DNA from: Brevundimonas denitrificans
GTDB taxonomy: Bacteria > Pseudomonadota > Alphaproteobacteria > Caulobacterales > Caulobacteraceae
NCBI RefSeq assembly: GCF_030160755.1
Contig: NZ_BSOY01000004.1
Location: 1 to 64,000, forward strand
Direction of reading: 5' to 3'
DNA length: 64,000 nt
The notes beneath the pieces were generated by a model. That model saw only the letters and a list, made by a program, of their open reading frames with translations, made no database searches and had not been told where the DNA came from. Positions 1-64,000 of the stretch are shown here, in pieces. The translations under genes were made by a program, and so were the position numbers. How positions within the stretch are numbered: position 1 is the stretch's first letter; every line of letters begins with the position of its first letter.

Positions 1-1
1 C

Positions 2-1402
2 GAGACCGCCGTGCGCGGCCAGCGTCCGCCGGAGCGCCGGGCCTGGGAGGCGGCGGCCGTCGAATCCGTCGCCGGCAACAATGTCCGCATCCGCACCGCG
101 CGCGACAATCGCGCCGGCTCGCTGATCGCCGCCGACGCGGCCTGGGCCAACGCCAACCGCCCGCTGCGGCGCGGCGACCTGATCTTCGTCGAGGCGCGGG
201 GCGGCCAGTACCTTCTGAAACAGGTGCCCAACGTCAACGGCGCCCTGGTGGCGATCGAGCCCCAGTCCGGACGGGTGCTGGCCATGGTCGGCGGCTATTC
301 CTACGCCCTGTCCAGCTTCAACCGGGCGACCCAGGCGAACCGTCAGCCCGGCTCGGCCTTCAAGCCCTTCGTCTATGCGGCGGCGCTGGAGGGAGACTAT
401 ACGCCCGCCTCGATCGTGCTGGACGCGCCGATCAGCTTCGCCGGCGGACGCAATGGCGAACGCTGGAGCCCCGAGAACTACAGCCGCGAATACTATGGGC
501 CGCAGAGCCTGCGCCGGGGGCTGGAGCTGTCGCGCAACGTCATGACCGTGCGGCTGGCGCAGGATGTCGGCATGCGCAATGTCGTGGACCTGTCGCGGCG
601 GATGGGCGTGGCCGACAATCTGCAGCCGAACCTGTCGGTGTCGCTCGGGGCGGGGGAGACCACGCCCTATCGCCTGACGGCCGCCTACGCCGCCTTCGTC
701 AACGGCGGGCGTCGGGTCGATCCCTATCTGATCGAAATGGTGCAGGACCGCGACGGCGAGACCATCTACCGCGCCGACCGCCGCCGCTGCCGCGACTGCG
801 GCCGCCCCTTCACCGGCCAGGAATCGCCGCGGCTCGAGGGGCGCGGGACGCAGGTGATCGATCCGATCACCGCCTACCAGATCAGCTCGATGCTGGAAGG
901 CGTGGTCCAGCGCGGCACGGGCGCCAGCGCCCGGGGCCTCGGCCGCTGGGTCGGCGGCAAGACCGGCACGACCAATGAATACCGCTCGGCCTGGTTCGTC
1001 GGCTTCTCGTCGGACATCGTGGTCGGGGTCTTCATCGGCTTTGACGACAACCGGCCGCTGGGCTCGGGCGAGACGGGGGCGACCGGCCCGGTGCCGGTGT
1101 TCACCGAGTTCATGCAGGTCGCCCTGCGCGAGCGCCCGGCGCGGCCGTTCGTGCGGCCCCGCAATGCGATCTTCCGCACCGTCAACGGCATCGAGGAGGC
1201 TTTCCGCCCCGGCACCGAGCGCCGCCGCGAGGAGGAGCGTCCGGCGCAGGAAATCCCGACCGGCCCGCAGAACTACAATGAGGTGATCCGCCGCGAGGAG
1301 GAGGAGGCCACGGGCCAGACGCCGTCCGCCGCCCCCGCTCCGCCCGCGACCCCGCCGCCGCCGAAGAAGGAGCCGGCGGAGGATTTGAGCGGACTGTACT
1401 GA
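2..1402 (+). CDS. mrcA: Penicillin-binding protein 1A (class A PBP), 3' part
   Basis: This is the C-terminal part of a bifunctional peptidoglycan glycosyltransferase/transpeptidase; the 5' part, with the membrane anchor and glycosyltransferase domain, lies outside the window. The reading frame is open from base 2. Counting from the GTG at base 11, the transpeptidase motifs are SAFK (S115, nucleophile), SRN (S174-N176) and KTGT (K317-T320), so the active site is intact. The C-terminal tail after about residue 390 is Glu/Pro/Ala rich and probably disordered. A Cys pair (C260, C263) sits between the SRN and KTG motifs. The protein acts at the periplasmic face of the inner membrane in cell wall synthesis. 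It is separated from prfB by about 120 bases in which I see no clear promoter. Confidence 0.93.
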   Translation, partial: ETAVRGQRPPERRAWEAAAVESVAGNNVRIRTARDNRAGSLIAADAAWANANRPLRRGDLIFVEARGGQYLLKQVPNVNGALVAIEPQSGRVLAMVGGYSYALSSFNRATQANRQPGSAFKPFVYAAALEGDYTPASIVLDAPISFAGGRNGERWSPENYSREYYGPQSLRRGLELSRNVMTVRLAQDVGMRNVVDLSRRMGVADNLQPNLSVSLGAGETTPYRLTAAYAAFVNGGRRVDPYLIEMVQDRDGETIYRADRRRCRDCGRPFTGQESPRLEGRGTQVIDPITAYQISSMLEGVVQRGTGASARGLGRWVGGKTGTTNEYRSAWFVGFSSDIVVGVFIGFDDNRPLGSGETGATGPVPVFTEFMQVALRERPARPFVRPRNAIFRTVNGIEEAFRPGTERRREEERPAQEIPTGPQNYNEVIRREEEEATGQTPSAAPAPPATPPPPKKEPAEDLSGLY

Positions 1403-1524
1403 GTGGCGAGTGAACCGGGGAAAACGTCGCACCGGCGATAGCGCCCCGCCAATCACTAGCCACTAGCCTCTCGCCGCTAACCCCTCTATGTCCGCGCCTC
1501 ACTCTTGTATCGCCGGAGAATGCG

Positions 1525-2647
1525 ATGAGACCGGATGTCGAGGCCATGAAGGCCGACATCGAGCAGAGCATCGCTCTGCTCAGGAGGCGTCTTTGACTGG
1601 GATGTCGCGCTTCGAAAACTTGATGAGCTGAACGCGCGGGTCGAGGACCCGACGCTGTGGAACGATCCCGAGGCGGCCCAGGCCGTGTCGCGCGACCGCT
1701 CGCGGCTGGCCGCCCAGATCGATGCGGTCCGCGAGATGGAGACCGGTCTGGAGGAGGGCGTGATGCTCGCCGACATGGCCGACGAGGAAGGCGACGAGGC
1801 GACGCTGGAGGAGGCGCGCGCCTCGCTGAAGGCGATCAAGGACCGCGCCGGCCGCGCCGAGCTGGAAGCCCTGCTGTCCGGCGAGGCCGACGGCAATGAC
1901 GCCTATCTGGAAGTGAACTCCGGCGCCGGGGGCACCGAGTCCTGCGACTGGGCCGGGATGCTGCTGCGGATGTATTCGCGCTGGGCCCGGGCGCACGGCT
2001 ATGAGGTCGAGCTGGAGGCCGAGGAATCGGGCGACCAGGCCGGCATCAAGTCGGCCACCATCCTGATCAGCGGACCGAACGCCTATGGCTGGCTGAAGTC
2101 GGAATCCGGCGTGCACCGGCTGGTGCGCATCAGCCCCTATGACGCGGCGGCCAAGCGGCACACCTCCTTCGCCTCGATCGGGGTCTCGCCGGTGGTGGAC
2201 GACGCCATCGAGATCGACATCAATCCGTCGGACGTGCGCACCGACACCTACCGCGCCTCCGGCTCGGGCGGTCAGCACATCAACAAGACCGACTCGGCGG
2301 TGCGTCTGACGCACATCCCGACCAACACCGTGGTGGCCTGCCAGGCGGGCCGGTCGCAACACCAGAACCGCGAACAGGCGTGGAAGATGCTGCGGGCGCG
2401 GCTGTACGAGCTTGAACTGCAACGGCGCGAGGCGGCGGCCCAGGCCGTGGCCGACGCCAAGACCGACATCGGCTGGGGCCACCAGATCCGGTCCTACGTC
2501 CTGCAGCCCTACCAGATGGTCAAGGACCTGCGGACCAACGTCGAGACGTCGGATACGCAGGGCGTACTGGACGGCGATCTGGACCTGTTCATGGGCGCGG
2601 CGTTGGCGGCGCGGGTCGGCGAGACGCGGGGATCGACCGTCGAATAG
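1525..2647 (+). CDS. prfB: Peptide chain release factor 2, expressed by programmed +1 frameshift
   Basis: RF2 reads UGA and UAA stop codons and triggers peptide release. The gene is split: a 23-codon frame from ATG 1525 ends at an in-frame TGA (1594-1596), and the rest continues in the +1 frame from 1595 to the TAG at 2645-2647. Joined, it encodes about 373 residues, the usual RF2 length. The peptidyl-transferase motif GGQ is at residues 248-250. The stop-recognition tripeptide is SPY (203-205), where the classical motif is SPF. The frameshift signal is complete and described separately. A start further inside the second frame (for example GTG at 1685) would lose the N-terminal helices, so the frameshifted form is the correct model. 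It lies downstream of a class A PBP gene. Confidence 0.96.
1582..1597 (+). promoter_or_regulatory. prfB autoregulatory +1 frameshift site
   Basis: An internal Shine-Dalgarno-like AGGAGG (1582-1587) lies three bases before the slippery CTT (1591-1593), which is followed by TGA and C. This is the same order and spacing as the known E. coli prfB site (AGGGGG, three bases, CTT TGA C). When RF2 is scarce, slow termination at TGA lets the ribosome slip +1 and make full-length RF2. The motif is seen directly; the mechanism is from the known system. Confidence 0.96.
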
Positions 2648-2782
2648 GGAACAGGATGTCGGCGATCTGGCCGGTTCGCCAGGTGCGAGTATCCTGAGCC
2701 GCCCTATCCTTCCTCGTCGGCCCCGCCCGCAACCACATTGACCTCCCGGCCTCGTTGAGTCAGCGTCACAACCGGGACGGGG

Positions 2783-4748
2783 ATGTGCGCAATGACGGAC
2801 GTGATGAGGGCGCGACGATCACGTCAGCGCGCAACTGCGGCGGCGACTTGCGACCCCGTAGAGCTGTCCAGCGAACAATTCCCGGCTGTACGGCCACCCG
2901 AAACCCTCGAGGCGCTGGAGCTTGCTCTCAGCGCCGCCCGCCGGGAGGCGGCGCTGGAGGCCCCCGCGCGCGACGTTCTCACCCGCAACGCCCGGCTGCT
3001 TGAGGAGCAGATCGGGTTGGCCCGCAATGAACGGTTTCGCGCGCGCATCAAGGCGGTCCGCGACCTGTCCATCTCCGCCACCGTCATCCTGCTGCTGGCG
3101 GCGGTCGGTGCGATAGTCTGGAGCGCGCGGCAGGCGAACGAGGTGGTGCTGCAGGCCTTTGTGGTTCCGCCCGACATGGCCGCGGAAGGACTGACCGGCG
3201 AAGCGGTCGCGGGGGGAGCTGCTGGACCGGATGGAGATCATCCAGGCGAAGGCAGAGGTTGGCACGGTCTTCTCCCAGGCCGAGGCTCGCGGCGAGGGCG
3301 AGACGGTTCGTGTCGAGATTCCGCAGACGGGCGTCTCCCTGGGTGAGGTCGAGCGCTACCTGCGCCAGCGCCTGGGACGCCAGACCATCGTCTCCGGCGC
3401 GCTGCGTCGGCAGGGAGATCGCCTGCTGTTGACCGTCCGGGCCAGCGGATCGCCGGGGCGCACGCTTGAGGGGACAGAGGCGGAAATGCCCGCCTTGCTC
3501 CAGAGCGCCGCCGAGGCCGTACTGCAGGACACCCAGCCGCTCCGCATGGCGAGCTACCTGACCAGCGAGGAGCGTATGGAGGAGGCCGAAGCCCTGGTGC
3601 GCCCCCTGCTTGGCAGAGGCACGGACAAGGAGCGGGCCCAGGCCTACCTGGCGATGAGCGTTCTTCTCCTGAACAGTGAGCGGGCCAGAGAAGCCCTGAG
3701 CGCGGCCCGCCGGGCGGTCCAGTTGAACCCATCCGACGGGGCATCGCTGGCTTTCGTGGGCGCATCGGAGTGGATACTGGGGCAGCATGAGGCGGCGCTG
3801 GCCTCCATAGCATCGGCGCGAGCCGCCTTCCGTCGGCCCGGCGGCGGCGATGGTCTCAGCCAGATAGCGCGTGCGACCGGCGAACCCGCCATGCTGAGCT
3901 ACGCGCGACTATTGACCCGAGACCACGCCGCCTCGGTGGAAGCCAGTGAAGAGGCCGCAGCAATCTCCGCCCGAGGCGGCGATGATTCGGGAATGCAGTC
4001 CTATCTTTGGGCGGCCGCACAGCAATCAGCTTTGGGTCGCGACCTGCCGTCGGCCCGGCGGCTGGCGGCCGATCTCCCCCGCACAGACGCAACGTTGTTG
4101 GTCCGCAATTTTCTGGAAATGGAAACGGCTGCCGCACTGGAAGACTGGCCCCGCGCACTCCGCGCCTCCTTGGCGATACCGAACAACGGGAGTCCTGATG
4201 CTGCGGCAATGGACGCCCGTTACCTCGTGCGCAACGGCCGCGTGCCCGAGGCAGCAGAACTGGCCGCCGCCATGCCCAACGACTGCTACCCCTGCCTTAT
4301 CGTTCGCGGCGAACTCGCAGCCCGGTCGGGCGATCCCGCCGCCGCCGACCGCTGGTTCGCCGAGGCGGTGCGCCAGGGGCCGTCCTTGCCCTCCGCCCAC
4401 TCCGCCTGGGGCGAGGTCAGGCTGGCGCGCGGCGATCTGCCGGGCGCGATCCGGATGTTCCGCGAAGCGCAGTCTCGCGGCCCTCGCTGGGCAGACCCGC
4501 TGAAGTTCGAGGGCGACGCCCTGGCCCGCCAAGGGGATCACCGCGCCGCGCTGCGCCGATACGAAGCCGCCATTGATCGCGCGCCGCGCTGGGGCGCCGC
4601 CCATCTGGCCGCCGGCCGCTCGCTCGCCGCCCTGCGACGGCCCAGGGAGGCGACCGAAGCGTATCGCCGTGCACTGCGGCTAGATCTCAGCGCTGCGGAT
4701 CGGGCGGAAGCATCGCGCCTCGCTTCGGTCCAATCCGCAAGACCATGA
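2783..4748 (+). pseudogene. TPR-repeat membrane protein, interrupted by a single-base frameshift
   Basis: Two adjoining frames read as one protein. The first part starts at ATG 2783 (or ATG 2792, better spaced from a GGGACGGGG-type ribosome site). It has a basic cytoplasmic segment, one membrane helix (about residues 95-113, ISATVILLLAAVGAIVW) and the conserved run FVVPPDMAAEGLTGEAVAG. At the six-G run 3211-3216 the frame shifts. Dropping one G joins it to ELLDRMEIIQ and the second frame, which continues to 4748 with several TPR-like helical pairs up to the C terminus (alternating Ala/Leu-rich helices with GD..AA..Y spacing). Homologues in related bacteria are, as I recall, single proteins. 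Function is unknown; TPR repeats usually mediate protein contacts. A downstream product could start at ATG 3231 (505 residues) but would lack the membrane anchor. Sequencing error, true inactivation and slippage control are all possible. Confidence 0.75.
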
Positions 4749-4857
4749 CGGAGGACGGGCACGCTGAAGGTCCGCAATGGGTCGAAACCGGGTGTCGATC
4801 TCGGCCCCCCAAACGGCCCTTACGTCACCAAGGCTTGTGAACGCATGGCCATAAAAA

Positions 4858-4887
4858 AAAAGGCCCCGGATCGCTCCGGGGCCTTTT
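4858..4887. terminator. Bidirectional intrinsic terminator
   Basis: A perfect stem (GGCCCCGGA / TCCGGGGCC, loop TCGC) is flanked by an A run upstream and a T run downstream, so it can terminate in both directions. It lies between the end of the plus-strand TPR gene and the end of the minus-strand bactofilin gene, which converge here. Confidence 0.9.
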
Positions 4888-4906
4888 GTCTTTCAGACCG
4901 GATGGA

Positions 4907-5446
4907 TCAGGCCGAAGGACCCTTCATGTCGATGATCTGCGGCGCGGGCTCGGGCGAGGCCGGACGCGGGGCCGGCGTCGGAGCCGGGGCTTCGCGGCGG
5001 CCTTGCAGGACTCGGCCCTGGAAATAGGCGCCGATGTCGATCGACATCTGTTCGGCGGTGATGTCGCCGTCGACATAGGCGGTGGCGATCAGCTTGACCT
5101 GTTTGCCCGAGATGCCGCCGACGATGCGGCCGCGAACCTCGACGTAGTCGGCCGAGACATTGCCCTCGACCGCGCCGGTCTCGCCGACGATCAGCCGGCC
5201 GACGCGGACGTCGCCCTTGATCGCGCCGTCGATCTGCAGGTCGCCGCCGCCCGTGATGCCGCCCTCGAACTGAAGGTCGGACGACAGGGTGGACAGGCCG
5301 CGCGGACTGGGGGCCGACGGGGACGCGGCGCGGGCCGGCGCCGCCGGACTGCCCGGCATGGGCAGATCGGGCAGGGGCGGGATCGACGAGCCGCTGTCAG
5401 CGCGAGGCTGGGGCGTCGGGGCGGGGGATTTAGTCTTGTTGAACAA
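4907..5446 (-). CDS. Bactofilin (polymer-forming cytoskeletal protein)
   Basis: This bactofilin is 179 residues. The flanks are Pro/Ala/Ser rich and disordered (about 1-50 and 155-179) around a central domain of short repeated beta strands rich in Gly, Val and Asp (about 55-150), typical of the right-handed beta-helix fold. Bactofilins polymerise without nucleotide and recruit cell wall enzymes; in Caulobacter they act in stalk formation. The start must be TTG at 5444-5446, because an in-frame stop lies six codons upstream and no ATG or GTG is available; a GGAG sits six bases before it. It overlaps the 3' end of the M23 peptidase gene by 17 bases, so the two are probably cotranscribed and translationally coupled. 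This bactofilin/M23 pairing recurs in other bacteria. Confidence 0.93.
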   Translation of the reverse strand: MFNKTKSPAPTPQPRADSGSSIPPLPDLPMPGSPAAPARAASPSAPSPRGLSTLSSDLQFEGGITGGGDLQIDGAIKGDVRVGRLIVGETGAVEGNVSADYVEVRGRIVGGISGKQVKLIATAYVDGDITAEQMSIDIGAYFQGRVLQGRREAPAPTPAPRPASPEPAPQIIDMKGPSA

Positions 5447-6581
5447 GTTGGTCTCCGGCTCTCATGAAGCGGGCGGGGTTTTGGGGTCGGCCGTCCATCC
5501 ACACTTCGTAATGCAGATGCACGCCGGTGGAGCGTCCTGTGGTTCCCATGGCGCCGACACGCTGACCGAGTTGGATCCGCTGGCCGGGCATGACAGCCGT
5601 GGCGTTCAGGTGGGCGTAGCGCGTCTTGAAACCGCGTCCATGATCTATCTCAACGGTGTTGCCATACCCTGAACGTACGCCGACGAAAGACACGATTCCG
5701 GGAGCGGGCGCGTAGATCGGCGTGTTCAGCGGGGCGGCGAAGTCCTGGCCCTGATGCAGGGCGGGGCGGCCGTTGAAGGGGTCGAAGCGGACGCCGAAGC
5801 CGGACGTCGTGCGCGACTGGGTCGGGCGGCGGAAGGGCATGCTCTCGGCTGCGTTGGCCAGGGAGCGCATGTCGGACAGATTGTCGGCGGCGTGGCGGAT
5901 GCGCACCGCGAAGGCCTCATCGACATCCAGCACGGCGGCGAGGGCCCGGGGATCGCGCGCCTCGACCAGCGGTCCGCCCAGGGCCGCGTCGTGCGGGGTG
6001 TAGGCCGCCGGGTTCAGGCCGGCGAGGCGGAAGGCCAGCCGCAGCCGTTCGGCGCGGGTCTGGGCCTCGGTCTCGGCGCGGGCGATCAGACGTTCCTGAT
6101 CCATGCGCACGGCGATCATGCGCTGGACGGGCGAGGACCGGTCGGGATTGAGGGCGGCCGCCGGGCGAAGCGCCTGTTCGGCGCCTTCGACGCCGCGGAA
6201 CATGCCCATGACCTGGGTCAGGGCCGCGTGGCGGCGTTCGACCATCTGGGCCATTTCATCGAGCGAACCGGTCGTGGCGGTCATGCGCACCACGGCGCTG
6301 TCCAGCCGCGCCTGCAGATCGGCGTTCATGCGTTCCGAGGCGGCGCGGGCCCGGGCGACGGTTCGGTCCGTCTGGCTCTGCGCCACCATGTCGAAGACCA
6401 GACTGCCGGACGCCATGACGGTCCAGCCGCCCAGCAATACCGCGGCCACGGCGCCGAGCGCCTGTTTTCCGGGCGTCAGGGCCCAGGCCCGGACGGCGTC
6501 GCCGTCGCGCAGATACAGATATCGGGTCGGAAACCACTTTCCGATCAGAGACCGCCTGACAGTCGGCTCTTGTTCGGTCAT
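5430..6581 (-). CDS. M23 family (LytM-type) metallopeptidase, membrane anchored
   Basis: This is a 383-residue protein that probably cuts peptidoglycan cross-bridges at the periplasmic side. It has a short cytoplasmic N terminus, one membrane helix (about 41-65), an Ala/Arg/Glu-rich coiled region (about 70-190) and a C-terminal LytM domain. The zinc and catalytic residues are present: HQGQD (H276, D280) and HLHYE (H355, H357). I chose ATG 6581; a GTG one codon upstream (6584) is also possible. The coding end overlaps the bactofilin start, implying a cell-shape operon in which the bactofilin scaffold positions this enzyme. Confidence 0.92.
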   Translation of the reverse strand: MTEQEPTVRRSLIGKWFPTRYLYLRDGDAVRAWALTPGKQALGAVAAVLLGGWTVMASGSLVFDMVAQSQTDRTVARARAASERMNADLQARLDSAVVRMTATTGSLDEMAQMVERRHAALTQVMGMFRGVEGAEQALRPAAALNPDRSSPVQRMIAVRMDQERLIARAETEAQTRAERLRLAFRLAGLNPAAYTPHDAALGGPLVEARDPRALAAVLDVDEAFAVRIRHAADNLSDMRSLANAAESMPFRRPTQSRTTSGFGVRFDPFNGRPALHQGQDFAAPLNTPIYAPAPGIVSFVGVRSGYGNTVEIDHGRGFKTRYAHLNATAVMPGQRIQLGQRVGAMGTTGRSTGVHLHYEVWMDGRPQNPARFMRAGDQLVQQD

Positions 6582-6647
6582 CACGCAACGCCCCCAGAAC
6601 GTACGACGAGGGGTTATGCGCCATGGCGCAGCTTGGGTACAAGTCTG

Positions 6648-6664
6648 TTCACGACTTGTTAACC
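6648..6664. promoter_or_regulatory. Possible CtrA-like site upstream of the M23 peptidase
   Basis: TTCA-N7-TTAACC matches the CtrA core TTAA-N7-TTAA at seven of eight positions. It lies about 67-84 bases upstream of the M23 peptidase start. It rests on motif similarity alone. Confidence 0.3.
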
Positions 6665-6739
6665 ACCTTGGGCGGTCTTCACGCGAAGAACGTCGGTATT
6701 CGTCGCTTTTATTCGCTTGGAAGGCGAGTCCGCGAATCT

Positions 6740-6757
6740 ATGTAACGCCGGTTACAT
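6740..6757. promoter_or_regulatory. Perfect palindrome, possible operator
   Basis: ATGTAAC and GTTACAT form perfect 7-base arms around a GCCG spacer. This is unusual in such GC-rich DNA and looks like a dimeric regulator site. It lies between the end of bcp and the start of the M23 gene (both minus strand), about 160 bases upstream of the M23 start. Two GANTC sites (6726-6730 and 6734-6738) sit immediately beside it. The regulator is not identifiable from sequence. Confidence 0.45.
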
Positions 6758-6784
6758 CTCCGGCGGGTCTGGAACGTTCCGTGG

Positions 6785-7252
6785 TCAGATTGATTGGGCG
6801 GCCGCCAAGACTTCCGCCGCGTGGTTCTTGACTGACACCTTGCGCCAGACGCGCCGGACGACGCCGTCGCCGTCGATCAGGAAGGTGGCCCGCTCGACGC
6901 CCATATACTCGCGGCCGTAAAGCTTTTTCTGGACCCAGACGCCGAAGGCTTCGGTGACGTTCTCCGGCTCGTCGGAGGCGAGGATGACCTTGAGATCGTA
7001 TTTGGCCTTGAACCGGTCGAGCTTCTTCACCGGATCGCGGGACACGCCGATGACGGTCGCGCCGGCGGCGGCGAAGGCGTCGATGTGTTCGGAGAAGTCC
7101 CGCGCCTCATTGGTGCAGCCCGGCGTGTCGGCCTTGGGGTAGAAATACAGGACGACCGTCTGGCCTTTCAGACTGTCCAGGGAGACGCGGTCTCCGCCGG
7201 CCGCGGCCATGTCGAATGCAGGGGCTTTCGAGCCTTCGGTGATTTCCGGCAT
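6785..7252 (-). CDS. bcp: Thioredoxin-dependent peroxiredoxin, Bcp/PrxQ family
   Basis: This 155-residue cytoplasmic peroxidase is predicted to reduce hydrogen peroxide and organic or lipid hydroperoxides. The fold runs from the N-terminal APAF.M region through the active site TPGCTNEA with peroxidatic Cys46 and the upstream YFYPKADTPG. C46 is the only Cys in the protein: the position five residues later, where many Bcp proteins have the resolving Cys, is Arg. It therefore looks like a one-Cys type that needs an external thiol. It is preceded on the same strand by a repeat-containing gap and tyrS. Confidence 0.95.
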   Translation of the reverse strand: MPEITEGSKAPAFDMAAAGGDRVSLDSLKGQTVVLYFYPKADTPGCTNEARDFSEHIDAFAAAGATVIGVSRDPVKKLDRFKAKYDLKVILASDEPENVTEAFGVWVQKKLYGREYMGVERATFLIDGDGVVRRVWRKVSVKNHAAEVLAAAQSI

Positions 7253-7261
7253 TCCCGTTCT

Positions 7262-7397
7262 CCGCTTATCCCGGCGAACGCCGGGACCCAGTTCTGTCCA
7301 GCCTGACGCCAGCGCCTCAGGACTATCGTCAGCGCAACCGTTCCGTCACCAGCGCTCACCCGAAGCACCGGGTCCCGGCGTTCGCCGGGATGAGCGG
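7262..7397. repeat. Pair of inverted palindromic repeat units between tyrS and bcp
   Basis: Two units of 28 bases (7262-7289 and 7370-7397) are inverted copies of each other, differing at one position. Each contains its own small palindrome, CCCGGCG AAC GCCGGG. Together they could fold into one long hairpin with an 80-base loop. The same core recurs at 10545-10576, so this is a dispersed REP-like family. A transcription-termination or mRNA-end role for tyrS is plausible. Confidence 0.8.
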
Positions 7398-7402
7398 AAG
7401 GG

Positions 7403-8707
7403 TCAATGAGGGCGGACCAGGACGATCTGTCCGCGTTTGCCCAGCCGGACCCTGAACGCGCCCAGTTCCGGATCGACGTCTTCCAGCGAGAAGACCCGGG
7501 CCGGGTCGCGCACCAGTTCGTCATTGATCCAAACACCCTCGTTCTCGATCTTCTTGCGGGCCTGACCGATCGATGGAGACAGGCCGGACCATTTGAGCAG
7601 CGCCTCCGCGCGACGTTCGGTGAAGGGCCCGTCATTTCTCTCCTGCTCGTCGAGCGTGCCTGCCCAGGGCATGTCCTCCGTGTGCAGGCCATCCGTCGCG
7701 ACCCCTTTTTCAAAGGCGCTTTCCGCGGTTTCGCGCGCTCTTTCGGCGGCGTACGCCCCGTGCAGCATGGTCGTCGCCGCGTCGGCGAGGGCCTTCTTGG
7801 CGTCGTTGATGGCCGCGCCGTCGAAGGCCTCCAGCCGGGCGATCTCGTCCAGCGGCAGGTCGGTGAACAGGCGCAGGAATTTGCCCACGTCGGCGTCGTC
7901 GACGTTGCGCCAGAACTGCCAGTAGTCATAGGGCGACAGCTGTTCGGCGTTGAGCCAGACCGCGCCCTGGGCCGTCTTGCCCATCTTGCCGCCCGAGGCC
8001 GTCGTCAGCAGGGGGGTGGTCAGGCCGAAGGCGGCCTTGTGGTCGACGCGACGCACCAGGTCGACGCCCGAGACGATGTTGCCCCACTGGTCCGAGCCGC
8101 CCATCTGCAGGGTGCAGTTCCAGGCCCGGTTGAGCTCGAGGAAGTCCACCGACTGCATCAGCATGTAGTTGAACTCGAGGAAGGTCATCGGCTGTTCGCG
8201 TTCCAGCCGCAGCTTGACCGAGTCGAAGGCCAGCATCCGGTTGATGGTGAAATGCGTGCCGTATTCGCGCAGGAATTCGACATAGCCGTAGGTCGACAGC
8301 CACTGGTCGTTATCGAGCATGACGGCGTCGGTCGGGCCGTCGCCGAAGGTGAGGAATTTCTCGAACACCGTCTTGATGGAGGCGATGTTCGACTGGATGG
8401 TTTCGTCGGTCAGCTGGGGCCGCGAGGCGTCCTTGCCGGTCGGGTCGCCGACCTTGGTCGTGCCGCCGCCCATCAGGACGATGGGCCTGTGGCCGGCCTG
8501 CTGCAGGCGGCGCAGCATCATGATCTGGATCAGGCTGCCGACGTGGAGCGACGGGGCGGTGGCGTCGAAGCCGATGTAGCCGGTGACGACCCCGGCGGCC
8601 GCCGCGGCGTCCAGCTCGGCCGGGTGGGTGATCTGATGGATATAGCCGCGGTCCTGCAGCGTCTGGAGGAACCTGGACTTGAAGGCGGGCTCGGCGGTCT
8701 CGGTCAT
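7403..8707 (-). CDS. tyrS: Tyrosyl-tRNA synthetase
   Basis: This class I aminoacyl-tRNA synthetase charges tRNA-Tyr. It is 434 residues from ATG 8707, close to the family norm. The open frame extends further upstream, but that part is Arg-rich and does not resemble TyrS. The HIGH-type motif is LHVGS near residue 56 and the KMSKS-type motif is KMGKT. A C-terminal S4-like RNA-binding segment (about 370-434) ends the protein. It is divergent from the DOMON-like gene with only 46 bases between starts. Confidence 0.97.
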   Translation of the reverse strand: MTETAEPAFKSRFLQTLQDRGYIHQITHPAELDAAAAAGVVTGYIGFDATAPSLHVGSLIQIMMLRRLQQAGHRPIVLMGGGTTKVGDPTGKDASRPQLTDETIQSNIASIKTVFEKFLTFGDGPTDAVMLDNDQWLSTYGYVEFLREYGTHFTINRMLAFDSVKLRLEREQPMTFLEFNYMLMQSVDFLELNRAWNCTLQMGGSDQWGNIVSGVDLVRRVDHKAAFGLTTPLLTTASGGKMGKTAQGAVWLNAEQLSPYDYWQFWRNVDDADVGKFLRLFTDLPLDEIARLEAFDGAAINDAKKALADAATTMLHGAYAAERARETAESAFEKGVATDGLHTEDMPWAGTLDEQERNDGPFTERRAEALLKWSGLSPSIGQARKKIENEGVWINDELVRDPARVFSLEDVDPELGAFRVRLGKRGQIVLVRPH

Positions 8708-8753
8708 CGGATCAGGCTTGGCTTGGGAGGGAAGGGGCGTGTAGCACGAGCCT

Positions 8754-9332
8754 ATGGAAGCGCGAACCGCCGGGATGCCCGGACAGCGACTGTCTTTGCA
8801 GCGCCACGCCGACTCCGCCGGAGAGGCGGCGTCCCGCGTCGAGGCGACCGCGCGGCGTCCACAGCATGGCCGCCTCGCCCTGCGGTATGTGATCCATGCC
8901 CTTGCGGACGATCTCCGCCTGCCGCCGATCGCGGACTCGAGCCGGGTCGATGGCCTGTGGCGGCACACCTGCCTTGAAGCCTTTATCCGGACGCCGACGG
9001 GCGACGGCTATTTCGAGATCAACCTGTCCCCCTCGACCCGGTGGGCGGCCTATCGGTTCGACGGCTATCGTGAGGGCATGGCGAACCTCGAAATGTCAGC
9101 GCCCCTGATTGAAAGCCGCGCCTGGCCCGATCGTTACGAACTGGAGGCGCTGATCGATCTGGGCGGCCTGCCGGACCTGGCGCGATCCGACTGGCGACTC
9201 GGGCTGTCCGCTGTCATCGAGGACGCGGACGGCGACAAGGCGTGGTGGGCCCTGGCCCATCCGCCGGGCCAGCCGGACTTCCATCACGCCGCCGCCTTCG
9301 CCTTCGACCTGCCCGCCATGGAGCGCCCATGA
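8754..9332 (+). CDS. DOMON-like domain protein
   Basis: This 192-residue protein resembles the DOMON-like group related to a domain fused to some MurB proteins. The core reads LRYVI (about 43), then DGLWRHTCLEAFI, FEINLSPS.RWAAY, and a C-terminal part ending in DFHHAAAFAFDL. DOMON folds bind haem or sugars in other families; the ligand here is unknown. There is no signal peptide or membrane helix, so it is probably cytoplasmic. Start ATG 8754 is used; ATG 8775 would remove seven residues. Its stop overlaps the start of the next gene (ATGA), which codes for a predicted muramidase, and this suggests a link to cell wall sugars. Confidence 0.8.
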   Translation: MEARTAGMPGQRLSLQRHADSAGEAASRVEATARRPQHGRLALRYVIHALADDLRLPPIADSSRVDGLWRHTCLEAFIRTPTGDGYFEINLSPSTRWAAYRFDGYREGMANLEMSAPLIESRAWPDRYELEALIDLGGLPDLARSDWRLGLSAVIEDADGDKAWWALAHPPGQPDFHHAAAFAFDLPAMERP

Positions 9333-10531
9333 AATTCGGCATCGACCGCCTGTTGTCCGAGCCTGAGCTGCGCGCGGCGTTGCAGGGCAGGCGCGTGGCC
9401 CTGCTGGGCCATCCGGCCTCGGTGACGGCGGACCTGACGCATTCGCTGGACGCGCTGATGGCGTGCGACGACCTGAACGTGACGGCGGCGTTCGGGCCGC
9501 AGCACGGGATGCGGGGCGACCTGCAGGACAATATGATGGAGTCGCCGGACTTCACCGATCCGCGGCACGGCATTCCGGTGTTCAGCCTGTACGGCGAAGT
9601 GCGGCGACCGAGCGGTCAGGCGATGGGGACGTTCGACGTCCTGCTGGTCGACATGCAGGACCTGGGCTGCCGCATCTACACCTTCGTGACGACCCTGCTC
9701 TACGTGCTGGAGGAGTCGGCGAAGCACGGCAAGGCGGTGTGGGTGCTGGACCGGCCCAATCCCGCGGGCCGGCCGGTCGAGGGCACGACCCTGCTGCCGG
9801 GCTGGGAGAGCTTCGTCGGGGCCGGGCCGATGCCGATGCGGCACGGCATGACCCTGGGCGAGATGGGCCGGTGGTTCATCGACCACTTCAAGCTGGACGT
9901 CGAATACCGCGTCATCGAGATGCAGGGCTGGGCGCCCGATCACGGGCCGGGCTTCGGCTGGCCGATCGGGGAGCGCAGCTGGATCAACCCCAGCCCGAAC
10001 GCCGCGAACCTGAGCATGGCGCGCGCCTATGCCGGGACGGTGATGCTGGAGGGGACGACCCTCTCGGAGGGCCGCGGCACGACGCGGCCGCTGGAGCTTT
10101 TCGGCGCGCCGGACATCGACGCGCGGGCGGTGATTTCGGAGATGCAGGCGTTTGCGCCGCAGTGGGTGAAGGGCTGCGTCCTGCGCGACTGCTGGTTCGA
10201 GCCGACCTTCCACAAGCACGTGCACCAGCTGTGCAACGGGGTGCAGATCCACGTCGACGACCCGGCCTATGACCATGCGGCGTTCCGACCGTGGCGGCTG
10301 CAGGCGCTGGGCTTCAAGGCGATCCGGCGGCTGTATCCGGACTACGCCCTGTGGCGCGACTTCCCGTACGAATACGTCTTCGACAGACTGGCCATCGACG
10401 TGATCAACGGCGGGCCGGGGCTGCGCGATTGGGTCGACGACGCGGGGGCGACGCCGGCCGATCTGGAGACGCTGGCCGGGCCGGATGAGGCGGCCTGGGT
10501 TGAGCTGCGGCGGCCGTATTTGCTGTATTGA
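9329..10531 (+). CDS. DUF1343 family protein, NamZ-type exo-beta-N-acetylmuramidase
   Basis: This is a 400-residue protein of the DUF1343 (PF07075) family. Characterised members (B. subtilis NamZ/YbbC) remove N-acetylmuramic acid from the non-reducing ends of peptidoglycan fragments. Recognisable family segments are the N-terminal GHPASVT, FGPQHGMRG, SLYGEVRRP, VDMQDLGCRIYTF, DRPNPAGRP, and the C-terminal YEYVFDRLAIDVINGG. There is no evident signal peptide, so a cytoplasmic role in recycling is more likely than secretion. The start (ATG 9329) overlaps the stop of the DOMON-like gene by four bases, which implies coupling. Assignment of substrate is by family only. Confidence 0.88.
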   Translation: MKFGIDRLLSEPELRAALQGRRVALLGHPASVTADLTHSLDALMACDDLNVTAAFGPQHGMRGDLQDNMMESPDFTDPRHGIPVFSLYGEVRRPSGQAMGTFDVLLVDMQDLGCRIYTFVTTLLYVLEESAKHGKAVWVLDRPNPAGRPVEGTTLLPGWESFVGAGPMPMRHGMTLGEMGRWFIDHFKLDVEYRVIEMQGWAPDHGPGFGWPIGERSWINPSPNAANLSMARAYAGTVMLEGTTLSEGRGTTRPLELFGAPDIDARAVISEMQAFAPQWVKGCVLRDCWFEPTFHKHVHQLCNGVQIHVDDPAYDHAAFRPWRLQALGFKAIRRLYPDYALWRDFPYEYVFDRLAIDVINGGPGLRDWVDDAGATPADLETLAGPDEAAWVELRRPYLLY

Positions 10532-10544
10532 CGGTACACAATAT

Positions 10545-10576
10545 CCGCTCATCCCGGCTTTCGCCGGGATGAGCGG
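10545..10576. repeat. Perfect palindromic repeat, third copy of the local family
   Basis: The 14-base arms CCGCTCATCCCGGC / GCCGGGATGAGCGG are perfect around a TTTC loop. It shares its sequence with the units at 7262-7397. It sits between the convergent ends of the NamZ-like gene and the alpha/beta hydrolase gene and may act as a bidirectional terminator, although there is no T run. Confidence 0.85.
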
Positions 10577-10590
10577 AATTGAGTTAATCC

Positions 10591-11241
10591 TTACGCCGGC
10601 TTTTCCGCCAGCCGCTTGTCCAGATAGGCGCCGACGCGGGCTTCGACGGCGCCGATGTGGTCCTGCCAGAAATGGCTCGCGCCCTCTTCCAGCTCATAGT
10701 CGATGATGATGCCCTTCTGGGTGCGCAGCTTGTTGACCACGCGCTCGACCTCGACGGGCGGGACGACGGTGTCGTTGGCGCCGTGCAGGAACAGGCCCGA
10801 GGCGGGGCAGGGAGCCAGGAAGCTGAAGTCGTACATGTTCGAAGGCGGCGAAACCGAGATGAAGCCGTCCGTCTCGGGGCGGCGCATCAGCAGCTGCATG
10901 CCGATATAGGCGCCGAACTGATAGCCGGCGACCCAGGTCTGGGAGGCGCCCGGGTTGTTGGACTGGAGCCAGTCGAGGGCTGTGGCCGCGTCGGCCAGTT
11001 CGCCGATGCCGCTGTCGAACTCGCCCTGCGACTTGCCGACGCCGCGGCTGTTGTAGCGCAGCGTCGCGAAGCCGCGCTTCTGGAACAGCTGGTACAGGGT
11101 CACCGTGACCGGGTTGTTCATATGCCCGGCCGCCTTGGGGTGCGGATGCAGGATCAGGGCGATCGGCGCGTTCGGGCGCTTGCCCGGAGAGTAACGGCCT
11201 TCGATACGGCCAGAGGCGCCGGGCAGGATGACTTCAGGCAT
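10591..11241 (-). CDS. Alpha/beta hydrolase fold protein with Gln at the nucleophile position
   Basis: This 216-residue protein is of the small dienelactone-hydrolase-like type found in alphaproteobacteria. The strand-turn segments LILHPHP and LRYNSRGVGKSQGEF are present. The nucleophile elbow reads GYQFG (106-110), so Gln108 stands where Ser is expected. The other triad candidates remain: Asp157 in GANDTVVPP and His190 in EGASHFW. Enzymatic hydrolysis by the usual mechanism is therefore doubtful and the protein may bind rather than cut a substrate. No signal peptide. It is divergent from iscR across about 158 bases. Confidence 0.88.
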   Translation of the reverse strand: MPEVILPGASGRIEGRYSPGKRPNAPIALILHPHPKAAGHMNNPVTVTLYQLFQKRGFATLRYNSRGVGKSQGEFDSGIGELADAATALDWLQSNNPGASQTWVAGYQFGAYIGMQLLMRRPETDGFISVSPPSNMYDFSFLAPCPASGLFLHGANDTVVPPVEVERVVNKLRTQKGIIIDYELEEGASHFWQDHIGAVEARVGAYLDKRLAEKPA

Positions 11242-11288
11242 ATGCGGCGAATTCCGTGTTCAACTGTCGTTTCGCACCTGCGTAATAC

Positions 11289-11318
11289 TTGACCGCAGCG
11301 GTAGGACTTTCTAAGTCC
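11289..11318 (+). promoter_or_regulatory. Putative iscR/suf promoter with overlapping operator palindrome
   Basis: A sigma-70-like -35 TTGACC (11289-11294) and -10 TAAGTC (11312-11317) are separated by 17 bases. A perfect inverted repeat GGACTT-TCT-AAGTCC (11304-11318) overlaps the -10. Its position suits repression by IscR or another iron regulator. The start codon of iscR is about 80 bases downstream. Inferred from sequence only. Confidence 0.55.
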
Positions 11319-11399
11319 CGCGTGCGCGCCGACGCCTTTGCGAAGGCGCGGGTTCTAGCACAGGACCCTCGAAAAGCGCGCGATTTTTGAAGGTGCGCG

Positions 11400-11885
11400 A
11401 TGCGTCTGTCGACCAAGGGACGATACGCCGTGATGGCGATGGCCGATCTGGCCCGCAACGGGCAGGGCGAGGACGGGGTCCGCGCTGTCTCCCTGGCGGA
11501 GATCGCGACGCGCCAGGAGATTTCGCTGAGTTATCTGGAACAGCTGTTCGCCCGGCTGCGGAAGGGCGGACTGGTGCAGAGCGTGCGCGGCCCCGGCGGC
11601 GGCTACCGGCTGGCCAAGGGGGCGCATGAGACGGTGGTGGCCGAGATCGTGCTGGCCGTCGACGAGCCCATCCGCGCCACCCGCTGCATCGGCCATTCGT
11701 CGCCCAAGGGCTGCATGATGGCAGGCGAGCGCTGCATCACCCACAATCTGTGGGAGGATCTCGGCGACGAGATCCACCGCTATCTGGCCGGGGTGTCGCT
11801 TGAGGATGTGGTGATGAACCGCACCGGCGCGCGGCGCCGGGCGACGGCGGCGGAAGCCGGGACCGATATCGGAGTGGCGGCGTGA
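11400..11885 (+). CDS. iscR: Rrf2 family Fe-S regulator IscR
   Basis: This is a 161-residue transcription factor that senses iron-sulfur cluster status. The N-terminal winged helix-turn-helix begins MRLSTKGRYAVMAM and includes ISLSYLEQLF and RGPGGGYRLA. The cluster ligands are C96, C105, C112 and probably H115 (spacing C-x8-C-x6-C-x2-H), the wider spacing seen in alphaproteobacterial members. Its stop overlaps the GTG of the next gene (GTGA). It heads the SUF operon and very likely controls it. Confidence 0.95.
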   Translation: MRLSTKGRYAVMAMADLARNGQGEDGVRAVSLAEIATRQEISLSYLEQLFARLRKGGLVQSVRGPGGGYRLAKGAHETVVAEIVLAVDEPIRATRCIGHSSPKGCMMAGERCITHNLWEDLGDEIHRYLAGVSLEDVVMNRTGARRRATAAEAGTDIGVAA

Positions 11886-13023
11886 GCGGCGTTTATCTTG
11901 ACTACAATGCCTCGGGTCTGGTTCGGCCCGAGGTTCAGTCGGCGATGGCCGAGGCCCTGGCCGACGGCGGCAATCCCAATGCGGTCCACGCGGCCGGGCG
12001 GCGGGCGCGGGCGCGGGTCGAGACGGCGCTGGCGCGGGTGGCCGAACTGGTCGGGGCCGACCCGACGGCGGTGGTCTTCTCCAGCGGCGGTACGGAATCC
12101 AACGCCCAGGCCGTGGCCAGCGCCATCGCGGCCGGCTGCGAACGACTGATCGTCAGCGCCACCGAACATCCGTGCGTGGCCGAGGCGGCCAACGCCAGCG
12201 GCGTGCCGGTCGAGATCCTCCCGGTCGATGCGAACGGCGTGGTCGACCTGGCGTGGCTGGCGGTGACGCTGGGCCGGCCGGGCGGCCGGGCGCTGGTGGC
12301 CATCCATCATGCGAACAATGAGAGCGGCGTGATCCAGCCGATCGCCGAGGCGTCGCTGATGGTGCAGGCCGTCGGCGGCTGGCTGCACGTCGACGCGATC
12401 CAGACGGCGGGCAAGATCCCGGTCGATATGCGGGCGCTCGGCGCGGACACCCTGACCCTGTCGGCGCACAAGCTGGGCGGGCCGCAGGGCGTGGGCGCGC
12501 TGGTGTCCAAGGAGGGCACGCCCGTCATCCGCACCCTGCACGGGGCGGGTCAGGAGCGGGGGCTGCGCGCCGGTACGGAGAATGTGCCCGGCATCGCCGG
12601 CTTCGGCGTCGCGGCGGTCTGCGCCGCGCGCGACCTGTCTGAAGCCATGACCCATGCGGCCTGGCGCGACGCGGCCGAGGCGAGGGTCAAGGCGGCGGGC
12701 GCGACCATCATCGGCGGCGCGGTCGAGCGCCTGCCCAACACCCTGTTCATGGCCGTCGAGGGCTGGGACAGCCCGCAGCAGCTGATCACCCTCGACCTGC
12801 AGGGCGTCATGGTCTCGGCCGGCAGCGCCTGTTCCTCGGGCAAGACCCGGCCGTCCAAGGCGATCTCGGCCATGGGGCTGGACCACCTGGCCACCGGCGG
12901 GGTGCGGGTTTCGGGCGGCTGGGGCACGACCCGGGACGACTGGATGCGGTTCGCCGACGCCTGGGTCGAGGCCTGGGCCAAACAGCGCCAGCGTACCGCC
13001 GTGCGCGCGAAAGCCGAGGCCTG

Positions 13024-13024
<1 letters not shown>
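11882..13024 (+). CDS. Class V aminotransferase, NifS/IscS-like cysteine desulfurase
   Basis: This 380-residue PLP enzyme takes sulfur from L-cysteine. The PLP lysine is K197 in SAHKLGG and the catalytic Cys is C317 in the group I loop SAGSACSSG. The N-terminal YLDYNASG and [10 protein letters not shown] segments bind PLP and substrate. The start is GTG, overlapping the iscR stop. It precedes sufB, and a second, SufS-type desulfurase lies downstream in the same operon, so the operon holds two sulfur donors of different groups. It is shorter than IscS (about 400). Confidence 0.92.
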
Positions 13025-14486
<1,462 letters not shown>

Positions 14487-14490
<4 letters not shown>

Positions 14491-14942
14491 GGGCGGCGGC
14501 ACTCGCGCTTGGCGCGCTCATCACGGGCTGCACGACGGCGCCCGCGGAGGAACAGCCGCTGTCGGCGACCGAGCAGGCAGCCATGCTTGCGGCGATGCCG
14601 CGGGAAGATCGCGAGGCGTTCGAGCTTCTGATCTGGGCGCGTGACGCCGACTCCGGACCCATCGTGGCGAGGTTCAACGCCTGTATCGATCAGCGGACCG
14701 CCGGCGGCTCCGGCCGGGTGACGGCTTCCGATTTGGCTGGTGAAGCGCTCGACGCCTGTTTTCCCGTCGTCGAGCCTCTGATCCGGGGGGTCGCCATGCG
14801 CGTACCCGCCCTCGCGACGGGGGCGACCGGCGCCGATCTGAACAGCTGGGCGGACATACAGGCGAAGGAGCAGCGCGACGCGTTCCTGGCCGCCCTGACG
14901 ACACGCATAGAGGCGTCCCGCGCCAGTGAGGCCGACAAGTGA
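14487..14942 (+). CDS. Small predicted lipoprotein inside the suf operon
   Basis: This 151-residue protein begins with a short hydrophobic signal and a lipobox-like LITGC (Cys15), suggesting lipidation and export. The rest is mostly helical and acidic, with no family I recognise. Start GTG 14487 overlaps the sufB stop and its stop overlaps the GTG proposed for sufC, so it is translated with the suf genes. Its envelope location is odd for a cytosolic assembly pathway. Confidence 0.7.
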
Positions 14943-15736
14943 CGCGTCCCGATATCCATCAACCTTCGCCTGCCGCAGACAAAAAAATGCTCTCCATCTC
15001 CAACCTCCACGTCTCCGTCGGCGACAAGCCGATCCTCAAGGGCCTGACGCTCGACGTTCCGGCGGGCGAGGTGCACGCCATCATGGGGCCGAACGGGGCC
15101 GGCAAGTCGACGCTGGGCTACGCCGTGGCCGGACGGCCCGGCTATGAGGCGACGCAAGGCGGCGTCTCGTGGAAGGGCGAGGACCTGCTGGGTCTGGAGC
15201 CCGCCGAGCGGGCGGCGAAGGGCGTGTTCCTGTCGTTCCAGTATCCGATCGAGATTCCCGGCGTCCCGGCGCTGACCTTCGTGCGCACGGCGCTGAATGC
15301 CCAGAAGCGGGCGCGCGGCGAGGAGGAGGTCACGGCCCCCGCCTTCCTGAAGATGGTCAAGGCGGCGTCGACGGCGCTGAAGATGGATTTCGACATGCTC
15401 AAGCGGCCGCTCAACGTCGGCTTCTCGGGCGGCGAGAAGAAGCGGATGGAGATCCTGCAGATGGCCCTGCTGGAGCCGTCGCTGCTGATCCTCGACGAGA
15501 CGGACTCGGGCCTCGACATCGACGCCCTGCGGATCGTGGCCGAGGGGGTCAACGCCCTGCGCTCGCCCGACCGCGCCATGCTGGTGATCACCCACTATCA
15601 GCGGCTGCTGGACTACATCAAACCGGACCGGGTGCATGTGCTGGCCGGCGGGCGGATCGTGGCCTCGGGCGGGCCGGAACTGGCGCTGCAGCTGGAAGCC
15701 GAGGGCTACGACAAATATGCGATGGAGGCGGCGTGA
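14939..15736 (+). CDS. sufC: Fe-S cluster assembly ATPase SufC
   Basis: This ABC-type ATPase drives the SufBC2D complex. It contains Walker A GPNGAGKS, signature SGGEKKR, and Walker B LLILDETDSGLD. I chose GTG 14939 because a GAGG lies seven bases upstream and the GTGA overlap matches the rest of the operon (265 residues). ATG 14987, which gives the more common 249-residue protein starting MLSISNLHVSV, is the alternative. It is soluble and has no membrane domain. Confidence 0.96.
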   Translation: MTRPDIHQPSPAADKKMLSISNLHVSVGDKPILKGLTLDVPAGEVHAIMGPNGAGKSTLGYAVAGRPGYEATQGGVSWKGEDLLGLEPAERAAKGVFLSFQYPIEIPGVPALTFVRTALNAQKRARGEEEVTAPAFLKMVKAASTALKMDFDMLKRPLNVGFSGGEKKRMEILQMALLEPSLLILDETDSGLDIDALRIVAEGVNALRSPDRAMLVITHYQRLLDYIKPDRVHVLAGGRIVASGGPELALQLEAEGYDKYAMEAA

Positions 15737-16761
15737 ACGCCTTTCCGCTCATCGATCTGAAGGACGCCTCCAGCTTCCCCTCGCGCCGGGTCGAGGCGTG
15801 GAAATACTCCGACCTGCGCCGTCACCTGCGCGAGGCCCCCGCGCCTTCGCCGTCGGCGACGGTGCCGCTGGTCGGCGGCGGACCGTTCGAGGCCCTGGGC
15901 GGCGAGGCCATGGTGTTTGTCAACGGCCGGGCCGTGGGCGAGACCCAGATGATGGTCTCCGGAGACAAGATGGTGCGTCTGCGCCTGATCTCGCGGGCGC
16001 AGGGGACGGGTCATGCGCTGACGGCGCGGCTCTCGGTGCGGGCCGGGGCGAAGCTGCTGCTGCTGGAGAGCCATGAAGGGCACGGCTCGGCCTATGTCGC
16101 GCACAACCGGCTGGAGCTGGACGTGGCGCGGGGCGCCGAGGTGACCCGGATCGTGCTGACCGACGAGCCGGCGGATGCGATGTCGATCACCCAGGCGCAG
16201 GTGCGGGTCGAGGCGGGCGGGCTGTACCGCCAGACGATCCTGACGACCGGCGCGAAGCTGCAACGGCTCGAGACGCAGGTAACCCATCGGGCCAGAGGCG
16301 CGGATGTGCGGCTGGACGGGGTCTATGTGCTGTCGGGCGAGCGGCAGGCCGATCTGACCAGCGTGGTCGATCACGTGGCGGCGGACGGCGTCACCAGCCA
16401 GCTGACCAAGGGCGTGGTGCGCGACACGGCGCGCGGCGTTTTCCAGGGCAAGATCGTGGTCGAACGCGGGGCCGACGGGACGGATGCGCGGATGGGTCAC
16501 CACGCCCTGATCCTGGGCGAACGGGCCGAGATCGACGCCAAGCCGGAGCTGGAGATCTATGCCGACGACGTGCAGTGCGCGCACGGCAATACGGTGGGGA
16601 ATCTGGACGAGGCGGCGCTGTTCTACATGCAGCAGCGCGGGATCGCGGCGGACGAGGCGCGGGCGCTGCTGACCCAGGCCTTCCTGATCGAGGTCGTCGA
16701 CCGGATCGTACATGAAGGCGCGAGAGAGGTGGTGCGGGAATGGCTGACGGCTCGCCTGTGA
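15733..16761 (+). CDS. sufD: Fe-S cluster assembly protein SufD
   Basis: At 342 residues it is the partner of SufB in the scaffold. The N-terminal SRRVEAWKYSDL segment is characteristic, as is the C-terminal VQCAHGNTVGNLDE with the conserved His, followed by FYMQQRGI. Start GTG 15733 overlaps the sufC stop. It is shorter than E. coli SufD (423) at its N terminus, as usual in this group. Confidence 0.96.
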   Translation: MNAFPLIDLKDASSFPSRRVEAWKYSDLRRHLREAPAPSPSATVPLVGGGPFEALGGEAMVFVNGRAVGETQMMVSGDKMVRLRLISRAQGTGHALTARLSVRAGAKLLLLESHEGHGSAYVAHNRLELDVARGAEVTRIVLTDEPADAMSITQAQVRVEAGGLYRQTILTTGAKLQRLETQVTHRARGADVRLDGVYVLSGERQADLTSVVDHVAADGVTSQLTKGVVRDTARGVFQGKIVVERGADGTDARMGHHALILGERAEIDAKPELEIYADDVQCAHGNTVGNLDEAALFYMQQRGIAADEARALLTQAFLIEVVDRIVHEGAREVVREWLTARL

Positions 16762-17978
16762 CTCTCTTCGACCCCTACGCCGCCCGCGCGCAATTCCCGA
16801 TCCTGTCGCGACAGGTGAACGGGAAGCCGCTGGTCTATCTGGACTCGGCCGCCTCCGCGCAGAAGCCGCGGGCGGTGATCGACGCCATGACGGCGGCGAT
16901 GGAGGGCAGCTACGCCAACGTCCATCGCGGCCTGCACACCCTGGCCAATGAGACGACCGAGGCGTTCGAGGCGGCGCGCGACGGCGTGGCGCGGTTGCTG
17001 AACGCGGAGGCGTCGTCCAACATCGTCTGGACCAAGGGCGGGACCGAGGCGATCAATCTGGTCGCGTCCGGCCTCGGCCAGTCCATCCAGCCGGGCGACG
17101 AGATCATCGTCAGCCAGATGGAGCATCACTCCAACATCGTGCCCTGGCACATGCTGCGCGAGCGGCGCGGGGCGGTGCTGAGGTGGATCCCGGTGCTGGA
17201 CGACGGCTCGCTCGACATGGCGGCCTATGCGGACCTGCTGGGGACGAGGACGAAGGTCGTCGCCGTGACCCACATGTCCAATGTGCTGGGCACGATCAAT
17301 CCGGTGCGGGCCATCACGGAAATGGCCCACGCGGTCGGGGCGCAGGTGCTGATCGACGGCTGTCAGGGGGCGGTGCACGCGGCGCCGGACGTCCAGGCCA
17401 TCGGCTGCGACTTCTACGCCTTCACCGGCCACAAGCTGTACGGCCCGACGGGCGTCGGCGCGCTCTATGGAACCGTCGAGGCGCTGGAGGCCCTGCCGCC
17501 GTACCAGGGCGGCGGCGAGATGATCGAGACGGTCACCGAGGACGCGGTCCGCTATGCGCAACCGCCGCACCGGTTCGAGGCGGGCACGCCGCCGATCCTG
17601 GAGGCCATCGGCCTGGGCGCGGCGATCGAATGGCTGTCGCGCTTCGACCACGACGCCGTCGCGGCGCATGAGCGCGCGGTCTATGACCACGCCCTCGCGC
17701 GGCTGGACGGGCTGAACTGGCTGCGGGTCATCGGCGCGGCGGAGGGGAAGGGAGCCATCCTGACCTTCACCGTCGAGGGCGCCCACGCCCATGACATCGC
17801 CCAGGTGATGGACCGCTATGGCGTCGCCGTGCGCGCGGGCCTGCACTGCGCCGAGCCGCTGGCGAAACGATTTGGCCTGACGTCGAGCGCCCGCGCCAGC
17901 TTCGCCCTATATAACACCCTCGAGGACGCCGACGCCTTCGCCGACGCCCTGATCAAGGCCCGTGAGTTTTTCGCATGA
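16740..17978 (+). CDS. sufS: SufS-type cysteine desulfurase
   Basis: This 412-residue group II enzyme supplies sulfur to the Suf scaffold. The PLP lysine is in FTGHKLYGPTG and the catalytic Cys in RAGLHCAEPL, the short-loop form that normally needs a SufE or SufU acceptor; neither is in the window. ATG 16740 overlaps sufD by 22 bases. GTG 16758, overlapping the sufD stop, is an alternative start. Other marks are YLDSAASAQKP near the start and GGEMIE. Confidence 0.96.
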   Translation: MADGSPVTLFDPYAARAQFPILSRQVNGKPLVYLDSAASAQKPRAVIDAMTAAMEGSYANVHRGLHTLANETTEAFEAARDGVARLLNAEASSNIVWTKGGTEAINLVASGLGQSIQPGDEIIVSQMEHHSNIVPWHMLRERRGAVLRWIPVLDDGSLDMAAYADLLGTRTKVVAVTHMSNVLGTINPVRAITEMAHAVGAQVLIDGCQGAVHAAPDVQAIGCDFYAFTGHKLYGPTGVGALYGTVEALEALPPYQGGGEMIETVTEDAVRYAQPPHRFEAGTPPILEAIGLGAAIEWLSRFDHDAVAAHERAVYDHALARLDGLNWLRVIGAAEGKGAILTFTVEGAHAHDIAQVMDRYGVAVRAGLHCAEPLAKRFGLTSSARASFALYNTLEDADAFADALIKAREFFA

Positions 17979-18370
17979 GCGATCCGACGACCGAAAAGAC
18001 CGACAGCGCGGCCTTCGCCGAAGCCTGGGACGCGCCGCAGAAGAGCGCCCTGGCCCAGGCCGAGATCGACCGGATGACGGACGACATCATCGAGGCGCTG
18101 AAGTCGGTCTACGACCCGGAAATCCCGGTCGACATCTATGAACTGGGGCTGATCTACAAGGTCGACCTGTCCGACGATCGCGACGTGGTGGTCGAGATGA
18201 CCCTGACCGCGCCGGGCTGCCCCGTGGCCGGCGAGATGCCGATCTGGGTCGAGGAGGCGGTCAAGAAGGTCGAGGGCGTCCGGTCGGCGCGCGCGGAACT
18301 GACCTTCGATCCCCCGTGGGACGCGTCGAAGATGAGCGACGAGGCCAAGCTGGCCCTGAACATGTTCTGA
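17975..18370 (+). CDS. sufT: SUF system maturation protein SufT (MIP18/DUF59 family)
   Basis: This 131-residue protein has an acidic N-terminal extension, then SVYDPEIPVDIYELGLIY and LTAPGCPVAGEMP with the single conserved Cys of the MIP18 family. SufT-type proteins help mature Fe-S proteins when demand is high. It overlaps the sufS stop by four bases (ATGA) and the sufA start by one. Confidence 0.93.
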   Translation: MSDPTTEKTDSAAFAEAWDAPQKSALAQAEIDRMTDDIIEALKSVYDPEIPVDIYELGLIYKVDLSDDRDVVVEMTLTAPGCPVAGEMPIWVEEAVKKVEGVRSARAELTFDPPWDASKMSDEAKLALNMF

Positions 18371-18780
18371 TGGACCGTCCGATGACCGAACTTCAGACCA
18401 CGCCCCGCCCGCGCCGTCCGCGTCCCAAGGCCGTCAGCCTGACGGACGCCGCTGCGGAGCGCGTGCGCGACATCATGGCGAAAGCCGACAAGCCCTATGT
18501 CGCCCTGCGCGTCGGGGTGAAGAACGGCGGCTGCGCGGGGCAGGAATACACCTTCGCCTATGCCGAGACGATCGAGCCGCTGGACGAGGTGGTCGAGGAC
18601 AAGGGCGTCACGATCCTGATCGACCCCAAGGCCATCCTGTTCCTGATCGGCTCGGAGATCGACTACGAGACGACGAAGCTGGCGTCGAAATTCGTCTTCC
18701 GGAATCCGAACCAGACGGACGCCTGCGGCTGCGGCGAGAGCGTCACCATCATTCCCGCGAAGGCGCTGGAAGCCGACTGA
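18370..18780 (+). CDS. sufA: A-type Fe-S carrier SufA/IscA family
   Basis: This 136-residue carrier is predicted to deliver clusters to target enzymes. The three cluster Cys are present: one in KNGGCAGQEY and two in ACGCGESVTI at the C terminus. An Arg/Pro-rich N terminus precedes the domain. Start ATG 18370 forms TGATG with the sufT stop; ATG 18382 is the alternative. Its stop overlaps metN by one base, so the operon continues. Confidence 0.93.
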   Translation: MDRPMTELQTTPRPRRPRPKAVSLTDAAAERVRDIMAKADKPYVALRVGVKNGGCAGQEYTFAYAETIEPLDEVVEDKGVTILIDPKAILFLIGSEIDYETTKLASKFVFRNPNQTDACGCGESVTIIPAKALEAD

Positions 18781-19781
18781 TGATCCGGCTGGAAGGGGTC
18801 ACCAGGCGCTTCCGGAGCGCGGCGGGCGAGCGCGTGGCGCTGGACGCGGTCGATCTGACCGTCGAGGCGGGGCAGGTGTTCGGCGTGGTCGGGCGGTCGG
18901 GCGCGGGCAAGTCTACCCTGATCCGGACCATCAATCTGCTGGAACGGCCGGACGCGGGGACGGTCACCGTCGACGGGCGCGAGATGACGGCCCTCGCCCC
19001 GGCCGAGCTGCGCGCCGCGCGTCGGCGGATCGGAATGATCTTCCAGCATTTCAACCTGCTGAACGCTAAGACGGTGGCCGAGAACGTGGCCTTCCCGCTG
19101 CGGCTGGAGGGTCGGCCGGCGGCCGAGGTGGATCGGCGGGTCGCGGACCTGCTGGAACAGCTGGGCCTGTCGGAGCATGGGAAGAAACATCCGGCGCAGC
19201 TGTCGGGCGGACAGAAGCAGCGGGTCGGCATCGCCCGGGCCCTGGCCTGCGAGCCCGGCGTACTTCTCTGCGACGAGGCGACCAGCGCCCTCGATCCCGA
19301 GACGACCGATGAAATCCTGTCGCTGCTGGACCAGCTGAACCGCGACCTGAAGCTGACCATCGTCCTGATCACCCACCAGATGGAGGTGGTGCGCCGGGTC
19401 TGCGACCGGGTGGCGGTGCTGAAGGACGGGCGGGTGGTGGAGCAGGGGGCGACCGCCGACGTCTTCCTGCATCCGCGACACGCCGCCACCCGCGCCATGC
19501 TGGCCGAGGGCGAGGAGGGGTTCGAGACCGCCGACGTGCCGCCAGGCGGCCGGCTGGCCAAGCTGACGTTCCGGGGCGGCTCGACCTATGAGCCCGAGCT
19601 GAGCCGCGTCGCGCGCTCGGTGGGCGTGGACTATTCGATCCTGTCGGGGCGGATCAGCCGCATCCGGGGCGAGCCCTACGGGCAGCTGGTCGTGGCCTTC
19701 ACCGGCGGCGACGCCGAGGCGGCGGTGGCGCAGCTGACGGCGCGCGGCGTCGCCGTCGAGGACGTGGGGGGGACGGTCTGA
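18780..19781 (+). CDS. metN: Methionine ABC transporter ATPase MetN
   Basis: This 333-residue protein is the ATPase of the MetNIQ methionine importer. It has Walker A GRSGAGKST, signature SGGQKQR and Walker B LLCDEATSAL, with a C-terminal regulatory NIL domain (about 265-333) that senses methionine in E. coli. ATG 18780 overlaps the sufA stop and its stop overlaps metI, so it is in the same transcription run as suf. No separate promoter or SAM riboswitch can fit in front of it. Confidence 0.95.
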   Translation: MIRLEGVTRRFRSAAGERVALDAVDLTVEAGQVFGVVGRSGAGKSTLIRTINLLERPDAGTVTVDGREMTALAPAELRAARRRIGMIFQHFNLLNAKTVAENVAFPLRLEGRPAAEVDRRVADLLEQLGLSEHGKKHPAQLSGGQKQRVGIARALACEPGVLLCDEATSALDPETTDEILSLLDQLNRDLKLTIVLITHQMEVVRRVCDRVAVLKDGRVVEQGATADVFLHPRHAATRAMLAEGEEGFETADVPPGGRLAKLTFRGGSTYEPELSRVARSVGVDYSILSGRISRIRGEPYGQLVVAFTGGDAEAAVAQLTARGVAVEDVGGTV

Positions 19782-20446
19782 TGGATGGCTTCTTCGCCAA
19801 TGTCGACTGGCCAGAGATCGCGCGGGCGTCGCGGGACACCCTGCTGATGCTCGGCGGGTCGATGGCGTTGACCGTCGGATTCGGCATTCCGCTGGGGGTG
19901 CTGCTGTACCTGTCCGGCAAGGGGCGGCTGGCGGCCAATCCGGTCGTGAACGCGGTGCTGTCGCTGGTCGTCAACATCCTGAGATCGGTGCCCTTCATCA
20001 TCCTGCTGATCGTCATGCTGCCGGTGACAGTGTTGCTGGTCGGCACGTCGCTCGGGGTTGCGGGAGCCATTCCGCCGCTGGTCGTGGGCGCGGCGCCCTT
20101 CTACGCGCGCCTGGTCGAGACGGCGCTGCGCGAGGTCGACAAGGGGGTGGTCGAGGCGACCCAGGCCATGGGCGGCTCGACCTTCCAGATCGTGACGCGC
20201 GCCCTGTTGCCGGAGGCCATGCCGGGCATCCTCGCCGGCGCGACCGTCACCGCCATCGCCCTAGTCAGCTATACCGCCATGGCCGGGGTGGTCGGCGCGG
20301 GCGGGCTGGGCGACCTGGCCATCCGCTTCGGCTACCAGCGGTTCCAGACCGATGTCATGGTCGTGACCGTCGTTCTGCTGCTCCTGCTGGTGCAGCTTCT
20401 CCAGATGCTCGGCGACCGGCTGGTCGCCGCCGTTTCCCATCGCTGA
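19781..20446 (+). CDS. metI: Methionine ABC transporter permease MetI
   Basis: This 221-residue inner membrane permease has about five membrane helices and the coupling segment VEATQAMGGSTFQI for contact with MetN. SVPFIILLIVMLP and YTAMAGVVGAGGLGDLAIRFG are family landmarks. It overlaps metN by one base (ATG 19781) and is followed after 22 bases by metQ. Confidence 0.95.
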   Translation: MDGFFANVDWPEIARASRDTLLMLGGSMALTVGFGIPLGVLLYLSGKGRLAANPVVNAVLSLVVNILRSVPFIILLIVMLPVTVLLVGTSLGVAGAIPPLVVGAAPFYARLVETALREVDKGVVEATQAMGGSTFQIVTRALLPEAMPGILAGATVTAIALVSYTAMAGVVGAGGLGDLAIRFGYQRFQTDVMVVTVVLLLLLVQLLQMLGDRLVAAVSHR

Positions 20447-20468
20447 TCGCATCCCCGAAAGGCCCGCC

Positions 20469-21275
20469 ATGAACCGTCGCTCGCTCCTGACCCTCGCCGC
20501 CGCCGCGACGGCGCTCGCCGCCTGCGGGCAGGGTGCGGACAAGACCGCCGGAACCACAGGCCCGCTGATGGTCGGGGCGACCGCCGTGCCGCACGCCGAG
20601 ATCCTGGAACACATCAAACCGCTGCTGGCGGCTGAAGGAATCCAGATCGAGATCAAGGTGTTCAATGACTATGTTCAGCCGAACACCCAGTTGGCCGAAG
20701 GCCGGCTGGATGTGAACTATTTCCAGACCAAGCCCTATCTGGACGAGTTCAACGCCTCGCGCGGTTCGGACCTGATCACGGTGGCCGGGGTGCATGTCGA
20801 GCCGCTGGGGGCCTATTCGCGCCGCTTCCGCTCGCTGGCCGCACTGCCGGACGGCGCCGAGGTGGCGGTGCCCAATGACGCATCGTCGATCGGGCGGTCG
20901 CTGATCCTGCTGCAGAAGGCGGGTCTGGTGCGGTTGCGGGACCCGGCCAATCCGCTTCAGACGCTGCGCGACATCGTCGAAAATCCGAAGAACCTGCGCT
21001 TCCGCGAACTGGAGTCCGCGACCCTGCCGCGTGTGCTGGACCAGGTCGACATGGCGGTGATCAACACCAACTACGCCCTGGACGCCGGCCTGAAGCCGCG
21101 CACCGACGCCCTGACGCTGGAAGGCGCCGACAGCCCCTATGTGAACTATCTGGTGGCGCGGCCGGACAATCGGACGGACCCGCGCATCGTCGCCCTGGCG
21201 GCCATGCTGCGCAGCCAGGCGGTCAAGGACTTCATCGCCGCGAAGTATGACGGCGCCGTCATCCCGGCGGCTTGA
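20469..21275 (+). CDS. metQ: Methionine-binding lipoprotein MetQ/NlpA family
   Basis: This is the 268-residue substrate-binding lipoprotein of the importer. It has a signal with lipobox LAAC (Cys19), then VGATAVPHAEILEHIKP, YFQTKPYLDEF and INTNYALDAGL, all typical of NlpA proteins. Ligand is probably D- or L-methionine. A GAAAGGCC ribosome site precedes it. It ends the suf-met gene run. Confidence 0.95.
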   Translation: MNRRSLLTLAAAATALAACGQGADKTAGTTGPLMVGATAVPHAEILEHIKPLLAAEGIQIEIKVFNDYVQPNTQLAEGRLDVNYFQTKPYLDEFNASRGSDLITVAGVHVEPLGAYSRRFRSLAALPDGAEVAVPNDASSIGRSLILLQKAGLVRLRDPANPLQTLRDIVENPKNLRFRELESATLPRVLDQVDMAVINTNYALDAGLKPRTDALTLEGADSPYVNYLVARPDNRTDPRIVALAAMLRSQAVKDFIAAKYDGAVIPAA

Positions 21276-21324
21276 ACCACTGGTTGATTCCCTATACCCT
21301 CGTCTAGCGATTTAGGGGTGTGGC

Positions 21325-21516
21325 ATGCCGAAGCGGAGCCTGATGATTTCCCTCGCGCGCGCGAGTGTCGCAGTGTCGCTCGTCGCTCTGTTTCGTTCGT
21401 GGAACGGCGACAGTCCCGGCGATTGGTGGCCGCAGGCTTTGGGCCTGGCGACCGGCTTCATCCTGTTCGACCTGATCCGTCTCGGGTTGACGAGGCGTCG
21501 GGTGTCAACGCGCTGA
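21325..21516 (+). CDS. Small predicted membrane protein
   Basis: This 63-residue reading frame is preceded by an AGGGGT ribosome site eight bases before ATG 21325. It has two hydrophobic stretches (about 6-22 and 37-56) and a basic C terminus. Its last 59 bases overlap the 3' end of the convergent acyltransferase gene. I recognise no family. The ribosome site and membrane-like composition favour a real gene, but short length keeps this uncertain. Confidence 0.45.
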   Translation: MPKRSLMISLARASVAVSLVALFRSWNGDSPGDWWPQALGLATGFILFDLIRLGLTRRRVSTR

Positions 21517-22282
21517 GGTTCGCCCTGGCCACCTCGTCCGGGGCCAGAACCGTGACCGCGGGCGTGACAGGCTGACCGGTGGCCTCGGCGATCAGTTCCG
21601 CGGTCTTGCCCTCAACGACGGCCTCAAGCCGGGCGAGGAATTCGTCTTTGCCCAGCCCCGTCGGAATGGGATCGAGGAACTCCAGCGTCGCGGTCCCGGG
21701 GTTCTTGCGGAATTCTTCCTGCGGCCAGAACAGGCCCAGGTTGGTGGCCAGCGGCACGACCGGCATGTCGAAGTCGCGGTACATGTGCCAGACGCCGGAC
21801 CGGTAGCGGAATTTCTCGCCCACCTTGGCCAGATTGCCCTCGGGATAGATCAGGATCTTGCGGCCCGCGGCATGGGCGTCGGCCGAGCGATCCTTCAACG
21901 CCTCGCGGGCTTCGCGGCCGCCGCAGTTGTTGACGACGATGGCGCCCAGCTTGCGCAGCACCGTGCCGAGGAGCGGAAACTTCTCCAGATGGTCGCCGGT
22001 GACGAAGGCGAGGTCGTCGAACTGGTCGTAGGTCGCGAAGCCGTCGCCCCAGCTCTGGTGCTTCGAGGCGATGATGAAGGCGCCGGTCGGCAGGCGTTCG
22101 CGGCCGCGCACCTGCAGGTGGATGCCGGCCAGCAGGCGCATAGCCTGCACCATCCGTTTCACATAGCGGCGGATGATCCAGCTGGTCGCGCCCCGCCCGG
22201 GCGTGAGGGCCGCGAAGGCCGCGGCCGAGGCATAGGCGATCGACAGGGTCCAGTAGGCGAGGTTGAAGGCGAAGCTGCGCAT
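21458..22282 (-). CDS. 1-acyl-sn-glycerol-3-phosphate acyltransferase (PlsC family)
   Basis: This 274-residue membrane-associated enzyme is predicted to acylate lysophosphatidic acid. It has a hydrophobic N-terminal segment (about 8-28), the catalytic HX4D motif KHQSWGDG, then GAIVVNN and the substrate motif YPEGNLAKVGE. The C-terminal tail (about 240-274) is Ser/Thr/Asp rich. Which acyl acceptor it prefers cannot be told from sequence. Confidence 0.9.
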   Translation of the reverse strand: MRSFAFNLAYWTLSIAYASAAAFAALTPGRGATSWIIRRYVKRMVQAMRLLAGIHLQVRGRERLPTGAFIIASKHQSWGDGFATYDQFDDLAFVTGDHLEKFPLLGTVLRKLGAIVVNNCGGREAREALKDRSADAHAAGRKILIYPEGNLAKVGEKFRYRSGVWHMYRDFDMPVVPLATNLGLFWPQEEFRKNPGTATLEFLDPIPTGLGKDEFLARLEAVVEGKTAELIAEATGQPVTPAVTVLAPDEVARANLSALTPDASSTRDGSGRTG

Positions 22283-22320
22283 CGGTCCACTATGACGCGA
22301 AACGACCGGGGCGGAAGGCG

Positions 22321-23376
22321 TCAGGCGGCCTCGTCAAGACACTCGGCGCTGGTGATGCGGTTGCGACCGGCGTGTTTGGAGGCATAGAGGGCCGCATCGG
22401 CGCGATCCAGCAGCGCGGAGGCGGTCTCGCCCGGCCGGCGCTGCGCGAAGCCGGCGGACAGGGTCACCGCCCCCAGTTCGTCATCCGTCGAGCGGCGACG
22501 CAGCGAGCGGGATGCGATCTCCTTGCGGATGGACTCCAGCGCCGCCTCGACCTGGACCACGTTTTCCTTGGGGAAGATCATGGCGAACTCTTCGCCGCCG
22601 TAACGGGCGGCGATCCGGGGCGCCTTGGCCACGCGTCCCATGACGCTGGCCACATAGCGCAGCACCTGGTCGCCGGTCTGGTGCCCCCAGGTGTCATTGA
22701 ACCGTTTGAAGTGGTCGATATCGAGCACGGCAAGCGTCAGGGCGCCGCCCCCGGTCTCGGCCTGGGCGCAGGCGGCGTCCAGATGTTCGTCGAACGCCTT
22801 GCGATTGGCCAGGTTGGTGAGCGCGTCGGTCATGGCGTCGCGTCGCACCTGCTCGAGGTGCTCGCGCAGACGGGCGACTTCGCGGGTCGAGGCGTCCAGC
22901 CGCTTCTCCAGAGTCTCGTTCTCGCGCTGGACCTTGCGGGTGGCCGAGGTCAGGCCGGAGACGATGGCCCGGAGGCCGGCGCCGTCGCCGGCGGTCTCGA
23001 TGCTGGTCGCGGCCTTGTCCAGGGTCTGGCCGTAGGCGGCCTGGGACTGGTGGGCCTTCGAGATGGCTTCCGACACGCTGGACAGTTCCCGGTCCAGCAC
23101 GCGGCCGGCGTCGCGAATCTCTTCGGTCAGGCGCCCGCGGGGCAGGTATTCGGCGGCCAGCATGTCGGCCGTCGCTTCGGTGAACGGCTCGGACGCCGCC
23201 AGAATGCGCGTGATTTCGCGGCCGAGCGGCCCTTCCGGGTCGCCGAGGTAATGGACCCAGATCTCGAAATTCAGCGGCGTCGGCCAGACGCCCGCGGCTT
23301 CCATCGCCTCGATGACCCGGCGCGCCAGACCGTAGGCTTCAGGTCCCCGAAGAGTGGTTTCGAGTTCAGCCGCCAT
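22321..23376 (-). CDS. GGDEF domain diguanylate cyclase
   Basis: This 351-residue cytoplasmic protein makes c-di-GMP. An N-terminal helical domain (about 1-90), recognisable in other alphaproteobacterial cyclases (WPTPLNFEIWVHY), is followed by a coiled coil (about 95-180) and a GGDEF domain with GGEEF at 260-264. The inhibitory I-site RxxD is replaced by KAPR (251-254), so product inhibition by that site is unlikely. No membrane helix. The upstream region holds a CtrA-like motif. Confidence 0.93.
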   Translation of the reverse strand: MAAELETTLRGPEAYGLARRVIEAMEAAGVWPTPLNFEIWVHYLGDPEGPLGREITRILAASEPFTEATADMLAAEYLPRGRLTEEIRDAGRVLDRELSSVSEAISKAHQSQAAYGQTLDKAATSIETAGDGAGLRAIVSGLTSATRKVQRENETLEKRLDASTREVARLREHLEQVRRDAMTDALTNLANRKAFDEHLDAACAQAETGGGALTLAVLDIDHFKRFNDTWGHQTGDQVLRYVASVMGRVAKAPRIAARYGGEEFAMIFPKENVVQVEAALESIRKEIASRSLRRRSTDDELGAVTLSAGFAQRRPGETASALLDRADAALYASKHAGRNRITSAECLDEAA

Positions 23377-23438
23377 ACAAATTCCCCGCCGGGCCGCACC
23401 GAGCGACCGATCTCGCCGGTAACGCTATGCGCGGTTCC

Positions 23439-23453
23439 GTAACGACGGGTTAA
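23439..23453. promoter_or_regulatory. Possible CtrA-like site upstream of the diguanylate cyclase
   Basis: GTAA-N7-TTAA matches the CtrA core at seven of eight positions and lies about 63-77 bases upstream of the cyclase start, within a 111-base gap. Motif evidence only. Confidence 0.3.
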
Positions 23454-23487
23454 ATCCGGTTCGCTGATCGCCGAATTGGGAGTTATT

Positions 23488-25092
23488 TCAACTCTTGAGG
23501 GAGACGGGTCGGCGCAGGAAGGCGGGAATATCGCCTTCGCCGAACGGACGGCCGTTCGAACGCTGCGGCTCGGGGCTCGCATTGTCGCCCCGACGGTCCG
23601 ACTGTCGCAGGTGGGTTTCCTGCACGGGACGGTCCTGGGACGCGGGGTTCGCAGTGGCGACCGGCGCCGCAGCCGGGGCGTCCGCGATCTCGACGGCCTC
23701 TGTGGCGGCGGACCTGGCGCCGCGACGGCTGCGGGTCCGACGCGGTTTGGGCGCGTCCGTCGTCGGGATATCGCTCGCGGGCGCCTCGACAGCGGCTTCC
23801 GTCTTCGCCGGCTCGGCGGTCGGGACGGGAGCGACGACCTCTGAAGGCTCAACGGCCGCGTCCTGCGGCGTTTCGCGGGGACCGCGACCACGGCCACGGG
23901 CGGGCGCGCGTTCGGGACGATCCGGATCACGGCGCGGCTGGGTCTTGCCGGGTGAGAAGTCGACGCCGTCGAGGGTCAGCTCGATGGGGTCCATCTTGAT
24001 CAGCTTCAGAACCTTGTCGAGCGACCGGTCGTCCGCCGGCGTGACGATCATGAAGGTCTGGCCCAGCTTGCCCGCGCGACCCGTGCGGCCGATGCGGTGG
24101 ACGTAGTCGTCGGCGTGGTGGGAGACGTCGTAGTTGAAGACGTGGCTGACGTCGGGGATGTCGAGGCCGCGCGCGGCGACGTCGGAGGCGACGAGCAGCT
24201 TCAGCTCGCCCGAGCGGAAGGCGGCCAGGGTCTTCATGCGCAGCGACTGGTCAAGGTCGCCATGGATCGGCGCGGCGTCGAAACCGTGCTGCTTCAGCGA
24301 CTTGGCGACGACGTCGACTTCGGATTTGCGATTGCAGAAGACGATGCCGTTGCGCACGTCGGCGCGGCCGATCAGGGCGCGCAGGGCGGCGCGCTTGGCC
24401 TTGGGGTCGCTGGAGGGGATGCGGACCAGATACTGGGTGATGGTCTCGGCCGTCATGGCGGGGCGCGAGGCCTCCAGCCGCGTCGGGTCCTTGAGGAACT
24501 GGGTCGTCAGCCGGGTGATCTCGGGCGGCATGGTGGCCGAGAAGAACAGGGTCTGGCGGCGCGGCGGCGTCAGTTTGAAGATGCGCTCGATGTCGGGGAT
24601 GAAGCCCATGTCCAGCATGCGGTCGGCTTCGTCGATGACCATGATCTCGACGCCGTTGAGCATGACCTTGCCGCGCTCGAACAGGTCCAGAAGGCGGCCC
24701 GGCGTGGCGATCAGGACGTCGACGCCCTTGTTCAGCAGGGTCACCTGGTCGCCCATGGAGACGCCGCCGATCAGCAGGGCCCAGCTCAGCTTGGTGCCCT
24801 TGGCGTATTTCTCGAACGAGGAGGCGACCTGGTCGGCCAGTTCGCGGGTCGGGGCCAGGACGAGGGCGCGCGGCATGCGGGCCTTGGCCCGGCCCGACGA
24901 CAGCCGGTCGATCATCGGCAGGGTGAAGGCGGCGGTCTTGCCGGTGCCGGTCTGGGCGATCCCCAGCACGTCGCGGCCGGCGAGGGCCACCGGGATGGCC
25001 GAGGCCTGGATCGGGGTGGCCGTGGTGTAGCCGGTGTCGGCGACGGCCTTGAGAGTCGTGGCCGAGAGGCCCAGCTGGGAGAATTCGGTCAT
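23488..25092 (-). CDS. DEAD-box RNA helicase, RhlE-like
   Basis: This 534-residue ATP-dependent RNA helicase carries all core motifs: Q motif TPIQ (27-30), motif I AQTGTGKT (46-53), PTRELA (81-86), DEAD (154-157), SAT, and the C-terminal HRIGRTGRAG. After about residue 375 comes a long Arg/Ala/Pro/Glu-rich disordered tail, likely an RNA-binding extension, ending in IPAFLRRPVSLKS. The start at ATG 25092 is supported by the typical N terminus FSQLGLS and an upstream GGACCC; the frame is open further upstream but without homology. Such proteins act in RNA decay, ribosome assembly and cold adaptation. Confidence 0.95.
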   Translation of the reverse strand: MTEFSQLGLSATTLKAVADTGYTTATPIQASAIPVALAGRDVLGIAQTGTGKTAAFTLPMIDRLSSGRAKARMPRALVLAPTRELADQVASSFEKYAKGTKLSWALLIGGVSMGDQVTLLNKGVDVLIATPGRLLDLFERGKVMLNGVEIMVIDEADRMLDMGFIPDIERIFKLTPPRRQTLFFSATMPPEITRLTTQFLKDPTRLEASRPAMTAETITQYLVRIPSSDPKAKRAALRALIGRADVRNGIVFCNRKSEVDVVAKSLKQHGFDAAPIHGDLDQSLRMKTLAAFRSGELKLLVASDVAARGLDIPDVSHVFNYDVSHHADDYVHRIGRTGRAGKLGQTFMIVTPADDRSLDKVLKLIKMDPIELTLDGVDFSPGKTQPRRDPDRPERAPARGRGRGPRETPQDAAVEPSEVVAPVPTAEPAKTEAAVEAPASDIPTTDAPKPRRTRSRRGARSAATEAVEIADAPAAAPVATANPASQDRPVQETHLRQSDRRGDNASPEPQRSNGRPFGEGDIPAFLRRPVSLKS

Positions 25093-25213
25093 GGGTCCTT
25101 GGGACTGGTAAGGACGTCCCGCGCATCGGGCCGTCGTGCGATGTCGCGGAACCGCCCTGTCTCTGGGCGAGCGGGCGGCGCGGATTCGCCAGTCCTGTCC
25201 CGAACGTGCGCCG

Positions 25214-25241
25214 CATATAGAAGCCCCCACGCGAGAGTCAA
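25214..25241 (-). promoter_or_regulatory. Putative sigma-70 promoter of the DEAD-box helicase gene
   Basis: On the minus strand, TTGACT (25241-25236) and TATATG (25219-25214) are separated by 16 bases, about 122 bases upstream of the helicase start. The -35 overlaps a GANTC site (25235-25239), the CcrM methylation target in this order. Confidence 0.6.
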
Positions 25242-25276
25242 CTATTCGTGTGCCCGGAGTCAGGGGTTGGAATTAT

Positions 25277-25291
25277 CTAACCGAACGTTAA
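25277..25291. promoter_or_regulatory. Possible CtrA-like site in the divergent helicase/secreted-protein region
   Basis: CTAA-N7-TTAA matches seven of eight core positions, 38 bases upstream of the secreted protein start. Motif evidence only. Confidence 0.3.
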
Positions 25292-25328
25292 TAGTCCGCA
25301 TCGGGAAGGGCTGAGTAGGGGTGCTGGA

Positions 25329-25691
25329 ATGCTGCGAACGCTTGCCGTCGCGACGCTGACAGTCGCATGTCTGGCTGCGGGTCCGGGTCGGGCCGAGATG
25401 AATTCCGTTTTCGGCAATACCGTCGTTTCGCGCTACCCGGACGGCGGCTGGGTCAAACACTGGTTCAATCCTGACGGCACCTATGCGGCGCAGTTTTCCG
25501 ACGGCCGTCGGCTGGCGGCGCGCTGGTCGGTCGCGGGCGAGCAGGTCTGCCTGACCAATATGCGGCCCTATATGCTGATCCCGCGATTCTGCACCCAGAT
25601 GGTCGAGGCCGAGGTCGGCCAGACCTGGCATTCCCGCGATCCGCTGGGCCGCCGGGTCCAGAATGTGCTGGTCGCGGGCCGGAACCCGTAA
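25329..25691 (+). CDS. Small secreted protein of unknown function
   Basis: This 120-residue protein has an Ala-rich signal peptide cleaved near GRA-EM (about residue 22). The mature part is rich in aromatic residues and Gly, with segments such as YPDGGWVKHWFNPDGTY and two Cys (in QVCLTN and RFCTQ) that may form a disulfide in the periplasm. An AGGGG ribosome site precedes ATG 25329. No family recognised. It is followed after 86 bases by the polysaccharide deacetylase gene. Confidence 0.75.
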   Translation: MLRTLAVATLTVACLAAGPGRAEMNSVFGNTVVSRYPDGGWVKHWFNPDGTYAAQFSDGRRLAARWSVAGEQVCLTNMRPYMLIPRFCTQMVEAEVGQTWHSRDPLGRRVQNVLVAGRNP

Positions 25692-25777
25692 CATCCGATA
25701 TCCCCCACGGGTTGCGCGCCCTCGCTGGACGGCGTTGCAGGGGTAGCGTGAGAAGCTGAAGCCTCGGGGGAGGGTGT

Positions 25778-26596
25778 GTGCGTCTGTTCCTGATCGCCCT
25801 GACGGCCGCTTTCGCCGTGTGGCTGCCGCGCGCGCCCGCCGAGGGCAGCGAGGTTCCCTATTTTCCCCGCGCGACGGCGCAGGCGGGTCAGGCGATCCTG
25901 GCGACGCCGCCGGGGCGCTACGGTTCGATCCAGCACGGCCGGACGCCGCTGCCGCCCAGAGCCATCGCCCTGACCTTCGATGACGGCCCCAGTTCCCTGT
26001 ACAACAGCCGGGTGCTGGACATCCTCGACGAGCGGGGAATCAAGGCGACCTTCTTCTTCGTCGGCCAGTATGTGAGGGCCAATCCCGAACAGGTGCGCGA
26101 GGTCGTGCGCCGGGGCCACAACGTCGCCAGCCACAGCTGGTCGCACCCGACCTATCTCCGCTACTGGGCCCGCGAGGCCCAGGTCAGCGAGGTGCGCCGG
26201 AGCTATGCCGCCCTTGAGGCCGCCCTGGCCGACGCCCCGCCCGGGGAGCGCGCCCGGATCGAGCCGATGTTCCGGTTTCCGGGTCTCGGCGAGGGCGCAT
26301 ACATGGCCGACTGGCTGAACCAGCGGGGCGTCATCGTCGTCTCGGCCGAGGCCGGCACCGACGACTGGCGCGGCTATTCCGCCGAATCGATCACCCGGAT
26401 CACCCTCAACGCGATGGAGAGCAACCAGGGCGGCGTGCTGATCCTGCACGAAACCCGGCCGCAGATGATCCAGGCCCTGCCGGGCCTGCTGGACGAACTG
26501 ACCGCGCGGGGCTTCACCTTCGTCCAGATCACGGCGGGGCCGGAAGGACGCGCACAGGCGCTGGCGGCCGAGGATGCGGTGTTGACGCTGCGGTGA
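25778..26596 (+). CDS. Polysaccharide deacetylase (NodB domain), exported
   Basis: This 272-residue protein has an N-terminal signal (about 1-22) and a NodB-type carbohydrate esterase 4 domain. The catalytic and metal residues are visible: TFDDG (D68, D69) and HSWSH (H119, H123), plus RFPGLGEG. It probably removes acetyl groups from a cell wall or capsule sugar in the periplasm. The start is GTG 25778, preceded by GGGGGAGGG. The late LILHET motif is also conserved. Confidence 0.92.
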   Translation: MRLFLIALTAAFAVWLPRAPAEGSEVPYFPRATAQAGQAILATPPGRYGSIQHGRTPLPPRAIALTFDDGPSSLYNSRVLDILDERGIKATFFFVGQYVRANPEQVREVVRRGHNVASHSWSHPTYLRYWAREAQVSEVRRSYAALEAALADAPPGERARIEPMFRFPGLGEGAYMADWLNQRGVIVVSAEAGTDDWRGYSAESITRITLNAMESNQGGVLILHETRPQMIQALPGLLDELTARGFTFVQITAGPEGRAQALAAEDAVLTLR

Positions 26597-26623
26597 CGGG
26601 AGCCGGTTCACACCGGCGGGGCC

Positions 26624-26661
26624 GCGCCATTCCCTGAATTCGATTTCAAAGGGAATGGCGC
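26624..26661. repeat. 12-base perfect inverted repeat reaching into the tRNA-Asp 3' end
   Basis: GCGCCATTCCCT (26624-26635) and AGGGAATGGCGC (26650-26661) are exact inverted copies around a 14-base loop. The right arm includes the encoded CCA, the discriminator base and two acceptor-stem bases of tRNA-Asp. In the tRNA transcript this would form a hairpin starting within the acceptor end. Confidence 0.8.
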
Positions 26662-26732
26662 GAGTGACGGGACTCGAACCCGCGACCTCCGGCGTGACAG
26701 GCCGGCACTCTAACCAACTGAGCTACACCCGC
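26656..26732 (-). tRNA. tRNA-Asp (anticodon GTC)
   Basis: The full cloverleaf can be drawn on the minus strand. The acceptor stem is GCGGGTG with CACTCGC, and the T arm contains GTTCGAGTC. The anticodon loop CTGTCAC gives GTC, with discriminator G and an encoded CCA. It lies between the polysaccharide deacetylase and AbgT-type genes. Confidence 0.98.
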
Positions 26733-26827
26733 GTATTCCCGACGCGAAGCAGTGCTCCGCGGCGAGGGGCGTCGTTTAGGCGGGGGGGCCTCGCACTGTC
26801 AAGCGCGTCCGGGAATGAAATCGACGA

Positions 26828-28456
26828 TCAGCGCGTCACGGCTCCCGGACCCGCCACGGCGGCGGCTTCCGGCGGCGCGACCGGGCCCGTTATGCCGCCG
26901 TCCGCGGGCAGCTGGACGGCGACCGCAGGGGGCGGCGGCGTGTAGTGAACGCCGACCCCCGGCCCCAGCGGCAGATCCAGTGCCACCCACAGCGCCACCA
27001 TGGACAGGCCTGCGATCAGGAAGGCGCCGGCGTAGGGCAGCATGGTCGACATCAGCGAGCCGAGGCCAAACCTCGGGTCCCAGCGCTGGGCGAAGGTCAG
27101 GATGAGGGGGAAGTAGCTCATCAGCGGGGTGGCGATGTTGGTCACCGAATCGCCCATGCGGTAGGCGGCCGTGGTCATCTCGGGGCTGATGCCCAGCAGC
27201 ATGAACATGGGCACGACAATCGGGGCGAGGGCCGACCATTTGGCCGAGGCCGAGCCGACGAACAGGTCGAAGAAGCAGGACACCAGGACGACGCTGATCA
27301 GCAGCAGGGGGGCGGGCATGTTGATCTGCCGCAACTGCTCGGCGGCGTTGATGGCCAGGATCGGCCCCAGCCCTGACCAGTTGAACATCGCCACGAAATG
27401 GGCGGCGAAAAAGACGAGCACGAGATAGGGGGCGAGCTGGACGATGCCTTCGCGCATCATGCGCACGAGATCCCGGTGGCTGGTCACGCTGCGCGATCCG
27501 ACGCCGAACGCCGCGCCGGACAGGAAGAAGGTCAGGGCGAAGAAGGCGGCCAGGGACTTGTAGAGCGGGTTGAACCGTTGCGCCGGCTCGGCTTCCGGAT
27601 CGATGAAGGGCGAGCCGGGCAGGGCGGTGATGAGCGCCCAGACGGCGATCATGGCGAGGATGGTCAGGCCGGCGAAGGCGAGGCCGCGTTTCTCGTCCGC
27701 GGTCACGACCTGCTTCTCGTCCGCCGTCGCGGCGGGCGCGTCCTTCGGAGTCCAGGGGCCAAGGCGGGGCTCGATGATCCGGTCGGTGATGAACCAGACG
27801 ATCGGGGTGAAGACCAGCACGACGCCGACGATGAAGAACCAGTTGCCGGCGATGTTCACGGAATAGGACGGATCGATCAGATGCGCCGCCGGCTCGGTGA
27901 TGCCGAGCAGCAATGCGTCCTGCGCGCCGGGAAAGAGATTGCCCGCATAGCCGCCCGACACCGCGGCGAAGCCGGCTGCCAGGCCCGCCAACGGATGCCG
28001 TCCGACGGCGGCGAAGATCACGGCGGCCAGCGGAATGACCACGACATAGGCTGCGTCCGAGGCGTGGTGCGAGACCATGCCGGTAATGACGATGACCGGC
28101 GTCAGAATCACCTTGGGGGCGTTCAGCAGGGCGGCGCGGATGGCGGTGGTGAAAAGGCCGCTGCGCTCGGCTACGGAGGCGCCGTAGATGATGGTGACCA
28201 CGATCCCCAGGGGCGGAAAGTCGGTCAGGGTCGAGGGCATGCCGATGATCAGCCGCTCGAGATTGGCGGGCGACAGCAGGCTGGCGGCTTCCAGCGTGTC
28301 GCCCGTCACCGGATTGACCGCGGACCAGCCCAGACCGGCCCCGACCAAGCTCAGGACGACCAGGCCGCCGATCAGCCAGAGGAACAGAAAGACGGGATCC
28401 GGCAGCTTGTTGCCAATGCGTTCGATGCCGTTCAGCACCCGGCTTCCAATGGTCAT
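26828..28456 (-). CDS. AbgT family transporter
   Basis: This 542-residue inner membrane protein has about eleven hydrophobic helices. Family landmarks include DPVFLFLWLIG near the N terminus, VVTIIYGASVAERSGL, VSHHASDAAYVVVIPL and a C-terminal DLFVGSASAKWSALAPI. AbgT proteins import p-aminobenzoyl-glutamate in E. coli, and some members have been reported to export sulfonamides. The specific substrate here is unknown. The last 35 residues are a Pro/Ala-rich tail not needed for the fold. Start ATG 28456; divergent from nuoA. Confidence 0.93.
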   Translation of the reverse strand: MTIGSRVLNGIERIGNKLPDPVFLFLWLIGGLVVLSLVGAGLGWSAVNPVTGDTLEAASLLSPANLERLIIGMPSTLTDFPPLGIVVTIIYGASVAERSGLFTTAIRAALLNAPKVILTPVIVITGMVSHHASDAAYVVVIPLAAVIFAAVGRHPLAGLAAGFAAVSGGYAGNLFPGAQDALLLGITEPAAHLIDPSYSVNIAGNWFFIVGVVLVFTPIVWFITDRIIEPRLGPWTPKDAPAATADEKQVVTADEKRGLAFAGLTILAMIAVWALITALPGSPFIDPEAEPAQRFNPLYKSLAAFFALTFFLSGAAFGVGSRSVTSHRDLVRMMREGIVQLAPYLVLVFFAAHFVAMFNWSGLGPILAINAAEQLRQINMPAPLLLISVVLVSCFFDLFVGSASAKWSALAPIVVPMFMLLGISPEMTTAAYRMGDSVTNIATPLMSYFPLILTFAQRWDPRFGLGSLMSTMLPYAGAFLIAGLSMVALWVALDLPLGPGVGVHYTPPPPAVAVQLPADGGITGPVAPPEAAAVAGPGAVTR

Positions 28457-28592
28457 GCGTCCCTCCCGGACGGTCTTCAGATCAGCCGGTCATAGGGCGG
28501 GAGGGGGCGTCGCGAGGCAAGGCGTCGGGCCTGCGACATGCTGTCCCCAAATCTGCGAACCATTCTCAAGAAAAACCTTTCGTCACATGGGT

Positions 28593-28621
28593 TTGAACGG
28601 GCGCGGTTCCAAGGCTAGAAA
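28593..28621 (+). promoter_or_regulatory. Putative sigma-70 promoter of the nuo operon
   Basis: TTGAAC (28593-28598) and TAGAAA (28616-28621) are separated by 17 bases, about 48 bases before the nuoA ATG. It lies in the 212-base divergent gap to the AbgT gene. Confidence 0.6.
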
Positions 28622-28668
28622 GCGCCGAATCCGCCCCTCCCTTTGACGGCGGACAAGGTCCCTTCCGG

Positions 28669-29046
28669 ATGAATGCATTCCTGCTCGAATATCTGCCGAT
28701 CGTGATCTTTCTCGGGATCGCGGCGGTTCTCGGCCTCGGCTTCATGCTGGCGGCCTGGGTCCTGGCCCCGAAGAACCCCGACTCCGAGAAACTGTCGGCC
28801 TATGAATGCGGCTTCAACGCCTTTGACGACGCGCGCATGAAGTTCGACGTGCGCTTCTATCTGGTGTCGATCCTGTTCATCATCTTCGACCTCGAGGTGG
28901 CCTTCCTGTTCCCGTGGGCGGTGTCGATGTTCGACCTGTCCCGCTCGGGCATGGTGTTCGCCTTCTGGTCGATGATGGTCTTCCTCGGCGTGCTGACCGT
29001 CGGTTTCATCTACGAATGGAAGAAGGGCGCGCTCGAATGGGAGTGA
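28669..29046 (+). CDS. nuoA: NADH-quinone oxidoreductase subunit A
   Basis: This 125-residue membrane subunit of complex I has three helices. [20 protein letters not shown] is the conserved loop near the quinone site, and the second helix reads [16 protein letters not shown]. It is the first gene of the nuo operon and its end overlaps nuoB. Confidence 0.97.
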
Positions 29047-29687
29047 CGACCAATACCGTCCCGCTGATCGGGGTCGGCAACCAGGGCGCTTCGCCCGTGG
29101 GGCCGGCGTCCTCGCGGCTGGCCACGCCGATGAGCACGACCATGTTCAACACCGGCGCCCGGTCGTCGGTGGAGGGCTATGATCCGGCCATCCACGACAA
29201 ATTCTTCGAGGCCGTGAACGCCGAACTGGGCGAGCGCGGCTTCATCACCACCTCGCTGGACGACGTCATCAACTGGGCCCGGACGGGCTCGCTGATGTGG
29301 ATGACCTTCGGTCTCGCCTGCTGCGCCGTCGAGATGATGCAGGCCTCGATGCCGCGCTTCGACATGGAGCGGTTCGGCATGGCCCCGCGCGCCAGCCCGC
29401 GCCAGTCGGACCTGATGATCGTGGCCGGCACCCTGACCAACAAGATGGCTCCGGCCCTGCGCAAGGTCTACGACCAGATGCCGGACCCGCGCTATGTGCT
29501 GTCCATGGGCAGCTGCGCCAACGGCGGCGGGTACTATCACTACAGTTACAGCGTCGTTCGCGGCTGCGACCGGGTCGTGCCGGTGGACGTCTATGTTCCC
29601 GGCTGTCCGCCGACGGCGGAGGCGCTGCTGTACGGGCTGCTTCAGCTGCAGAAGAAGATCCGCCGCACCGGGACGATCGACCGATGA
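29037..29687 (+). CDS. nuoB: NADH-quinone oxidoreductase subunit B
   Basis: This 216-residue subunit carries cluster N2, the last cluster before quinone. The ligands are visible in [17 protein letters not shown] and [12 protein letters not shown] chose ATG 29037; GTG 29043 would give a GTGA overlap with nuoA. The first 40 or so residues are a variable Gly/Ser/Pro-rich extension absent in shorter homologues (ATG 29131 is a third option). Confidence 0.96.
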
Positions 29688-30304
29688 CCGCGCTGGCCCG
29701 TATCCAGGAGATGGAAACCGCCCTGACGCCGCTGGGCGCAGAGATGGTGGGCGCTCTGGGCGTCGAGGCGCAGGTGGCGTTCGGCGAACTGACGCTGATC
29801 ACCGACCGCGACAGCATCATCGAGGTGCTGACGGCGCTGAAGGAGCGGTTCGGCTTCCAGCAGCTGCTCGACATCTGCGGCGTCGACTTCCCGGACCGCG
29901 AGGAGCGGTTCGAGGTGGTCTATCATCTGCTGTCGATGACGCGGAACGCGCGCGTGCGGGTCAAGCTGACCACGGACGAGGTCCAGCCGGTGCCCAGCGC
30001 CGTGGACGTCTTCCCCTGCGCCGACTGGTTCGAGCGCGAGGCGTTCGACATGTACGGCATGCTGTTCTCGGGCCACCCCGACCTGCGCCGGCTGCTGACC
30101 GACTATGGCTTCCAGGGGCATCCGCTCCGCAAGGACTTCCCGATGACCGGGTATGTCGAAGTGCGTTACGACGAGGAGCAGAAGCGGGTTGTGTATGAAC
30201 CCGTCAAACTGACCCAGGAGTTCCGGAACTTTGATTTCCTGTCGCCCTGGGAAGGCGCCGAATATCCGGCGACCATCCTGCCCGGCGATGAGAAGGCGGG
30301 ATGA
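29684..30304 (+). CDS. nuoC: NADH-quinone oxidoreductase subunit C
   Basis: This 206-residue 30 kDa-type subunit of the peripheral arm is separate from NuoD, unlike the fused form in E. coli. Marks are [42 protein letters not shown] and the C-terminal [15 protein letters not shown] 29684 overlaps the nuoB stop (ATGA). Confidence 0.96.
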
Positions 30305-30307
30305 TCC

Positions 30308-30718
30308 ATGAAGATGAATCGCGCGGCCATCCGTTCAGCGTCGTCCTTCTTTCTGGTGACGTTTTCGACGGCCTTCCTGTTCACGCTCGGCGCGCGGCTG
30401 ACCGGCTGGTTCACGCGGGCGCCCGAGGTGGAGCCGGCGCAGCTGCAGTCGCTGGGCGTGGCCATCATGGTCGCCGTGGTCTGTCTGGCGGTCGGGGCGG
30501 GCATCCGTCGCCTGTCGGCCGGCGAGCTGCAGAGCGCGCTGCTGGGCGCTTCGGCGGTGCTGCTGTCGACGCCCTTGGCGCTGGCGGTGCTGACCGGCAA
30601 CTGGGAGCTTTCGACCGCCGCGGTCTCGGGCATGGGCGTGCTGACGCTGGCGCTCGGCTGGCTGGTGGCGCTGACCCGCAAGGGTCGTTTGCACGACGAG
30701 GATTCCGTTGATGGCTGA
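30308..30718 (+). CDS. Predicted membrane protein between nuoC and nuoD
   Basis: This 136-residue protein has a basic N terminus and about four hydrophobic helices (about 11-32, 45-62, 77-92, 105-122). It starts three bases after nuoC and overlaps nuoD by eight bases, so it is made together with complex I. I recognise no family. A role in complex I assembly is only a guess from position. Confidence 0.7.
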
Positions 30719-31970
30719 CGGCCACGCCCCCACGACGCCGATCGGCGCCACAGACATCTTCGACGACGGCCTGACCGACCACGCCCGGGCGCTGGACGAC
30801 CGGAAGTTCACGATCAATTTCGGCCCGCAACATCCGGCCGCGCACGGCGTGCTGCGTCTGGTGCTGGAGCTGGACGGCGAGCTGGTGACGCGCGTCGACC
30901 CGCACATCGGCCTGCTGCACCGCGGCACCGAAAAGCTGATGGAGGCCCGCACCTACCTCCAGAACGTGCCCTATCTGGATCGCCTCGACTATGTCGCGCC
31001 GATGAACCAGGAGCACGCCTTCTGCCTGGCCATCGAAAAGCTGCTGGGCGTGGACGTGCCATACCGGGCCCAGCTGATCCGGGTGCTGTATTCCGAGATC
31101 GGCCGCATCCTCTCGCACCTGCTGAACGTGACCACCCAGGCCATGGACGTCGGCGCCCTGACGCCGCCGCTGTGGGGCTTCGAGGAACGCGAGAAGCTGA
31201 TGGTGTTCTACGAGCGCGCCTCGGGCGCCCGTCTGCACGCCAACTATTTCCGGCCCGGCGGCGTCCATCAGGACCTGCCCAATGACCTGATCGACGACAT
31301 CGGCCGCTGGTGCCGCGAGTTCCCGGCGGCGCTGAAGGACATCGAGTCCCTCGTCACGGAGAACCGCATCTTCAAACAGCGCAACGTCGACATCGGCGTG
31401 GTGTCGAAACAGCAGGCGCTGGACTGGGGCTTCACCGGCGTGATGCTGCGCGGCTCGGACATTCCGTGGGACCTGCGCAAGTCGCAGCCCTACGAATGCT
31501 ACGCCGACCTCGAGTTCGACATCGCCGTCGGCAAGAACGGCGACTGCTGGGACCGCTATCTCTGCCGCATCGAGGAGATGAAGCAGTCGGTGCACATCAT
31601 GGAGCAGTGCATCCACAAGCTGCGCAACTGCCCCGGCGAGCCGGTGATGACCGAGAACAACAAGATCGTCCCGCCGCGGCGCGGTGAGATGAAGCGGTCG
31701 ATGGAAGCGCTCATCCACCACTTCAAACTCTACACCGAGGGCTTCCGCACGCCCGAGGGCGAAGTCTATGCGTCGGTCGAGGCGCCCAAGGGGGAGTTCG
31801 GCATCTATCTGGTCTCGGACGGCACCAACAAACCCTATCGGGTCAAGATTTCGGCGCCGGGCTTCCGCTCGCTGCAGGCCATGGACTGGATGAATCGCGG
31901 CCACATGCTGGCCGATGTGAGCGCCATCCTCGGCTCGCTCGACATCGTGTTCGGCGAGGTGGACCGATGA
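30711..31970 (+). CDS. nuoD: NADH-quinone oxidoreductase subunit D
   Basis: This 419-residue 49 kDa-type subunit forms the quinone pocket with Nuo[22 protein letters not shown] near residue 40 holds the conserved quinone-site His, and the C terminus ends IVFGEVDR as usual. ATG 30711 is preferred over an in-frame TTG just upstream. An acidic N-terminal extension of about 35 residues precedes the core. Confidence 0.97.
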
Positions 31971-32368
31971 GCGGCTTCGTCGTCGATCCGATTTTCACCC
32001 AGATGCAGGCGATCGCCTTCGCCGGCCTGCTGACCTTCGCTCTCGTCTTGCAGGTGGTGTTCTCACCGAAGCGGCGCGCGATCATGGGCGGGATGAAATT
32101 CGCCGTGGCCAGCGCCGTGGTCGCGGCCCCGGGGCTGGCGGGCGTGACGTTCGTGCGCGGCGCGTACCGTCTTGGCTATCTGGAAGAGGGGCGCGGCTTC
32201 TGGGAGGCCAATCTGCGTTCGCTCGTCTGGATGAGCGGCGCGATCTTCGCGGGCCAGATGGCCGTACGCTTTCTGCCGCCGATGTCGTGGCTGTCGCGTG
32301 ATCTGGGAAATGCCGGCCGCGCCGTGTGGAGCGAGCGCCTGGGCCGCTGGATGGGTAAGCAACAATGA
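31967..32368 (+). CDS. Uncharacterised protein between nuoD and nuoE
   Basis: This 133-residue protein has hydrophobic stretches at about 10-30 and 42-65 and a weaker one near 88-108, and an Arg-rich, probably cytoplasmic C terminus. ATG 31967 overlaps the nuoD stop and its stop overlaps the nuoE ATG (ATGA both times). No family recognised; its insertion in nuo suggests coexpression with complex I. Confidence 0.72.
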
Positions 32369-33027
32369 GCGTGCGTCGTCTCGCCAAGGTACAGCCGGCC
32401 TCGTTCGCCTTTTCGAAGGCGACGAAGGCAAAATGTGATTGGTGGATCGCCAAATATCCGGCCGACCGTCGCCAGTCGGCGGTGATCCCGATCCTGTGGC
32501 TGGTGCAGAAACAGGAGGGCTGGTGCCCGGAGCCGGCGCTGCGCGCCATCGCCGAGCTGCTGGGCATGCCCTACATCCGGGTGCTGGAGGTCGCGACCTT
32601 CTACACGATGTTCATGCTGGAGCCGGTCGGCTCGGCCGCCCTGATCCAGGTCTGCGGCACCACGCCCTGCATGCTGCGCGGCGCGGGCGAGCTGATGGAT
32701 GTCTGCAAGAAGAAGATCGGTCCCAAGGACGTGTTGAGCGCCGACGGCCGCTTCACATGGCAGGAGGTCGAATGCCTCGGCGCCTGCGCCAATGCGCCGA
32801 TGGCCCAGATCAACGACTACTATTTCGAGGACCTGACCGCCGACAGCATGGCGCAGATCATCGACGACTTCGCCGCCGGCAAGAAGCCGAAGCCGGGCAG
32901 CCGCATCGGCCGCACCAGTTCGGAGCCGGAAGGCGGGGCGCTGACCCTGACCGATCCGAAACTCTATGACGGCTCGGCCGCGAAGAAGATCAAGAAGCTG
33001 CCGAACTCCGATCCGGTGACGGCATGA
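32365..33027 (+). CDS. nuoE: NADH-quinone oxidoreductase subunit E
   Basis: This 220-residue 24 kDa-type subunit binds a [2Fe-2S] cluster in the NADH module. The ligands lie in CGTTPC and ECLGACANAP. The N-terminal helical part PADRRQSAVIPILWLVQKQ is typical. A Lys-rich C-terminal tail after about residue 170 is longer than in E. coli. It overlaps the following small gene by four bases. Confidence 0.96.
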   Translation: MSVRRLAKVQPASFAFSKATKAKCDWWIAKYPADRRQSAVIPILWLVQKQEGWCPEPALRAIAELLGMPYIRVLEVATFYTMFMLEPVGSAALIQVCGTTPCMLRGAGELMDVCKKKIGPKDVLSADGRFTWQEVECLGACANAPMAQINDYYFEDLTADSMAQIIDDFAAGKKPKPGSRIGRTSSEPEGGALTLTDPKLYDGSAAKKIKKLPNSDPVTA

Positions 33028-33290
33028 CCCGGCCTGATCTGACCGACGACGCCAAGGTCGCGGCCTATCGCTCGGAGCTGCGGCTTGTCGGGCGCAGCCA
33101 GCGTCTGGCCGGATTCGCCCTGGTCGTCGGCGGGGCGATCGCCGTCTGGGCCGCGGGCTACGCCGGCGGCGCAGGGCCGATGGTGCAGTGGGGCGGCTAT
33201 GCGGCGCTGGCCCTGGGCTGGGCCCTGATGCTCGCCGCCATCTTCCTGCGCACCCGCTATCACCGCCAACGCATGCGGGAGACGAACTGA
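33024..33290 (+). CDS. Small membrane protein between nuoE and nuoF
   Basis: This 88-residue protein has an N-terminal polar segment and two membrane helices (about 29-45 and 56-74), ending in a basic RTRYHRQRMRETN tail. ATG 33024 overlaps the nuoE stop; nuoF starts three bases after its stop. No family recognised. Confidence 0.7.
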   Translation: MTRPDLTDDAKVAAYRSELRLVGRSQRLAGFALVVGGAIAVWAAGYAGGAGPMVQWGGYAALALGWALMLAAIFLRTRYHRQRMRETN

Positions 33291-33293
33291 ACC

Positions 33294-34607
<1,314 letters not shown>

Positions 34608-34609
34608 GG

Positions 34610-35086
34610 ATGCGCGCCGCCGCCGTCATCGTCGTAACCGCTCTGACCCTCGCCGCCTGCGGTGAGCGGGCCGAGAAGGCTGCGCCGACTTCGGCAGACG
34701 CCGCGCCGGTGGCGCCCGCCGCCTCCGCGCCCCCGGCCACGCCCGTCGCCCTGACCGACGCCGATCTGCGCCGCGTCTGCCGCGCCGGACTGGCGGCCAT
34801 TCACGGGCAGGACGAGGAGTCGATCACGATCGACGCGCTGAACGGCCCCATCGTAAACGTCTCCTGGCGGGCTCCGGTCGACGGCGGACGCCGGCGGGCC
34901 CAGTGCCGGGTCGACGGCGATCTGGTCGTCTGGAAACCCGCGGATCGCACCAGCCCCATAGACGACCGCTGGATGAACCAGGCCGGCGATCCGGTGACGC
35001 GCTTCGTGCTCGACGGCGAGCGGGTGACGATCACCCAGACCCTGCCTGACAGCGGTGCGGTTGCAGACGTTCAGGGGCAGGGCTGA
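34610..35086 (+). CDS. Predicted lipoprotein between nuoF and nuoG
   Basis: This 158-residue protein has a signal with lipobox LAAC (Cys17), a Pro/Ala-rich linker (about 20-45), and a small domain with two more Cys (in RRVCRAG and AQCRVDG) that may pair in the periplasm. The start is two bases after the nuoF stop; its stop overlaps the next gene. No assigned function. Confidence 0.75.
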   Translation: MRAAAVIVVTALTLAACGERAEKAAPTSADAAPVAPAASAPPATPVALTDADLRRVCRAGLAAIHGQDEESITIDALNGPIVNVSWRAPVDGGRRRAQCRVDGDLVVWKPADRTSPIDDRWMNQAGDPVTRFVLDGERVTITQTLPDSGAVADVQGQG

Positions 35087-35541
35087 TGCGCGGCAAGGTC
35101 CTCAGTTACGACGACTACACCGGTTCCGGCCTGATCAGCGGCGACGACGGCGTGCGCTACACCTTCACGCGCGGCGGCCTGATGGGCGGAGCGCGCGAGG
35201 CGTTTCCGGGCTCGACGGTCGATTTCGAGATCGCGAACGGCACAGCCGCCAACATCTACATCATCGGCGGCGCGCCGCTGAACCTGTCGGGCGACAAGAA
35301 CCGGATCGTGGCCGCCTTGCTGGCCTTCGTTCTCGGCGGGATCGGCATCCACAAATTCTATCTCGGCAAGACGACGGCCGGGGTGCTGATGCTGCTGGGC
35401 GGTACGGTCGGCTGGATCACCTTCGGCTTCGTTCCGGCGCTCGTCTATCTGATCGCCTTCATCGAATTCATCATCTACCTGCTCAAGACCGACGGCGACT
35501 TCCACCGCGACTATGTCGCGGGGAACAAGTCCTGGTTCTGA
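35086..35541 (+). CDS. TM2 domain protein with cold-shock-like N-terminal segment
   Basis: This 151-residue protein has an N-terminal segment (about 1-50) resembling the OB fold of cold-shock proteins (MRGKVLSYDDYTGSGLI, then VDFEI). A TM2 domain follows, with two membrane helices (about 72-88 and 97-133 region) around GIGIHKFYLGK, and a polar tail. TM2 proteins are widespread but poorly understood. It overlaps the preceding lipoprotein stop and lies 36 bases before nuoG. Confidence 0.85.
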   Translation: MRGKVLSYDDYTGSGLISGDDGVRYTFTRGGLMGGAREAFPGSTVDFEIANGTAANIYIIGGAPLNLSGDKNRIVAALLAFVLGGIGIHKFYLGKTTAGVLMLLGGTVGWITFGFVPALVYLIAFIEFIIYLLKTDGDFHRDYVAGNKSWF

Positions 35542-35577
35542 TCCGGTTCGCTTAGAGAAACGCAGAGGTCGCGGCGA

Positions 35578-37623
35578 ATGCCCATCGCGAAAGTCAACGG
35601 CGTAGAGGTCGAGTTCGAGCCCGGGATGACCGTGCTCCAGGTCGCCGAACGCGCCGGACAGGAGATTCCGCGCTTCTGCTATCATGAGCGGCTGTCGATC
35701 GCCGGCAACTGCCGCATGTGCCTGGTCGAGGTGAAGCCCGGACCGCCGAAGCCGCAGGCTTCGTGCGCCCTGCCGGCCGCCGAGGGGCAGGAGATCTTCA
35801 CCGACACGCCGATGGTCAAGAAGGCCCGCGAAGGGGTGATGGAGTTCCTGCTCATCAACCACCCGCTGGACTGCCCGATCTGCGACCAGGGCGGCGAGTG
35901 CGACCTGCAGGACCAGGCCATGGGCTATGGCCGCGACGGTTCCCGCTATGCGGAGAACAAGCGCGCGGTCGAAGAAAAGAACATGGGTCCGACCATCAAG
36001 ACCTTCATGACGCGGTGCATCCAGTGCACCCGCTGCGTGCGGTTCGTGACGGAGGTGGCGGGCGTGCCGGACATCGGCATGATCTCGCGCGGCGAGGACG
36101 CCGAGATCACCACCTATCTGGAGAAGGCGGTCGACAGCGAGCTGTCGGGCAATGTCAACGACCTGTGCCCCGTCGGCGCACTGACCCACCGGCCGTGGCA
36201 GTACCACTATCGTCCGTGGGAGCTGAAGAAGACCGAGACCATCGACGTCATGGACGCGCTGGGATCGAACATTCGCGCCGACGCCAAGGGCGCCGAGGTG
36301 ATGCGCATCCTGCCGCGCGTGAACGAGGGCATCAACGAGGAGTGGCTGTCCGACATCAGCCGCTACGCCGTCGACGGCCTGCAGCGCCAGCGGCTGGACA
36401 AGCCGTATGTGCGCGAGAACGGCAAGCTGCGCGCGGCGTCGTGGGACGAGGCCCTCGGCATTGTGGCGGCGAAACTGAACGCCGCGGCTGCGGACCGGAT
36501 CGGCGTCATCGCCGGCGACCTCCAGGACGCGGAATCGATGAAGGCGGCGCTGGACCTGTTCCGGGCGCTGGGATCGGCCAATACCGACTGCCGTCAGGAC
36601 GGCTCTGCGCTGGGTTACGGCCCGCGTGAGGGCTGGCTGTTCAACTCGGGCCTCGCGGGCGTCGAGAACGCCGACGCCGTGCTGATCGTGGGCGCCAATC
36701 CGCGCACCGAGGCGCCGTTGCTGAACACCCGCCTGCGCAAGGCCTGGCTGGCCGGCAAGACCGAGATCGGCCTGATCGGCGAACAGGCCGACCTGACCTA
36801 TGACTACAGCTGGCTCGGCGCCGGCTCGAAGACCCTGGCCAAGCTGCCCAAGGCGGCTATGGACTTCCTGACCAAGGCCGAGCGGCCGGCGATCATCGTC
36901 GGCGCGGGCGCCGTGTCGGGCTCCGATGGCGCGGCCGTGCTGAACGCGCTCGGCGCGCTGGCGAAGAAGGTCGGCGTGGTCGCGGATGGCTGGAACGGTT
37001 TCAACGTGCTGCACAGCGCGGCGTCGCGGGTAGCCGGTCTCGACATGGGCTTCGTCCCGGGCGAGGGCGGCAAGACGGCGGCCGAGATGGCGGCCAAGGG
37101 CGCGCTGGATGTGCTGTTCCTGCTCGGCGCCGACGAGATCGACCTGTCGAAGTCCGGCGCCTTCCGCGTCTATCTGGGCAGCCACGGCGACCGCGGGGCG
37201 CACGGCGCGGACGTGATCCTGCCGGGCGCGGCCTACACCGAGAAGTCGGGCCTGTACGTCAATACCGAGGGTCGCGTGCAGATGGCCGAACGGGTCGTCT
37301 TCCCCAAGGGACAGGCCAAGGAAGACTGGGCTGTGCTGCGCGCCCTGTCGGCCATGGTCGGCCACACCCTGCCGTACGACACGCTTGACGCCCTGCGTTC
37401 GAAACTGATGGCGGACCATCCGACGTTTGGACGGATCGACTACCTGCCGGCGCCGGCGTCGTTCGATGTCGGTTCGCTGGGCAGGAAGGGCGATCTGGGC
37501 GACGCCAGCTTCGTGTCGTCCGTGCGCAACCCCTATCTGAACAACCCGATCACGCGCGCCAGCGTGACCATGGCCGAGCTGTCCGCCCTGCGGATCGCCC
37601 CGGTCGCGATGGCGGCGGAGTAA
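35578..37623 (+). CDS. nuoG: NADH-quinone oxidoreductase subunit G
   Basis: This 681-residue, 75 kDa-type subunit has an N-terminal ferredoxin-like domain with CYHERLSIAGNCRMCLVE, then [4Fe-4S] ligands in CPICDQGGECDLQD and CIQCTRCVRF. A molybdopterin-oxidoreductase-like C-terminal domain follows and lacks an obvious cofactor site, as in other NuoG. It follows a GAGGTCG site near ATG 35578. Confidence 0.97.
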   Translation: MPIAKVNGVEVEFEPGMTVLQVAERAGQEIPRFCYHERLSIAGNCRMCLVEVKPGPPKPQASCALPAAEGQEIFTDTPMVKKAREGVMEFLLINHPLDCPICDQGGECDLQDQAMGYGRDGSRYAENKRAVEEKNMGPTIKTFMTRCIQCTRCVRFVTEVAGVPDIGMISRGEDAEITTYLEKAVDSELSGNVNDLCPVGALTHRPWQYHYRPWELKKTETIDVMDALGSNIRADAKGAEVMRILPRVNEGINEEWLSDISRYAVDGLQRQRLDKPYVRENGKLRAASWDEALGIVAAKLNAAAADRIGVIAGDLQDAESMKAALDLFRALGSANTDCRQDGSALGYGPREGWLFNSGLAGVENADAVLIVGANPRTEAPLLNTRLRKAWLAGKTEIGLIGEQADLTYDYSWLGAGSKTLAKLPKAAMDFLTKAERPAIIVGAGAVSGSDGAAVLNALGALAKKVGVVADGWNGFNVLHSAASRVAGLDMGFVPGEGGKTAAEMAAKGALDVLFLLGADEIDLSKSGAFRVYLGSHGDRGAHGADVILPGAAYTEKSGLYVNTEGRVQMAERVVFPKGQAKEDWAVLRALSAMVGHTLPYDTLDALRSKLMADHPTFGRIDYLPAPASFDVGSLGRKGDLGDASFVSSVRNPYLNNPITRASVTMAELSALRIAPVAMAAE

Positions 37624-37629
37624 GGCGCG

Positions 37630-38694
37630 ATGGACTTCTGGACCACTCCTCTCGGCTGGACCCTCGCCACCGCCGGCGGCATCCTGCTCGTCACCGTCGG
37701 CATCCTGATCTCGCTGGCCTTCCTGCTGCTGGCCGACCGGAAGATCTGGGCCGGCGTGCAGATGCGCAAGGGCCCGAACGTCGTCGGGCCGTTCGGCCTG
37801 CTGCAGTCGTTCGCTGACTTCTTCAAGTTCGTGCTGAAGGAAATCATCGTGCCGGCCGGGGCCGACAAGGTGGTCTTCCTGCTGGCGCCGTTGCTGACCT
37901 TCATCCTCGCCTTTATCGCCTGGGCGGCCATTCCGTTCGCGCCGGGCTGGGTCATCTCCGACCTCAATGTCGGCATCCTGTACATCTTCGCGATCAGTTC
38001 GCTGGGCGTGTACGGCATCATCATGGGCGGCTGGGCTTCGAACTCGAAGTATCCGTTCCTCGGCTCGCTGCGGTCGGCTGCGCAGATGGTGTCCTATGAG
38101 GTCTCCATCGGTCTGGTGATCATCAACGTCATCCTGCTGGCCGGGTCGATGAACCTGACCTCGATCGTGACCCAGCAGCAGGGCATGTTCTGGAACTGGT
38201 TCGCTTTCGGCGGCGGGGCCGGGACCTGGCCGACCATCGCGGTGATGTTCCCGATGGCCATCATCTTCTTCGTCTCGGCCCTGGCCGAGACCAACCGCCC
38301 GCCGTTCGACCTGCCCGAAGCGGAGTCCGAGCTCGTGGCCGGCTATCAGGTCGAATACAGCTCGACGCCCTACCTGCTCTTCATGATCGGCGAATACGCC
38401 AACATCGTCTTCATGTGCGCCATGATCACCCTGCTGTTCTTCGGCGGGTGGAATCCGGGCGTGCCGCAGGACTGGCTGGACGCCCTGCCGGGCTGGCTGG
38501 AGCAGGCGATCTATCTGGTCACCTTCTTCGGCAAGACCGTGTTCTGGTTCTGCATGATCGCCCTCGTGAAGGCCTTCGTGCCCCGCTACCGCTATGACCA
38601 GCTGATGCGTCTGGGCTGGAAGATCTTCCTGCCGACCTCGCTCGTCTGCGTCGTCGTAGTCGCCGCCTGGCGCGTGTTCGCGGTGGGTTCATGA
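37630..38694 (+). CDS. nuoH: NADH-quinone oxidoreductase subunit H
   Basis: This 354-residue membrane subunit has eight helices and helps form the quinone channel. Family motifs are ERK/DRK-like [23 protein letters not shown] and the loop [22 protein letters not shown] with its conserved acidic residues. Six bases separate it from nuoG; its stop overlaps a small lipoprotein gene. Confidence 0.97.
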
Positions 38695-38900
38695 GCCGGA
38701 CCCTGACCCTCCTGCTGGCTGCCGCGACACTGTCGGCCTGCGCGCCTTACGAGCCCGAGCCCGTCTCGCCGTATCAGTGGCAGCAGCGGCAGGAACGTAT
38801 CGAGCGGCAGGAGGCCGAGCGCCTGCGCCGCTGCGAAACCATGGACCAACAGAGCGAGCGTTACGCCCGCGAGTGCGCGCGCACCGGAGCCAGCCAGTAA
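38691..38900 (+). CDS. Small lipoprotein between nuoH and nuoI
   Basis: This 69-residue protein has a signal with lipobox LSAC (Cys17), followed by a Pro-rich piece and a charged helix rich in Gln, Glu and Arg (about 30-60) with two further Cys. ATG 38691 overlaps the nuoH stop and its stop overlaps the nuoI start (TAATG). No family recognised. Confidence 0.65.
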
Positions 38901-39391
38901 TGTTCAACCGTCTCGTCCAGGCCGCGAAGGGCGCGCTTCTGATCGACGCCGTCGGCGCGATCGGCCTGTCGCTGAAATACATGGCCCGTCCCAAGGCCAC
39001 GGTGAACTATCCGTTCGAGCGCAATCCGCAGTCGCCGCGCTTCCGGGGCGAGCACGCCCTGCGCCGCTATGCGAACGGCGAGGAACGCTGCATCGCCTGC
39101 AAGCTGTGCGAGGCCATCTGCCCGGCCCAGGCCATCACCATCGAGGCCGAACCGCGCGCCGACGGCAGCCGCCGCACGACCCGCTACGACATCGACATGG
39201 TCAAATGCATCTACTGCGGACTGTGCGCGGAAGCCTGCCCGGTGGACGCGATCGTCGAAGGCCCGAACTCGGAATTCACCGTCGAGACGCGGGAAGAGCT
39301 GCTCTACGACAAGGACCGGCTGCTCGCCAACGGCGACCGCTGGGAACGACTGATCGCGAAGAATCTGGAACTCGACGCGCCTTACCGTTAA
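38900..39391 (+). CDS. nuoI: NADH-quinone oxidoreductase subunit I
   Basis: This 163-residue subunit has two [4Fe-4S] clusters (N6a, N6b) bound by [12 protein letters not shown] and [12 protein letters not shown]. The N-terminal [14 protein letters not shown] helix associates with the membrane arm. Start ATG 38900 gives TAATG with the small upstream gene. Confidence 0.97.
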
Positions 39392-39465
39392 GGCGCAGAC
39401 GCTGAACAGGACGGCGATTCCGAAGGGGATCGTCCTCCACTAACCGAAAGGGGCCGAGGCCTCCG

Positions 39466-40092
39466 ATGTTGCAAGGCATTGCCTTCTATCTGCTGGCCAC
39501 GGTGGCCGTGCTGGGCGGCCTGATGGTCGTCACGGCGAAGAACCCCGTGCACAGCGTGCTGTGGCTGATCCTGGCCTTCTTCTCGTCGGCGGGGCTGTTC
39601 GTCCTGCTGGGCGCGGAGTTCCTGGCGATGCTGCTGGTGGTCGTCTACGTCGGCGCCGTCGCGGTGCTGTTCCTGTTCGTGGTGATGATGCTGGACGTCG
39701 ACTTCGTGCGCCTGCGCGAGGGCTATGCCCGCTATCTGCCGCTGGCGGCCATTGTCGCCGGCATCCTGCTGGCCGAGATGATCATGATCTCCCTGGCCGT
39801 GGTCAGCGGCGGCGCCGCCGCCGACGCGGCCGGACCGGTCGCGGCCACGGCGGACATGTCCAATGTCGAGGCCATCGGGCGTGTTCTGTACACGGACTAT
39901 GTCTACATCTTCCAGGCGGCCGGGATCGTGCTGCTGATCGCCATGATCGGGGCCATCGTCCTGACCCTGCGCCACAAGCCCAACATCAAGCGCCAGAACG
40001 TCGCCCGCCAGGTCGGCCGCGACGCGAAGACGGCCATGGAGGTCAAGTCCGTGACCACCGGCGCCGGCGTGACTCCCGAGGATCTGGTCTGA
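39466..40092 (+). CDS. nuoJ: NADH-quinone oxidoreductase subunit J
   Basis: This 208-residue membrane subunit has five helices. [19 protein letters not shown] and [21 protein letters not shown] are the conserved core. It follows nuoI after 74 bases, the widest spacing inside the operon, and overlaps nuoK by one base (TGATG). The ribosome site GAAAGGGG precedes ATG 39466. Confidence 0.96.
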
Positions 40093-40400
40093 TGGAAATC
40101 ACCCTGCAGCACTATCTGGCGGTCGCCGCCATCCTGTTCACCATCGGCGTCTTCGGCATCTTCGTGAACCGCAAGAACGTCATCATCATCCTGATGTCGA
40201 TCGAGCTGATCCTGCTGGCCGTCAACATCAATTTCGTCGCCTTCTCGGCCTATCTCAACGACGTGCAGGGGCAGATCATGGCCATGTTCGTCCTGACCGT
40301 CGCCGCGGCCGAAGCCGCCGTCGGCCTGGCCATTCTGGTGACCTTCTTCCGCAACCGCGGCGACATCGCGGTTGACGACGCCTCCGTGATGAAGGGCTGA
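40092..40400 (+). CDS. nuoK: NADH-quinone oxidoreductase subunit K
   Basis: This 102-residue subunit has three membrane helices. The helix with [17 protein letters not shown] carries the conserved Glu of the proton pathway, and the next holds [13 protein letters not shown]. Start ATG 40092 overlaps the nuoJ stop. Confidence 0.97.
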
Positions 40401-40402
40401 CC

Positions 40403-42487
40403 GTGGATCTCGTGCTTCTCGTCACCCTCGGCGTCTTCGCCCCCCTGCTCGGCGCGGCCATCGTCGGCCTGAGCGGCCGGCGGCTCGGCGACCTGGTGTC
40501 CAAATCGATCACGACCGGCCTGCTGTTCTTCTCCTGCGCCGTGGCGTGGATCGTGTTCAGCCAATGGACCTGGGGCGGGCTCGAGGCCTTCACGGTCGAG
40601 CTGTTCCCCTTCATCAACGTCGGCGATTTCCAGTCGGTCTGGTCGATCCGCATCGACGCCCTGTCGGCGGTCATGCTGGTCGTGGTCACCAGCGTGTCCT
40701 CGCTCGTCCACCTCTATTCCTGGGGGTATATGGCCGAGGATCCCGACAAGCCGCGCTTCTTCGCCTATCTCTCGCTGTTCACCTTCGCCATGCTGGCGCT
40801 GGTCACCGCCGCCGACTTCATGCAGCTGTTCTTCGGCTGGGAAGGGGTGGGTCTGGCGTCCTATCTGCTGATCGGATTCTGGTACAAGAAGTCCACCGCC
40901 AGCGCCGCCGCCATCAAGGCCTTCGTGGTCAACCGGGTCGGCGACTTCGGCTTCGCCCTGGGCATCCTGACGGTGTTCTGGATGTTCGGCACGATCCAGT
41001 TCGCCGAACTGTTCCCGATGATCGCCGCCAGGGCCGGCACGGGCTGGGACTTCCTCGGCCACACCTGGTCGGCGCTCGATCTCGCGGGCGCCCTGCTGTT
41101 CGTCGGCGCCATGGGCAAGTCGGCCCAGTTCTTCCTGCACACCTGGCTGCCCGACGCCATGGAGGGCCCGACGCCTGTGTCGGCCCTTATCCACGCGGCG
41201 ACTATGGTCACCGCCGGCGTCTACATGGTCTGCCTGCTGTCGCCGATCTATGAATACGCCCCGGTCGCCTCGGCCATCATCGCCCTGACCGGCGCGGTCA
41301 CGGCCCTGTTCGCGGCGACGGTCGGTCTGGCCCAGAACGACATCAAGCGGGTCATCGCCTATTCGACCTGTTCGCAGCTCGGCTACATGTTCTTCGCGGC
41401 GGGCGTCGGCGCCTATCAGGCCGCCATGTTCCACCTGTTCACCCACGCCTTCTTCAAGGCCCTGCTGTTCCTCGGCGCCGGCTCGGTGATCCACGGCATG
41501 CACCACGAGCAGGACATGCGGAAGATGGGCGGGCTGTGGAAGCTGCTGCCGGTCACCTATGCGGTCATGACCATCGGCACCATCGCCATCACCGGCCTGG
41601 GCATTCCCGGCGTCGGCGGTCTGGCGGGCTTCTATTCGAAGGACTCGATCATCGAGAGCGCCTTCGCCTCGTTCACCAACGGCCATTCGGCCATGGGGCT
41701 GTTCGCCTTCTTCGTCGGCATCCTCGCCGCTGGCCTGACCGCCTACTATTCATGGCGGCTGGTGTTCATGACCTTCCACAACAAGCCGGTGTGGAAGGAC
41801 GCGCATCACGACGATCACGCGCATGACGACCACGCCTCGCACGCCCATCTGGAAACGCATGACGAGCCGCTGGCCGACGACGGCCATGCGCATGACGACC
41901 ATGCCCACCACGGCCCGCTGAAGCCGCATGAGAGCCCGCTGGTGATGCTGGTTCCGCTGCTGCTGCTGTCGGTCGGAGCCATAGCCGCGGGCTTCGTCTT
42001 CGCGCCCTGGTTCATCGGCGACCACGAGCACGGCTTCTGGCGCGGCGCGATCTTCGTGGCCGAGGCCAACCACGTCCTGCACGACAGCCACGCCGTCCCG
42101 ACCTGGGTCAAGTGGTCGCCGCTGATCCTGACGCTGATCGGCACCTTCGCCGCCTTCTGGCTCTATGTCCTCAAGGAGGGCATGGCGCGCCGGATGGCCG
42201 ACAGGGGCGGCGTCGTTCACGCCTTCCTCTACAACAAATGGTATTTCGACGAGCTGTATGAGTTCGTGTTCGTGAAGGGCGCGCGGGCGGTCGGTGACCT
42301 GTTCTGGAAGGTCGGCGACGTGAAGATCATCGACGGCGGCGGGCCCAACGGCATGGCCTGGCTGTCGCGGAAATTCGCGGGCGGCCTGAGCCGCTTCCAG
42401 TCCGGCTATGTCTATTTCTACGCCTTCGTGATGTTGCTCGGCCTGGCCGGCTTCCTCGCCTTCGCCATCTATGCGTGGGGAGCCTGA
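40403..42487 (+). CDS. nuoL: NADH-quinone oxidoreductase subunit L, with His-rich insert
   Basis: This 694-residue antiporter-like proton pump subunit ends the membrane arm. [16 protein letters not shown] and [24 protein letters not shown] are core motifs, and the long C-terminal helix region is present. Between about residues 468 and 513, before a later helix, a hydrophilic loop is packed with His and Asp/Glu (segments such as HHDDHAHDD and DDHAHHG). The start is GTG 40403, two bases after the nuoK stop. Confidence 0.96.
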
Positions 42488-42489
42488 TC

Positions 42490-43977
42490 TTGCCCCAGAT
42501 CCCCTACATCCTCAGCGTCGTCACCTTCCTGCCGCTGGTCGGCGCGGGCCTGATCCTGCTGGCGCGGCTGTTCAACAAGGCCGGGGCCGACGGCGCGGCG
42601 CGCTGGATCGCGCTGCTGACCACCGTCGTGACGCTGGCGGTCTCGGCCGTGCTGGTGGCGACCTTCGATCCGTCCAGCGCCGCCTATCAGTTCGTCGAGC
42701 GCTACGTCTGGTTCGTGGGCGCCCAGTACCATATGGGCGTGGACGGGATTTCGATCCTGTTCGTGCTGCTGACCGCCTTCCTGATGCCGATCTGCATCCT
42801 CGCCAGCTGGAACACGATCAGGGACCGGGTGGTCGATTACATGATCGCCTTCCTGGTGCTGGAGACGCTGGTCATCGGGGTGTTCACCTCGCTGGACCTG
42901 TTCCTGTTCTACATCTTCTTCGAAGGCACCCTGGTGCCGATGTTCATCATCATCGGCGTGTGGGGCGGGGCGAACCGGATCTACGCCTCGTACAAATTCT
43001 TCCTCTACACCCTGCTCGGGTCGGTGCTGATGCTACTGGCCATGCTGTGGATGGCGGCGGAGACCGGCACCACCAGCATTCCGGCGCTCAAGGAGTACGC
43101 CTTCTCCGCCGAGGCCCAGCCGCTGCTCTGGCTGGCCTTCTTCGCCTCGTTCGCGGTGAAGATGCCGATGTGGCCGGTGCACACCTGGTTGCCCGACGCC
43201 CACGTCCAGGCGCCGACGGCGGGCTCGGTCATCCTGGCCGGCATCCTGCTGAAGCTGGGCGGCTACGGCTTCCTGCTGTTCAACCTGCCCATGTTCCCGC
43301 AGGCGTCGCAGATGTTCGCGCCGCTGGTCTTCACCCTCTCGGTGATCGCCATCGTCTACACCTCGCTGGTCGCCTTCCGGCAGACGGACATGAAGAAGCT
43401 GATCGCCTATTCGTCGGTGGCCCACATGGGCTTCGTGACCATGGGCATCTTCGCCGGCAACGATCAGGGCGTGCAGGGCGCGGTGTTCCAGATGCTGAGC
43501 CACGGCCTGATCTCGGGCGCGCTCTTCCTCTGCGTCGGCGTGGTCTACGACCGGATGCACACCCGCGAGATCGCCCTTTACGGCGGTCTGACCGCGCGGA
43601 TGCCGTGGTTCGCGGCCATCTTCATGCTGTTCACCATGGCCAACGTCGGCCTGCCGGGCACCTCGGGCTTCATAGGCGAGATTCTGACCATGGTCGGCAT
43701 CTATGAGGTCTCGACCTGGACGGCGCTGTTCGCCGCCTCGGGCGTGATCTTCTCGGCCGTCTATGCGCTGACCCTGTATCGCAACGTCATGTTCGGCGAG
43801 ATCACCAATCCGGCGATGAAGGCGATCACCGACGTCGACAGGCGCGAACTGCTGATCTTCGCCCCGCTGATCATCGGCACCCTGTGGCTGGGCGTTCAGC
43901 CCGGTCTGGTGCTGGATTACACCGCCGCCTCGGTCGAGGCCCTGACGACTGCCTATCGCGCCGCGATCGGCGGGTGA
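42490..43977 (+). CDS. nuoM: NADH-quinone oxidoreductase subunit M
   Basis: This 495-residue antiporter-like membrane subunit carries core motifs [17 protein letters not shown] and [21 protein letters not shown]. The start is taken as TTG 42490 because GGGGAG (42477-42482) lies seven bases before it and because homologous N termini begin close to this point ([14 protein letters not shown]). An in-frame GTG at 42475 would overlap nuoL by 13 bases and lacks a ribosome site. Confidence 0.95.
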
Positions 43978-43981
43978 GACG

Positions 43982-45430
43982 ATGATGCCTGATCTTATCT
44001 CCGCCCTTCACCTCTCGGCCCCGGAAGCGACCCTCGCGGTCGGCGGTCTGGTGCTGCTGATGCTCGGCGCCTTCATGGGCGAAAAGAGCGTGCGCTTCAT
44101 CTCGGCCCTGTCGGTCGGCCTGCTGGTCGCCGCGACGGCCGTGGCCGTGACCGGTCCGCTGGGGCAGGCGTTCAACGGCGCCTATGTGGCCGATCCGCTG
44201 GCGGTCTACGGCAAGGCCCTGATCTTCCTGTCCAGCGCCGTGGCCATCGTGCTGGGAGACGGCTGGATGCGCCGCGCCAGGATCGCGAAATTCGAATATC
44301 CGATCCTGATCGTCCTGGCCTCGGCCGGCATGGGGATGATGGCCTCGTCGGGCGACCTGATCTCCCTCTATGTCGGCATCGAGCTGCATTCGCTGGCCCT
44401 CTATGTGCTGGCCGCCTTCCACCGTGACGACCTGAAGGCCTCCGAGGCGGGGCTGAAGTATTTCGTGCTGGGCGCCCTGTCGTCCGGCCTGCTGCTTTAC
44501 GGCGCCAGCCTGATCTACGGCTTCACCGGCTCGATGCGGTTCGACGAGATCGCCGCCTATGCCGCGGCCAATCAATCGACGGGCCTGATCTTCGGTCTGG
44601 TCTTCCTGATCTGCGGACTGGCGTTCAAGGTCTCCGCCGCGCCGTTCCATATGTGGACGCCGGACGTTTATGAGGGCGCGCCGACGCCGGTGGTGGCCCT
44701 GTTCGCCACCGCCCCCAAGGTCGCGGCCATGGTGCTGATCGCCCGCACGCTGGAAGGCGCCTTCGCCGGGTCGCACGACCAGTGGGCGCAGGTGCTGATC
44801 CTGATCTCGCTGATCTCGTTCGCGGTCGGGGCATTCGGCGGTCTGGTGCAGAAGGACCTGCAGCGGCTGCTGGCCTATTCGTCGATCGCCAACATCGGCT
44901 ACGCCCTGCTGGGCATCGCCGCCGGCACCACGGCGGGCGTGCAGGCCATGCTGGTGTTCATGACCCTGTACGTCCTCGACCAGTTCGGCTTCTTCGCCAT
45001 CCTGCTGTCGCTGTCGCGCGGCGGAAAGCCGATCCGCAAGATCGCCGATCTGGCGGGCCTGCGGAAGGACAAGCCTGTGACAGCCATTGCGCTGACCGTG
45101 CTGTCGCTGTCGGTGCTGGGCATGCCCCCGCTGGCGGGCTTCTGGGCCAAATTCTATGTCTTCGGCGCGGCCGCCGACGCCGGCTACTGGATGGTCGGCG
45201 CGGCCGGCCTGGTGGCCTCGGTCGTGGCGGGCTTCTACTATCTGCGGATCATCAAACTGATGTGGTTCGATCCGACGCCCGAGGGCGTGGGGCCGACGGA
45301 TGCGTCGCCGGTCGAGGCGAGGACCATCGCCTGGGCCTCGGCGGCCTTCTCCTTCCCGCTGGTGATCGTCGCCATCGGCTGGATCGACCATTTCGCGGGC
45401 GTCGCCGCGACCGGTTTCGGAGCCGGGTAG
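43982..45430 (+). CDS. nuoN: NADH-quinone oxidoreductase subunit N
   Basis: This 482-residue antiporter-like membrane subunit is the last of the complex I set. Core motifs are SLYVGIELHSLALYVLAA, SAAPFHMWTPDVYEGAPTP and YSSIANIGYALLG. ATG 43982 (or 43985) follows nuoM by four bases. birA follows after six bases. Confidence 0.97.
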   Translation: MMPDLISALHLSAPEATLAVGGLVLLMLGAFMGEKSVRFISALSVGLLVAATAVAVTGPLGQAFNGAYVADPLAVYGKALIFLSSAVAIVLGDGWMRRARIAKFEYPILIVLASAGMGMMASSGDLISLYVGIELHSLALYVLAAFHRDDLKASEAGLKYFVLGALSSGLLLYGASLIYGFTGSMRFDEIAAYAAANQSTGLIFGLVFLICGLAFKVSAAPFHMWTPDVYEGAPTPVVALFATAPKVAAMVLIARTLEGAFAGSHDQWAQVLILISLISFAVGAFGGLVQKDLQRLLAYSSIANIGYALLGIAAGTTAGVQAMLVFMTLYVLDQFGFFAILLSLSRGGKPIRKIADLAGLRKDKPVTAIALTVLSLSVLGMPPLAGFWAKFYVFGAAADAGYWMVGAAGLVASVVAGFYYLRIIKLMWFDPTPEGVGPTDASPVEARTIAWASAAFSFPLVIVAIGWIDHFAGVAATGFGAG

Positions 45431-45436
45431 GGGCGG

Positions 45437-46186
45437 ATGCCCGCCGCGCCCATCCTGCTGCTCGACCAGACCGACTCGACCAATGCGGACGCCCGCCGGC
45501 GCGCGGACGCGGGCGAGACCGGACCGCTGTGGATCGTCGCGCGGCGCCAGACCGAGGGTCGGGGACGCCGTGGGCGGCAATGGGAAAGCCAGGACGGCAA
45601 CCTGTTTTCCACCCTGCTGCAATTGACGCGAAAATCTCCCGCCGAGGCGGCGCAGGTGACGTTCGTGGCGGCCCTCGCCATCGCGGACCTGCTGGATGCG
45701 TATGCGCCTCCGTCGCTGGTGACGATCAAATGGCCCAATGACGTGATGCTGGCCGGCCAGAAGGCGTCGGGCGTGCTGGTCGAGTCCGGCGCGCATGAGA
45801 GCGGCGGGCTGTGGCTGGCGGTCGGGATCGGGGTCAATCTGGCGCATGCGCCGGAGGGGACCGAGCGGCCGGCGACGGCGCTCGTCCACCATCTTCGCGG
45901 CGATGTGACCGCGCCGCCGACGGTCGAGGCCGCTGCGGCGAAGCTGGCCGAGGCCTTCGATGTCTGGATGACGCGGTGGGAGACGCTGGGGTTCCAGCCG
46001 ATCCTGGACGCCTGGCGGGCGCGGACGGTCGGGCTGGACGGCCCCGCCGTGGCCCGGCTGGGCCGTGAGACGGTCGAGGGCACAGCCGAGGGCGTGGCGT
46101 CCGACGGCGCGCTGAAATTGAGGTTGGCGGACGGGAGCCTGCGACTGATCTCCGCCGGCGACGTCTTCTTCGGGGAGGCCGCGTGA
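45437..46186 (+). CDS. birA: Biotin--[acetyl-CoA-carboxylase] ligase
   Basis: This 249-residue enzyme attaches biotin to the carboxylase carrier protein. The biotinyl-AMP loop [11 protein letters not shown] and the KWPNDVM motif are present. There is no N-terminal DNA-binding domain, so unlike E. coli BirA it should not regulate transcription. It lies directly after nuoN and overlaps coaX. Confidence 0.95.
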
Positions 46187-46953
46187 TGCTGCTGGCGATC
46201 GAGCAGGGTAATACGAACACGCTGTTCGCCGTCCATGACGGCAGCGACTGGATCGCCCAGTGGCGCACCGCCACCGAGAGCAGCCGCACGGCCGACGAAT
46301 ACGCCGTCTGGCTGAGCCAGCTTCTGGCCATGCATGGACTGGCCATCGCCCAGCTGGACGGCTGCATCATCTCCAGCGTGGTGCCCCAGTCGATCTTCAA
46401 CCTGCGCAACCTGTCGCGCCGCTATCTGTCGGTGGAGCCGCTGGTGATCGGGGACAATGTAAAGCTGGGCATGACGGCGCGGATCACCAAGCCGAGCGAG
46501 GCGGGGGCCGACCGGCTGGTGAACGCCATCGGCGCGCACCTGGTCTATCCAGGCGACCTGATCGTCATCGACAGCGGCACGGCCACCACCTTCGACGTCA
46601 TCGCCGCCGACGGCGCCTTCGAAGGCGGCGCGATCGCTCCCGGCATCAATCTGAGCCTGCAGGCGCTGCATGAGGCGGCGGCCATGCTGCCGCGCATCGC
46701 CATCCAGCGGCCCGACCGGGTGATCGGCAAGGACACCGTCTCCAATATGCAGTCCGGCGTCTTCTGGGGCTATGTCGCCCTGATCGAGGGCATGGTCGCG
46801 CGCATCAAGGCGGAATGGGGGAAGCCCATGACCGTGATTGGAACGGGCGGCGTGGCCAGCCTGTTTGAAGGTGCAACTGATTCAATCGACCGGTTCGATC
46901 CGGACCTGACTATCCGCGGCCTCCTCGAAATCTGGCGGCGGAACACCATCTAA
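46186..46953 (+). CDS. coaX: Type III pantothenate kinase
   Basis: This 255-residue enzyme makes 4'-phosphopantothenate, the first step to coenzyme A. Phosphate-binding AIEQGNTNT near the start and DSGTATTFD near residue 125 mark the ASKHA fold, with [15 protein letters not shown] between. ATG 46186 (TGATG with birA) is preferred; GTG 46183 is possible. The birA-coaX-rnj order is common in alphaproteobacteria. Confidence 0.96.
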
Positions 46954-46960
46954 AGGACCT

Positions 46961-48634
46961 ATGAAAAAGAAAACCAACGACGAACTCGTCTTCCTGCCGC
47001 TGGGCGGCTCGGGCGAGATCGGGATGAATCTCAATCTGTACGGCTATGGCCCCGAGGCGAACCGCGAGTGGCTCGTCGTCGATGTGGGCGTGACCTTCGG
47101 CGACCTGTCGACGCCCGGCGTCGATGTGATCGTGCCCGACCCCGCCTTCCTGGAAGGCGAGACCATCCGCGGCATCGTGCTGACCCACGCGCACGAGGAC
47201 CATATCGGCGCCCTGGGCTGGCTGTGGTCGCGCATGAAGGCGCCGCTGTACGCCACGCCGTTTACGGCCTTCCTGATCCGCGAGAAGCTGCGCGAGGCGG
47301 GCATTCTCGACCAGGTCAAGCTGATCGAGGTGCCGCTGGGCGGGACGATCGACCTGGGGCCGTTCCAGGTCACGATGGTGACCATGACCCATTCGATCGC
47401 CGAGCCGAACGGCCTGGCGATCAGGACGCCGCTGGGCACGGTGCTGCACACCGGCGACTGGAAGATCGACGACGATCCCATCATCGGCGAGGTCACCGAC
47501 GCCGGCGCCATCACCCGCCTCGGCGACGAGGGCGTGCTGGCGATGGTGTGCGATTCCACCAATGTCTTCGTCGAGGGCTCGGCGGGTTCGGAAGGCGGTG
47601 TCCGTAACGCCCTGATCGAACTGATCGGCGGGCTGAAGGGCCGGATCGCGGTCGGCTGTTTCGCCTCGAACGTCGCGCGCATGGACAGCGTCATCCGCGC
47701 CGCCGAGGCTGCGGGCCGCCGCGTGTCGCTGGCGGGCCGGTCGATGCACCGGATCACCTCCGCGGCCAAGTCCGTCGGCATGCTGAACGACGTCAAGCCG
47801 TTCCTGACCGACGAGGAGGCGCGCGTCTGGCCGGCCGACCAGATCCTGTATCTGTGCACCGGCAGCCAGGGCGAGGCCCGCGCGGCCCTGTCGCGCGTGG
47901 CCGAGGGCACCCACCCCTACATCAAGCTCAGCAAGGGCGATCACTGCATCTTCTCGTCGCGGGTCATCCCCGGCAATGAGCTGTCGATCGGCCGTCTGCA
48001 GGACAAGCTCGCGGATCGCGGGGTGCGACTCTACACGGAGAAGGACCATCCCGGCATCCACGTCTCGGGCCACCCGTGCCGCGACGAACTGCGCCAGATG
48101 TACGCCTGGGCACGGCCGAAGATCGCCGTGCCGACCCACGGCATGCGCCGCCACCTGGCCGAGCACGCCAATCTGGCGAAGGATGTTGGCGTCTCCGAGA
48201 CGGTGACGCCGCGCAACGGCGACATGGTGCGGCTGGCCCCCGGGCCCGCCACCATCATCGACGAGGTTCCGAGCGGCCGGCTGTACGTCGACGGCGGCCG
48301 ACTGGTCACCGAACAGGGCGAGGCGCTGCACGAGCGGCGGCACGCCTCGACCAACGGCGTGCTGATCGTCAGCTTCGCGATGGACAAGCGCGGCAAGATC
48401 GTCAGCGACATCGACGTGCGCGCCATCGGCCTGCCGGGCGACGCGGAATCGCCGCTGGGCGACGCCCTCGACGATCTGGCGGAACGCGCCGAGGCTGCGG
48501 TGATGAAGCTCAAGGGCGCGGCCCTCGAGGACGAGATGGTCATCGAACAGGCCGTCTCGCGCGCCCTCAAGAAGGCCAGCCAGCAGATCTGGGACCGGCG
48601 GCCGATCGTCGAGACCATCATTCTGCGGCTGTGA
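46961..48634 (+). CDS. rnj: Ribonuclease J
   Basis: This 557-residue metallo-beta-lactamase/beta-CASP nuclease has 5'-to-3' exonuclease and possible endonuclease activity in RNA maturation and decay. The zinc motif is THAHEDHIGALG (about 74), with further ligands in TMTHSIAEPNG and HTGDWKID, and the beta-CASP segment around CTGSQGE. The C-terminal domain runs from about 450. It follows coaX by seven bases. Confidence 0.95.
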   Translation: MKKKTNDELVFLPLGGSGEIGMNLNLYGYGPEANREWLVVDVGVTFGDLSTPGVDVIVPDPAFLEGETIRGIVLTHAHEDHIGALGWLWSRMKAPLYATPFTAFLIREKLREAGILDQVKLIEVPLGGTIDLGPFQVTMVTMTHSIAEPNGLAIRTPLGTVLHTGDWKIDDDPIIGEVTDAGAITRLGDEGVLAMVCDSTNVFVEGSAGSEGGVRNALIELIGGLKGRIAVGCFASNVARMDSVIRAAEAAGRRVSLAGRSMHRITSAAKSVGMLNDVKPFLTDEEARVWPADQILYLCTGSQGEARAALSRVAEGTHPYIKLSKGDHCIFSSRVIPGNELSIGRLQDKLADRGVRLYTEKDHPGIHVSGHPCRDELRQMYAWARPKIAVPTHGMRRHLAEHANLAKDVGVSETVTPRNGDMVRLAPGPATIIDEVPSGRLYVDGGRLVTEQGEALHERRHASTNGVLIVSFAMDKRGKIVSDIDVRAIGLPGDAESPLGDALDDLAERAEAAVMKLKGAALEDEMVIEQAVSRALKKASQQIWDRRPIVETIILRL

Positions 48635-48651
48635 CTTAGGCAGTCAGGCCT

Positions 48652-48679
48652 TTGAACCGAAGGCGGGGCTTCCTATAAG
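48652..48679 (+). promoter_or_regulatory. Putative sigma-70 promoter of pyrH
   Basis: TTGAAC (48652-48657) and TATAAG (48674-48679) are separated by 16 bases, giving an expected start about 23 bases before the pyrH ATG. The region also forms a hairpin (GGCGGGG with CCCCGCC, 48662-48696) that overlaps the -10. Confidence 0.6.
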
Positions 48680-48708
48680 AAGCCGAATCCCCCGCCCAAG
48701 GTCCCCCC

Positions 48709-49449
48709 ATGCCCGACGCCCCGCCCGAGTTTCTGTACAAACGCGTCCTGCTGAAGGTCTCGGGCGAAGTCCTCATGGGCGACCAGGCCTATGGCATCGA
48801 CATGAAGACCGTCGCCGGCGTGGCCCAGGCCGTGGCCGACGTGGCGCGGGAGGGCGTGGAGATCTGCCTCGTCATCGGCGGCGGCAACATCTTCCGCGGA
48901 CTGAGCAAGGCCGCGGGCGACATGGAACGGGCCACCGCCGACTATATGGGCATGCTGGCCACGGTGATGAACGCCCTCGCCATGCAGGCGGCGCTGGAGA
49001 AGATCGGCGTCCAGACCCGGGTGCAGAGCGCCCTGACCATGAACGCCGTGGCCGAGCCCTATGTGCGCCGCCGCGCCCTGCGTCATCTTGAAAAGGGCCG
49101 GGTGGTGATCTTCGCTGCCGGCGTCGGCGCGCCGTTCTTCACCACCGACTCCGGCGCCGCGCTGCGGGCCGCCGAAATGGGCTGCGACGCCCTGCTGAAA
49201 GGCACCAGCGTCGACGGCGTCTACACCGCAGACCCCAAGAAGGACCCGACCGCCACCCGCTATGAGTCCCTGACCTATCACGATGTGCTGGCCAAGGACC
49301 TGAAGGTCATGGACGCCTCGGCCATCGCCCTGATGCGTGACTCGGGCATTCCGATCGTGGTCTTCTCGATCCGCGAGAACAATTCGCTGCGCCGGACGCT
49401 GACGGGGGAGGGGACCTTTACGGTCATCTCGTCCAACAAGGCCTCCTGA
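48709..49449 (+). CDS. pyrH: Uridylate kinase
   Basis: This 246-residue enzyme phosphorylates UMP to UDP. The amino-acid kinase fold is marked by [25 protein letters not shown], and the later [17 protein letters not shown]. It starts a new operon with its own promoter and is followed by frr, the usual bacterial order. Confidence 0.97.
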
Positions 49450-49484
49450 GCCGCCAAAGACAAGAAAACGCGAGAGAAACGACC

Positions 49485-50042
49485 ATGGCCAAGCCCGATC
49501 TGAAAACCTACCGCGAGCGCATGGACAAGTCCGTGGCCGCCCTGAAGGAAGAGTTCAACGGCCTGCGCACGGGCCGCGCCAACGTCGGCCTGCTGGATCC
49601 CGTGCAGGTGCAGGCCTACGGCTCCAACGCCCCGCTGAACTCGGTCGCCGCCATCAGCGTGCCGGAGCCGCGCATGATCTCGGTCAATGTCTGGGACAAG
49701 TCGATGGTCGGCCCGGTCGAGAAGGCCATCCGCGCCGCCGGTCTGGGGTTGAACCCGATCGTCGATGGTCAGACCCTGCGCATCCCCGTGCCGCCGCTGA
49801 CCGAGGAACGCCGCAAGGATCTGGCCAAGCTGGCCGGCAAATACACCGAGCAGCAGAAGATCGCCGTCCGCAACGTCCGCCGCGACGCCAATGAGGATCT
49901 CAAGAAGGCCGAAAAGGCCGGCGAGATCAGCCAGGACGAGCAGAAGAAGATGGAGACCGAGGTCCAGAAGGACACGGACGCGGCCATCAAGCGCATCGAC
50001 GAGGCCTTGAGAGCCAAGGAAGTTGAGATCATGCAGGTTTGA
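49485..50042 (+). CDS. frr: Ribosome recycling factor
   Basis: This 185-residue factor splits post-termination ribosomes with [23 protein letters not shown], the SVPEPRMI loop and the C-terminal helix with [12 protein letters not shown] are conserved. It follows pyrH after 35 bases with a GAGAGAAA site. Confidence 0.98.
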
Positions 50043-50072
50043 CGGCGCGAATTGCCGTAGGATACGCCCCGC

Positions 50073-50855
50073 ATGCCCGCCGAACCCCTTCACACCGCGC
50101 CGACTGACGGCCCGCGCCCCGGCGATCCGAGGCACGTCGCCCTGATCATGGACGGCAATGGTCGCTGGGCGGAGGCGCGCGGTCTGCCGCGCGCCATGGG
50201 CCACCGCGAGGGCGTCCAGGCGCTGAAGCGGACCGTGGAGGCGGCCCCCCGGTTCGGCATCCGCTGCCTGACGGTGTTCGGCTTTTCGACCGAGAACTGG
50301 AGCCGGCCGGCTGAAGAAGTCTCGGACCTGATGGGACTGGTCCGCTCCTATGTCACCAGCGATCTGAAGCGGCTGGAGCGCGCGGGCGTGCGGGTCCGGG
50401 TGCTGGGCCGCCGGGCGGGGCTGCCCGCCGACATCGTCGCGATCATCGACCGGGCCGAGGCGACCACGGCGCACAATGAAAAATTCCTGCTTCAGGTCGC
50501 CTTCAACTACGGCGGCCGGGCGGACATCGTCGATGCGGCCCAGCGCCATGTCGACGCCGTGCTGGCCGGACGCGCCACGGGACGGCTGGACGAGGAGGCG
50601 CTGGGTCTGGGCCTGTCCACCGCGGGCGCGCCGCCGGTCGACGTGATCGTGCGCACCTCGGGCGAGCAGCGCCTGTCGAACTTCCTGCTGTGGGAGGCCG
50701 CCTACGCCGAGCTGGTCTTTCAGAACGTCCTCTGGCCCGACTATGGCGCCGAGGCGCTGGCCGATGTGATCCAACAATACCGCAACCGGGACCGCCGCTT
50801 CGGCGGCCGGGCCGCGCCAGCCGAGGCCGCCGCGCCCGCCCTTGCGGCCGGCTGA
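50073..50855 (+). CDS. uppS: Undecaprenyl diphosphate synthase
   Basis: This 260-residue cis-prenyltransferase makes the lipid carrier for cell wall synthesis. [20 protein letters not shown] is the active site; [13 protein letters not shown] and the C-terminal [21 protein letters not shown] are conserved. The final 15 residues are Ala-rich. Its stop overlaps cdsA (TGATG). Confidence 0.96.
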
Positions 50856-51670
50856 TGGCGTTCAGGGCCCGCGACATTGGCCTGAGGGCCGCCTCGGCCA
50901 TCGTGCTGGCCCCCGCCGCGGTTCTGGCCATCTGGGCCGGGGGTCTGTGGTTTCTGGCGCTGATGCTGCTGGCCTGCGCCCTGCTGGCCGTCGAATGGGC
51001 GATGATGAGCGCGGCCCGGGCCTGGCGGGTGATGGCGGGGGCGGTCGCGTTCGGCCTCGTCGCCGGGGTGGTGGCGGCGCACGCCGGGCAGCTCTCGCTG
51101 GCCCTCGTCATGCTGGTGTTCGGCGCGGTGGCGGCCGGTCTGTTCGCGCGGAACCGCGGGCAGGAAGCGCTCGATGCCGCCTATGGCGTGCTCTATCTCG
51201 GCTGGCCGGCCGTGCTGCTGATCTGGCTGCGCGACGTCGACACCGCGAGCGGCCTGGCCTGGACGGTGTCCGCCTTCGCCATCGCCTGGGCGTCGGACAT
51301 CATGGCCTATCTGGTCGGCAGTCTGGTCGGCGGACCCAAGCTGTGGCCGCGTTTCTCACCCAACAAGACCTGGTCCGGCTTCATCGGCGGGCTCGCGGCC
51401 GGCACGGCCGCGGGCGCGGCCTTGGGGACCTTCCTCGATATGGGCATCGGCCCCTGGTGGGGCGCGGCCCTGGGACTGGCGGCGGCCCTGGCCACCATGG
51501 CCGGCGACCTGTGGGAGTCGGCGCTCAAGCGTCGCTATGGCGTCAAGGACGCCGGCAAGCTGATCCCCGGCCATGGCGGTCTTCTGGACCGGGTGGACGG
51601 ACTGATGTTCGCCGTCGTGGTGGTGGCTTGCGGGCGGCTGATCGTCGTCATGACGGGTGGCGCGGCATGA
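50855..51670 (+). CDS. cdsA: Phosphatidate cytidylyltransferase
   Basis: This 271-residue membrane enzyme makes CDP-diacylglycerol for phospholipids. It has about eight helices and the signature region [32 protein letters not shown] near the C terminus; [13 protein letters not shown] is the other conserved segment. ATG 50855 overlaps uppS and its stop overlaps dxr. Confidence 0.95.
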
Positions 51671-52863
51671 TCCGGCGGCGGGTGACAGTGCTGGGCGCCA
51701 CCGGCTCGGTCGGCTGTTCGACGCTGGACCTGATGGATCAGGCCGAGACCGCCGGGACGGGGGCGTTCGAGGTCGAGGCCCTGACCGGCGGCGCCAATAT
51801 CGCCCGACTGGCTGAACAGGCGCGGCGCTGGAAGCCGAGGCTGGCCGTCACGGCGGATCCGGCCCGGCTGGACGAACTGCGCGCGGCGCTGGCCGGAACC
51901 GGGGTCGAGGCGGCCGCGGGCGACCAGGCGGTGATCGAGGCCGCCGCCCGGCCCGCCGACTGGATCATGGCCGCCATCGTCGGGGCGGCGGGCCTGCGTT
52001 CGGCCTGGGCGGCGGCGGCGACCGGCGCGACCCTCGCCCTGGCCAACAAGGAGAGCCTGGTCTGCTGCGGACCGGCCCTGATCGAGCGGGTCAAACGTTC
52101 GGGCGGGCGGCTGCTGCCGGTCGATTCCGAGCATTCGGCGATCCATCAGGTCTTTCCGCATGCGGCGCCCGAACAGGTCGCCAGGCTGGTTCTGACGGCC
52201 TCGGGGGGGCCTTTCCGCAATTCGCCGATCGCGGCGCTGAAGTCGATTACGCCGGAACAGGCCGTCGCCCACCCGAACTGGAGCATGGGGGCCAAGATAT
52301 CGGTCGACAGCGCCACCATGGCCAACAAGGGGCTGGAGACGATCGAGGCGGCTTATCTCTTCGACATGCCGGCCGAGCGGATCGGCGTCGTGGTGCACCC
52401 GGAGTCCATCGTCCACAGCCTCGTGGAATATGTCGACGGCTCGACCCTGGCCCAGATGGGGCCGCCGGACATGAAGACGCCGATCGCCTACGCCCTGGCC
52501 TGGCCCGACCGGCTCGCCTGGAACGCGCCGAGGCTGGACCTCGCGGCCCTCGGTCGGCTGACGTTCGAGGCGCCGGACGACGAGCGTTTCCCGGCCCTGA
52601 AACTCGCGCGACAGGCGTTACAGGCGGGCGGGGCCGCGCCCATCGTGTTCAATGCCGCCAACGAGGTTGCGGCCCTGGCCTTCCTTGACCGTCGACTGGG
52701 CTTTCTCAATATTGCCGCAGTCGTCGCCGACACCTTGTCGCGCGTGACGGCCTCGGGGGTGGATTCCGGTTCCGACAGCGCCTGCGACGCGGCACTGGCC
52801 GTGGATGCGCAGGCGCGAAGGATGGCGGAATCAATCATCCGCGGCATCGCGGCGGCGGCCTGA
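51667..52863 (+). CDS. dxr: 1-deoxy-D-xylulose 5-phosphate reductoisomerase
   Basis: This 398-residue enzyme of the MEP pathway makes 2-C-methyl-D-erythritol 4-phosphate with NADPH. The NADPH site [16 protein letters not shown] is at the N terminus; [17 protein letters not shown] and the metal-site region around SGGPFR are conserved. It overlaps cdsA by four bases (ATGA). The MEP route is the expected isoprenoid source for UppS. Confidence 0.97.
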
Positions 52864-52886
52864 ATGGCGAAGGGACCGATAACGGC

Positions 52887-54101
52887 ATGACGGGCTTCTT
52901 CGGTCAGGCGCTGCTCTACATCGTACCCTTCCTGCTGGTGCTGACGTTTATCGTCACCATCCATGAACTCGGCCATTTTCTCGTCGCCCGCGCCTTCGGC
53001 GTGAAGGTCGACCGGTTCTCCATCGGCTTCGGCAAGACCATCGTCGCCCGCACCGACAAGCACGGCACCGAGTGGCGGCTGGCCTGGCTGCCGCTGGGCG
53101 GCTACGTCAAATTCTCGGGCGACCTGGACGCGTCCAGCGTGCCCGACCAGGCCGGTCTGGCGGAGCTGAGGCAACGGGTGATCGCCGAGAACGGCCCCGG
53201 AGCCGAGCGCGACTATTTCCATTTCAAGCCGATCTGGCAGCGGGCGTTGATCGTCGCGGCAGGACCGGCGGCCAATTTCCTGCTGGCCATGGTGCTGTTC
53301 ACCGTCCTGTTCAGCGTGGTCGGCGAGCAGATCGCGGCCCCGCGTGTCGCCGCCGTCGTGCCCGGCAGTCCGGCCGCGGTCGCGGGCTTCCAGCCACGCG
53401 ACCTGATCACGGCCGTCAATGGCCGGCCGGTCGAGGAGGGGCTCCAGGTCACCCGCACCGTGATCATGAGCGCCGGGGACCCGGTGCGTTTCACCGTGAA
53501 CCGGGGCGGACAGATCGTGACTCTGGTGGCGACGCCCGAACGCCTGCTTGTCGAGGACGAACTCGCCGGCCGGGTGCGGATCGCCCGCATCGGGCTGGAT
53601 ATGCAGCCCTTGCCGGAGGATTTCCGTTTCCGGCGTCTGAATCCGGTCGAAGCGGCCGGCAAGGGCGTCGAGACGATCGGAACCACCGTCGGAACGACCG
53701 CGACCTACCTCGGGCGCATCTTCAGCGGCAAGGAATCCGGCGACCTGCTGAACGGCCCCCTCGGAATCGCCAAGGCCGCCGGCGGGGTCACCCGTCAGGC
53801 TGTGGCGGCGAATCCGGACCCCGGCTACATGGCCGCCAACCTCGCCCTGACGTTTCTTCAGTTCGCCGCCATAGTTTCGATCGGAATTGGCATTGTTAAT
53901 CTGCTGCCGATTCCGGTTCTGGATGGGGGACATCTGCTGTTCTACGCTTATGAAGCTGTGGCCCGCAGGCCAGTCCCCGCGCGCGTTCAGGAGGTCGGCT
54001 ACCGGGTCGGTCTTGCTTTGCTGGCGGGATTGATGTTGTTCGCGACCTGGAACGACCTGCAGAAGCTGAGCCTGTTCAAATTCCTCGGCGGGTTCGCATG
54101 A
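52887..54101 (+). CDS. rseP: Site-2 protease RseP (M50 family)
   Basis: This 404-residue inner membrane metalloprotease cleaves anti-sigma factors and signal peptide remnants within the membrane. HELGH (26-30, H26, E27, H30) is the zinc site and the second site is PIPVLDGGHLLFY near the C terminus. At least one PDZ domain (about 145-240) lies between. Four or more membrane helices. Its stop overlaps the bamA start (ATGA). Confidence 0.96.
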   Translation: MTGFFGQALLYIVPFLLVLTFIVTIHELGHFLVARAFGVKVDRFSIGFGKTIVARTDKHGTEWRLAWLPLGGYVKFSGDLDASSVPDQAGLAELRQRVIAENGPGAERDYFHFKPIWQRALIVAAGPAANFLLAMVLFTVLFSVVGEQIAAPRVAAVVPGSPAAVAGFQPRDLITAVNGRPVEEGLQVTRTVIMSAGDPVRFTVNRGGQIVTLVATPERLLVEDELAGRVRIARIGLDMQPLPEDFRFRRLNPVEAAGKGVETIGTTVGTTATYLGRIFSGKESGDLLNGPLGIAKAAGGVTRQAVAANPDPGYMAANLALTFLQFAAIVSIGIGIVNLLPIPVLDGGHLLFYAYEAVARRPVPARVQEVGYRVGLALLAGLMLFATWNDLQKLSLFKFLGGFA

Positions 54102-56584
54102 CGAGCCGACGCCAGCCCCCGATGGTTTCCCGTATGATCCGACAAGATGCGTCCGCCCTCCGTTTCGCCAGGGCCCTGAGCCCCAGCCTGCTGGCCCTTG
54201 CGGCCGCCGCAGGACTGGCCGGCCCGGCCATGGCCCAGAGCCAGGCGCCGGCCGCCCCGGTGATCCAGCCGGCGCCGGCCGAGGTCGGCCCGCCAGCACC
54301 TGCACAGGCTGCGCCGGTGCAGGACCAGCGGGTCACGATCAACCGCATCCTCGTACGCGGCAACCAGCGTATCGACCAGACCACGGTCCTGTCCTATCTG
54401 CCGATCCAGCCGGGCGACGTGGTCGATCCCGCGGTGCTGGACGTCGCCGTGCGCACCCTGACCCGCACCCAGCTGTTCGCCGACGTCCAGCTGGGCGTCC
54501 AGCCCAACGGCGACCTGGTTGTCGAGATCGTCGAGAACCCGATCATCAACCAGGTGGTGTTCGAGGGGAACGGCGCGGTCAGCGAGGACAAGCTGCGCGA
54601 GGAAGTCACGCTCAAGCCGCGCGGCATCTATACCCGCGCCCGGATCCAGGAAGACGTCGGCAAGATCGTCGAACTGTACCGCCTGTCCGGCCGCATCTCG
54701 GCGACCGTCACGCCCAAGATCATCCAGCTGGACCAGAACCGCGTCGACGTGGTGTTCGAGATCAACGAGGGTCCCGAGACCGGCGTGCGGGCCATCACCT
54801 TCCTCGGCAACAGCGCCTATTCGGACAGCGACCTGCGCGAGGTCATGGTGACGCAACAGTCGGCCTGGTACCGCCTGTTCACGACCAATGACAACTACGA
54901 CCCGAACCGTCTGGACTACGACCGCGAGCAACTGCGGAAATTCTACACCAACCGCGGCTACTATGATTTCCGCGTCCTGTCGGCGATCTCCGAACTGACG
55001 CCGGACGACAGCGCCTTCGGCATCACCATCACCGTGGACGAAGGCGACCGCTACAATTTCGGAACGGTCGAGGTCGTCACCGAGAACGACCGGCTCAATC
55101 CGGACTTCCTGAAGCTGCTGCTGCCGATCCGCACCGGGGACCTGTACGAGAGCGACAAGATCGAGTCTGCCGTCGACGCCCTGACCTTCGCGGCCGGCTC
55201 GGCAGGCTATGCCTTCGTGGAGATCGAGCCGACCTATCGCGCCAACCCCGAGACCGACACCGTCGACGTCACCTTCAACGTCAAGGAAGGCCAGCGGGTT
55301 TACGTCGACCGGATCAACGTCATCGGCAACACCCGCACCCTGGACAATGTCATCCGTCGCGAGATGATGCTGACCGAGGGCGACGCCTTCAACCGCACCC
55401 TGCTGGAGCGTTCGCGCAACAATCTGCGGGCCCTGGGCTTCTTCAAGGACGTCACCGTCGAGGAGGCCCGCGGCACGGCGCCCGACCGCTCGGTGGTCAA
55501 TGTCACCGTCACGGAACAGCCGACCGGCGAACTCTCCGTCGGCGCCGGCTTCAGTTCGGTCGACTCCTTCGTGGTCAACCTGGGCATCACCGAGCGCAAT
55601 TTCCGCGGCCGGGGCCAGAACGTCGTCGCCCGCGTGGAATGGGGCTCGCTGCGTCAGCAGGTCGACTTCCGCTTCACCGAGCCCAAATTCCTCGGTCGTG
55701 ACCTGCGCGCCGGCTTCGACGCCTTCCACTCGCGTTACGACCTCAGCGAATATTCCTCGTACGACTACCGCTCGACCGGCGGCGGCCTGCGACTGTCCTA
55801 TCCGCTGAACGGCTACACCCTGCTGAGCACCCGCTACTTCCTGAAGAGCGACGAGATCATCGTGCCCCAGGGCTATTGCAGCGGCGGCGGCGGCGGCGGG
55901 GCCGCTGCGCTTTGCGACCAGGTCGGTTCGTTCCTGAACTCCTCGGCCGGCTACACCCTGCTGGTCGACCGCCGGAACGACCCGGTGCGACCCACGCGCG
56001 GCTGGACGGGGACCCTGCGCCAGGACTTCGCCGGAATCGGCGGCGATGTGAACTACATCAAGTCCGAGGCGGACGTTACGGCCTATTGGGGCATCACCCC
56101 GGACTGGGTCGTCACGGCCACGGCCTCGGTGGGCTATATCGCTGGCTGGGGCGGCGATCCGATCCGGATCAACGACCGCTTCTTCAAGGGCGGCAACAGC
56201 TTCCGCGGCTTCGAGACCGCCGGCATCGGCCCGCGCGACCTGACGCCCGGCACCAACAACGACGCGCTGGGCGGCAATTTCTACGCCATCGGCACGCTCG
56301 AGATGACCGTCCCGAACGGCCTGCCGGAGGAGTATGGCATCCGCACCTCGGTGTTCACCGACGTGGGCACCCTGGGCGTTCTCGATGACCGCTACACCAC
56401 GACCACCGGCGGCCTGCCGAACACCAATATCGTTGACGAACTGGCCCTGCGGGCCTCGGCCGGCGTCAGCATTCACTGGCGTTCGCCGATGGGCCCGATC
56501 CGCTTCGACCTGAGCCAGATCATCGGCCAGCAAGATTACGATAAAACAGAAACGTTCCGCTTCTCGACTTCCACCCAGTTCTAG
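54098..56584 (+). CDS. bamA: Outer membrane protein assembly factor BamA
   Basis: This 828-residue core component folds and inserts outer-membrane beta-barrel proteins. A signal peptide ends near GPAMAQS (about residue 50 because of a longer basic start). Five POTRA repeats follow (about 85-430), then a 16-strand beta barrel ending with an aromatic C-terminal Phe (STSTQF). ATG 54098 overlaps rseP; ATG 54122 and 54134 are possible starts closer to the signal. A Gly-rich loop (about 590-600) is seen in the barrel. Confidence 0.96.
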   Translation: MTSRRQPPMVSRMIRQDASALRFARALSPSLLALAAAAGLAGPAMAQSQAPAAPVIQPAPAEVGPPAPAQAAPVQDQRVTINRILVRGNQRIDQTTVLSYLPIQPGDVVDPAVLDVAVRTLTRTQLFADVQLGVQPNGDLVVEIVENPIINQVVFEGNGAVSEDKLREEVTLKPRGIYTRARIQEDVGKIVELYRLSGRISATVTPKIIQLDQNRVDVVFEINEGPETGVRAITFLGNSAYSDSDLREVMVTQQSAWYRLFTTNDNYDPNRLDYDREQLRKFYTNRGYYDFRVLSAISELTPDDSAFGITITVDEGDRYNFGTVEVVTENDRLNPDFLKLLLPIRTGDLYESDKIESAVDALTFAAGSAGYAFVEIEPTYRANPETDTVDVTFNVKEGQRVYVDRINVIGNTRTLDNVIRREMMLTEGDAFNRTLLERSRNNLRALGFFKDVTVEEARGTAPDRSVVNVTVTEQPTGELSVGAGFSSVDSFVVNLGITERNFRGRGQNVVARVEWGSLRQQVDFRFTEPKFLGRDLRAGFDAFHSRYDLSEYSSYDYRSTGGGLRLSYPLNGYTLLSTRYFLKSDEIIVPQGYCSGGGGGGAAALCDQVGSFLNSSAGYTLLVDRRNDPVRPTRGWTGTLRQDFAGIGGDVNYIKSEADVTAYWGITPDWVVTATASVGYIAGWGGDPIRINDRFFKGGNSFRGFETAGIGPRDLTPGTNNDALGGNFYAIGTLEMTVPNGLPEEYGIRTSVFTDVGTLGVLDDRYTTTTGGLPNTNIVDELALRASAGVSIHWRSPMGPIRFDLSQIIGQQDYDKTETFRFSTSTQF

Positions 56585-56616
56585 CGCGGGCGATTTTTCC
56601 GCATCAAAGGTTCACG

Positions 56617-57195
56617 ATGAAACTGTTCGCAATCGGCGCTTTCGCCCTCGCGTCACTGGCCGCCGGCTCCGCCGCGGCCCAAGCCGCGGCTCCGACCAAC
56701 CCGGGCCCGGTCCTGCCCGGCGTCTGTGTCTTCCACAACGAGCGCCTGCTGGCCCAGTCGACCGCCGGCCAGTCCGTTCAGGCCGGCATGCAGCGGCTGG
56801 TGACCGAAGTGCAGGGCGAACTCGCCCCGTACGGCGCCAGCCTGCAGACCGAAGCCCAGGCCCTGCAGCAGGGCGGCCAGGCGGCCGACCCGGACGGCTC
56901 GCGGATGCGCGCCTGGCAGGCCCGCGCCCAGGAAGCCCAGCAGCTGGAGCAGCGCCGTCAGGCCGAGCTGCAGTACACCCAGCAGATGCAGGTTCGCACG
57001 ATCGCCCAGTCGGCCGATCCGATCCTGGTCGCCGTCTATCAGGAGCGCGGCTGCGGCCTGCTGCTGGACCGTTCGGCGGTCTACATCTCCAACCCGGCCA
57101 TGGACGTGACCGACATCGTCATCCAGCGCCTGAACACGGCCCTGCCGTCGATCTCCTTCAACCGTCTCGAAGTGCCGGCCCAACAGCAGCAGTAA
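56617..57195 (+). CDS. skp: OmpH/Skp family periplasmic chaperone
   Basis: This 192-residue protein has a signal peptide (about 1-22, cleaved after AQA) and a long Gln/Ala-rich helical body (about 55-130), the prefoldin-like arms of Skp. It is expected to carry unfolded outer membrane proteins to BamA, the preceding gene. It is more acidic and Gln-rich than E. coli Skp. Two Cys in the mature chain (VCVFHN and GCGLLL) are notable. Confidence 0.88.
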   Translation: MKLFAIGAFALASLAAGSAAAQAAAPTNPGPVLPGVCVFHNERLLAQSTAGQSVQAGMQRLVTEVQGELAPYGASLQTEAQALQQGGQAADPDGSRMRAWQARAQEAQQLEQRRQAELQYTQQMQVRTIAQSADPILVAVYQERGCGLLLDRSAVYISNPAMDVTDIVIQRLNTALPSISFNRLEVPAQQQQ

Positions 57196-57202
57196 GGCCG
57201 CC

Positions 57203-58204
57203 ATGCCCGATCCGCGCTTCTTCGACAGCCTGCCGGCGCTGAGCGTCGCAGAGCTGGCCGAACGGATCGGTGGCGACGTCATGCGGGGCGGAGACCGGCA
57301 GGTTTCCGCCGTCGCACCCCTCGGGTCCGCCGGGGCCGGGGACGTCGCCTTTCTCGGGGATCGCAAATTCATCGCCGCCCTGGGCCAGACCCGGGCCGGG
57401 TGCGTGATCCTGCCCGCCGCCTCGCTCGAGGCCGCGCCCGCAGACGCCGCCATCATCGTTTCCGATGAGCCGCAGGCCGCCTGGGCGCGGGCGTCGACGT
57501 CCCTTCACCGGCCTGTCCCTCTCCTGGAGACCAGCCGCGAGGACGCGGCCGAGGACGACACCGTCGTGTTCGAGCCCGGGGTGGTCGTCGGCGCCGGCGC
57601 CCGCATCGGCCGGGGCACGCGCATCGGCGCCAACAGCGTCATCGGACCCGGCGTCCAGATCGGCCGCGACTGCGTCATCGGCTATAATGTCAGCGTCGGA
57701 TTCGCCCTGATCGGGGACCGTGTGCGCCTGCTGTCGGGCGTTCGCATCGGCGAGGCCGGGTTCGGCGCGGCGCGCTCAAAGACCGGCCCCGTCGATGTGC
57801 CCCAACTGGGCCGGGTGATCCTGCAGGACGGCGTCACGGTCGGCGCCAACTCCTGCATCGACCGCGGAGCCTACGATGACACGGTCGTCGGCGAGAACAC
57901 CAAGATCGATAATCTGGTCATGATCGCCCACAACTGCGTCATCGGCCGGAATTGCCTGATGGCGGCGCACACCGGCATTTCGGGCTCCTGCATCGTCGGG
58001 GACAACGTCATCTTCGGCGGCCAGGCGGGCATCGGCGACCATATCAAAATTGGCGAGGGCGCCCGCGTCGCGGGCGGGGCCGGGGTTCTGGCCGATATTC
58101 CGGCCGGCGAGACCTGGTCCGGCTATCCGGCCAAACCGATCCGACAGTCCTTGCGCGAAGCGGTCTGGCTCGCCAAACAGGCGACAGGAAAGGCGCGCAC
58201 CTAG
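57203..58204 (+). CDS. lpxD: UDP-3-O-acylglucosamine N-acyltransferase
   Basis: This 333-residue enzyme adds the N-linked acyl chain in lipid A synthesis. The C-terminal left-handed beta helix is visible as hexapeptide repeats (about 115-280: IGRGTR, IGANSV, IGPGVQ and so on), with NLVMIAHNCVIG holding the catalytic His. The N-terminal uridine-binding domain is about 1-105. It follows skp by seven bases. Confidence 0.96.
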   Translation: MPDPRFFDSLPALSVAELAERIGGDVMRGGDRQVSAVAPLGSAGAGDVAFLGDRKFIAALGQTRAGCVILPAASLEAAPADAAIIVSDEPQAAWARASTSLHRPVPLLETSREDAAEDDTVVFEPGVVVGAGARIGRGTRIGANSVIGPGVQIGRDCVIGYNVSVGFALIGDRVRLLSGVRIGEAGFGAARSKTGPVDVPQLGRVILQDGVTVGANSCIDRGAYDDTVVGENTKIDNLVMIAHNCVIGRNCLMAAHTGISGSCIVGDNVIFGGQAGIGDHIKIGEGARVAGGAGVLADIPAGETWSGYPAKPIRQSLREAVWLAKQATGKART

Positions 58205-58229
58205 CGTCGACGGCGAGGAAGGCCGCAGG

Positions 58230-58697
58230 ATGAGCGACGACGGCAAGATCGACTACGCCGAGGTGATGCGCAGGCTGCCGCACCGCTATCCCTTCCTGCT
58301 GGTCGACAAGGCCGAGGACTTCGTTCCCAACACCTCGATCACCGGCATCAAGAACGTCACTCACAACGAGCCGTATTTCCCGGGGCATTTCCCGATCGAT
58401 CCGGTCATGCCCGGGGTGATGATCATCGAGGCCATGGCCCAGACGGGCGCCCTGCTGATGTCCAAGTCCATGGACGTCACGGTCGAGGGCAAGATCATCA
58501 TGTTCATGTCGATCGACGGCGTGCGTTTCCGCAAGCCGGCGCGGCCGGGCGACCAGTTGCGGATGCAGGTGTCGGTGACGAAGATTCGCGGCGACATCTT
58601 CAAATTCCGCGGCGAGACCTTCATCGACGGCAAACTGGCGTCGGAGGCTGATTTTGCGGCCATGATGGTCACCGTCGACAAGTCGGCCGCGTCGTGA
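58230..58697 (+). CDS. fabZ: 3-hydroxyacyl-ACP dehydratase FabZ
   Basis: This 155-residue hot-dog-fold dehydratase of fatty acid synthesis has catalytic His53 in FPGHFPIDPVMPG and Glu67 in IIEAMAQ. HRYPFLLVDK is the conserved start. ATG 58230 lies seven bases after an AAGGCCGCAGG site. It overlaps lpxA by four bases. Confidence 0.97.
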   Translation: MSDDGKIDYAEVMRRLPHRYPFLLVDKAEDFVPNTSITGIKNVTHNEPYFPGHFPIDPVMPGVMIIEAMAQTGALLMSKSMDVTVEGKIIMFMSIDGVRFRKPARPGDQLRMQVSVTKIRGDIFKFRGETFIDGKLASEADFAAMMVTVDKSAAS

Positions 58698-59482
58698 GCC
58701 GAATCCACGCCACGGCGGTCGTCGACGCCGGCGCGCAGCTGGCGGACGGGGTCGAGATCGGCCCGTGGAGCGTGGTCGGTCCGGGCGTGATCCTGGCGGA
58801 AGACGTGCGTCTGGCCAGCCATGTGGTGATCCAGCAGGACACGATGGTCGGCGCCCGTACGGTCATCCATCCCTTTTCGGTCATCGGCGGCGATCCCCAG
58901 CACGGGGGCTACAAGGGCGAACCCGTCCGGCTGGAGATCGGCAGCGACAACCTGGTGCGCGAACACTGCACCTTCAACCGGGGCACGCCGGGCGACCGCA
59001 AGCTGACGACCATCGGCGACCACTGCCTGTTCATGACCGGGGCCCATGTCGGTCACGACGCGGTCGTCGGCGATCACGTCACCTTCGCCAACCACGCCAC
59101 CCTGGGCGGGCATTCGCGGGTCGGCAGCCGGGTCTTCCTCGGCGGGCTGTGCGCGGTGCACCAGTTCGGCCGGGTCGGCCAGGGCGCGATCGTCGGCGGG
59201 CTGGCGGCGGTGACGCGAGACGTCATCCCCTATGGCTCGGCCTGGGGCAATCACGCACAGCTGCACGGGCTCAATCTGATCGGCCTCAAGCGCAAGGGCT
59301 ACGACAAGACCGCCATCCGCCGTCTGCTGGCCGCCTACCGGGACCTGTTCGAGGGCGCGGGGACGTTCGCCGGGCGCCTGGACGCCGTCGAAGCCGGCTA
59401 TGCCGACCTGCCCGAAATCATGGAGATCGTCGCCTTCATTCGCGAGGACGGCAAACGTCCCCTTTGTCTGCCGGGCGAGTGA
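58694..59482 (+). CDS. lpxA: UDP-N-acetylglucosamine O-acyltransferase
   Basis: This 262-residue enzyme catalyses the first step of lipid A synthesis. It has hexapeptide repeats of a left-handed beta helix (about 5-190) and a helical C terminus. GHDAVVGDHVTFANHATLGGH is the catalytic region with the active His. PQHGGYKGEP is the family loop. GTG 58694 overlaps fabZ. Confidence 0.96.
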   Translation: MSRIHATAVVDAGAQLADGVEIGPWSVVGPGVILAEDVRLASHVVIQQDTMVGARTVIHPFSVIGGDPQHGGYKGEPVRLEIGSDNLVREHCTFNRGTPGDRKLTTIGDHCLFMTGAHVGHDAVVGDHVTFANHATLGGHSRVGSRVFLGGLCAVHQFGRVGQGAIVGGLAAVTRDVIPYGSAWGNHAQLHGLNLIGLKRKGYDKTAIRRLLAAYRDLFEGAGTFAGRLDAVEAGYADLPEIMEIVAFIREDGKRPLCLPGE

Positions 59483-59489
59483 GACTCGC

Positions 59490-60332
59490 GTGAGCAAGCT
59501 GGGTCTGATCGCGGGGGGCGGGGCCTTGCCGGTGTCGGTGGCGGCGCGATGCGAGGCCGAGGGCCGGCCGGTGTTTCTGGTGCGGCTGGCCGGGTTCGCC
59601 GACGCGCATCTGGTCCGCTATCCCGGTATCGACGCGGGAATGGCCGAGTTCGGCAAGATTCTGTCGGCCTTGAAGAAGGCCGGCTGCACCGCCGTGTGTT
59701 TTGCGGGCACGGTCAGCCGTCCGGATTTCAAGACCCTGAAGCCTGATCTGAGGGGCGCGGCCCTGTTGCCGGGCATCATCGCAGCGGCGACGAAGGGCGA
59801 CGACGCCCTGTTGCGCAAGGTCCTGTCCGTGTTCGAGGCCGAGGGCTACGCCATCGAGGGCGCCGACGACATCCTGGGCGGCGAGACCCTGCCGGGCGGA
59901 GCCCTGGGGGCCGTCCAGCCGACCGGACCGCAGCTGTCAGACCTGAGGAAAGCCCTGTACGTCGCGGAAAAGGCCGGTGAACTTGATATCGGCCAGGGCG
60001 CCGTCGTTTGCGACGGGCTGGTGCTGGCGGTTGAGGCCCAGGAGGGCACGGACGCCATGCTGGCCCGCGTCGCGAGCCTGCCCGCCGACCTCCGGGGCTC
60101 GGCGGCGGATCGCAAGGGGGTGCTCGGCAAGGCGCCCAAGCCGATCCAGGACCTGCGGGTGGACATGCCGGTGATCGGCGCGAGGACGATCGAGATGGCC
60201 GCCGCGGCGGGACTGGCCGGAGTCGGCGGCGTGGCCGGCAAGCTGATCCTGATCGATCAGGCCGGGCTGATCGAGACCGCCGATCGGCTGGGACTGTTCG
60301 TCTGGGGCGAGGCGGCCGGAACCGCGCCATGA
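59490..60332 (+). CDS. lpxI: UDP-2,3-diacylglucosamine pyrophosphatase LpxI
   Basis: This 280-residue enzyme of the DUF1009 family hydrolyses UDP-2,3-diacylglucosamine to lipid X and UMP, replacing LpxH. LpxI was characterised in Caulobacter. The N-terminal GLIAGGGALPVSVA and the C-terminal DMPVIGARTIEMAAAAGLAG are the family hallmarks. GTG 59490 begins the protein. It overlaps lpxB by four bases. Confidence 0.95.
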   Translation: MSKLGLIAGGGALPVSVAARCEAEGRPVFLVRLAGFADAHLVRYPGIDAGMAEFGKILSALKKAGCTAVCFAGTVSRPDFKTLKPDLRGAALLPGIIAAATKGDDALLRKVLSVFEAEGYAIEGADDILGGETLPGGALGAVQPTGPQLSDLRKALYVAEKAGELDIGQGAVVCDGLVLAVEAQEGTDAMLARVASLPADLRGSAADRKGVLGKAPKPIQDLRVDMPVIGARTIEMAAAAGLAGVGGVAGKLILIDQAGLIETADRLGLFVWGEAAGTAP

Positions 60333-61498
60333 GCCGGCCGCTGAAGATCATGCTGGTCGCCGCCGAAGCCTCGGGCGACGCGCTCGGGGCGGGGCTGGCC
60401 GGGGCGCTGAGGGCGCGGCTGGGGGCGGAAGTGACCTTCGTCGGCGTCGGCGGGCCGAGGATGGCCGAACTGGGGGTCCAGAGCCCGTTCGACATCGCCG
60501 AACTGTCGGTGCTGGGCTGGATCGAGGGCCTGAAGGCCTACGGGATCGTCAAGCGGCGGGTCGCCGACACGGTCGCGCTGGGCGTGGCCGAGAAGCCCGA
60601 CGCCGTGGTGCTGATCGACAGCTGGGGCTTCACCATCCGGGTGGCCAAGGCCCTGCGGATCGCCCTGCCGGACGTGCCGCTGATCAAATATGTCGGGCCC
60701 CAGGTCTGGGCCTCGCGGCCGGGACGGGCCAAGACGCTGGCCGCGGCGGTGGACCATCTTCTGGCCCTATACGCCTTCGACGCGCCGTGGTTCGAGCGGG
60801 AGGGGCTTCCGACGACGGTTGTCGGGTCGCAGGCGCTGCACATCGACATGAGCGGCGCCGATCCGGCCGCCTTCCGCGCGGAGCGGGGCATCGCGGCCGG
60901 GGCGCCCCTGCTGGTCGTCCTGCCCGGCAGCCGGCCGTCCGAGATCCGTCTGATGACGCCCGTCTATGAAGCCGCGATCGCCCGGCTGAAGGCCGCCGAT
61001 CCGACGCTGCAGATCGCCGTGGTCGCCGCCGGCACCGTCGCGGCGGATGTCACGGCGCGCGTCGCGACCTGGCCGTTCCGGGCCCATGTGGTGGGCGAGG
61101 ACCAGAAATACGCCGCCATGCGGGCCGCCACCGTCGCCCTGGCCACCAGCGGCACCGTCTCGACGGAACTGGCCCTCGCCGGAGCGCCGATGGTGATCGC
61201 CTACCGCTTCCAGCCGCTCAGCTATGCGATCATGAAGCCGTTCTTCACGGGCCAATACGCCACCCTGTTCAACCACGCGGCGGGCGAGGAGATCGCCCGC
61301 GAGCTGATCCAGAACGACGCCACGCCCGAAAAGGTCGCGGCTGAGGTGGGGCGGTTGCTCGGCGATCCGGAGGCGCGGCGGGCGCAGGCCGGGCGGCAGA
61401 CGGCGGCGCTGGACCTGATGGGCCGCGAGGGACGCGACCCGTCGGAGATCGCGGCGGACGCCGTCTTGCGTGTGATTGCGAGCAAGGCCGGCCGGTAG
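60329..61498 (+). CDS. lpxB: Lipid A disaccharide synthase
   Basis: This 389-residue glycosyltransferase joins lipid X with UDP-diacylglucosamine. ML.AAEASGDALGAGLAGAL at the start, YVGPQVWASRPGR and LPGSRPSEIR, and TSGTVSTELALAGAPMVIAYR are conserved family motifs. It ends the lipid A cluster. A short hairpin with no T run (61570-61587) lies about 70 bases after the stop. Confidence 0.97.
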   Translation: MSRPLKIMLVAAEASGDALGAGLAGALRARLGAEVTFVGVGGPRMAELGVQSPFDIAELSVLGWIEGLKAYGIVKRRVADTVALGVAEKPDAVVLIDSWGFTIRVAKALRIALPDVPLIKYVGPQVWASRPGRAKTLAAAVDHLLALYAFDAPWFEREGLPTTVVGSQALHIDMSGADPAAFRAERGIAAGAPLLVVLPGSRPSEIRLMTPVYEAAIARLKAADPTLQIAVVAAGTVAADVTARVATWPFRAHVVGEDQKYAAMRAATVALATSGTVSTELALAGAPMVIAYRFQPLSYAIMKPFFTGQYATLFNHAAGEEIARELIQNDATPEKVAAEVGRLLGDPEARRAQAGRQTAALDLMGREGRDPSEIAADAVLRVIASKAGR

Positions 61499-61629
61499 CC
61501 GAACCGGTCTGACGGGCGCCGCCCAGCGCGCGGTCGCGGCTTTTCAGGGAAAGATCACATCTTGCTCATGCCGCTCACCAGAGCGGCGACTAACAGGCGG
61601 CCTTCTCCACAGGAGCGCAAAGGACCGAC

Positions 61630-62187
61630 ATGACCAGCAACACCGACGGCGCACGAGGCGGGATTCCATGGAGACTGGTGGGCTGGGGGGGAGTGGCCCT
61701 GATCCTGCTGCTTCCGCTGGTGACCGGCGCGCCCTGGACCCTGTTCGACTATATTGTGGCGGGGGCGCTGCTCGGCGGCGCCGGACTGGTTCTGGAACTG
61801 GCGGTGCGGGCGTCGGGCAGTCTCGCCTATCGCGCCGGCGCCGGCCTGGCGGTCGCGGCCGCCTTCCTGCTGGTCTGGGTCAACGGAGCCGTCGGCTTCC
61901 TCGGGGATGAAGGCAATCCCGCAAACCTGATGTTCGCCGGGGTGATCGCGATCGCCGTCCTCGGGTCGGTGATCGCCGGCTTCAAGGCGAAGGGCATGGC
62001 CGGCGCCATGTTCGCGGCCGCGGCGGCCCAGGTATCCGTCGGGGTGATCGCCCTGGCCCTGGGATGGAGCTCACCCGGCAATGCCGGCCTCTATGAGGTC
62101 GTCATGGGGACGAGCGTCTTCAGCGCCCTGTGGCTCCTGTCCGGCGGACTGTTCCGGAAGGCGGCGGAGGCTGCCGGCCCCGCGTAG
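61630..62187 (+). CDS. Predicted membrane protein of unknown function
   Basis: This 185-residue protein has five or so membrane helices (about 18-34, 40-58, 64-82, 95-118 with 120-142, and 155-172) and a short polar N terminus. ATG 61630 follows GGAGCGCAAAGG. The composition and even spacing resemble small integral membrane proteins but no motif identifies a family. Terminated by a hairpin shared with gltA. Confidence 0.75.
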   Translation: MTSNTDGARGGIPWRLVGWGGVALILLLPLVTGAPWTLFDYIVAGALLGGAGLVLELAVRASGSLAYRAGAGLAVAAAFLLVWVNGAVGFLGDEGNPANLMFAGVIAIAVLGSVIAGFKAKGMAGAMFAAAAAQVSVGVIALALGWSSPGNAGLYEVVMGTSVFSALWLLSGGLFRKAAEAAGPA

Positions 62188-62206
62188 ATCGACCCATCAA
62201 GAAAAA

Positions 62207-62231
62207 GCGCCGGGGCCCGGGCCCCGGCGTT
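62207..62231. terminator. Bidirectional hairpin terminator between the membrane protein and gltA
   Basis: CGCCGGGGCC and GGCCCCGGCG form a 10-base perfect stem with an A run on the left (which gives Ts on the minus strand) and TTT on the right. It sits between convergent genes. Confidence 0.85.
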
Positions 62232-62286
62232 TCGGTCTTGTGGGCCGCCGTCAGACGGCTGCGCCTGCCCGATCCGACGGGGCCTT

Positions 62287-63588
<1,302 letters not shown>

Positions 63589-63653
63589 GTCAGCCCCATG
63601 GTGAAGGCGCGGGGTCCGGCGGAAGGTGTCGGGTCGCGGTCCGTGTATGAATG

Positions 63654-64000
63654 TCAGATAGTCTGTTGCAGCGCATCATCCAAGCGCCCGAGGCTTTCTT
63701 CGCGTCCGAGCGCGGCCAGGGTCTTGGCGATGTCGGGGGAGACGCCGTCTCCCGTCAGGGCGGCGCGGACGGCCGGGCCGATCTTGCCGAAGCCGACGGC
63801 CTCTTCATCGGCGAAGACCTTCAGCTCGGCCTCGAGGGCGAAGACGTCCCAGCTGGCGAACAGTTTGAGCCGGTCGCGCAGGCGGCCGATGCGTTCGCCT
63901 GATTCGCCGGTCAGCATCGGCAGGGCCTTCTCATAGATGGCCAGGGGGCGGACCTTGAGGGCGAAGGCGGTCTGGTCGGCCAGTTCCAGCACGGTTTTCG
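63654..64000 (-). CDS. gltX: Glutamyl-tRNA synthetase, C-terminal part (truncated by window end)
   Basis: The frame is open to the right edge, so this is the 3' end of a longer minus-strand gene. The last 115 or so residues are the anticodon-binding alpha-helical domain, with [21 protein letters not shown] and [18 protein letters not shown] typical of bacterial GluRS C termini. The catalytic domain lies outside. The gltX-gltA order is as in Caulobacter. Confidence 0.9.

Follow-up and report, generated by a model that had tools for sequence, protein, structure and literature searches.

A TM2 membrane protein with a predicted cold-shock-type barrel, encoded between nuoF and nuoG in Brevundimonas denitrificans

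The window, that is, the whole 64,000-nucleotide stretch of Brevundimonas denitrificans DNA that was analysed, contains a nuo operon in which nuoF and nuoG enclose a slot with two small genes. The upstream border of the slot is nuoF (33294..34607, + strand; Pfam Complex1_51K, E 2e-47, and NADH_4Fe-4S), and the downstream border is nuoG (35578..37623, +; Pfam Fer4_Nqo3, Fer4_NDSU1, Molybdopterin and NADH_dhqG_C). The first gene of the slot (34610..35086, +) encodes 158 aa with a lipoprotein-like N-terminus and reaches no Pfam family above cut-off. The second (35086..35541, +) begins with ATG and encodes 151 aa, in which an N-terminal module predicted to be a barrel precedes a TM2 membrane domain (hence barrel-TM2). 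The stop codon of the lipoprotein-like gene shares bases with this ATG in a TGATG overlap, and the barrel-TM2 gene is probably co-transcribed and translationally coupled. A preliminary description had placed the fusion inside the nuo operon, and the Pfam assignments of nuoF and nuoG on either side of the gene pair bear this out. Small genes on the + strand with no Pfam family above cut-off were also seen at the junctions nuoC-nuoD (30308-30718, 136 aa), nuoD-nuoE (31967-32368, 133 aa), nuoE-nuoF (33024-33290, 88 aa) and nuoH-nuoI (38691-38900, 69 aa, lipoprotein-like); nuoC was placed by eye.

The open reading frame at 35086-35541 and its translation, substitution rates and relatives show it to be a real gene. 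A scan of named genomes with two peptide patterns returned 123 relatives, the best 80 of which gave 78 loci (40 barrel-TM2 and 38 others). Three alignments were made: A1 with 17 hand-picked rows, A2 with 33 of the 40 TM2 loci plus the window protein, and A3, which adds 21 of the 38 others. The 33 relatives align over the entire protein, with 27 invariant columns and a Met-Arg-Gly start in most, and barrel-TM2 relatives are 144-163 residues long. Whole-gene dN/dS was 0.22-0.40 against all eight relatives tested, indicating purifying selection. Because of these ratios and the conservation across relatives, a chance reading frame in GC-rich DNA was ruled out. The 782-aa frame on the opposite strand (35071-37419) was taken as a shadow of the coding strand. 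A phage or plasmid origin was likewise rejected: seven of eight PHROGs rows covered the membrane part only, and the eighth was at chance level (E 0.47).

The membrane part begins after a linker at residues 64-69 (35275..35292, +), where pLDDT falls below 50 and length varies among relatives, as seen from gaps in A2. Residues 70-114 (35293..35427, +) match TM2 (PF05154) with E 7.6e-12 and 45.7 bits, against a curated cut-off of 27.9, and contain the motif G-I-G-I-H-K-F-Y-L-G; the same family is matched in 34/34 members of A2, and judged by these profile scores the window protein is a clear TM2 member. The remainder, residues 115-151 (35428..35538, +), was delimited from the model, hydropathy and invariant columns as a third hydrophobic helix and a C-terminal helix. 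Helices are modelled by AlphaFold2 at 73-85, 97-112 and 115-133, with the C-terminal helix at 136-145; E127 in helix 115-133, together with F139, Y143 and W150, is invariant in the 34 rows of A2. The preliminary description was thus right to name TM2, and the two helices that it assigned become three and a C-terminal helix in the model.

Residues 1-63 (35086..35274, +) carry a signature consisting of a G-x-I-S-G-D-D-x-x-R-Y-x-F hairpin and V-D-F, and were analysed with AlphaFold, Foldseek, VIA-align and alignments. With an alignment of 55 sequences as input, AlphaFold2 gave a model of the whole protein with mean pLDDT 81.9 and pTM 0.51; over residues 1-60 pLDDT was about 92, dipping to 82 at 31-40, with strands at 2-9, 14-19, 24-28, 44-50 and 53-61. 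Foldseek filled its first 17 rows with cold-shock domains or proteins, the best of them at E 4.5e-4 and with a target TM-score of 0.83. The best VIA-align match was Cold shock protein C, with Z 12.2 and rmsd 0.9 A over 60 residues, and Z was 11.6 against both CspA and CspB. When aligned by hhalign with 19 alphaproteobacterial cold-shock domains (CSDs), a set that favours canonical CSDs in that these were the 19 of 30 CSD loci fitting a chosen motif, the module scored a probability of 88.8%; none of 20 column-shuffled controls exceeded 2.61%, and a reversed control gave 0.64%. Profile searches of the PDB matched 2kcm (E 7.2e-5, and 3e-4 with a second profile) and TmCsp (E 0.0011). The NCBIfam CspE and CspC models matched 9/34 and 8/34 relatives, respectively (best E 1.1e-4), and gave no match in the window protein. 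In the window protein, Pfam reported no family at cut-off for residues 1-63 and no CSD row up to E 10; in relatives CSD (PF00313) appeared at E 0.062 or worse in 4/34 and at E 0.054 or worse in 2/17, values that imply scores far below the curated cut-off of 27 bits. Since the model, Foldseek, VIA-align and sequence profiles agree, the OB-fold call is right, and residues 1-63 are predicted to be a five-stranded OB barrel of cold-shock topology. An N-terminal OB fold next to TM2 had been proposed from the sequence, with structure prediction of residues 1-60 suggested as its check; the AlphaFold2 barrel and its likeness to Cold shock protein C support that proposal.

Among the 40 barrel-TM2 loci, which come from the best 80 of 123 relatives and are therefore those nearest to the window, 35 (not independent of one another) lie between an upstream nuoF and a downstream nuoG, all on one strand; when near-identical proteins were removed the count was 30/33. 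Records with the gene in this slot belong to Brevundimonas, Caulobacter, Asticcacaulis and other Caulobacterales or alphaproteobacterial MAGs, and to the Rhodobacteraceae Nereida and Jannaschia. At the other 5/40 loci, in a Hyphomonadaceae MAG (L054), Acetobacteraceae (L106-L108) and a Poribacteria MAG (L109), nuo genes were absent within 3 kb, and around two more divergent fusions (L125, L126) 1.5 kb of sequence gave no nuo match. Of 249 genomes sampled from the order, 68 had a TM2 match, and at least six (G000, G031, G059, G442, G474, G494) had it no more than 1 kb upstream of nuoG. The nuoF-nuoG slot itself was inspected in hand-chosen, non-random sets of genomes in which nuoG had been matched, 60 of 235 from the class and 40 of 244 from the order. 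Within the order the barrel-TM2 gene was present in 4/40 slots, all four known beforehand; a search for nuoF at L241, one of these slots, found none. Of the 60 slots belonging to other orders in the class, 0 contained the gene, and there the nuoF-nuoG gap was 50 bases or less in 52/60 (lengths approximate). The gene is thus an optional insertion, which most of the near relatives that were found carry at one fixed place, and a general complex I subunit of Alphaproteobacteria is rejected on the strength of the 60 slots outside the order. Pairwise distances of barrel-TM2 proteins over the 35 loci correlated with those of NuoF (rho 0.73, including NuoF distances of L057 that may come from the wrong one of its two nuoF copies) and NuoG (rho 0.55), with 0/500 permutations as high for either, in a test that leaves common ancestry inside one slot uncorrected. 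The protein trees used for this comparison differ in detail; a mainly vertical inheritance at the slot would be expected to give such a correlation.

The same N-terminal module is found on other proteins and in tandem arrays, so that the barrel is a movable module. It precedes DUF805 (by Pfam in the two proteins scanned, by eye in others) and, by eye, other membrane segments in L025 and L115, and it occurs on a protein of 106 residues (L119). In the alphaproteobacterial genome G400 the module is repeated five times in one open frame and five times in another. These two frames (L121/L133, 392 aa, and L131/L136, 414 aa) join their copies by Ala/Pro-rich linkers. In several genomes of the same genus, pairs of module genes lie about 0.7 kb apart (L008/L027, L009/L030, L017/L026, L023/L028), DUF805-like by eye. 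At E 1e-3 or better the module was matched in 18/385 class genomes, with a single match in the genome of the window itself, and at the 38 non-TM2 module loci from the best 80 of 123 relatives there were nuo matches at 0/38. Records outside Alphaproteobacteria with the module are the Poribacteria MAG (L109), Pseudanabaena (L097) and Aeromonas caviae, with a partial match in Acinetobacter. The L097 protein, in a record titled Pseudanabaena biceps, closely resembles, by eye, the one in a Brevundimonas MAG (L076), a likeness which suggests that the cyanobacterial record contains contaminating DNA. The Aeromonas caviae record (L281, 4001-4438) contains an unannotated full-length barrel-TM2 with 40% identity over its full length; by eye its neighbours are LysR regulator-like and ABC transporter-like genes, and no nuo genes were recognised by eye within 4 kb. 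That record is labelled a plasmid, and its size of 4.9 Mb suggests a chromosome filed as one.

Given this distribution, it is a serious possibility, if one that falls short of an even chance, that the protein does work unrelated to complex I, with the same module, at a nuoF-nuoG junction that tolerates insertions and where common descent keeps the gene. Patchy presence of the barrel-TM2 gene would fit such hitch-hiking, as would the fusions located away from nuo in other groups and the small genes at other nuo junctions; moreover, a lipoprotein-like gene resembling that of the window lies before nuoG in 15/20 same-genus genomes in the stretch examined. Set against it are the purifying selection on the gene and the constancy of the slot across Brevundimonas, Asticcacaulis, Caulobacter and two Rhodobacteraceae, despite the varying space around the gene. 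An accessory role in complex I is plausible, and the linkage to nuo genes in several lineages is what such a factor would show. Hitch-hiking is weighted nearly as likely, because the gene is present only patchily, further small genes occupy the junction and the fusion has non-nuo settings elsewhere.

The preliminary description had further suggested a membrane-tethered RNA or DNA binder, which might for example hold nuo mRNA at the membrane, and had named conservation of the aromatic RNA-binding residues as a check. These sites were scored in 79 modules, 41 with TM2 (the window included) and 38 others, the relatives being drawn from the best 80 of 123. Most of this set had been found by two peptide patterns that cover the KWF Lys, Trp and second RNP1 sites, and a recount therefore used 49 modules that had come from BLAST, tblastn or profile searches; this set includes the five G400 copies and one from Aeromonas, and leaves out weak or duplicate rows (e.g., L001, L002, L011, L127). 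The strand-1 Trp site is non-aromatic in 79/79 modules of the pattern set and 48/49 of the recount, the first RNP1 aromatic site in 79/79 and 49/49, and the second in 79/79 and 45/49, so that the recount holds five exceptions at the three sites, four at the second RNP1 position and one at Trp. In the 79 modules the RNP2 His site is also never aromatic (Arg in 46/79), the KWF Lys is Leu throughout, and the Lys within the motif is lost in every case, six of the modules being gapped where the RNP1 Lys would stand. Over eight sites the modules keep one aromatic and the cold-shock proteins of the same genome five; in the three of these proteins compared, out of five CSD matches, the strand-1 Trp, RNP1 aromatics and RNP2 His site are all kept.

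Two aromatic positions fared differently. The Phe that follows the strand-1 Trp is represented by Tyr or Phe in 79/79 modules of the pattern set and 40/49 of the recount, and when the MAFFT/hhalign register is used the RNP2 Phe persists in 79/79, with Phe in 47 and Tyr in 2 of the 49. Phe27 falls on the RNP2 Phe in those sequence alignments, and phmmer against TmCsp gives another register. With residues 1-29 placed ungapped on TmCsp, Tyr25 and Phe27 become core residues of strand 3, 26 and 28 are exposed, and the RNP2 Phe is not kept. Position 26 differs among modules, in many of which it is a charged residue (Asp, Glu, Lys, Arg), and positions 25 and 27 are nearly invariant; VIA-align against 1csp and 1g6p aligned all 61/61 model residues. 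The ungapped strand-3 register is probably the better one, since position 26 varies and is often charged and no residue is left unaligned by VIA-align. The aromatic check thus went largely against the proposal, with the Trp and RNP1 aromatics lost; on the other side, the Tyr/Phe after Trp is retained, as is the RNP2 Phe if the sequence alignments set the register. In the AtGRP2 cold-shock domain DNA binding requires each of W17, F26 and F37 (PMC11602973). Since the Trp and RNP1 aromatic sites are non-aromatic in nearly all modules, RNA or DNA binding by residues 1-63 is unlikely as far as their sequences indicate, and the binder that had been proposed is not supported. The cold-shock fold, the distant kinship with the NCBIfam CspC/CspE models, the retained aromatics and the Arg at the RNP2 His place would all favour a tethered binder, which is nonetheless improbable given that every one of the 79 modules has lost the Trp of strand 1, the two RNP1 aromatics and the Lys residues that precede the motifs and lie inside them. 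The net charge of the module, -5 to -1 in 79/79, points the same way as weak evidence only, because cold-shock proteins of the same genome are also negative (-1, -2 and -1). Least probable of all is a small-ligand or lipid sensor, in which an acidic hairpin (S18, G19, D20, D21, R24) would bind a metal or small molecule and signal to the membrane part, as might be read from the invariance of L6, G15, I17, S18, G19, D20, D21, R24, Y25, F27, G42 and D46 in 55/55 rows of A3 and of Glu127 inside helix 3 in 34/34, but that invariance comes partly from search patterns holding these residues, profile-found modules vary there, and a turn may be conserved for structural reasons.

The reading preferred here, held tentatively and at somewhat less than even confidence, is that the barrel is a membrane-anchored protein-contact module which, in nuo-linked lineages, serves as an optional, lineage-specific accessory or assembly factor of complex I. 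The TM2 anchor in the inner membrane would present the cold-shock-type OB barrel, in all likelihood to the cytosol, a placement favoured by the cold-shock ancestry, the lack by eye of a signal-peptide-like start and the basic residues before helix 1. The barrel would descend from nucleic-acid-binding cold-shock domains and have lost most of their exposed aromatic platform. It would most likely touch a protein partner through the conserved I-S-G-D-D-x-x-R-Y-x-F hairpin, which apart from its x positions is invariant in 55/55 A3 rows, partly by pattern selection; protein contact is the plain reading, as the stacking platform is mostly gone and the hairpin is the best conserved surface. In Caulobacteraceae and the two Rhodobacteraceae the most likely partner would be complex I or its assembly, although this link taken alone is to be regarded as a possibility to which rather less than an even chance is given. 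The fullest version of the proposal, in which a cold-shock domain lost its grip on nucleic acid, spread as a protein-contact module on unrelated anchors, and in its TM2 form became a dedicated complex I factor between nuoF and nuoG in Caulobacteraceae and relatives, is speculative and on balance unlikely. The analysis gives boundaries, a signature and a model for a family whose N-terminal module stayed below every Pfam cut-off in the scanned members. It also indicates a cold-shock fold that has probably ceased to bind nucleic acid, and it puts forward one small gene as a candidate for complex I assembly in certain Alphaproteobacteria. Should the link to complex I prove false, the case would still warn against inferring RNA binding from a cold-shock fold alone.

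No description of the barrel-TM2 fusion or of the module was found among the matches listed from open-licence literature on TM2, DUF805, membrane-anchored cold shock and nuo operons. The cold-shock-DUF1294 architecture was considered as the nearest to barrel-TM2 and set aside: DUF1294 was matched in 9/41 relatives, and the five that could be read had no cold-shock part before it. For complex I of Paracoccus, three supernumerary subunits are named in the portion of the published account used here, with no TM2 protein among them (PMC8115037). With the cold-shock proteins CspC (8xyf_B), CspE (3i2z_B), CspA (1mjc) and CspB (1csp) the window protein shares its barrel (Z 11.6-12.2, rmsd 0.9-1.3 over 60-61 residues, 25-27% identity), whereas it differs from the family PF00313 in being without the strand-1 Trp and RNP1 aromatics, in falling below the CSD cut-off and in its fusion to a membrane domain. 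It is therefore a cold-shock domain by fold and, by binding residues and Pfam cut-off, not a member in the working sense. The best sequence match among solved structures, the N-terminal OB domain of Shewanella oneidensis SO_1732 (2kcm), has the G-D-D-G turn in common with it and, as its title indicates, is likewise N-terminal in a longer protein; unlike the window module, it keeps K-Y-G-F-I and Y-F-L-H-F, and thus more of the RNP motifs. Among TM2 proteins (PF05154), L011 also has a soluble add-on before TM2, by eye a C-x2-C zinc ribbon-like one, whereas the add-on in the window protein is a cold-shock-type barrel. The module-DUF805 proteins (PF05656) of Brevundimonas and others carry the same N-terminal module, 43-55% identical over its length, and differ in the membrane domain to which it is joined.
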